This document shows, piece after piece, positions 1 through 24,727 of a stretch of 24,727 nucleotides of DNA. The stretch covers positions 1 to 24,727 of IMG/VR virus record IMGVR_UViG_3300021364_000383; one strand, given 5' to 3'. The stretch is from a virus. The position numbers and the translations under genes were made by a program. Each line of letters begins with the position of its first letter. Positions within the stretch are counted from its first letter, which is position 1. The notes below the pieces were generated by a model. The model made no database searches, had not been told where the DNA came from, and was given only the letters and a program-made list of their open reading frames with translations.

Positions 1-810
1 GGAACAGATCCAATGCCATCTGTAGGTGCAGAAGTTGCATATGCAACCAGCACTGGTCCAGCAGTTACCTACCCAATCAAACCTTCGTTTGAGGAACTTG
101 ATGTTTCCGCTGATGTTGCCGCTCTAGTAGAAGGCACAGAACTCTCTGAAGAGTTCGCTGAGAAAGCAAAGACCATTTTTGAGGCTGCTGTCAAAGCGAA
201 AATCTCTGAAGAGTATGACAGACTTGTAGAACACTTCACCACTGAATTCGACAAGCATTTCACCGAAGCTAAGAGTGAAATGGCAGAAGAAGTCAACGGT
301 ACTGTGAACTACGCCATCGGTCAATGGATGGAGCAAAACCAAGTTGCTGTTGACCGTGGAATCAGAAATGAGATTACTTCAGACTTCATTGCAGGTCTCA
401 AGGGTCTCTTTGAAGAGCACTACATTTCTATCCCCGACGAGAAAGTCGATGTGGTAGAAGGTATGGCAGAATCTATTCGTGAAATGGAAGAGCGTCTTGA
501 CGAACAGGTTAAGGCAAATGTGAAACTACAAAATCGTCTTAATGAGACTGCAAAAACAAATATTCTGAACACTGTTTCGGAAGGACTAGCAGATACTCAG
601 AAAGAAAAACTCGCAGCACTCGCTGAGGGTCTAGAGTTCGTTTCTGAAGAATCGTTCTCCAAGAAGGTTACTACCATCAAGGAGTCCTATTTCAAGGAAG
701 CAGCTGCACCTCAAAGTGAGGTTGCTGATGAAACTCCAGTCGAAGGAGCAGGCGAAGAGGTAACTCCAGCAATGGCACAATACCTCAACGCACTCAATCG
801 CTGGTCCTGA
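1..810 (+). CDS. gp22: Prohead core scaffold protein gp22 (5' end outside window)
   Basis: This is the internal scaffold of the T4-type prohead; in T4 it forms the core around which gp23 assembles and is then degraded by protease gp21. Similarity to T4 gp22 is visible in two blocks: WMEQNQVAVDRGI (T4 has WLAENKLAVDKGI) and DTQKEKLAALAEGL near the C terminus (T4 has ESQKEKVSALVEGI). The protein is highly charged, rich in Glu and Lys and predicted mostly helical or coiled, as expected for a scaffold. The frame stays open to base 1 ahead of the first ATG at 13, so the true start is probably upstream and the gene is 5'-truncated here; an internal start at 13 (265 aa, close to T4 length) cannot be excluded. 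Gene 23 follows after a 40-base gap. Confidence 0.88.
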   Translation, partial: GTDPMPSVGAEVAYATSTGPAVTYPIKPSFEELDVSADVAALVEGTELSEEFAEKAKTIFEAAVKAKISEEYDRLVEHFTTEFDKHFTEAKSEMAEEVNGTVNYAIGQWMEQNQVAVDRGIRNEITSDFIAGLKGLFEEHYISIPDEKVDVVEGMAESIREMEERLDEQVKANVKLQNRLNETAKTNILNTVSEGLADTQKEKLAALAEGLEFVSEESFSKKVTTIKESYFKEAAAPQSEVADETPVEGAGEEVTPAMAQYLNALNRWS

Positions 811-811
811 T

Positions 812-819
812 TATAAATT
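812..819 (+). promoter_or_regulatory. Candidate T4-type late promoter for gp23
   Basis: TATAAATT in the gap between gp22 and gp23 matches the T4 late -10 box TATAAATA at 7 of 8 positions. It lies about 30 bases upstream of the gp23 start, leaving room for a leader with a CGGAG ribosome-binding site at 839-843. A gp55-dependent late promoter in front of the major capsid gene is expected from T4 biology; the assignment here is by match and position only. Confidence 0.5.
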
Positions 820-850
820 AAATCCCTATTTTTTCTAACGGAGCAAGCAA

Positions 851-2275
851 ATGTTTAACGCTAAAGCTCTAACAGAAAAGTGGTCTCCTGTTCTAAGTCA
901 TGAGGGCGCAGGCTCTATCAAAGACAACTATAGAAAGGATGTTACCGCTGTTCTGCTAGAGAACACAGAAAATGCCATGCGCGAAGAGCGTGGTATGATT
1001 AATGAGGCATCCAACACTGTTGGTGCTATCGGCACTAACGCACTATCTGGTTCTGGTCTTGACACCAAAACTGGTGGTCTAGCAGGTTTCGACCCTGTAA
1101 TGATCGGCATGATCCGCCGTGCAATGCCTAACCTAGTTGCATATGACATCTGTGGTGTCCAGCCTATGTCTGGTCCTACTGGTCTCATTTTCGCAATGAA
1201 GTCCCACTACCAAGAGAACGGTGCTGCACTTCGTGCTGGTTCCGAGGCACTCTACAACGAGCCTGACACCAACTTCTCTGGTAACTCTCAGGGTCCTGCA
1301 GCATACAACGATCCCGTATCTCCTCTTGGCGACGGCGGTACAACTGATGCTAACCCTGGTCTCCTCAACGACGCAACTGGCGGCGGTACTACTGCTGGCA
1401 ACTACGAGCGTCAAGCAGGTAACATCGCAAGAGAAGACGCTGAAACTCTAGGATCGGGTTCTACCCTATTCAACGAGATGAGCTTCAGCATCGAGAAGAC
1501 TTCTGTCACTGCTAAGACAAGAGCACTCAAGGCAGAGTACACTCTCGAACTCGCTCAAGACCTTAAGGCAATCCACGGTCTTGACGCTGAGCAAGAACTC
1601 GCTAACCTTCTTTCTAGTGAGATCCTTGCTGAAATCAACCGCGAAGTTGTTCGTACTGTTTACACCGTTGCTAAGCAAGGTGCTCAAAACAATGTTGCTA
1701 ACGCTGGCGTATTTGACCTCGACGTTGACTCCAACGGCAGATGGTCGGTTGAAAAGTTCAAGGGACTTATGTTCCAGATTGAAAGAGATGCTAACGCTAT
1801 CGCGCAGCAAACTCGTAGAGGAAAGGGCAACTTCATCATCACTTCTGCTGATGTTGCTTCCGCACTCGCTATGTCTGGCACCCTCGACTATTCCTCTGGT
1901 CTAACTGGCGCTGGTGGTCCTTCCATCGGTGAAGTTGATGACACTGGTAACCTCCTAGTAGGCACCATGAACGGTAGAATCAAGGTCTATGTTGACCCTT
2001 ACTCTGCTAATGTCAGCAACACCCACTACTATGTTGTAGGTTATAAGGGTTCCTCGCCATATGACGCAGGACTCTTCTACTGCCCATATGTACCCCTCCA
2101 GATGCTACGCAGCATCGATCCTAGCACCTTCCAGCCTAAGATTGGCTTCAAGACCCGCTACGGTATGGTTGCTAACCCATTCGTTGTACAGTCCAACGGC
2201 ACACCTGATGCTGAAGCACTTACACACAACCGTAACCAATACTACAGAAGAGTTCGCGTTGCGAACCTTACCTGA
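851..2275 (+). CDS. gp23: Major capsid protein gp23
   Basis: Precursor of the main hexameric capsid shell protein, 474 aa. The strongest signature is the conserved N-terminal block around residues 83-115, RRAMPNLVAYDICGVQPM followed by PTG, nearly identical to T4 gp23 (RRAIPNLIAFDICGVQPM). T4 gp23 is cut by prohead protease after LTE; here the run MINE at residues 49-52 sits at the equivalent place and is the likely maturation site (inference). A Gly/Asn-rich segment at about 140-200 probably corresponds to an insertion-domain or surface loop. The start at 851 is preceded by CGGAG at 839-843. Codons are regular and rich in GCT, GGT and AAC, as in highly expressed genes. A strong terminator follows directly, so gp23 mRNA may end there. 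Confidence 0.97.
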   Translation: MFNAKALTEKWSPVLSHEGAGSIKDNYRKDVTAVLLENTENAMREERGMINEASNTVGAIGTNALSGSGLDTKTGGLAGFDPVMIGMIRRAMPNLVAYDICGVQPMSGPTGLIFAMKSHYQENGAALRAGSEALYNEPDTNFSGNSQGPAAYNDPVSPLGDGGTTDANPGLLNDATGGGTTAGNYERQAGNIAREDAETLGSGSTLFNEMSFSIEKTSVTAKTRALKAEYTLELAQDLKAIHGLDAEQELANLLSSEILAEINREVVRTVYTVAKQGAQNNVANAGVFDLDVDSNGRWSVEKFKGLMFQIERDANAIAQQTRRGKGNFIITSADVASALAMSGTLDYSSGLTGAGGPSIGEVDDTGNLLVGTMNGRIKVYVDPYSANVSNTHYYVVGYKGSSPYDAGLFYCPYVPLQMLRSIDPSTFQPKIGFKTRYGMVANPFVVQSNGTPDAEALTHNRNQYYRRVRVANLT

Positions 2276-2297
2276 TATATTGTTACGATATCAAGAC

Positions 2298-2323
2298 GGG
2301 GGACCCACGGGTCCCCTTTTTTT
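2298..2323 (+). terminator. Rho-independent terminator after gp23
   Basis: A GC-rich stem GGGGACC (2299-2305) pairs with GGTCCCC (2310-2316) around a four-base loop and is followed by seven T residues (2317-2323). It sits 23 bases past the gp23 stop codon. It is a textbook intrinsic terminator and resembles the one after hsp20 (19645-19668), which has the same GGGGAC/GTCCCC stem. Confidence 0.93.
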
Positions 2324-2326
2324 GTG

Positions 2327-2334
2327 CTTAAATA
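2327..2334 (+). promoter_or_regulatory. Possible late promoter for the small-gene cluster
   Basis: CTTAAATA lies directly after the gp23 terminator and about 25 bases before the next start codon. It matches TATAAATA at 6 of 8 positions. Transcription restarting after the terminator would explain how the downstream small genes are expressed. Weak on sequence alone. Confidence 0.35.
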
Positions 2335-2359
2335 GAAGTATGTATCTTACGGTAATTTT

Positions 2360-2524
2360 ATGCCAAAAGGAAACATGAGAAAGGTTGACATAGAACCCAG
2401 GATCCTTAAACTAAAGACTGAGATCTATGAGGGAAAATACGATGGTGCCAGTGAGGAATGGCTCAATGGTGCTCATTACTCTTTGAATATGATTTTAAAT
2501 ATTCTACAAGAGTATAGTTCATGA
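2360..2524 (+). CDS. Small hypothetical protein, 54 aa
   Basis: A short gene starting at ATG 2360 and ending in an ATGA overlap with the next gene, which supports its reality. The product is soluble-looking, with a basic N-terminal third (RKVDIEPRILKLK), then EIYEGKYDGASEEW and a hydrophobic helix at the C terminus (SLNMILNILQEY). No enzyme motif or membrane segment is visible. A second in-frame ATG at 2375 is possible. I do not recognise a function; small proteins of this kind are common between gp23 and the UvsY/UvsW genes of cyanomyophages. Confidence 0.6.
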   Translation: MPKGNMRKVDIEPRILKLKTEIYEGKYDGASEEWLNGAHYSLNMILNILQEYSS

Positions 2525-2706
2525 ATCAATCATCATTGATTTTGTTGTTTTGTTTATCACCATTAGTGGTGATTTTTGTTGTTATGAAACTAGCTCTCTG
2601 GTTAACAGAGACTGCATCATTTCGCGCAAAGACTGAAGAGTTAAAGCGTATGCAACATGGACCTTATGAGTTCTACGACGAAGACGAAGAAGAAGATGAC
2701 TGGTAA
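2521..2706 (+). CDS. Small single-pass membrane protein, 61 aa
   Basis: The start overlaps the previous stop (ATGA), indicating translational coupling. Residues about 6-28 form one strongly hydrophobic transmembrane segment (LILLFCLSPLVVIFVV core). A charged helix (residues about 30-45) follows, and the protein ends in an acidic tail of Asp and Glu closing with Trp. Topology is probably N-out or periplasmic with the acidic tail in the cytoplasm, but this is not certain. No known family recognised. It is one of three adjacent tiny membrane proteins in this cluster. Confidence 0.6.
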   Translation: MNQSSLILLFCLSPLVVIFVVMKLALWLTETASFRAKTEELKRMQHGPYEFYDEDEEEDDW

Positions 2707-2860
2707 AGAATATCAACTACTATATAAAAGAATTTCTGTTATGAAAAATCAAACACTAATGGAAGAACCTTGTCCACTATACGAACCAGGATGGGAAGAT
2801 GTCACAAATTCGCCAGAGGATTGGGCAGATTTTTGGGAAAACGAAGACACCGATGAATAG
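2696..2860 (+). CDS. Small acidic hypothetical protein, 54 aa
   Basis: The frame is open from 2657, but ATG 2696 gives a short overlap with the upstream gene and is preceded by purine-rich sequence, so it is the preferred start; ATG 2741 would give 39 aa. The C-terminal half is rich in Trp, Pro and acidic residues (EPGWEDV, DWADFWENED), suggesting a small soluble binding protein. No family recognised and no catalytic motif seen. It ends in TAG and overlaps the next gene by eight bases. Confidence 0.5.
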   Translation: MTGKEYQLLYKRISVMKNQTLMEEPCPLYEPGWEDVTNSPEDWADFWENEDTDE

Positions 2861-3038
2861 TGTCACGAAAGAAGAAGTTCAGGAGATGATTGATGCTGCC
2901 ATACGACAACATAATCGTAATGCTTCAATTATCAGTATGTGTGTTGGTTGGGTTGTTCTCGCACTTTTTGCTGAGGGTCTTCTTCGACTCATTGGAGTAA
3001 TTCCTCCCCTATTGCCATGGTTGAAAATCACACTATAG
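2853..3038 (+). CDS. Small single-pass membrane protein, 61 aa
   Basis: ATG 2853 overlaps the end of the previous gene and is preferred over the longer open frame from 2799. The first 22 residues are polar and helical (KEEVQEMIDAAIRQHNRN), followed by a transmembrane segment at about 26-48 and a Pro-rich hydrophobic tail (GVIPPLLPW). The layout (short amphipathic helix, then one membrane helix) resembles small phage membrane proteins but shows no holin or antiholin signature that I can name. Function unknown. Confidence 0.55.
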   Translation: MNSVTKEEVQEMIDAAIRQHNRNASIISMCVGWVVLALFAEGLLRLIGVIPPLLPWLKITL

Positions 3039-3220
3039 AATGGATAGGAATTATTCTCCTATTCACATTTGGCATTACAATGATCTGTCAAGGTCACGCT
3101 ATTTTTCATGGTAAATATGGGTATAGGCATACGGAACGCGATAAGAAGCGTTCTGCGGATATTCGGAAACAACTGGAAGAAATCATCAATGCGAATGGAC
3201 ATTCTACAAAAGAGGATTAG
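3017..3220 (+). CDS. Small single-pass membrane protein, 67 aa
   Basis: Starts at ATG 3017 inside the end of the preceding gene (22-base overlap). Residues 8-27 form a transmembrane helix (IEWIGIILLFTFGITMI), followed by a basic cytoplasmic-looking region (RHTERDKKRSADIRKQ) and a helical end. By the positive-inside rule the C-terminal part would face the cytoplasm. Function unknown. It is the third tiny membrane protein in tandem, which makes a shared envelope-related role plausible but unproven. Confidence 0.55.
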   Translation: MVENHTIEWIGIILLFTFGITMICQGHAIFHGKYGYRHTERDKKRSADIRKQLEEIINANGHSTKED

Positions 3221-3371
3221 GCAGGTGGAAATAGCAGAGAAGATTGATGAAGCGATTAACGAATACTATTCGCTTCAGGGATTGCCTGTGCCAGATTGGA
3301 AACGGAAAAAAGATCCTCAGTGGTGGAGAGAATATCTTATCGAATTAGGTTTGGATCCAGACAACCCATAA
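3189..3371 (+). CDS. Small hypothetical protein, about 60 aa
   Basis: Soluble, with a helical start (EIAEKIDEAINEYYSLQG) and a basic, Trp-rich middle (VPDWKRKKDPQWWREYL). The start is uncertain: ATG 3189 or 3195 overlap the upstream gene, while GTG 3225 has an AGAGGA ribosome-binding site at 3211-3216 at good spacing and would give about 48 aa. The stop codon TAA (3369-3371) lies inside a late-promoter-like box. No family recognised. Confidence 0.5.
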   Translation: MRMDILQKRIRQVEIAEKIDEAINEYYSLQGLPVPDWKRKKDPQWWREYLIELGLDPDNP

Positions 3372-3374
3372 ATA
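3367..3374 (+). promoter_or_regulatory. Candidate late promoter for the tail-tube-like gene
   Basis: CATAAATA matches the T4 late box TATAAATA at 7 of 8 positions and contains the stop codon of the upstream gene. The next start codon is at 3397, preceded by GGGAAG (3386-3391) as ribosome-binding site. The spacing fits a structural gene with a short leader. Compare the perfect box at 16375-16382, which is placed the same way over a stop codon. Confidence 0.45.
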
Positions 3375-3396
3375 CTAAGTAGCTTGGGAAGTTGAC

Positions 3397-3918
3397 ATGT
3401 CTGCTGAATGGTACAAGGAGCAACCTAGTAATAGGAACTTCTTAAACCCTATTGGTTATCTCCTGAAACTGGAAAAGTTTGCGGGGGTAGATTTCTTTTG
3501 TCAAGCAGCAAACCTCCCCGATGTTACGATGCCAGTTACAGAGGTGCCAAGTCCTTTTAGGACTTTGCCTATTACCCCTGGTGGCGGAGTAGCATTCGGG
3601 GATTTTTCTGTGCGTTTTATTGTAGACGAAGATCTTAAAAATTATAATAGCATTCATAAGTGGATGCGTGACAATGGCAATGCTGATCAAATGAAGCGTG
3701 TCACATTAGAAGAAGACATCTATACAAATGGAAACCTACAGATCGTTACTAGTGCATACAACCCAGCATTCATTGTAGAGTTTAGAAATTTATTTCCAGT
3801 AGCACTCTCAGGTCTACAATTCGATGCTACAATAAGTGATGTAGAATATATTACTGCAGAGGTGACATTCAAACACCAGCAGTTCTTCATTCGTGATAAA
3901 TCAATGCAACCTTTATGA
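3397..3918 (+). CDS. Tail-tube-fold protein, T4 gp19-like
   Basis: 173 aa, close to T4 gp19 (about 163 aa). The N terminus places a short lead before a core reading YLLKLEKFAGVDFFCQAANLP, like the FQVEISYLGQNFTFQCKATALP region of gp19. The C-terminal block LFPVALSGLQFDATISDVEY, followed by TAEVTF, parallels gp19 LWPTNVGELQLD then TFEVTL. In T4 the tube fold is used by gp19 and by the initiators gp48 and gp54. In most cyanophages the main gp19 gene lies next to gp18 and gp20, outside this window, so this is probably a second tube-fold or baseplate-tube protein rather than the main tube subunit; this is inference. It has its own late-promoter-like box and overlaps uvsY by four bases. Confidence 0.65.
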   Translation: MSAEWYKEQPSNRNFLNPIGYLLKLEKFAGVDFFCQAANLPDVTMPVTEVPSPFRTLPITPGGGVAFGDFSVRFIVDEDLKNYNSIHKWMRDNGNADQMKRVTLEEDIYTNGNLQIVTSAYNPAFIVEFRNLFPVALSGLQFDATISDVEYITAEVTFKHQQFFIRDKSMQPL

Positions 3919-4388
3919 ACTTTGACTCTCTTCGTAATAAATTTGAAAAACTGAGAGAAGACTGGGCGGAAGATTCCTCTGTTGACTTTCAATTCAAGAA
4001 CAAACAATATAGCACAGATTTGGGAAAACTTGCGTTAGAGATCCCTTTTCAACATAATAAATACTTAAACCATTACACTGACATTCAGCAGATCAAAACC
4101 TCGCTGGAGTTTGAGATCCGCAAAGTGGTTAGAGATAAGCGTGAGTATTACTCTGGCGAAGCAGACGCTAAGACATACGCCGCTAAACCATTTGGATCTT
4201 CAATCAAGACTTCTGAAAAGATGAAAGTTTATCTAGAGTCTGATGACGAAATCATCAACCTAGAAGCAAAAATTAAATACCTGGATCAGATGCTTTACTT
4301 TCTGGATCAGGTTATGAAGCAAATCTCGAATAGAGGTTTTCAGATTAAGAGTGCCATTGAGTGGGAAAAATTTGTAAATGGACAATGA
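3915..4388 (+). CDS. uvsY: Recombination mediator UvsY
   Basis: 157 aa, slightly longer than T4 UvsY (137 aa). UvsY loads the UvsX recombinase onto single-stranded DNA coated with gp32. Similarity to T4 is visible in three blocks: REYYSGEAD (T4 LDYYSGRGD), KTSEKMKVYLESDDEIINLEAK cut down to the K-x-E-M-K-x-x-L-x-x-D pattern, and the C-terminal SNRGFQIKSAIEWEKF (T4 KSRGFAIKHIQDMRAF). The start overlaps the tail-tube-like gene (ATGA) and the end overlaps uvsW, so uvsY and uvsW are likely translated from the same message. The N terminus (about 35 residues) extends beyond the T4 protein. Confidence 0.9.
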   Translation: MNFDSLRNKFEKLREDWAEDSSVDFQFKNKQYSTDLGKLALEIPFQHNKYLNHYTDIQQIKTSLEFEIRKVVRDKREYYSGEADAKTYAAKPFGSSIKTSEKMKVYLESDDEIINLEAKIKYLDQMLYFLDQVMKQISNRGFQIKSAIEWEKFVNGQ

Positions 4389-5857
4389 TGACCACCCTGA
4401 GTATTAAGAAAAAGAACGAAGTCTACATTACTATTAATTCCAAGGAACCACATGTCCATCACGAGTTGGCGGACTACTTTACCTTTGAGGTTCCTGAAGC
4501 TAAGTTCTTAAAAAAGAATCCCAGATACAAATACTGGGATGGAACTATTCGCCTGTACTCCCCTGGTACAGGTGAGTTGTATCATGGTCTCATGAAGCAC
4601 CTACAAGTGTGGGCGGATGAGAGACAGTATACAATTGAATACGAAAAGAATGACTGGTACGGAGATGTATCTGACGATAATAAATTCGTGTCTCCTGCTG
4701 GCGTAAAAACTTTCATGGACAAAATTGTCCGATCAGAAATCAAACCTCGTGACTACCAATATCGCGCAGTCTACGAAGCTATTAAATACAATCGTAAACT
4801 ACTTCTTTCTCCTACGGGAAGTGGGAAGTCTCTGATGATCTATTCCCTCGTCAGATACTACACTGCTACCAGCAAGAAGACGCTCATCATCGTCCCTACT
4901 ACGTCCCTGGTAGAACAAATGGTCAATGACTTTAACGATTATGGGTGGAATGCGGACGACCATGTGCATAAGATATATTCGGGCAAAGATAAGAATACTG
5001 ATAAACCAATCATTATTTCCACCTGGCAATCAATCTACAAGTTCCCAAAAAGATACTTTGATGACATTGACTGTGTTATCGGTGATGAAGCACACCTATT
5101 TAAGTCCAAGTCACTCACTGGAATTATGACTAAACTACACAATGCTAAGTACCGTTTTGGTTTTACTGGAACACTTGATGGTAGCAAGACACACAAGTGG
5201 GTACTAGAAGGATTGTTTGGTGATTGTGAGCGTGTAACTAAAACAGACGATCTTATTAAAGAAGGTTACCTGTCTAAATTTAGGATCAAGGTTCTACTCT
5301 GTAAACATGCTCCGCAACATTTTGAATCATATCACGATGAGATGGAGTATCTAGTAACACATCCTGGTAGAAATAACTTAATTAAAAACCTAGTTAATGA
5401 TTTAAAAGGAAATACTCTTGTCCTCTTCAACTATGTAGAGAAGCACGGGGAACCACTTTTTGAGTTAATAAATAGCACTATAGACCCATCGCGCAAGATA
5501 TTCTTTGTGCATGGTGGTACTGATGTAGAAGACAGAGAGCAAGTTCGTCAGATTACCGAGACTGAGAACGATGCTATCATTATTGCATCTTACGGCACAT
5601 TTTCTACTGGTATCAATATCAAACGATTACACAATATTATTTTTGCTTCTCCCAGCAAGTCGCGCATTCGCAACCTCCAGTCTATCGGTAGAGTGCTAAG
5701 AAAAGGTGAAGGCAAAGATGTTGCTACCTTATATGATATCGCTGATGACATTGGCGGTCAGAATTATACACTCAAACATTTGAATGAAAGAGTTAACATT
5801 TACAATGAAGAGAACTTTAAGTATGAGGTTATAAAAGTAAACCTTAGAGCAAATTAA
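4385..5857 (+). CDS. uvsW: UvsW helicase (superfamily 2, branch migration)
   Basis: A RecG-like DNA/RNA helicase that unwinds R-loops and branched DNA, helping switch T4-type replication from origin-dependent to recombination-dependent initiation. The N-terminal domain (about 1-110) carries the NPRYKYWDGTIRLY block, like T4 NPRFRYGNWDGRIRLL. Walker A SPTGSGKS lies at residues 142-149 and the DEAH box at 234-237. In helicase domain 2, ASYGTFSTGINIKRLHNI and QSIGRVLRKG match motifs V and VI, with the arginine finger in the latter. Length is 490 aa (T4: 503). ATG 4385 overlaps the uvsY stop (ATGA) and is preferred over the open frame from 4361; ATG 4388 is the alternative. Confidence 0.96.
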   Translation: MMTTLSIKKKNEVYITINSKEPHVHHELADYFTFEVPEAKFLKKNPRYKYWDGTIRLYSPGTGELYHGLMKHLQVWADERQYTIEYEKNDWYGDVSDDNKFVSPAGVKTFMDKIVRSEIKPRDYQYRAVYEAIKYNRKLLLSPTGSGKSLMIYSLVRYYTATSKKTLIIVPTTSLVEQMVNDFNDYGWNADDHVHKIYSGKDKNTDKPIIISTWQSIYKFPKRYFDDIDCVIGDEAHLFKSKSLTGIMTKLHNAKYRFGFTGTLDGSKTHKWVLEGLFGDCERVTKTDDLIKEGYLSKFRIKVLLCKHAPQHFESYHDEMEYLVTHPGRNNLIKNLVNDLKGNTLVLFNYVEKHGEPLFELINSTIDPSRKIFFVHGGTDVEDREQVRQITETENDAIIIASYGTFSTGINIKRLHNIIFASPSKSRIRNLQSIGRVLRKGEGKDVATLYDIADDIGGQNYTLKHLNERVNIYNEENFKYEVIKVNLRAN

Positions 5858-5859
5858 AT

Positions 5860-6261
5860 ATGGAAGAAGAATTTTATGCAACTATCAAATTAGTTACAGG
5901 TGAAGAAATTGTTTCAAAAATTTGTTATCTAGCAGATGAAAACAAAATTCTATTAGAAAAACCTCTTCAAGTAGAAGAGGCAAAGCAAAGAAAGGGTCCA
6001 ATTGAAGTATCTGGATTTGCTTTGAAAGAATGGATTAGTGCATCTTTTGAAGAGATGTTTGTTATTGATAAAGGTAATTGTCTAACAATTATTGAAATCG
6101 ATGAAGTGATCCAAGAGTTCTATGAAAAGACTCTGAAAAAAATTGCCCTCCACAAAAACTATGCTGGAACAAAAGGCAAAAAGTTACCTAGGAACTCTGG
6201 TTACTTAGGTTCTATAGAAGAGAAGAAGAAATCTTTAGAAGATATATTTAATAAAAGCTAA
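5860..6261 (+). CDS. Sm-like fold small protein (family copy A)
   Basis: 133 aa, starting two bases after the uvsW stop. The first 75 residues show the pattern shared by four other genes in this window: a first strand with TGEE (IKLVTGEEIVSKI), a short turn, a second block LLEKPLQV, a later aromatic segment ALKEW and a final strand segment CLTIIEIDEV followed by a helix. This resembles the short bent-sheet Sm/LSm arrangement; as I recall, a cyanophage-like Sm protein structure has been described. Unlike the other copies it has a basic C-terminal extension (about residues 95-133: KKIALHKNYAGTKGKK). Sm/Hfq proteins bind RNA as rings, so an RNA role is plausible but inferred. AT-rich codon use compared with uvsW. 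Confidence 0.6.
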   Translation: MEEEFYATIKLVTGEEIVSKICYLADENKILLEKPLQVEEAKQRKGPIEVSGFALKEWISASFEEMFVIDKGNCLTIIEIDEVIQEFYEKTLKKIALHKNYAGTKGKKLPRNSGYLGSIEEKKKSLEDIFNKS

Positions 6262-6279
6262 TAGCTACTACTTCTCTTG

Positions 6280-6328
6280 AACCCTGACAGAGTTAGTCTA
6301 CTAAGTTTCTGAGCATTTGTCAAGGGTT
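6280..6328 (+). repeat. Inverted repeat overlapping the gp55 promoter
   Basis: AACCCTGACA (6280-6289) is complementary to TGTCA-A-GGGTT (6318-6328), ten pairs with one unpaired A at 6323 and a 28-base centre. The right arm runs into the -35 box of the gp55 promoter. No T-run follows, so it is a poor terminator. It could be an operator or a processing site. A second short palindrome, GTATC-ATG-GATAC, lies over the -10 at 6349-6361. Confidence 0.45.
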
Positions 6329-6355
6329 TACAAACAAACCATGTCGTGGTATCAT
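6327..6355 (+). promoter_or_regulatory. Sigma-70-type promoter for gp55
   Basis: TTTACA (6327-6332) and TATCAT (6350-6355) each match the host sigma-70 consensus at 5 of 6 positions, with an optimal 17-base spacer. Transcription would begin near 6362, giving a leader of about 20 bases before the gp55 ATG at 6381. A host-type promoter for a late sigma factor gene fits early or middle expression. The 119-base gap 6262-6380 holds this promoter and the inverted repeats, with no gene. Confidence 0.6.
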
Positions 6356-6380
6356 GGATACATGATAATGGTACAAAACC

Positions 6381-6890
6381 ATGGCATATGCAGTAATGGC
6401 AAAAAGAAAACAAACAGAGTATTACGTCAACAACAAAGAGTTCCTTGCTGCGATCACAGACTATCGGCAGAAGGTTCATGCCGCTAAGGAAGCAGGCAAT
6501 CCTCGCCCACGAGTCACCAACTACTTAGGTGAATGCTTTCTAAAGATCGCAACACATCTATCTTACAAACCAAACTTTGTCAATTACATGTTCCGTGAGG
6601 ACATGATCTGTGACGGCATTGAAAACTGCCTTCAGTATATTGACAACTTTGACCCAGAGAAGTCTAAGAATCCTTTCGCTTACTTCACTCAAATTATTTA
6701 CTATGCATTCTTGCGTAGGATCCAGAAGGAGAAAAAGCAACTAGAGATCAAAGGCAAGATCCTAGAGCGTTCTGGATATGATGAAGTTATGCATACCGAC
6801 ACATATGATGGTAGTATGTCTGGTATGAACGCTTCCTATTCTGACATGGGTAGCATTAAAGAAAATATTGAAACAAGAATGAATCGATGA
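6381..6890 (+). CDS. gp55: Late-transcription sigma factor gp55
   Basis: 169 aa; T4 gp55 has 185. It replaces the host sigma factor on RNA polymerase and recognises the TATAAATA late box. The match to T4 is clear in the N-terminal YYVNNKEFLAAITDYR (T4 YNYVNNKELLQAIIDWK), the DMICDGIENCLQYIDNFDPEKSKNPFAYFTQ core (key words DGIE, NFD, KNP.AY.TQ) and the RRIQKEKK basic helix. The C terminus (about residues 150-169, ending TRMNR) shows no obvious counterpart of the T4 hydrophobic clamp-binding tail SLDFLYE. No clear ribosome-binding site precedes ATG 6381, which lies in a small ATGGT/ACCAT hairpin (6368-6382); ATG 6396 is an alternative start. Confidence 0.93.
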   Translation: MAYAVMAKRKQTEYYVNNKEFLAAITDYRQKVHAAKEAGNPRPRVTNYLGECFLKIATHLSYKPNFVNYMFREDMICDGIENCLQYIDNFDPEKSKNPFAYFTQIIYYAFLRRIQKEKKQLEIKGKILERSGYDEVMHTDTYDGSMSGMNASYSDMGSIKENIETRMNR

Positions 6891-7126
6891 GTGGAGATCA
6901 TGAAACCTACGAATGGTACACAACCCCATATGGAGACTTTCGTGTTGAACAGAAACGCTTTGGAACGTGGACTAGCTATGGTAAGGATGGCAAGGCTCTC
7001 GTCACAGGCGGTACGAGGGAATCTGTCCTTCATGGAACGGGATTCCACTTGGAAGGTGTCGCTACTAACTGGGCAAACTGCACAACTTCCAAGCAATTCG
7101 ATGGCACCGTTGGTGGAAAACTATGA
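6887..7126 (+). CDS. Hypothetical protein, 79 aa, aromatic-rich
   Basis: Starts in an ATGA overlap with gp55 and ends in one with the next gene, which selects this frame over the overlapping 81-aa frame at 6891. The product is soluble, Gly-rich and Tyr/Trp-rich (YEWYTTPYGDFRVEQ, FGTWTSYGKDGK), and looks like a small beta-sheet protein. It ends GTVGGKL. No catalytic motif or known family recognised. Its location between the late sigma factor and the gp47 nuclease gene is a common place for cyanophage-specific small genes. Confidence 0.7.
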   Translation: MSGDHETYEWYTTPYGDFRVEQKRFGTWTSYGKDGKALVTGGTRESVLHGTGFHLEGVATNWANCTTSKQFDGTVGGKL

Positions 7127-7341
7127 AACAAACTGAAAACTATGAGCAACTCTTAGAAAGATTTACTAAGAGATATAAACAAATCAGTGAACAAGTTCCT
7201 ATGAATACTGTTGAGGCAGAAAAACAAAAGGAACAATTAGATTACTTGCGTGGATGTAAAGATACGATAGAATATCTAATGACAGGTAGGTTGCCTAGAG
7301 ATGGCAATCATGACGGTATGAAGGATCATAAACCCAAATGA
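7123..7341 (+). CDS. Hypothetical helical protein, 72 aa
   Basis: Coupled on both sides by ATGA overlaps. The product is strongly helical and charged (ENYEQLLERFTKRYKQISEQVP, shown here as QLLERFTKRYKQISEQ core), with a second helix KQKEQLDYLRGCKDTIEYL, so a helical hairpin or coiled coil is likely. The last 20 residues are basic and disordered-looking. No family recognised. Position directly upstream of gp47 suggests co-translation with the recombination nuclease, but no functional link is shown. Confidence 0.65.
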   Translation: MKQTENYEQLLERFTKRYKQISEQVPMNTVEAEKQKEQLDYLRGCKDTIEYLMTGRLPRDGNHDGMKDHKPK

Positions 7342-8378
7342 AAATTGCACTCATTACTGACCAACATCTTGACGGACGCAAAGGTTCCCTAGCGTTCTGG
7401 AATTATTTTCAAAAATTCTACGATGAAATCTTTTTTCCAACTCTTGAGAAAGAAGGCATCAGGACTATCATTGATCTGGGTGACACTTTCGATAATCGAA
7501 AGTCTATGGACTATAATACTTTTAACCGTGTTGATACGAATTATTTCCAGAGACTGAAAGATTATGAGGTGCATATGATTCTTGGTAATCATTGTACATA
7601 TTATAAAGACACTAACAAGATCAACTCACCTGAACTTCTTCTGGAGAAGTATGACAATATCAATATCTATTCCGAACCAAAGGAAATCCTTCTTGGTGGG
7701 AAAGCATTTTTGATGATGCCTTGGATTAATTCAGGTAACAAAGAAGATTGTCTGCGAAAGATCTCTAGCAGTGAAGCAGACATTATGTGTGGTCATCTTG
7801 AGTGCGATGGATTTGAAGTTACACCTGGCATGAAATTTGAAGGTGGTTTCAAAGTTTCTGATTTCAAAAATTTCAAGCGAGTGTGGTCGGGACACTTCCA
7901 CCACAAATCAAAGCACGGCAATGTGCAATACTTAGGCAACCCTTATCAGATGTTCTGGAATGATTATAAGGACACTCGCGGATTCCATATCTACGATACT
8001 GAAAGTGACAAGCTTAAGTTTATCAAGAACCCGTTTGAAATCTTCGACAAAATCATCTATGACGATTCCTGTGTGGACTACAACAAACAAGATGTGCGTA
8101 GTTATAAAGACAAGTACATTAAGATCATCGTGGACCACAAGCAAGACTACCAGATGTTTGAAACACTGGTTGATCGTCTTTACAATCTAGGAGTTCATGA
8201 TGTAAAAATTGTTGAAACTCTTGTAGATACAGACGATGTAGAAGATGCCGATCTTGAGACTAAAGATACGATGACTTTACTTAATGAATACATTGATGAA
8301 GTAGAGATTGCCGTAGACAAAACTGACCTCAAGGGTTTGATGAGAACACTATATATTGAAAGCTGCAATGTCGCGTAA
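7338..8378 (+). CDS. gp47: Recombination endonuclease subunit gp47 (Mre11-like)
   Basis: 346 aa, T4 length 339. Nuclease subunit of the gp46/gp47 complex that resects double-strand ends and supports recombination-dependent replication. Calcineurin-type metal motifs are all visible: D8-Q-H10, GDTFD at 48-52 with metal residue D49, GNH at 83-85 (followed by Cys where Mre11 and T4 gp47 have Asp), GH at 152-153 and GHFHH at 185-189. T4 gp47 shares WSGHFH and the N-terminal ITDQH/GDWH block. The D-to-C change after GNH may alter fine chemistry but the core ligands are intact. ATGA overlap upstream and TAATG overlap with the next gene. Confidence 0.95.
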   Translation: MKIALITDQHLDGRKGSLAFWNYFQKFYDEIFFPTLEKEGIRTIIDLGDTFDNRKSMDYNTFNRVDTNYFQRLKDYEVHMILGNHCTYYKDTNKINSPELLLEKYDNINIYSEPKEILLGGKAFLMMPWINSGNKEDCLRKISSSEADIMCGHLECDGFEVTPGMKFEGGFKVSDFKNFKRVWSGHFHHKSKHGNVQYLGNPYQMFWNDYKDTRGFHIYDTESDKLKFIKNPFEIFDKIIYDDSCVDYNKQDVRSYKDKYIKIIVDHKQDYQMFETLVDRLYNLGVHDVKIVETLVDTDDVEDADLETKDTMTLLNEYIDEVEIAVDKTDLKGLMRTLYIESCNVA

Positions 8379-8644
8379 TGTATATTGTCACTCTAGAAGA
8401 TCATCCTGAAGGTGTCTTTTCTGTGTTCGACGAGACAGACGAGCGTGTCATTCCTATCTTCCAAGAAGAAGATGATGCTGAGAGATATTTACAGATGTTG
8501 CATTATGAGGACGATTATCCTAGAATGCAGATTGTAGAAATGGAAGATCATGTTATAATTGGTGCATGTCAAGAGAGACTACAACCGTTTACAATAATTA
8601 CACCCGACGATTTACTGATACCACCTGACGAACCTGAAGAATGA
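8378..8644 (+). CDS. DUF3110-like small protein
   Basis: 88 aa. The sequence reads like the DUF3110 family of cyanobacteria and their phages: a first strand YIVTL, the EGVFSVFDE block, VIPIFQEEDDAERYLQML (family pattern of acidic residues then DAERY) and a C-terminal VIIGACQERLQPFTII block. Function of the family is unknown. The protein is very acidic, ending in PPDEPEE. It is inserted between gp47 and gp46, two subunits of one complex, with overlaps of one and four bases, so all three should be made together. Cyanobacterial ancestry is an inference from remembered family distribution. Confidence 0.65.
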   Translation: MYIVTLEDHPEGVFSVFDETDERVIPIFQEEDDAERYLQMLHYEDDYPRMQIVEMEDHVIIGACQERLQPFTIITPDDLLIPPDEPEE

Positions 8645-10386
8645 TTGTTTTTGAAAAAATCCGCTGGAAGAATTTTCTCTCCACGGGTAATGTTTACAGT
8701 GAAATTAATTTAGAAGGCGCAAGAACAAACTTAATCGTTGGAACCAACGGAGCAGGTAAGAGTACCATTTTGGATGCTCTTACTTTTTCGTTGTTCGGAA
8801 AACCATTCCGCAAGATTAGCAAGTCTGCATTGATTAACAGTATCAATGAGAAAGATTGTCTCGTGGAGATTGAGTTTCGTATTGGTAAGGCACAGTACAA
8901 AGTTACTCGTGGCATTAAACCAAACAAGTTTGAGATTACCTGCAATGGACAGTTGTGGAATCAGGAGAGCACTGTTGTAGAACAGCAGAAGAACTTTGAG
9001 CAGAATGTGCTCAAGATGAATTACAAATCATTCACGCAGATTGTTGTGTTGGGATCATCTACATTCGTCCCATTCATGAAACTTCCTGGAGCACAGCGTC
9101 GTGATATTATTGAAGACATCTTGGACATCCAAGTGTTCTCTACGATGAATGTTCTCCTCAAAGATAAGATGAGAGAGAACAATGAAGAGTTGCGTGATGT
9201 AGACTATCAAGTTTCTCTCTTGAAAGATAAGATTGAATTGCAGAAGTCGCACATGTTGACACTGCAACAGAGGACTCAAGAAGAGATCAATCGTAAACAA
9301 GAAAGGGTAAACGAGTATAAAAAAACTGAACTCCAAGGTGCCGAAGATGTTGCAATTCTAACACAACAAATCGGAAAACTTAATGAAGAAATGCAAGAGT
9401 ATCAAAAATCAAATGAGAAATTGCAAAAGTTGAACACATACATGATTAAGTTAACACATAAACTTGACGCATGTAAAAAAGAGCATAAGTTTTTTGAGAT
9501 CAATCATGTGTGTCCTACATGCACACAAGAACTGTCAGAAGAGTTTCGTAATGAGAAACTGGAAGCAGGAAAGTCCAAAGTTGATGAGATGAAAATAGGA
9601 CACACAGATCTACAGAATGCAATCGAAGAAGAACAATCTAGATTTGCAAAGTTCACTGAGTTGTCTACTGAAGTTAACAACATCAACACCACCATCTCTC
9701 AGACTAACTTCCAGTTGATGACAGTCCGAAAGCAAGTGGAGACACTGCAGGAAGAAATTCGAGAACTAGAAGGAGCAAACCCAGACAAGAAAGCAGAGTT
9801 TGATAAATTGCAAACTCTTGTAAACAACAAAAAGCAATTGAGTGCTCAACATGCTACTCTGAAATCTGACCGTGATGTTCTGACAACAGCAGGTCAACTC
9901 CTTAAAGACAATGGTATTAAGACCAGGATCATCAAGACCTATCTTCCCACCATGAACAAATTGATTAACGATTTCTTACAGAGGATGGAGTTTTATGTCA
10001 ACTTTACTCTTGATGAGAACTTTGAGGAGCAAATTAAATCTAGATACCGTGATGTATTTTCCTATGACAGTTTTAGTGAAGGAGAGAAAGCTCGTATTGA
10101 TATCGCTCTTCTGCTTACTTGGCGTTCTATCGCTAAGCTTAAGAATTCTGTGGATACTAACCTACTGATCTTGGATGAAATCTTTGATGGATCTCTTGAC
10201 CAGTCTGGTACATCTGACCTAGGATGGATTCTTCGTAACTTTGACGACAGCACCAAAGTGTTTGTCATCAGTCATAAGCAGGGTCTAGACGATAAGTTTG
10301 ATAGAACCATCTCTGTGGAGAAGGTGAAGAACTATAGTACCCTAACGGAGACAGTTAACGAAGTGACACATGGGATGGTTGGATGA
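8641..10386 (+). CDS. gp46: Recombination endonuclease subunit gp46 (Rad50/SMC-like ATPase)
   Basis: 581 aa, T4 length 560. ATPase partner of gp47. Walker A GTNGAGKS at residues 34-41; the central region (about 170-440) is a long antiparallel coiled coil broken by the zinc hook CPTC at 291-294; ABC signature FSEGEK at 478-483; Walker B LLILDE ending at E513. This is the full Rad50 domain order (head, coil, hook, coil, head). The start overlaps the DUF3110-like gene (ATGA). The stop codon lies within the loop and stem of the downstream terminator, so the gp55-gp46 message probably ends here. Confidence 0.96.
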   Translation: MIVFEKIRWKNFLSTGNVYSEINLEGARTNLIVGTNGAGKSTILDALTFSLFGKPFRKISKSALINSINEKDCLVEIEFRIGKAQYKVTRGIKPNKFEITCNGQLWNQESTVVEQQKNFEQNVLKMNYKSFTQIVVLGSSTFVPFMKLPGAQRRDIIEDILDIQVFSTMNVLLKDKMRENNEELRDVDYQVSLLKDKIELQKSHMLTLQQRTQEEINRKQERVNEYKKTELQGAEDVAILTQQIGKLNEEMQEYQKSNEKLQKLNTYMIKLTHKLDACKKEHKFFEINHVCPTCTQELSEEFRNEKLEAGKSKVDEMKIGHTDLQNAIEEEQSRFAKFTELSTEVNNINTTISQTNFQLMTVRKQVETLQEEIRELEGANPDKKAEFDKLQTLVNNKKQLSAQHATLKSDRDVLTTAGQLLKDNGIKTRIIKTYLPTMNKLINDFLQRMEFYVNFTLDENFEEQIKSRYRDVFSYDSFSEGEKARIDIALLLTWRSIAKLKNSVDTNLLILDEIFDGSLDQSGTSDLGWILRNFDDSTKVFVISHKQGLDDKFDRTISVEKVKNYSTLTETVNEVTHGMVG

Positions 10387-10398
10387 CCATCCTTTTTT
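10373..10398 (+). terminator. Rho-independent terminator after gp46
   Basis: GGATGGT (10373-10379) pairs with ACCATCC (10386-10392) around a six-base loop, followed by six T residues. The last codons and stop of gp46 form part of the hairpin. It separates the recombination cluster from the VWA/ATPase pair. Confidence 0.9.
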
Positions 10399-10400
10399 GT

Positions 10401-10406
10401 TATGAT
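10401..10406 (+). promoter_or_regulatory. Possible extended -10 promoter of the VWA gene
   Basis: TATGAT (10401-10406) preceded by TGT (10398-10400) makes an extended -10 element. A weak -35-like TTGGAT lies at 10379-10384 with a 16-base spacer, inside the terminator hairpin. A start near 10413 would give a leader of about 17 bases before ATG 10430, with no obvious Shine-Dalgarno sequence. Confidence 0.4.
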
Positions 10407-10429
10407 GATTCCATCAGACAAAAAGACAC

Positions 10430-12532
10430 ATGCAATCCCAAGAAATCAAAGGCAACCTCGCAAGACTTCTCGCTACTGAGAACTTGATTGTAGAGCACCG
10501 TAAGACTCCTACTGCAATGTTCGATGTTGAGCGTCGCGTGTTGACTTTGCCTATGTGGGACAAAGCATCTGGCACTGTCTATGACATGCTGGTTGGTCAC
10601 GAGGTTGGTCATGCTCTGTTTACTCCTAATGAAGACTGGCGCGGTGTAGTTGACTGCCCTAAAGACTTTGTGAATGTCATTGAGGATGCTCGCATCGAGA
10701 AGTTGATGAAGCGTAAGTTCCCTGGTCTTCGTAAGTCTTTTGCTGGTGGTTACAAAGAACTGAATGATCTTGACTTTTTTGATATTGCTGATCAGGATAT
10801 CAGCAAGTTTAGTCTGATTGACCGTATTAACCTTCATTTTAAAATCGGTGCCAGCGCATTGATTCCTTTCTCCATTGAAGAGAAAGTGTTTGTTGCTCGC
10901 ACTGATGTTGCAGAGACTTTTGAAGAAGTGCTGCAGATTGCTCTTGATGTGTATAACTTCAGCAATCAAACTGAAAAAGTTGCAGAGATGCCTGCACCAC
11001 AGAACCCTGAAGAGGGTGAAACTGAAAGTAACGATGTCGAAGAAACTGAGCAGCAACCTGAGGAACAGCAGCAAGAACCTCAGCAAATGCCTCAGAGTCA
11101 ACAACCTCAAGGTGATCCTGAAGAAGAGGAAGAACTTGAAGAAGAAGTAGAAGGTCCTGCTGGTGGTGAAACCTCAGAGACTCAAAGTGCATTTGATAAT
11201 GCTGCTGAGAAACTGTCAACATCCCATGGCAGAAATCCAATTTATGTTGAGATTCCTGAAGCAATCGACCTAGATAGTATCATTGTTGACTGGACTACTC
11301 TGCATGACTGGATTGATTTGAATGCATCTGATCCAGAAAATTATGAGTTTGTTGACAACAAATACTATGAATTTCGTAAGCAATCTCAGAAGGAGGTAAA
11401 CTATCTTGTTAAAGAGTTCGAGTGTCGTAAGTCTGCTGACGCTTACGCTCGTGCTGGTCAATCTAAAACTGGTGTGCTTGATACTTCAAAGTTACACACT
11501 TATCGTTATAACGAAGATCTCTTCAAAAAAGTAACTGTTCTTCCTGATGGAAAGAACCATGGTCTTCTGTTTATTCTTGACTGGTCGGGTTCGATGTCTA
11601 ACGAGATTGTTTCGACTGTCAAGCAAGTTTTAAACCTGACTGCTTTCTGTAAGAAAGTGCAGATTCCTTTTGAGGTTTATGCATTCACCAATGAGTGGGT
11701 TGCTGCTAAGCGAGCAATGGCAGGTGAAACAAACTACATGAGTTACGATCATCCTGGTATTGAAAAGAATGTGGTGTATATCAATAAGGAATACTTCCAC
11801 ATGATGAACTTTATCTCATCTCGTTCTAATGCTCGTGAGTATGAGCGTCAGTGCAAGAACCTGTGGCGTGAAGCATTTACTTACCGTTACTGCACTAAGT
11901 ACAGCAGCACCTTTGGTGTTGCTCTGTCTGGCACTCCTTTGAATGAAGCGATTGTTTGTTTGAATTACATCATCCCTGAATTCAAGAAGAAGAATGATTT
12001 GCAGAAAGTAAATGTCTGCATCTTGTCTGATGGTGAAAGTTGTGCTGCTGCTTATGGTCATGAGATGTATCTTGATTACAAGGATGATTATCGTGTCTCT
12101 GCTCGTCGTCTTGATTGGTATCAGACTCTTCGTGACCGCAAGACAGGTATTACTTACAAGCAGTTTGAGGGTGACAATATCACCAATACTTTCATTCAGC
12201 AGGTTCGTGATCGTAACCCAGGCGTAAATGTTCTTGGTTTCCGTATTATGCCTGGTAGTCAATTGCAAAGCTTTGTTGGTCGCTATGCATCCTATGAAGG
12301 TTATTCTGAAATCCAGAAGCAATGGAAGAAAGAGAAGTCTGCAATTATCAAAAATGCTAAAGCATTCACTGCTCTCTATGCTATCTCTAACAACTCTCTG
12401 AATGAAAACACTGAATTCAATGTTGAGTCTGGTGCTAAGAAAGGAGAGATCTCTCGTGCATTTAAGAAAATGCTCGGTAACAAGTCCACTAACAAGAAAC
12501 TGCTCAACTCATTCATCGAGTATGTCAGTTGA
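10430..12532 (+). CDS. HExxH and VWA-domain protein (CobT-like / putative metallopeptidase)
   Basis: 700 aa. Residues 57-61 read HEVGH within VGHEVGHALFTP, a zinc-metallopeptidase-type motif. A low-complexity acidic and Gln-rich linker spans about 187-250. A C-terminal VWA domain begins near 375 with the MIDAS motif D384-W-S-G-S-M (D384, S386, S388) after LLFIL, followed by FEVYAFTNEW and later VCILSDGES. A VWA protein beside a MoxR-type ATPase is the arrangement of CobT/CobS, and cyanophage copies are often named so. The HExxH plus VWA layout is closer, as I remember it, to VWA-like proteins with an N-terminal putative metallopeptidase domain (DUF2201 type). Likely substrate-binding or remodelling partner of the next gene. 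No ribosome-binding site is evident; see the shared start context at 10423-10433. Confidence 0.8.
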   Translation: MQSQEIKGNLARLLATENLIVEHRKTPTAMFDVERRVLTLPMWDKASGTVYDMLVGHEVGHALFTPNEDWRGVVDCPKDFVNVIEDARIEKLMKRKFPGLRKSFAGGYKELNDLDFFDIADQDISKFSLIDRINLHFKIGASALIPFSIEEKVFVARTDVAETFEEVLQIALDVYNFSNQTEKVAEMPAPQNPEEGETESNDVEETEQQPEEQQQEPQQMPQSQQPQGDPEEEEELEEEVEGPAGGETSETQSAFDNAAEKLSTSHGRNPIYVEIPEAIDLDSIIVDWTTLHDWIDLNASDPENYEFVDNKYYEFRKQSQKEVNYLVKEFECRKSADAYARAGQSKTGVLDTSKLHTYRYNEDLFKKVTVLPDGKNHGLLFILDWSGSMSNEIVSTVKQVLNLTAFCKKVQIPFEVYAFTNEWVAAKRAMAGETNYMSYDHPGIEKNVVYINKEYFHMMNFISSRSNAREYERQCKNLWREAFTYRYCTKYSSTFGVALSGTPLNEAIVCLNYIIPEFKKKNDLQKVNVCILSDGESCAAAYGHEMYLDYKDDYRVSARRLDWYQTLRDRKTGITYKQFEGDNITNTFIQQVRDRNPGVNVLGFRIMPGSQLQSFVGRYASYEGYSEIQKQWKKEKSAIIKNAKAFTALYAISNNSLNENTEFNVESGAKKGEISRAFKKMLGNKSTNKKLLNSFIEYVS

Positions 12533-12538
12533 CAAACT

Positions 12539-12571
12539 GGTCCATGGGTGTCACACAGGGCACCCATGACC
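12539..12571 (+). other. Hairpin between the VWA and ATPase genes
   Basis: CATGGGTG (12543-12550) pairs with CACCCATG (12561-12568), extended by GGT/ACC (12539-12541 with 12569-12571) across one unpaired C, around a ten-base loop. No T-run follows, so it is not a normal terminator. It may limit readthrough, mark a processing site or protect the 3' end of the upstream mRNA. Confidence 0.45.
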
Positions 12572-12573
12572 GT

Positions 12574-12579
12574 TATACT
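12574..12579 (+). promoter_or_regulatory. Possible -10 box of the MoxR/CobS-like gene
   Basis: TATACT (12574-12579) follows the hairpin directly and lies 26 bases before ATG 12606. No good -35 is present (best GTCACA at 12550-12555, 18-base spacer). The short leader would lack a Shine-Dalgarno sequence, as for the VWA gene. Confidence 0.3.
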
Positions 12580-12605
12580 ATATTCATACACAACACACAA
12601 GACAC

Positions 12606-13703
12606 ATGCCTTTCGCTCCTGTTCCCGTTTCAACTGAAGACCTCGTTTCTTACCTTACCGATGCCCATGGCACTGAGGTAAACACAAAGCAATTGTTTGA
12701 AGCATCTGAGCATTTCAACTGCTCTCTTGCTACTGTCAAGAAGCGTCTCAAAGATTACAAGCAAAGCATTGGCAAGTGGAACCTGACTGTTACTGAAAAA
12801 CTTGAGCAGACTTATCAAGCACCTGCTGCTGCTCCTGCCATTGAGCAAAACCTCATTCCTTCCAAGGATGAGAACTATGTTCCTTTTGGCAACTTCACTG
12901 ATGTGAAGAAAATCATCCAGTCTGGTATTTTCTATCCTACTTTCATCACTGGTCTTTCAGGAAACGGTAAGACTTTCTCTGTTGAGCAAGCATGTGCTGC
13001 TCTAAATAGGGAGTTGATTCGTGTGAACATTACCATTGAAACCGACGAGGATGATCTTATTGGTGGTTTCCGTCTTATTAACGGCGAAACTGTTTGGCAT
13101 AATGGTCCTGTCATCGAAGCTCTGGAGCGGGGAGCTGTGCTGCTTCTAGATGAAGTTGACCTTGCCTCTAACAAGATCTTGTGTCTGCAATCTGTACTGG
13201 AAGGCAAGGGTGTCTTCTTGAAGAAAACTGGTCGCTATGTCCAACCTGCTAAAGGTTTCAATGTCATCGCTACTGCCAACACCAAGGGTAAGGGTTCTGA
13301 TGACGGTCGTTTCATTGGCACTAATGTGCTGAATGAAGCATTCCTTGAGCGTTTCGCTCTCACTTTTGAGCAAGAGTATCCTACTCCTGCTACTGAAACT
13401 AAAATCCTTCTTCGTGTTGCTGCATCGCTTGGCAAACATGATGAAGAGTTCTGCACCAACCTTGCTAACTGGGCAGACATTATTCGTAAAACATTCGCTG
13501 ATGGAGGCATTGATGAAGTTATTTCCACCCGTCGTCTTGTTCATATTATTCGTGCCTATGCTATCTGGGGCAATCGTATGAAGGCAATTAAAGTATGTGT
13601 CAACCGTTTCGATGATGAGACAAAGCAATCATTCGTCGAACTGTATGATAAAATTGATGCTGATGTAAACACGGAGGAGGAAGATGCCACAAACCAAGAC
13701 TGA
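12606..13703 (+). CDS. MoxR/CobS-type AAA+ ATPase
   Basis: 365 aa. An N-terminal region (about 1-75) with a helix-turn-helix-like stretch precedes the AAA+ core. Walker A GLSGNGKT at 116-123, Walker B VLLLDEVD with D182-E183, sensor-1 region NVIATANTKGKG, and a later EAFLERF with arginine-finger candidates. In cobalamin synthesis CobS is the ATPase of the CobN-CobS-CobT chelatase; cyanophage homologues are commonly annotated cobS. No CobN is present here, and the partner upstream is an HExxH-VWA protein, so a general MoxR-VWA remodelling role is at least as likely. The product is certain to be AAA+; its substrate is not known. It overlaps the next small gene by 20 bases. Confidence 0.85.
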   Translation: MPFAPVPVSTEDLVSYLTDAHGTEVNTKQLFEASEHFNCSLATVKKRLKDYKQSIGKWNLTVTEKLEQTYQAPAAAPAIEQNLIPSKDENYVPFGNFTDVKKIIQSGIFYPTFITGLSGNGKTFSVEQACAALNRELIRVNITIETDEDDLIGGFRLINGETVWHNGPVIEALERGAVLLLDEVDLASNKILCLQSVLEGKGVFLKKTGRYVQPAKGFNVIATANTKGKGSDDGRFIGTNVLNEAFLERFALTFEQEYPTPATETKILLRVAASLGKHDEEFCTNLANWADIIRKTFADGGIDEVISTRRLVHIIRAYAIWGNRMKAIKVCVNRFDDETKQSFVELYDKIDADVNTEEEDATNQD

Positions 13704-13860
13704 TAGTTTTCATGGGTATGTCAACAATCTTGCCGTTCTAGACAGCGGCAAGACTGTTAAGATTTTAGGTGGCGAAGGTCTCAAGTTGTTTGTCAAAGAT
13801 CTTGACGGCAACCTCGAAGAATGCTACCATAATAATATTCGCCTTATCTGGAACAAGTGA
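13684..13860 (+). CDS. Small hypothetical protein, 58 aa
   Basis: Starts inside the end of the ATPase gene at ATG 13684, with a strong GGAGGAGG ribosome-binding site at 13674-13681, and stops directly before the next start (TGA-ATG). The product looks like a small all-beta protein: NLAVLDSGKTVKILGG, LKLFVKDLDG, then NNIRLIWNK. No family recognised. The strong binding site and tight packing argue that it is real and well translated. Confidence 0.7.
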   Translation: MPQTKTDSFHGYVNNLAVLDSGKTVKILGGEGLKLFVKDLDGNLEECYHNNIRLIWNK

Positions 13861-14148
13861 ATGGCAAACAAATATAATGAAGATGCTCTACTACAAGAGC
13901 TGCGTGATTACATCACTGGAACTTATGGACAACACTACTCTGCTGGTAACGACAGCATTCAAACTTTAGACTTAATTGAAGCATGTGGAGACGCTGAGGC
14001 ATTCTGCCGTAGCAACATCCTGAAGTATGCTTCACGCTACGATAAGAAGGGCACTGCTCGTCGGGACATTATCAAGATCCTGCACTATGCTTTGCTTCTT
14101 CTTCACTTCTCTGACAAGACCTCTGTTACCGAATCCTACAATCAATGA
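13861..14148 (+). CDS. DUF3310-like small protein
   Basis: 95 aa, beginning directly after the preceding stop. The region GQHYSAGNDSIQTLDLIEAC followed by AFCRSNILKYASRYDKKG and RRDIIKILHYALLL follows the DUF3310 pattern (HY, then a short helix with D-x-I/L-E-A, then N-x-x-K-Y-x-x-R-x-x-K-K-x-x-x-x-D-x-x-K-x-x-x-Y). This family is common in phages and includes the T7 gp1.7-related proteins linked to nucleotide metabolism; activity of this copy is unknown. ATGA overlap with gp45 puts it in the clamp operon, consistent with a DNA-synthesis role. Confidence 0.6.
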   Translation: MANKYNEDALLQELRDYITGTYGQHYSAGNDSIQTLDLIEACGDAEAFCRSNILKYASRYDKKGTARRDIIKILHYALLLLHFSDKTSVTESYNQ

Positions 14149-14819
14149 GTAAAGTTATCCTATCTAAAAAGACCCTAGATGTCCTCAAGAACTTCTCGAC
14201 AATCAATTCCTCCATCGTATTCCGAAAGGGAAGCACAGTACGAACTATTAGCAATGCAGAGAACATTCTCGCAAAGTTTACTGGCGAAGAAGTATTTCCT
14301 TCTGACTTCGCAATTTATGATCTCAGTCAGTTTCTTAGCGGTATCTCTCTGTTTAACGATCCTCAGCTCGAGTTCACCTCTAACGATTTTGTTAGCATTC
14401 GTGGGGGGCGCACTTCTGCAAAATACTATTTTTCGGATCCTGAGATTACGCTCAAGAGTGCTCCAGAAAAGAATGTAAAATTTCCTGGTGCAGACATTCA
14501 GTTTAATCTGAGTGGTGATGATCTGGTTGCATTGCAGAAAGCATCTGCAGTTTACAGTTTGCCTGATCTTACATTTCAGTCCGAAGAAGGACTAGATACT
14601 ATCAAACTTATCCTAAGGGACAAGGAAAATGATACCAGCAATACTTACGATATCACCGTGGCGGGTTGTTGCAGTGGCACCTATTCTCTTGATCTCAAGA
14701 TTGAGAACATTCGTGTTCTTCCTGGGGACTATACTGTCAAGGTGTCCAAACACTTGATCTCTGAGTGGACTAATACCGATGTCGATCTTACTTATTACAT
14801 TGCTCTCGAACCCGCATGA
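14145..14819 (+). CDS. gp45: Sliding clamp gp45
   Basis: 224 aa (T4: 228). Trimeric processivity clamp that holds DNA polymerase on DNA and, in T4, also activates late transcription through gp55. The N terminus LSKKTLDVLKNFSTINSSI parallels T4 LSKDTTALLKNFATINSGI; AIYDLSQFLSGISLFND parallels AIYDLNGFLGILSLVND; the C-terminal LPGDYTVKVSKHLISEW parallels QPGNYKLLLWAKG. Coupled by ATGA overlaps to the DUF3310-like gene and speD. RegA in T4 represses gp45 translation; no specific operator is claimed here. Confidence 0.95.
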   Translation: MSKVILSKKTLDVLKNFSTINSSIVFRKGSTVRTISNAENILAKFTGEEVFPSDFAIYDLSQFLSGISLFNDPQLEFTSNDFVSIRGGRTSAKYYFSDPEITLKSAPEKNVKFPGADIQFNLSGDDLVALQKASAVYSLPDLTFQSEEGLDTIKLILRDKENDTSNTYDITVAGCCSGTYSLDLKIENIRVLPGDYTVKVSKHLISEWTNTDVDLTYYIALEPA

Positions 14820-15151
14820 AACACATCCTTTTCACATTGAAAGGTTGTACTAGAGATCTCCTCAACGATGAGGAGTTTGTCCGAGACATAGTTTACACTG
14901 CATCTAGGAAATGTCAGTCAACACTGTTGGCATTACATTCACACAAATTTGATCCTCAAGGTGTAACCTGTGTTGCTATGCTTGCTGAGTCTCATATCAG
15001 CATTCATACATGGCCTGAGAAAGGCATGGCGGTATGTGATATCTTCACATGCGGTGAGCATACTAAACCCAAGAAGGGTGTAGAGTATATGCAAATGATG
15101 TTTAATGCCAAAGACATCATATCTAAATCATTTAAGAGACCATTGGAATGA
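14816..15151 (+). CDS. speD: S-adenosylmethionine decarboxylase SpeD
   Basis: 111 aa, the length of the bacterial class 1B proenzyme (about 110-130 aa). It decarboxylates S-adenosylmethionine to supply aminopropyl groups for spermidine. The self-cleavage site LAESHISIHTWPE is intact: cut between E58 and S59 produces the pyruvoyl group, with H64 and C79 (in FTCGEH) as processing and catalytic residues. It is a known auxiliary metabolic gene of marine cyanomyophages. It lies between clamp and clamp loader with ATGA overlaps on both sides, so its expression is tied to DNA replication; polyamines could help DNA packing or synthesis (inference). Confidence 0.95.
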   Translation: MKHILFTLKGCTRDLLNDEEFVRDIVYTASRKCQSTLLALHSHKFDPQGVTCVAMLAESHISIHTWPEKGMAVCDIFTCGEHTKPKKGVEYMQMMFNAKDIISKSFKRPLE

Positions 15152-16092
15152 GTAAAGAATTTTTGTGGGTGGAGAAATACCGCCCAAACATTGTCGAAGA
15201 CTGTATTCTTCCTGATAGTATCAAGGAAGTCTTTCAGGGTTTCGTCAACCAGGGTGAACTCCCTAACCTGCTGTTGAGTGGCACTGCAGGTGTGGGCAAG
15301 ACCACCATCGCTAAGGCACTGTGTGAGGAGATTGGTGCCTCTTATATCGTGATCAACGGATCCGATGAGGGACGCTTCCTAGACACTGTGAGGAACCGTG
15401 TGAGGCAGTTTGCTACAACGGTCTCTCTGACCTCTGGAGCGTCTCACAAGGTCGTTATCATCGATGAGGCAGACAACACCACCAACGATGTTCAACTGTC
15501 TCTGAGGACTGCTGTTGAGGAGTTCCATAGCAACTGTCGTTTTATATTCACTTGCAACTTCATCAACAAAATCATCGAACCACTGCATTCACGATGCACG
15601 GTCGTTGACTTTCGCATCAAACCAGAGCAAGCAACAGGATTGCAAGGGCAGTTCTTCACTCGTCTGAAAACTATTCTAGATCACGAACAGATTCAGTATG
15701 AAGATAAAGTTCTCGCCAAACTTACTAAGCGTTATTATCCTGATTGGCGTCGTCTTATTAATGAGTGTCAACGCTACGCTGCTACTGGAAGTATTAATTC
15801 TGCTATCCTTGTGGATGTTGCTGACGTTAATCTGGACTCTCTTCTTAGTTCGTTGAAGAAGAAAGAGTTTACTAATGTCAAGAACTGGGTTGTTCAACAC
15901 ATGGATAACGATCCCAGTATGGTGATGCGTAAGATCTATGACAGCATTTATGGTGTCATGAAACCTGCTTCTATTCCAGAGGCAGTTCTTATCATTGCAA
16001 AGTATATGCGTGACATCCAGATCGTTCCTGATCAGGAAGTCAATATGCTTGCATGTCTAACAGAAATTATGATGAGTTGTGAATTCAAATGA
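15148..16092 (+). CDS. gp44: Clamp loader large subunit gp44
   Basis: 314 aa (T4: 319). AAA+ ATPase that, with gp62, opens and loads gp45. WVEKYRP at the N terminus is the family opening; Walker A GTAGVGKT at 45-52; Walker B VVIIDEAD at 102-109; the SRC motif with the arginine finger at 148-150. The C-terminal collar domain (about 230-314) is present. It overlaps speD and the following Sm-like gene by four bases each. In T4, gp44 and gp62 are adjacent; here gp62 is about 2.2 kb away, separated by nuclease and methylase genes, so stoichiometry must be set differently. Confidence 0.96.
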   Translation: MSKEFLWVEKYRPNIVEDCILPDSIKEVFQGFVNQGELPNLLLSGTAGVGKTTIAKALCEEIGASYIVINGSDEGRFLDTVRNRVRQFATTVSLTSGASHKVVIIDEADNTTNDVQLSLRTAVEEFHSNCRFIFTCNFINKIIEPLHSRCTVVDFRIKPEQATGLQGQFFTRLKTILDHEQIQYEDKVLAKLTKRYYPDWRRLINECQRYAATGSINSAILVDVADVNLDSLLSSLKKKEFTNVKNWVVQHMDNDPSMVMRKIYDSIYGVMKPASIPEAVLIIAKYMRDIQIVPDQEVNMLACLTEIMMSCEFK

Positions 16093-16379
16093 ACATTAAA
16101 TTGATTCGTATGTGGTCTGGTGAAGATGTCATTGCAGACCTTGTAGAACAAAAAGAAGATAGTATTGTTGTTGTCAATCCTATTGTCGCAGTTCCAACGG
16201 GACAGCAAGGACAAATTGGATTTGCACCATGGTCTCCACTTCTCAAAGCAAAAGGAGTTGAACTTGAAATTACCAACGACTATGTTGTTTATATTTCAGA
16301 AACTCAACCTGAGGTTGAAACAGAATATCAGAATATGTTTTCTGTAATTCAATCTCCAAATAAAAAATTAATCGTATAA
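16089..16379 (+). CDS. Sm-like fold small protein (family copy B)
   Basis: 96 aa, ATGA-coupled to gp44. It follows the same pattern as the genes at 5860, 19701, 20026 and 20390: first strand KLIRMWSGEDVIADL, second block IVVVNPIVAVP, aromatic FAPWSPL, then ITNDYVVYISETQPEV and a short helix EVETEYQNMF. It is the most compact copy, with no long tail. An Sm-type RNA-binding ring is the best guess from fold-like pattern; no RNA partner can be read from the sequence. Its TAA stop is embedded in a perfect late-promoter box. Confidence 0.6.
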   Translation: MNIKLIRMWSGEDVIADLVEQKEDSIVVVNPIVAVPTGQQGQIGFAPWSPLLKAKGVELEITNDYVVYISETQPEVETEYQNMFSVIQSPNKKLIV

Positions 16380-16382
16380 ATA
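16375..16382 (+). promoter_or_regulatory. T4-type late promoter, perfect box
   Basis: TATAAATA is identical to the T4 late consensus and overlaps the stop codon of the upstream gene. A start near 16388 would give a 50-base leader reaching the strong AAGGAGG ribosome-binding site (16426-16432) of the gene at 16439. It would place the 16439-19079 block, at least in part, under late control. Confidence 0.6.
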
Positions 16383-16438
16383 GAACACGACTTCACAACA
16401 GTGGAGCGAACACAAAACACACCTCAAGGAGGAAAACA

Positions 16439-16648
16439 ATGGCGATGAACCCGTATGAAATGCGCTGGGAATTTTTGCAAAAGGCGCAAGAACGATTAGA
16501 ATATCAACTTTCACATAATGTCTCTCGATGGTCCGAGTTGAAAGAAGCAGGGCAAGACCCAGGACCATATCCAGAATATCCTACAGCAGAGCAGATTCAT
16601 GCTGTGGCAGAAGAGATGCGCTCCTTCGTAGAGAATACGGGAGTATGA
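16439..16648 (+). CDS. Hypothetical protein, 69 aa
   Basis: Preceded by a near-ideal AAGGAGG at 16426-16432 and a late-promoter box, so it is probably well expressed late. The product is soluble and helical, with Trp/Tyr (NPYEMRWEFLQKAQERLEYQ reading as two helical turns), a Gly/Pro turn (GQDPGPYPEYP) and a C-terminal helix TAEQIHAVAEEMRSFVE. No family recognised. ATG 16445 is an alternative start. Confidence 0.7.
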   Translation: MAMNPYEMRWEFLQKAQERLEYQLSHNVSRWSELKEAGQDPGPYPEYPTAEQIHAVAEEMRSFVENTGV

Positions 16649-16651
16649 GAC

Positions 16652-17068
16652 ATGACAGTTTACAATTTTATTCCTGGAATCGAGTCAACCATTGTGCTCG
16701 ATAAAAAGGTTTGCGATTGTTGTGGAGTAGAACATCCACTAACACATTATCATAAGAAACCAGGCACCAGAGATGGACTCCATAACTTCTGCAAGGACTG
16801 CAGAAAGAGAGGAGGAAAGAAAGACTCTGGCATTGCCCTGAGACTTATGAAAGAAATGCGACTTACTAGACCACCTATTGGAACTCCATGTGCATGTTGT
16901 GGTGCCACAGATAGAAAACTGTGGCTCGATCATGATCATGAAACTATGGAATTCCGTGGGTGGATTTGTGGTGGTTGCAACACTGGCATTGGTCAGTTAG
17001 GTGATACAATGGAAGGACTAGAACGAGCAATGGAGTATTTGAAGCGTGACAATCCTAAAGTTCCTTGA
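16652..17068 (+). CDS. Endonuclease VII-like nuclease (HNH/His-Me finger)
   Basis: 138 aa (T4 gp49: 157). The C-terminal half carries the endonuclease VII pattern: C80-x-x-C83, LDHDHE at 92-97, FRGWICGGCN with C106-x-x-C109 and N110, then IGQLGD and a helix. T4 gp49 has LDHDHE, VRGLLCNLCN and EGQ in the same order, so catalytic and zinc residues are present. An additional pair of Cys knuckles, C21-DC-C24 and C47-KD-C50, forms a second zinc module at the N terminus. In T4 gp49 cuts Holliday and branched junctions before packaging; this copy may do that or be a free-standing homing-type relative. The dimerisation region of gp49 is not recognisable, so the role is not settled. Confidence 0.8.
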   Translation: MTVYNFIPGIESTIVLDKKVCDCCGVEHPLTHYHKKPGTRDGLHNFCKDCRKRGGKKDSGIALRLMKEMRLTRPPIGTPCACCGATDRKLWLDHDHETMEFRGWICGGCNTGIGQLGDTMEGLERAMEYLKRDNPKVP

Positions 17069-17076
17069 GAAGGAAC
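17060..17076 (+). other. Hairpin at the end of the endonuclease gene
   Basis: GTTCCTT (17060-17066), GAG, then AAGGAAC (17070-17076): seven perfect pairs with a three-base loop, covering the stop codon. No T-run follows on the + strand, so termination is unlikely; RNA processing or stability is possible. Confidence 0.35.
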
Positions 17077-17103
17077 CTAAAATTATTATGATGGAGGAAA
17101 TGC

Positions 17104-17343
17104 ATGAAAGACTTAAAGACGAACCCGCCAGGCAATGGGCATACATCAAGAGTAAAAACAACACCCGAAAATGTAAAAGAAGCACATGAAGCACTATTTC
17201 GTGCTACAATGAATCTACCTGCTGCCGCCGCCCATTGTGGCATGACGCAGAAGGAATTGAAAATGACCTTTTGGGAATACCTTAAATACAATGATCCAGA
17301 CTATGAAGTCCCTGAAAACTCCCCTCCGTTACCCAGGCGGTAA
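17104..17343 (+). CDS. Hypothetical protein, 79 aa, HTH-like
   Basis: Has a GGAGG ribosome-binding site at 17093-17097. Residues about 39-57 (LPAAAAHCGMTQKELKMTF) resemble a helix-turn-helix, with the turn at HCGMT; the N-terminal 25 residues are basic and disordered-looking. Its C-terminal 17 codons overlap the methylase gene in another frame. It could be a small DNA-binding protein, but the match is to a general pattern only. Confidence 0.55.
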   Translation: MKDLKTNPPGNGHTSRVKTTPENVKEAHEALFRATMNLPAAAAHCGMTQKELKMTFWEYLKYNDPDYEVPENSPPLPRR

Positions 17344-18136
17344 AAGTAGAGCGACAGTTAAACTCGCTCAATTTTTTCCTGATCTATCTGATTACACTGA
17401 GTTTCGCGAACCTTTTCTGGGCGGTGGTTCGGTAGCATTGTATGTCACCAAGATGTACCCACACTTGGATGTTTGGGTCAACGATCTATACGAACCACTA
17501 TCCACTTTCTGGAAATGCTTACAGGACCATGGTTATGAAATTACGCAAAAACTTGAATACCTTAAACAGAGGCACCCTAACCCCATGTCTGCCAAAGATC
17601 TCTTTATCGAGTCTAAGGAATACCTTGAACTGGATGAAGGAGAGCGTGATCCTGTACAGACAGCCGTTAGTTTTTATATTGTCAATAAGTGTTCTTTCAG
17701 TGGCCTCAGTGCAACTTCTTCTTTCTCCAAGCAAGCAAGTGATTCCAACTTCTCAATGCGTGGAATCCACAAACTGCCAGGATACTCAGAACTAATTAAA
17801 AACTGGAAAATTACTAACGGAAGTTATGAACAACTCTTTTGCGATAACAAGCAGGTCTTCACTTACCTCGACCCACCCTACGATATTGGATCTCACTTAT
17901 ACGGAAGGAAAGGTGATATGCACAAATCATTCGACCACGATGATTTTGCTGCCTGTTGTGATCGCTTTGTTGGTCCTCAACTCATATCTTATAATTCGTC
18001 TCAACTTATCAAAGAGAGATTCCAAGGGTGGACACTAGCAGAATTTGCACACACTTACACCATGCGTTCTGTGGGGACCTATAATACAGATCAAGCAAAA
18101 CGCAAAGAACTTGTCATTCTGAACTATGAAGTGTGA
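17291..18136 (+). CDS. dam: DNA adenine methylase, Dam (D12 class)
   Basis: 281 aa, usual length for Dam (about 260-280). S-adenosylmethionine-dependent N6-adenine methylase. N-terminal PLRYPGGKSR at 11-20, SAM-binding REPFLGGGS at 39-47, and catalytic DPPY at 194-197 identify the D12 class. T4 Dam targets GATC; the target here is inferred. Middle segments KCSFSGLSATSSFSKQ match the conserved NKxxFNGL-type region. ATG 17291 overlaps the previous gene by 53 bases; ATG 17303 is an alternative, and neither has a strong ribosome-binding site. It may protect phage DNA from restriction or influence packaging and repair. Confidence 0.92.
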   Translation: MIQTMKSLKTPLRYPGGKSRATVKLAQFFPDLSDYTEFREPFLGGGSVALYVTKMYPHLDVWVNDLYEPLSTFWKCLQDHGYEITQKLEYLKQRHPNPMSAKDLFIESKEYLELDEGERDPVQTAVSFYIVNKCSFSGLSATSSFSKQASDSNFSMRGIHKLPGYSELIKNWKITNGSYEQLFCDNKQVFTYLDPPYDIGSHLYGRKGDMHKSFDHDDFAACCDRFVGPQLISYNSSQLIKERFQGWTLAEFAHTYTMRSVGTYNTDQAKRKELVILNYEV

Positions 18137-18269
18137 AGTGACTCTCTATAAAGCAGGCACCGTCTTCAAAGAAGAGATGATTGCCCGTGACTATCAAGAT
18201 GCCAGGAAGGTTGCTCTCGCTCGTAATCCTGGTGCCAAAATTGTTTCTGTTACTGCTGTATTTAAATAA
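18126..18269 (+). CDS. Small hypothetical protein, 47 aa
   Basis: Starts inside the end of dam (11-base overlap) and shares one base with the gp62 start (TAATG), so it is clearly packed into the operon. A compact beta-alpha-beta layout: CEVTLYKAGTVFKEEMIA, then a helix DARKVALARNP, then a strand AKIVSVTAVFK. This short pattern recurs in cyanomyophages near gp62, as far as I recall. Function unknown. Confidence 0.65.
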   Translation: MKCEVTLYKAGTVFKEEMIARDYQDARKVALARNPGAKIVSVTAVFK

Positions 18270-18658
18270 TGTATCAACTGAAGGACTACCTTTACTCAAT
18301 CAATCAATCTAAAAGAAATATCCTTGATGGTGATACTGATGCTGAGCGAGGTTATCCTCCTTACATTATTAACAGGTGCCTCAGCTCTTTTACGGATACT
18401 ATCTTGTATGCCAATGAGATGAACAAGTATCCAGATCTTCCTAAGAAGATGCAATATGACTTTTTGCTAAATAGTGTGAAACCCAGGAAGAGATTCTCTC
18501 CTTGGGCAAGAAAAGATTCTATTGATTATCTTGACTTGGTTAAAGAGTATTATGGTTATAATGACGATAAAGCTCTACAGGCGCTCAGGATTCTCACCAA
18601 GGATCAACTAGATACTATTAAGAAAGCATTGAGCAAAGGTGGAAAACATGAGCGTTGA
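18269..18658 (+). CDS. gp62: Clamp loader small subunit gp62
   Basis: 129 aa, shorter than T4 gp62 (187). Structural partner of the gp44 ATPase in the clamp loader. The identification rests on NSVKPRKRFSPWARK (T4 AAVPRGKRYGKWAKL), the following DYLDLVKEYYGYNDDKAL (T4 EVLIIKLLAKRYQVNTNDAI), the ALRILTKDQLDTIKK end and the position just upstream of regA, which is the T4 order gp62-regA-gp43. The C terminus of T4 gp62 is missing, as in other cyanophage copies I recall. TAATG overlap with the 47-aa gene. Confidence 0.85.
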   Translation: MYQLKDYLYSINQSKRNILDGDTDAERGYPPYIINRCLSSFTDTILYANEMNKYPDLPKKMQYDFLLNSVKPRKRFSPWARKDSIDYLDLVKEYYGYNDDKALQALRILTKDQLDTIKKALSKGGKHER

Positions 18659-19079
18659 TACTGAGATCCAGTGGAAACAAACTGATATGGTGGAGGTAGT
18701 CCTTCGTGAACCCGATGACTTCCTCAAGGTGAGAGAAACGCTCACTCGTATTGGTGTTGCTTCTAGAAAAGAAAAGAAAATTTATCAGTCCTGTCACATT
18801 CTTCATAAACAGGGCAAGTATTTCATTGTACATTTTAAAGAGTTGTTTGCTCTAGATGGAAAGAGAACAAATCTTTCTTTGAATGATGTGCAGCGTCGTA
18901 ATAGAATTATTCAGTTGTTGGTAGACTGGGGTCTTGTAACTATTGATGCATTGAGTCAAGAAAAGATTGCAGACCTTGCTCCATTAAACCAAATTAAAGT
19001 TCTTTCTTTCAAAGAAAAGGGAGAATGGACACTGGAATCTAAGTATAATATTGGTCGTAAGAAAACAGCGGTCGAGTAA
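18648..19079 (+). CDS. regA: Translational repressor RegA
   Basis: 143 aa from ATG 18648; T4 RegA has 122. RegA binds AU-rich ribosome-binding regions of early mRNAs and blocks initiation, including those of gp44 and gp45 in T4. Core identity is high: EPDDFLKVRETLTRIGVA (T4 KPEDFLKVKETLTRMGIA) and YQSCHILHKQGKYFIVHFKE (T4 YQSCHILQKKGLYYIVHFKE), and the C-terminal WTLESKYNIG. The ATG is preceded by AAAGGTGG and overlaps gp62 by 11 bases; the GTG at 18639 lies within that site and is less likely. The N-terminal 13 residues extend beyond T4. Confidence 0.95.
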   Translation: MSVDTEIQWKQTDMVEVVLREPDDFLKVRETLTRIGVASRKEKKIYQSCHILHKQGKYFIVHFKELFALDGKRTNLSLNDVQRRNRIIQLLVDWGLVTIDALSQEKIADLAPLNQIKVLSFKEKGEWTLESKYNIGRKKTAVE

Positions 19080-19100
19080 ACCGTAAGTTTTAATACGGTT
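19079..19100 (+). other. Hairpin after regA
   Basis: AACCGTA (19079-19085) and TACGGTT (19094-19100) pair perfectly around an eight-base loop that begins at the regA stop. Only pyrimidine-rich sequence, not a T-run, follows, so it is at best a weak terminator. Half of an 11-base direct repeat (AAGTTTTAATA at 19085-19095 and 19112-19122) lies in its loop. Confidence 0.4.
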
Positions 19101-19128
19101 CTCTCCTATTAAAGTTTTAATATCAATC

Positions 19129-19136
19129 GTTAAATA
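19129..19136 (+). promoter_or_regulatory. Possible late promoter upstream of hsp20
   Basis: GTTAAATA matches the late box at 6 of 8 positions. A start 6-7 bases downstream would fall at about 19142, exactly where the first stem of the structured leader begins. Confidence 0.35.
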
Positions 19137-19141
19137 AGTAT

Positions 19142-19201
19142 GTGAGAGGATGAGGGGCGGTTCACCGTCCCACTCTTACGCCAGGATGCCTTCGGGGTCC
19201 T
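19142..19201 (+). ncRNA. Structured 5' leader of hsp20 (candidate regulatory RNA)
   Basis: Three stems can be drawn. P1: GTGAGAG (19142-19148) with CTCTTAC (19173-19179), one G-T pair. P2: GGGGCGG (19154-19160) with CCGTCCC (19165-19171), one G-T pair, TTCA loop. P3: AGGA (19183-19186) and CC (19189-19190) with GG (19195-19196) and TCCT (19198-19201), closed by a TTCG tetraloop. TCCT could instead pair with the hsp20 ribosome-binding site AGGA at 19224-19227, which would make an on/off switch. The 149-base gap 19080-19228 holds this element and no gene. Structure is by eye; no known RNA family is claimed. Confidence 0.5.
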
Positions 19202-19228
19202 ATCGTACACAGTCGCTTATTTAAGGAC

Positions 19229-19633
19229 ATGACTAATATTACTTGGGAAACTTATACCCCTTATTCAATTGGATTCAATGAAACATTCAGCAGACTTGAA
19301 GCTCTCGCAGGAAGTGGATCAAATTACCCACCTTACAATGTTGTCGATGGAGGTAGTGGTAGAACATTACTGGAAGTCGCTCTTGCTGGATTTTCAGGAG
19401 GAGATATTGAAGTCGAGACGGAACGAAATGTCTTGACAGTATCTGCTCGTAAAGCACCACCAGATAAGGAAAGGAAATATCAACATAAAGGAATCTCATA
19501 TAGAACATTCTCACGCAACTGGCAAATGGGAGATGATGTAGAAATTGAAGATGTGAAATTTGAAGACGGACTATTAACAATCACTCTTATCAAAAACTTA
19601 CCAGAGAAACAGAGGCGAAAGAAATGGTTCTAA
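19229..19633 (+). CDS. hsp20: Small heat-shock protein Hsp20 (alpha-crystallin type)
   Basis: 134 aa, IbpA/Hsp20 size. ATP-independent chaperone that holds unfolding proteins. The alpha-crystallin domain spans about 35-125: YPPYNVV, the LLEVALAGFSGGDIEVETERNVLTV-type strand block (key words EVALAGF, LTVSARK), YQHKGISYRTFSRNWQ, and the C-terminal EDGLLTITLIK motif typical of the family. The tail ends EKQRRKKWF rather than the common I-x-I motif, which may affect oligomer size. A ribosome-binding site AAGGA is at 19223-19227. It is a known conserved gene in cyanomyophages, sitting between regA and gp43; the structured leader suggests regulated expression. Confidence 0.95.
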   Translation: MTNITWETYTPYSIGFNETFSRLEALAGSGSNYPPYNVVDGGSGRTLLEVALAGFSGGDIEVETERNVLTVSARKAPPDKERKYQHKGISYRTFSRNWQMGDDVEIEDVKFEDGLLTITLIKNLPEKQRRKKWF

Positions 19634-19644
19634 ATAAAATTGAA

Positions 19645-19668
19645 GGGGACTTGACGGTCCCCTTTTTT
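19645..19668 (+). terminator. Rho-independent terminator after hsp20
   Basis: GGGGAC (19645-19650) pairs with GTCCCC (19657-19662) around a six-base loop, followed by six T residues (19663-19668). It closes the hsp20 transcript. The remaining gap to 19700 is A-rich, with CATAAAAC at 19684-19691, but it shows no convincing promoter. Confidence 0.92.
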
Positions 19669-19700
19669 GATGGTAAACTAAAGCATAAAACAATATCACC

Positions 19701-20075
19701 ATGGCAGTATCGATTGTTACTCTGAAAACAGGTGACCGCATTATTACTGAACTAAAAGAAATCTTTGATTCTGAAACAGAAGAAAAGAAAGGTATTTGTC
19801 TTCTTATGGAGGATCCATATATTCTCAACTTAGATGGTACTCAACCACAGTATCTCACTGAGCAATATGGTGCAGAATATCAAATTAGATTTAGTAAGTG
19901 GAATCCGTTTTCTCCAGACGCAGCATTTAAAATTCCATATGATTGTGTAATGACAATCAGCACACCAGAACCAGGACTGGCAGATGCCTGGCAACAAAAA
20001 ATTGATCAAAAGAAGGAACTAGAAAATGACACAGACACCACAAGTACCACAAGAGACTCTGAAGACGAATCATAA
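19701..20075 (+). CDS. Sm-like fold small protein (family copy C)
   Basis: 124 aa. First of three tandem copies of the family: first strand SIVTLKTGDRIITEL, second block ICLLMEDPYIL, aromatic FSKWNPFSP, then YDCVMTISTPEPGL and a helix ADAWQQKIDQKK. The last 20 residues are Asp/Ser/Thr-rich and probably disordered. The FSKW.PFSP segment is almost identical in copy D (TRWCPFSP), tying the two closest. It follows the hsp20 terminator; its promoter is not obvious and no Shine-Dalgarno sequence is seen before ATG 19701. RNA binding is inferred. Confidence 0.6.
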   Translation: MAVSIVTLKTGDRIITELKEIFDSETEEKKGICLLMEDPYILNLDGTQPQYLTEQYGAEYQIRFSKWNPFSPDAAFKIPYDCVMTISTPEPGLADAWQQKIDQKKELENDTDTTSTTRDSEDES

Positions 20076-20421
20076 TATTCGTGTTGTTACTCTCGTAACG
20101 GGAGAAAAAGTTCTTTGCCTTTTTGGTGAAGTAAGGCAAGAGGGAGAAGTTGTTGGTTATCGTTTAATCTATCCATTTGTTCTTACACTTGGTGCAGTTA
20201 ACGAAGACGGTAGTATGCCGATTAACTATACTCGCTGGTGTCCTTTCTCTCCAGTAGAAGAACATAAAGTTGGTGGTACTCACATCATGAGTGTGGTATT
20301 CCCAGACAACCAAATTCTCGATAACTTTGTTGGAAAGTTGAAAGAGAACGGATTTACTGACGAACAACTATTCTTTGAAGAGGGGACTGATGGAAGCGAA
20401 TCTTCTGCGACTGGGGAATGA
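20026..20421 (+). CDS. Sm-like fold small protein (family copy D)
   Basis: 131 aa, overlapping copy C by 50 bases in another frame, so the two are surely co-transcribed. Pattern: a short tail (about 16 residues), then NIRVVTLVTGEKVLCLF, RLIYPFVLTL, YTRWCPFSP, HIMSVVFPDNQILDNFVGKL, then an acidic C-terminal tail. The TGEK and WCPFSP segments line up with copies A-C. It ends within the start of copy E. Function as in the family: probably an Sm-type, perhaps RNA-binding, subunit. Confidence 0.6.
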   Translation: MTQTPQVPQETLKTNHNIRVVTLVTGEKVLCLFGEVRQEGEVVGYRLIYPFVLTLGAVNEDGSMPINYTRWCPFSPVEEHKVGGTHIMSVVFPDNQILDNFVGKLKENGFTDEQLFFEEGTDGSESSATGE

Positions 20422-20641
20422 TTGGATTATCACTCAGGTAGAACCAACTGAAGGGGACACTTTGCCAGGTGACCCTGATGTGTGGTTAGTTGAACCTTAT
20501 ACAGTAGACTGTGATGGTCAACTAACCCCATGGGCAGTACACTCTTCTGAGCGTGAATTTAATGTCAGGTCTTCTGACATTACTATTGTGACTACTCCAA
20601 GCAAGCAACTGCTTGCTCGTTATATTGAATCTCTTGAATGA
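20390..20641 (+). CDS. Sm-like fold small protein (family copy E, most divergent)
   Basis: 83 aa from ATG 20390; the open frame runs further back (to 20375), but the ATG at 20390 follows GAGGGGAC (20379-20387) and gives the natural length. The block LLRLGNDWIITQVEPTEG replaces the TGE strand, then VWLVEPYTV, LTPWAV, VRSSDITIVTTPSKQL and a helix LLARYIESL. The order matches the other copies, but the TGE turn is lost. It overlaps gp43 by four bases (ATGA), so its translation is linked to that of DNA polymerase. Confidence 0.5.
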   Translation: MEANLLRLGNDWIITQVEPTEGDTLPGDPDVWLVEPYTVDCDGQLTPWAVHSSEREFNVRSSDITIVTTPSKQLLARYIESLE

Positions 20642-23127
20642 AGTTTTACACTAGTGTTGAGCAAGCAGGCAACCGTCTGCTTGTGCGTGGTTATGAGAAT
20701 GGCAATCGCTACAGCGTCAGGGTTCCTTTCAACCCTACGCTGTATTTGCCTACGAAGAACTATTCGGAATGGCGTACACTAGAAGGTGATTGCGTAGAAC
20801 CACATCAGTTTGGTTCTATTTCAGAAGCAAGAGATTTTGTAAAACAATACAAAGAAGTCGATGACTTTGAGATCTACGGTAACTCTCGATTCCTGTATCA
20901 GTACATTGCCGAGCAGCATCCAGAGGAAGAACTGAAGTTTGATAGCAGCAAGATTCGTGTCTTTACTATTGACATCGAGACTGCTGCTGAGAACGGGTTC
21001 CCAGACATTGAGAGTGCTGACCAGGAAATCCTTGCTATCAGTATCAAGGACTCCTTCTCGGGGCGTATAACGGTCTTTGGTGCCCGTGCATTTGATAACA
21101 AGGATCCTATGGTGGACTACATGCACTTCAGGTCTGAGGAGACCATGATGGGTGCATTCCTTGATTACTGGCAAGAGAACTATCCTGATGTTGTTACGGG
21201 ATGGAACTGTCAGTTGTTCGATATGCCATACATCCACAATCGTATCAATCGTATTATGGGTGAGAAGTTTGTGAAACTTCTTTCACCTTGGAAACTTGTG
21301 TCTCAGCGTGAGATCTTTATCAAGGGTCGTAAGAATTTCTCTATCGACATGCTTGGTATCTCTACACTTGACTATCTGGAACTGTATAAGAAGTTTACTT
21401 ATACAAACCAAGAGAGTTATCGTCTGGATCATATTTGTTCTGTAGAACTTGACGAGAAGAAACTAGATCACTCTGAATTTGATACATTCAAGGAGTTCTA
21501 TGAGAACGATTGGCAGAAGTTCATTGAGTACAACATCCATGATGTTCGCCTGGTAGACAAACTGGATGACAAGATGAAACTGATTGAACTGGCATACACC
21601 ATGGCATACGATGCTAAGGTGAATTATGAAGATGTGTTTAGTCAGGTTCGTATGTGGGATAACTACATTTATTGCGAACTACTGAAGCGTAAGATTGCAA
21701 TCCCTCCTAAGAAGGAGGCAACGAAGTCTGAGAAATACGCAGGTGCTTATGTCAAGGAACCGAAACCAGGATTTTATGATTGGGTTGTGTCTTTTGATCT
21801 CAACTCTCTCTATCCTCACCTTATTATGCAGTACAATATCTCGCCAGAGACACTCCAAGATGCCAGACATCCATCAGTCACCGTTGATAAAATACTTGAG
21901 AAACAGGTAGATATTGACGGTGAGTTCTCTGTGTGTGCTAACGGCGCACAGTATACAAAAGAGAAGCATGGGTTTCTTCCTCAGATGATGAAGAAGATGT
22001 ATGACTCTCGTGTCATCTTCAAGAAGAAGATGATTGCTGCTAAGAAAGAATATGAGAAGACACCCACTGTCGAACTCATGAAGGAGATTGCGAGATGTAA
22101 CAATATTCAGATGGCAAAGAAGATCTCTTTGAACTCTGCTTATGGTGCCATCGGCAACGAACACTTCCGTTATTATCGTCTTGCTAATGCTGAGGCAATC
22201 ACTTTGTCTGGTCAGGTATCGATCCGTTGGATTGAAAACCGTATGAACGGATACCTAAATAAATTGCTTTCTACAGAGGAGGTGGATTATGTCATCGCTA
22301 GCGATACCGACTCAATCTATCTTAATCTTGGACCTCTTGTTGATAAATTTTTTGGTGCTAAGTCTGGCGACAAAGCAGCAATTGTGGCGATACTTGACAA
22401 GATCTGCCAAGAGAAACTGGAACCTTTTATTGAGGGTTCATATCAAGAACTTGCAGATTACGTGTCGGCATATGACCAAAAGATGAGTATGAAGCGGGAG
22501 AATATCGCTGACCGTGGTATTTGGACTGCTAAGAAAAGATACATTCTCAATGTATGGGACAGTGAAGGCGTTAGATACAAGGAACCCAAGATGAAGATCA
22601 TGGGTCTTGAAACTGCTAGGTCATCGACACCAGCGTATTTTAGAGACAAATTGTATGCAGCATTTAAGATTATTATCGGCAAGACAAATGATGAACTTAT
22701 CAATTTCATCAATGGTGTCAGAACAGAAACGAGACAAAGACATTATTCAGAAGTCGCCTTTCCCAGAGGAGTTAACAACCTCGCCCAGTATCGTCATCCA
22801 ACCGAGATCTATCAAAAAGGAACACCTATCGCAGTAAGAGGTGCTCTACTTTACAATTACTATGTCAAGAAGTATAATGTAGAGAACAAACATCCTCTTA
22901 TCCAAGAAGGTGAGAAGATCAAGTTCATGTATCTCAAGACACCAAATCCATTACACGAGAACATCATCAGTTTCTTTGGTGAGTTGCCGAAGGAGTTTGG
23001 TATCGAAAAATATGTGGATTATCAAACACAGTTTGAGAAGTCATTTCTCGAACCGCTCAAAAAGGTGCTACAATGTATCGGGTGGACCCATGAAAAAACC
23101 ATCACGATCGGGAGTTTCTTTGAATGA
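20638..23127 (+). CDS. gp43: Replicative DNA polymerase gp43 (family B)
   Basis: 829 aa (T4: 898). Polymerase with 3'-5' proofreading. Exonuclease motif FTIDIET with D112 and E114; Exo II GWNCQLFDMPYI with D195; Exo III YNIHDVRLVDKL. Polymerase motif A FDLNSLYPHLI (D387), motif B KKISLNSAYGAIGN, motif C ASDTDSIY with D556 and D558. The C terminus TITIGSFFE is a plausible clamp-binding tail, comparable in kind to the hydrophobic end of T4 gp43. The start overlaps the Sm-like copy E and the stop overlaps the 58-aa gene. RegA and the Sm-like cassette upstream are possible post-transcriptional controls. Confidence 0.97.
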   Translation: MKFYTSVEQAGNRLLVRGYENGNRYSVRVPFNPTLYLPTKNYSEWRTLEGDCVEPHQFGSISEARDFVKQYKEVDDFEIYGNSRFLYQYIAEQHPEEELKFDSSKIRVFTIDIETAAENGFPDIESADQEILAISIKDSFSGRITVFGARAFDNKDPMVDYMHFRSEETMMGAFLDYWQENYPDVVTGWNCQLFDMPYIHNRINRIMGEKFVKLLSPWKLVSQREIFIKGRKNFSIDMLGISTLDYLELYKKFTYTNQESYRLDHICSVELDEKKLDHSEFDTFKEFYENDWQKFIEYNIHDVRLVDKLDDKMKLIELAYTMAYDAKVNYEDVFSQVRMWDNYIYCELLKRKIAIPPKKEATKSEKYAGAYVKEPKPGFYDWVVSFDLNSLYPHLIMQYNISPETLQDARHPSVTVDKILEKQVDIDGEFSVCANGAQYTKEKHGFLPQMMKKMYDSRVIFKKKMIAAKKEYEKTPTVELMKEIARCNNIQMAKKISLNSAYGAIGNEHFRYYRLANAEAITLSGQVSIRWIENRMNGYLNKLLSTEEVDYVIASDTDSIYLNLGPLVDKFFGAKSGDKAAIVAILDKICQEKLEPFIEGSYQELADYVSAYDQKMSMKRENIADRGIWTAKKRYILNVWDSEGVRYKEPKMKIMGLETARSSTPAYFRDKLYAAFKIIIGKTNDELINFINGVRTETRQRHYSEVAFPRGVNNLAQYRHPTEIYQKGTPIAVRGALLYNYYVKKYNVENKHPLIQEGEKIKFMYLKTPNPLHENIISFFGELPKEFGIEKYVDYQTQFEKSFLEPLKKVLQCIGWTHEKTITIGSFFE

Positions 23128-23300
23128 GCAAGAAAATCTTTGTAGTTACATGGACCAATCATGTCGTGGGTCAAGTTGGTCCAGAAGACATTAAGTGTTT
23201 TGAAGACTACAACACTGCTTTTGCATTCTCTAAGTTAATGCGAGATCAGTATAATTATGTAAATTTCTATGAGGAGTTAGTTGATCAATGGGATTCTTAG
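23124..23300 (+). CDS. Small hypothetical protein, 58 aa
   Basis: ATGA overlap with gp43 and a 13-base overlap with uvsX fix it in the operon. Strand KKIFVVTWTNHVVGQVGPED, then two short helices (CFEDYNTAFAFSKLMRDQY, NFYEELVDQW); short, soluble, with Trp. No family recognised. Located between polymerase and recombinase, so it is made with both. Confidence 0.7.
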   Translation: MSKKIFVVTWTNHVVGQVGPEDIKCFEDYNTAFAFSKLMRDQYNYVNFYEELVDQWDS

Positions 23301-24304
23301 ATTCTGTAATTAAAGATAGTGGAAACGAGTTTGCTGGTTTGGTTAGTGAAGGAGTTGCTGCTGGCGACATTACTGATTATGTTGACACTGGGAGTTATAT
23401 CTTTAACGCCCTGGTTAGTGGTTCGTTGTTTGGAGGTCTTCCTTCCAATAAGGTTACGGCCTTGGCAGGAGAATCAAGCACGGGCAAGACTTTCTTTGCT
23501 CTTTCTGTCGTTCGTAATTTCCTTGATGCTAATCCTACAGGTGGCGTCATTTATTTTGAGACTGAATCCGCCATTTCCCGTGACATGATTGAGTCTCGTG
23601 GCATTGACTCTAAGCGTATGGTGCTGTTCCCTGTTGCTACCATTGAGGAGTTCAGGACCCAGGCATGTCGCATTGTCGATAAGTATATGAAGGAACCTAA
23701 GGACGAGCGTCAACCTATGATGTTCGTGCTAGACTCTCTTGGTATGCTTTCAACTTCCAAAGAAATGGAGGATGTTGCCAATGACAAACAGGTTCGTGAC
23801 ATGACTAAGAGTCAGTTGATCAAGGGTGCCTTCCGTGTGCTAACATTGAAACTCGGACAAGCACAAGTGCCTATGATCGTCACTAATCATACTTATGATG
23901 TGATTGGTTCATACATGCCTGCAAAGGAAATGGGAGGCGGCACAGGTCTTAAGTATGCTGCTTCTACTATCATCTATCTTACTAAATCCAAAGAGCGTGA
24001 CAGTAAGAAAGAGGTAGTTGGCAACATCATTAAATGTGAGGCAAAGAAGTCTCGTCTAACCGTGGAGGGTTCTAAAGTTGCAACACGCTTATTTTTTGAC
24101 GAGCGAGGTCTTGACAAATACTACGGATTACTGGAACTGGGTATCGAGTACGGAGTCTTCGGGAAGAACGGCAATCGGGTTCTTATTGGGGAATCTTCCG
24201 TTTATCCTTCTGCTGTACTTGCTGATCCCGAAAAATACTTCACAGAAGAAGTGATGCAAAAACTCGAAGAAGCAGCAAAGAAAGAATTCTCCTATGGCAA
24301 TTGA
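23288..24304 (+). CDS. uvsX: Recombinase UvsX (RecA-like)
   Basis: 338 aa, shorter than T4 UvsX (391). RecA-family strand exchange protein that drives T4-type recombination-dependent replication, loaded by UvsY. Walker A GESSTGKT at 61-68; Walker B MMFVLDS with D149; GGGTGLKYAAS is the loop-2 type DNA-contact region; FFDERGLDKYYGLLELG matches the T4-type C-terminal region. A GAGGAG ribosome-binding site is at 23271-23276. It overlaps gp41 by 11 bases. The loss of part of the T4 C terminus is usual for cyanophage copies, as I recall. Confidence 0.96.
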   Translation: MGFLDSVIKDSGNEFAGLVSEGVAAGDITDYVDTGSYIFNALVSGSLFGGLPSNKVTALAGESSTGKTFFALSVVRNFLDANPTGGVIYFETESAISRDMIESRGIDSKRMVLFPVATIEEFRTQACRIVDKYMKEPKDERQPMMFVLDSLGMLSTSKEMEDVANDKQVRDMTKSQLIKGAFRVLTLKLGQAQVPMIVTNHTYDVIGSYMPAKEMGGGTGLKYAASTIIYLTKSKERDSKKEVVGNIIKCEAKKSRLTVEGSKVATRLFFDERGLDKYYGLLELGIEYGVFGKNGNRVLIGESSVYPSAVLADPEKYFTEEVMQKLEEAAKKEFSYGN

Positions 24305-24713
24305 ACGCATTGAAGAAACCATCTTGAGAAACCTCCTACATAACGAGGAGTATTATCGCAAGGTGGTTCCGTTTCTCAAAGCAGAATATTATGAGAACTA
24401 TCATGAGAAAATTATCTACGAAGAGATTGCTGACTTCGCTGCTAAGTACGACAAAGTTCCTACTAAAGAAGTCCTTACAATTAATCTCCAAAATCGTAAC
24501 GACCTTACTGATGAATCGTTTCAAGATTCGATACAGACAATACAAAGACTATCCGATGAGTGGGTCGATTACGAATGGTTGCTCGACGCAACAGAAAAGT
24601 TCTGCAAAGACAGAGCTATATACCTTGCCCTCATGCAGTCAATCAAGATCGCGGACGGAGGCGATAAGAAGGTTTCGCGAGATGCGATACCCTCGATACT
24701 CCAAGACGCCTAG
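24294..24713 (+). CDS. gp41: Replicative helicase gp41, N-terminal part, with in-frame amber stop
   Basis: DnaB-type helicase moving on the lagging strand; T4 gp41 has 475 aa. The reading frame gives only 139 aa, covering the N-terminal domain: YYRKVVPFLKAEYYENY (T4 AYFSKVWPYMDSEYFES), WLLDATEKFCKDRA (T4 WLVKETEKYVQQRA) and AIPSILQDA (T4 AIPDIMRQA). At 24711-24713 a TAG replaces the leucine that follows in T4 (RQALSIS); the bases after it read AVSL in the same frame, so the homologous coding sequence continues past the stop. Possible meanings: sequencing error, a broken gene, or readthrough. Codon use of the last 60 codons has several ATA codons, unlike earlier genes. The window ends 14 bases later, so the ATPase domain cannot be seen. 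Confidence 0.8.
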   Translation: MAIERIEETILRNLLHNEEYYRKVVPFLKAEYYENYHEKIIYEEIADFAAKYDKVPTKEVLTINLQNRNDLTDESFQDSIQTIQRLSDEWVDYEWLLDATEKFCKDRAIYLALMQSIKIADGGDKKVSRDAIPSILQDA

Positions 24714-24727
24714 GCGGTATCGTTAGA

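Follow-up and report, generated by a model that had tools for sequence, protein, structure and literature searches.

A ROSE-like leader RNA before hsp20 in T4-like cyanophages and other phages: a probable RNA thermometer

Does the leader of a cyanophage small heat shock gene contain an RNA switch, and if it does, to what would that switch respond? The question is raised by a locus in the window, the whole analysed stretch of 24,727 nucleotides (IMG/VR record IMGVR_UViG_3300021364_000383), which is part of a T4-like cyanophage; among named phages, Synechococcus phage Sf-CH1b is the nearest to it across leader and hsp20 (94.7% DNA identity). The gene order is regA (Pfam PF01818), leader, hsp20 and a terminator-like hairpin, and the features of the window from the promoter-like octamer to this hairpin are assigned to the plus strand. 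The gene presumed to be controlled, hsp20 (19229–19633), encodes a small heat shock protein of 134 amino acids (Pfam PF00011, HSP20, 54.8 bits, E 1.1e-14), the relatives of which are annotated as Hsp20 in phage Sf-CH1b and many others. An earlier note, made from the letters alone, had read the leader as three helices, P1, P2 and P3, and had proposed a possible switch in which TCCT (19198–19201) pairs either with AGGA at 19183–19186 or with AGGA at 19224–19227, in the hsp20 ribosome-binding site. These positions, and the hsp20 start at 19229, are right, and so is the reading of the leader as P1, P2 and P3.

The hairpin that actually sequesters the Shine–Dalgarno (SD) sequence was missed by that first reading. 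Hairpin II (19212–19228), delineated by conservation and folding, has the form GUC-[G]-CUU(AUUU)AAG-GAC, with the pairs G19212–C19228, U19213–A19227, C19214–G19226, C19216–G19225, U19217–A19224 and U19218–A19223, a bulged G19215 and the loop AUUU. Its 3′ strand contains the SD AAGGA (19223–19227), 1 nt 5′ of the start codon, while its 5′ strand carries UCGCU (19213–19217), which matches exactly the U(U/C)GCU anti-SD motif published for ROSE-like RNA thermometers. Such elements comprise two to four hairpins, in the last of which the SD is imperfectly paired with U(U/C)GCU and a bulged G is predicted (PMC11182007; PMC11342760). The hsp20 leader has each of these features: it is the 5′ untranslated region of a small Hsp gene, directly before hsp20, as is also the case in 309 collected leaders and in the covariance model matches; its hairpins are within the published number and the SD sits in the 3′-most one; UCGCU faces AGGA (19224–19227) in an imperfect helix; and G19215 is the predicted bulge within the motif, with a Y-G-C bulge in 86 of 89 non-redundant leaders. 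On these structural and positional features of the sequence, the leader is best described as a ROSE-like element that lies outside both Rfam families and forms a phage lineage of its own.

The comparison rests on Hsp20 relatives collected from viral contigs, by DNA pattern and from named phages, which gave the 309 leaders, reduced to 89 non-redundant ones that span cyanophages, freshwater phages and jumbo phages; a search of the viral contigs with the Hsp20 of phage Paride returned no match. Across the 89 leaders, 91.5% of hairpin II cells are paired, the outer pair being CG in 45, GC in 26 and UA in 3, and the U(U/C)GCU motif is present in 78. The same architecture recurs with different letters in S-SSM7, CUC-[G]-CUU(UUA)AAG-GAG; in the Sinorhizobium jumbo phage Phosso, UCUC-[G]-CU(AUUU)AG-GAGA; in the Pseudomonas jumbo phage Paride, AUCUU-[G]-C(GUAAA)G-GAGAU; and in freshwater-type contigs, AGAC-[G]-CUU(UAG)GAG-GUCU. 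In S-B68 (L375), the hairpin read from the leader is UUUUAC-[G]-CU(UUCG)AG-GUAAAA, where the outer helix has been wholly replaced while the pairing and the bulged G are kept.

Upstream of hairpin II lies hairpin I (19183–19201), the P3 of the earlier note, AGGAU-[G]-CC(UUCG)GG-GUCCU with a bulged G at 19188, which is a conserved Y-G-C hairpin before hsp20 with the general form Y-G-CC(loop)GG-R and shows two-sided changes at six of its seven pairs on the MAFFT alignment A1, which was built without regard to structure. On A1, 87.7% of cells in the two hairpins are paired, compared with 77.7 ± 0.7% when partners are shuffled and 37–63% when they are slid. The covariation score on the same alignment is 0.327 against 0.183, a value reached by none of 500 shuffles. 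Changes on both sides of a pair occur in 116 cells against 49.6 in shuffles, a count inflated by the relatedness of the leaders, and pair types were therefore mapped on the Hsp20 protein tree, where the minimum numbers of pair-type changes are 5 and 3 for two SD-hairpin pairs and 13 and 6 for two hairpin I pairs; tree-aware sign tests per single pair are underpowered, with too few independent pairs. RNAalifold on A1 retains only three SD-hairpin pairs because the variable loops and 5′ flanks are gapped. Folding energy does not exceed chance either over 19129–19260 (z −1.39) or from the predicted transcript start (z −1.32). What goes beyond chance in these sequence comparisons is the conservation and covariation of the leader, not its folding energy. 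The earlier note had made conserved pairing among homologous leaders a test of its proposal, and since that pairing is kept, the proposal survives on this count.

T4 late promoters follow a fixed rule that relates their octamer to the transcript start. By this rule the late-type promoter-like octamer GTTAAATA (19129–19136), which has two mismatches to TATAAATA, predicts a +1 at 19142, exactly where P1 starts, in agreement with the earlier proposal. The box just 5′ of the first hairpin is TAAATA in 41 of the 89 leaders, TATAAT in 30 and another variant in 12, and is absent from six. P1 and P2 together form a 5′-terminal bipartite hairpin (19142–19179) of long-form leaders, with an outer helix (GUGAGAG 19142–19148 with CUCUUAC 19173–19179) around an inner hairpin (19154–19160/19165–19171). 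In 35 distinct long-form leaders, 96.4% of P1/P2 cells are paired against 92.6% in shuffles; the P1 outer helix is 100% paired, and its third pair occurs as GU, GC, AU and CG. Short-form leaders have a single 5′ hairpin in place of P1/P2, and hairpin I is conserved far more widely. A fold of 19129–19260 that pairs TTAAATAAG with CTTATTTAA was judged an artefact and rejected because 19129–19141 precedes the predicted start and belongs to the promoter. At the other end of the gene, the sequence at 19643–19668 reads as a terminator-like hairpin, AAGGGGACTTGACGGTCCCCTT, with a T run after it; a terminator scan places this stem on the minus strand. The hairpin suggests that hsp20 may be a monocistronic unit. 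In several other leaders (L025–L027, L040, L041, L051 and others), a strong hairpin and T run resembling a terminator lie directly 5′ of the hsp20 promoter, which suggests a separate transcription unit. Hammerhead, HDV-like and tRNA-like elements were also considered from the sequence and set aside, ARAGORN having found no tRNA and Rfam no ribozyme.

The proposed alternation of TCCT between its hairpin I partner and the SD did not fare as well as the helices themselves. The complementarity is present in the window, and the pairing shows up in the prediction when only half of hairpin I is left in the folded sequence. Across the leaders, however, only 63.5% of TCCT–SD cells are paired against a shuffled mean of 64.8% (468 of 500 shuffles score as high), two of the four pairs are broken in more than half of the leaders, and the predicted probability of the pairing is at most 0.001 between 15 and 42 °C. 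The anti-SD is instead UCGCU (19213–19217) in a separate 3′ hairpin, which would make the element a melting zipper and not a pair of exclusive pairings, and we regard the chance that TCCT acts as such a switch as negligible. The idea of a regulatory RNA at hsp20 is retained in another form, as a thermometer-type, hsp20-specific element read from sequence.

The specificity of the element for hsp20 was assessed against several controls. A hairpin search for a bulged-G SD hairpin with Y-G-C (score at least 8) scans for that very shape, so that weight is carried by its controls and not by raw counts: it recovers 86 of the 89 hsp20 leaders, none of 54 other SD-bearing genes from two phages, and 69 of 1,780 shuffles. 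Both hairpins together precede 85 of the 89 hsp20 starts; two 50-kb phage segments contain 3,945 ATGs, of which three are preceded by the pair of hairpins, and two of those three are hsp20. A covariance model, R1, built from 71 leaders, matches the window at 19183–19238 with 59.2 bits. In 19 of 21 phage records it has a single strong match, always at hsp20. Four distant phages outside its training set are among those found, namely Phosso (1.2e-9), S-CREM2 (4.5e-8), S-PM2 (1.1e-4) and Paride (1.9e-4); HTVC008M and C48C1 are missed, and recognizable versions can be seen there by eye. R1 also gives minor matches elsewhere in phage genomes, such as G004:59813 with 19.9 bits; these were attributed to chance, and the one that was inspected reads as coding sequence.

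Leaders of this design also occur outside phages. When genome contigs were scanned with a DNA pattern, nine matches resulted, eight of them before hsp20 genes, most of which look like phage contigs in assemblies. L358 (1685–1748), however, has a two-hairpin leader before an hsp20 gene whose neighbours are those of an ordinary bacterium (nadA- and nadC-like genes among them), and two more such hsp20 leaders occur in bacterial assemblies, in L368 (near 1505–1556) and in L371 (minus strand, before the hsp20 start). R1 likewise matches at three bacterial hsp20 genes. Two-hairpin leaders are rare among the 274 class-level genomes sampled. Several contigs filed under bacteria or archaea, namely L355 (a Thermoplasmata MAG chromosome), L354, L356, L357, L359, L360 and L362, have a phage-type hsp20 with the leader; these seven are probably phage contigs that were binned or joined into assemblies.

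The earlier note had found no match to families that it could name, which is correct for the Rfam models and incorrect for the motif, given its fit to the published ROSE-like definition (PMC11182007; PMC11342760; PMC3669281). Rfam ROSE (RF00435) has no match in the window at E values up to 10, a weak search in that no control genome matched this model either. ROSE_2 (RF01832), at E values up to 10 as well, has no match in the window or in the other phage leaders, and the control E. coli ibpA was matched with 100.4 bits; permissive Rfam thresholds returned only noise. Topology nevertheless ties the leader to bacterial elements. E. coli ibpA, CUC-[G]-CUG(AUUU)CAG-GAG in the Rfam ROSE_2 structure, has the same three pairs, bulged G, three pairs and AUUU loop as the window, an identical topology, whereas the remainder of its leader is unrelated. 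The E. coli ibpB leader (L374, MG1655 ibpAB) has a short UUCG hairpin followed by ACUCGCUUC(UUA)GAAGGAG, which is close to the phage consensus ACUCGCUU..AAGGAG. Its 5′ hairpin, unlike phage hairpin I, has no bulged G, and R1 scores this leader at 11.7 bits only, aligned to another hairpin.

Among the bacterial elements, the Pseudomonas ibpA leader consists of two hairpins within about 60 nt, of which hairpin II melts while hairpin I stays folded (PMC3669281). The phage leaders resemble it in length, in the stable 5′ hairpin followed by a U(U/C)GCU–SD hairpin and in the small Hsp gene that they precede (PMC3669281). They differ in that they occur in phage genomes with T4-late-type or TATAAT-like boxes upstream, in that hairpin I also has a bulged G in Y-G-CC/GG, and, in the clade of the window, in the added 5′ bipartite hairpin and an SD–AUG spacing of 1–2 nt. 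The window shares with ROSE-G the bulged G in the anti-SD strand of the SD hairpin (PMC12857270), but in ROSE-G the motif is CUGCU and a second bulged G faces it from the SD strand, whereas the window has UCGCU without an opposing bulge and falls outside that class. Nor is it a fourU element, in which four consecutive U residues pair with the SD, the strand facing the SD here being GUCGCUU.

We consider it likely, from these sequence comparisons, that the leader is a phage-encoded ROSE-like RNA thermometer, one of a phage family of such elements. In such a mechanism, the hsp20 mRNA would begin near 19142 from the late-type promoter, and the stable P1/P2 and hairpin I would fold first, probably insulating the 3′ hairpin and possibly protecting the 5′ end of the mRNA. 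Hairpin II would hold AAGGA in six pairs with one bulged G beside the start codon, blocking ribosome entry at normal temperature, and upon warming the weak bulged helix would open so that Hsp20 is made. In support of this reading, the SD is predicted to be paired more often in hsp20 leaders than in other phage genes (median unpaired 0.19 versus 0.41 at 20 °C, p 3e-7). In unconstrained folding from the predicted +1, the probability of hairpin II falls from 0.93 at 25 °C to 0.74 at 42 °C, and the predicted unpaired SD fraction rises from about 0.07 to 0.21, a modest opening. In-silico melting cannot decide on heat sensing because the E. coli ibpA ROSE_2 element used as yardstick hardly responds to the identical calculation either (0.01 to 0.03). 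Other points also count against the thermometer reading, among them the absence of a match to the Rfam ROSE models and the underpowered sign tests. Marine hosts experience small temperature swings. The distance from GGA to AUG, 5–10 nt (mode 8) in the other GGA-bearing leaders, is 1–2 nt in the 21 leaders of the window's clade, too close for normal SD use, and in this clade hairpin II may block the start codon rather than hide a normally used SD. Within the same clade (19223–19231 in the window, and 20 other leaders), the outer clamp changes from CUC/GAG to GUC/GAC alongside the short spacing.

A conserved SD hairpin could also answer to inputs other than heat. In autorepression, a ROSE-type repressor hairpin would have something other than temperature as its main input: free Hsp20 would bind the leader and repress its own translation, and unfolded or assembling virion protein would titrate Hsp20 away and release the mRNA. 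E. coli IbpA represses its own mRNA via the 5′ UTR in a manner that needs Arg93 (PMC10474464), a late-type promoter and the part in capsid maturation that has been suggested for Hsp20 (PMC3037559) fit a need during normal infection, and both hairpins are conserved in sequence, not the SD hairpin alone. The residue aligned to Arg93 is Arg in 86 of the 89 phage Hsp20s and Lys in the other three. This Arg, however, belongs to a motif shared by small heat shock proteins in general, which makes its presence weak evidence. Autorepression is moreover compatible with a thermometer, both acting on one leader in E. coli, and as a separate explanation we rate it as decidedly unlikely. The broader proposal that the leader family in T4-like cyanophages, freshwater phages and jumbo phages is a proteostasis sensor, with Hsp20 bound to its own leader until the load of virion assembly titrates it away, also appears unlikely; were it true, chaperone supply would track capsid production, either in addition to temperature or in its place.

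Two further readings would dispense with sensing by Hsp20 or by heat. The leader could be a 5′ mRNA stabilizer that also attenuates translation to a constant degree, in which case selection for stability or for a set level of expression would account for its conservation, in keeping with hairpins that start at the predicted +1, with the cUUCGg and UAAC-type tetraloops that are common in hairpin I, and with the stabilizing role suggested for Pseudomonas ibpA hairpin I (PMC3669281). This leaves unexplained the bulged G and the UYGCU against the SD, as well as the coordinated strand changes (CUC/GAG to GUC/GAC to GAC/GUC) and the restriction to hsp20, and it seems to us quite improbable. The strong conservation of hairpin I and the position of regA, just upstream in the window and the upstream neighbour in many relatives, might point to a ligand-binding riboswitch or to a site for another phage protein such as RegA. 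RegA control is unlikely because the element is present even where its neighbour is not regA, as in HTVC008M, Paride, Phosso and the bacterial hsp20 leaders, and a riboswitch is hard to reconcile with about 55 nt of two simple hairpins, with no aptamer-like core and no match to Rfam riboswitch models at gathering level. We give this last reading very little credence, and the ROSE-like thermometer is the interpretation that we prefer.

In the papers found, about three phage RNA thermometers are described, none of them ROSE-like and none at a heat-shock gene: lambda cIII, SPbeta blyA (fourU) and a sigma70 fourU in a gut Caudoviricetes phage (PMC11182007). The hsp20 leader would share with them the leader-borne temperature control of phage gene translation, which for this leader is a proposal; those are isolated fourU or two-state mRNA elements at non-heat-shock genes, whereas the present leader is ROSE-like and found phage-wide at hsp20. 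In the open-access literature (subscription journals were outside the scope), we found no report of ROSE-like elements in phages. Because hsp20 is one of 25 cyanophage core genes (PMC3037559), a conserved thermometer here would give a highly abundant group of marine viruses the means to adjust chaperone supply to temperature through translation. The approximately 89 distinct natural variants form a ready set for studying the evolution of ROSE hairpins, R1 represents a family absent from Rfam 15, and with the leader set one could test directly whether heat, the Hsp20 protein itself or both control phage Hsp20.

Another leader RNA of cyanophages, the manA motif (RF01745), has been reported both from cyanophages and from sites preceding ibpA chaperone genes (PMC2864571). 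It resembles the hsp20 leader in being a cyanophage leader RNA sometimes linked to ibpA, and differs in its 192 positions. The manA model has no match in the window, and its matches in three of the 15 phage records searched all lie away from the hsp20 leader. These manA-family RNAs were located in S-SSM7 (GU071098, 151363–151563), P-RSM1 (HQ634175, 121143–121342) and ACG-2014f (KJ019100, 128634–128844), and the one in S-SSM7 lies about 1.6 kb downstream of hsp20.
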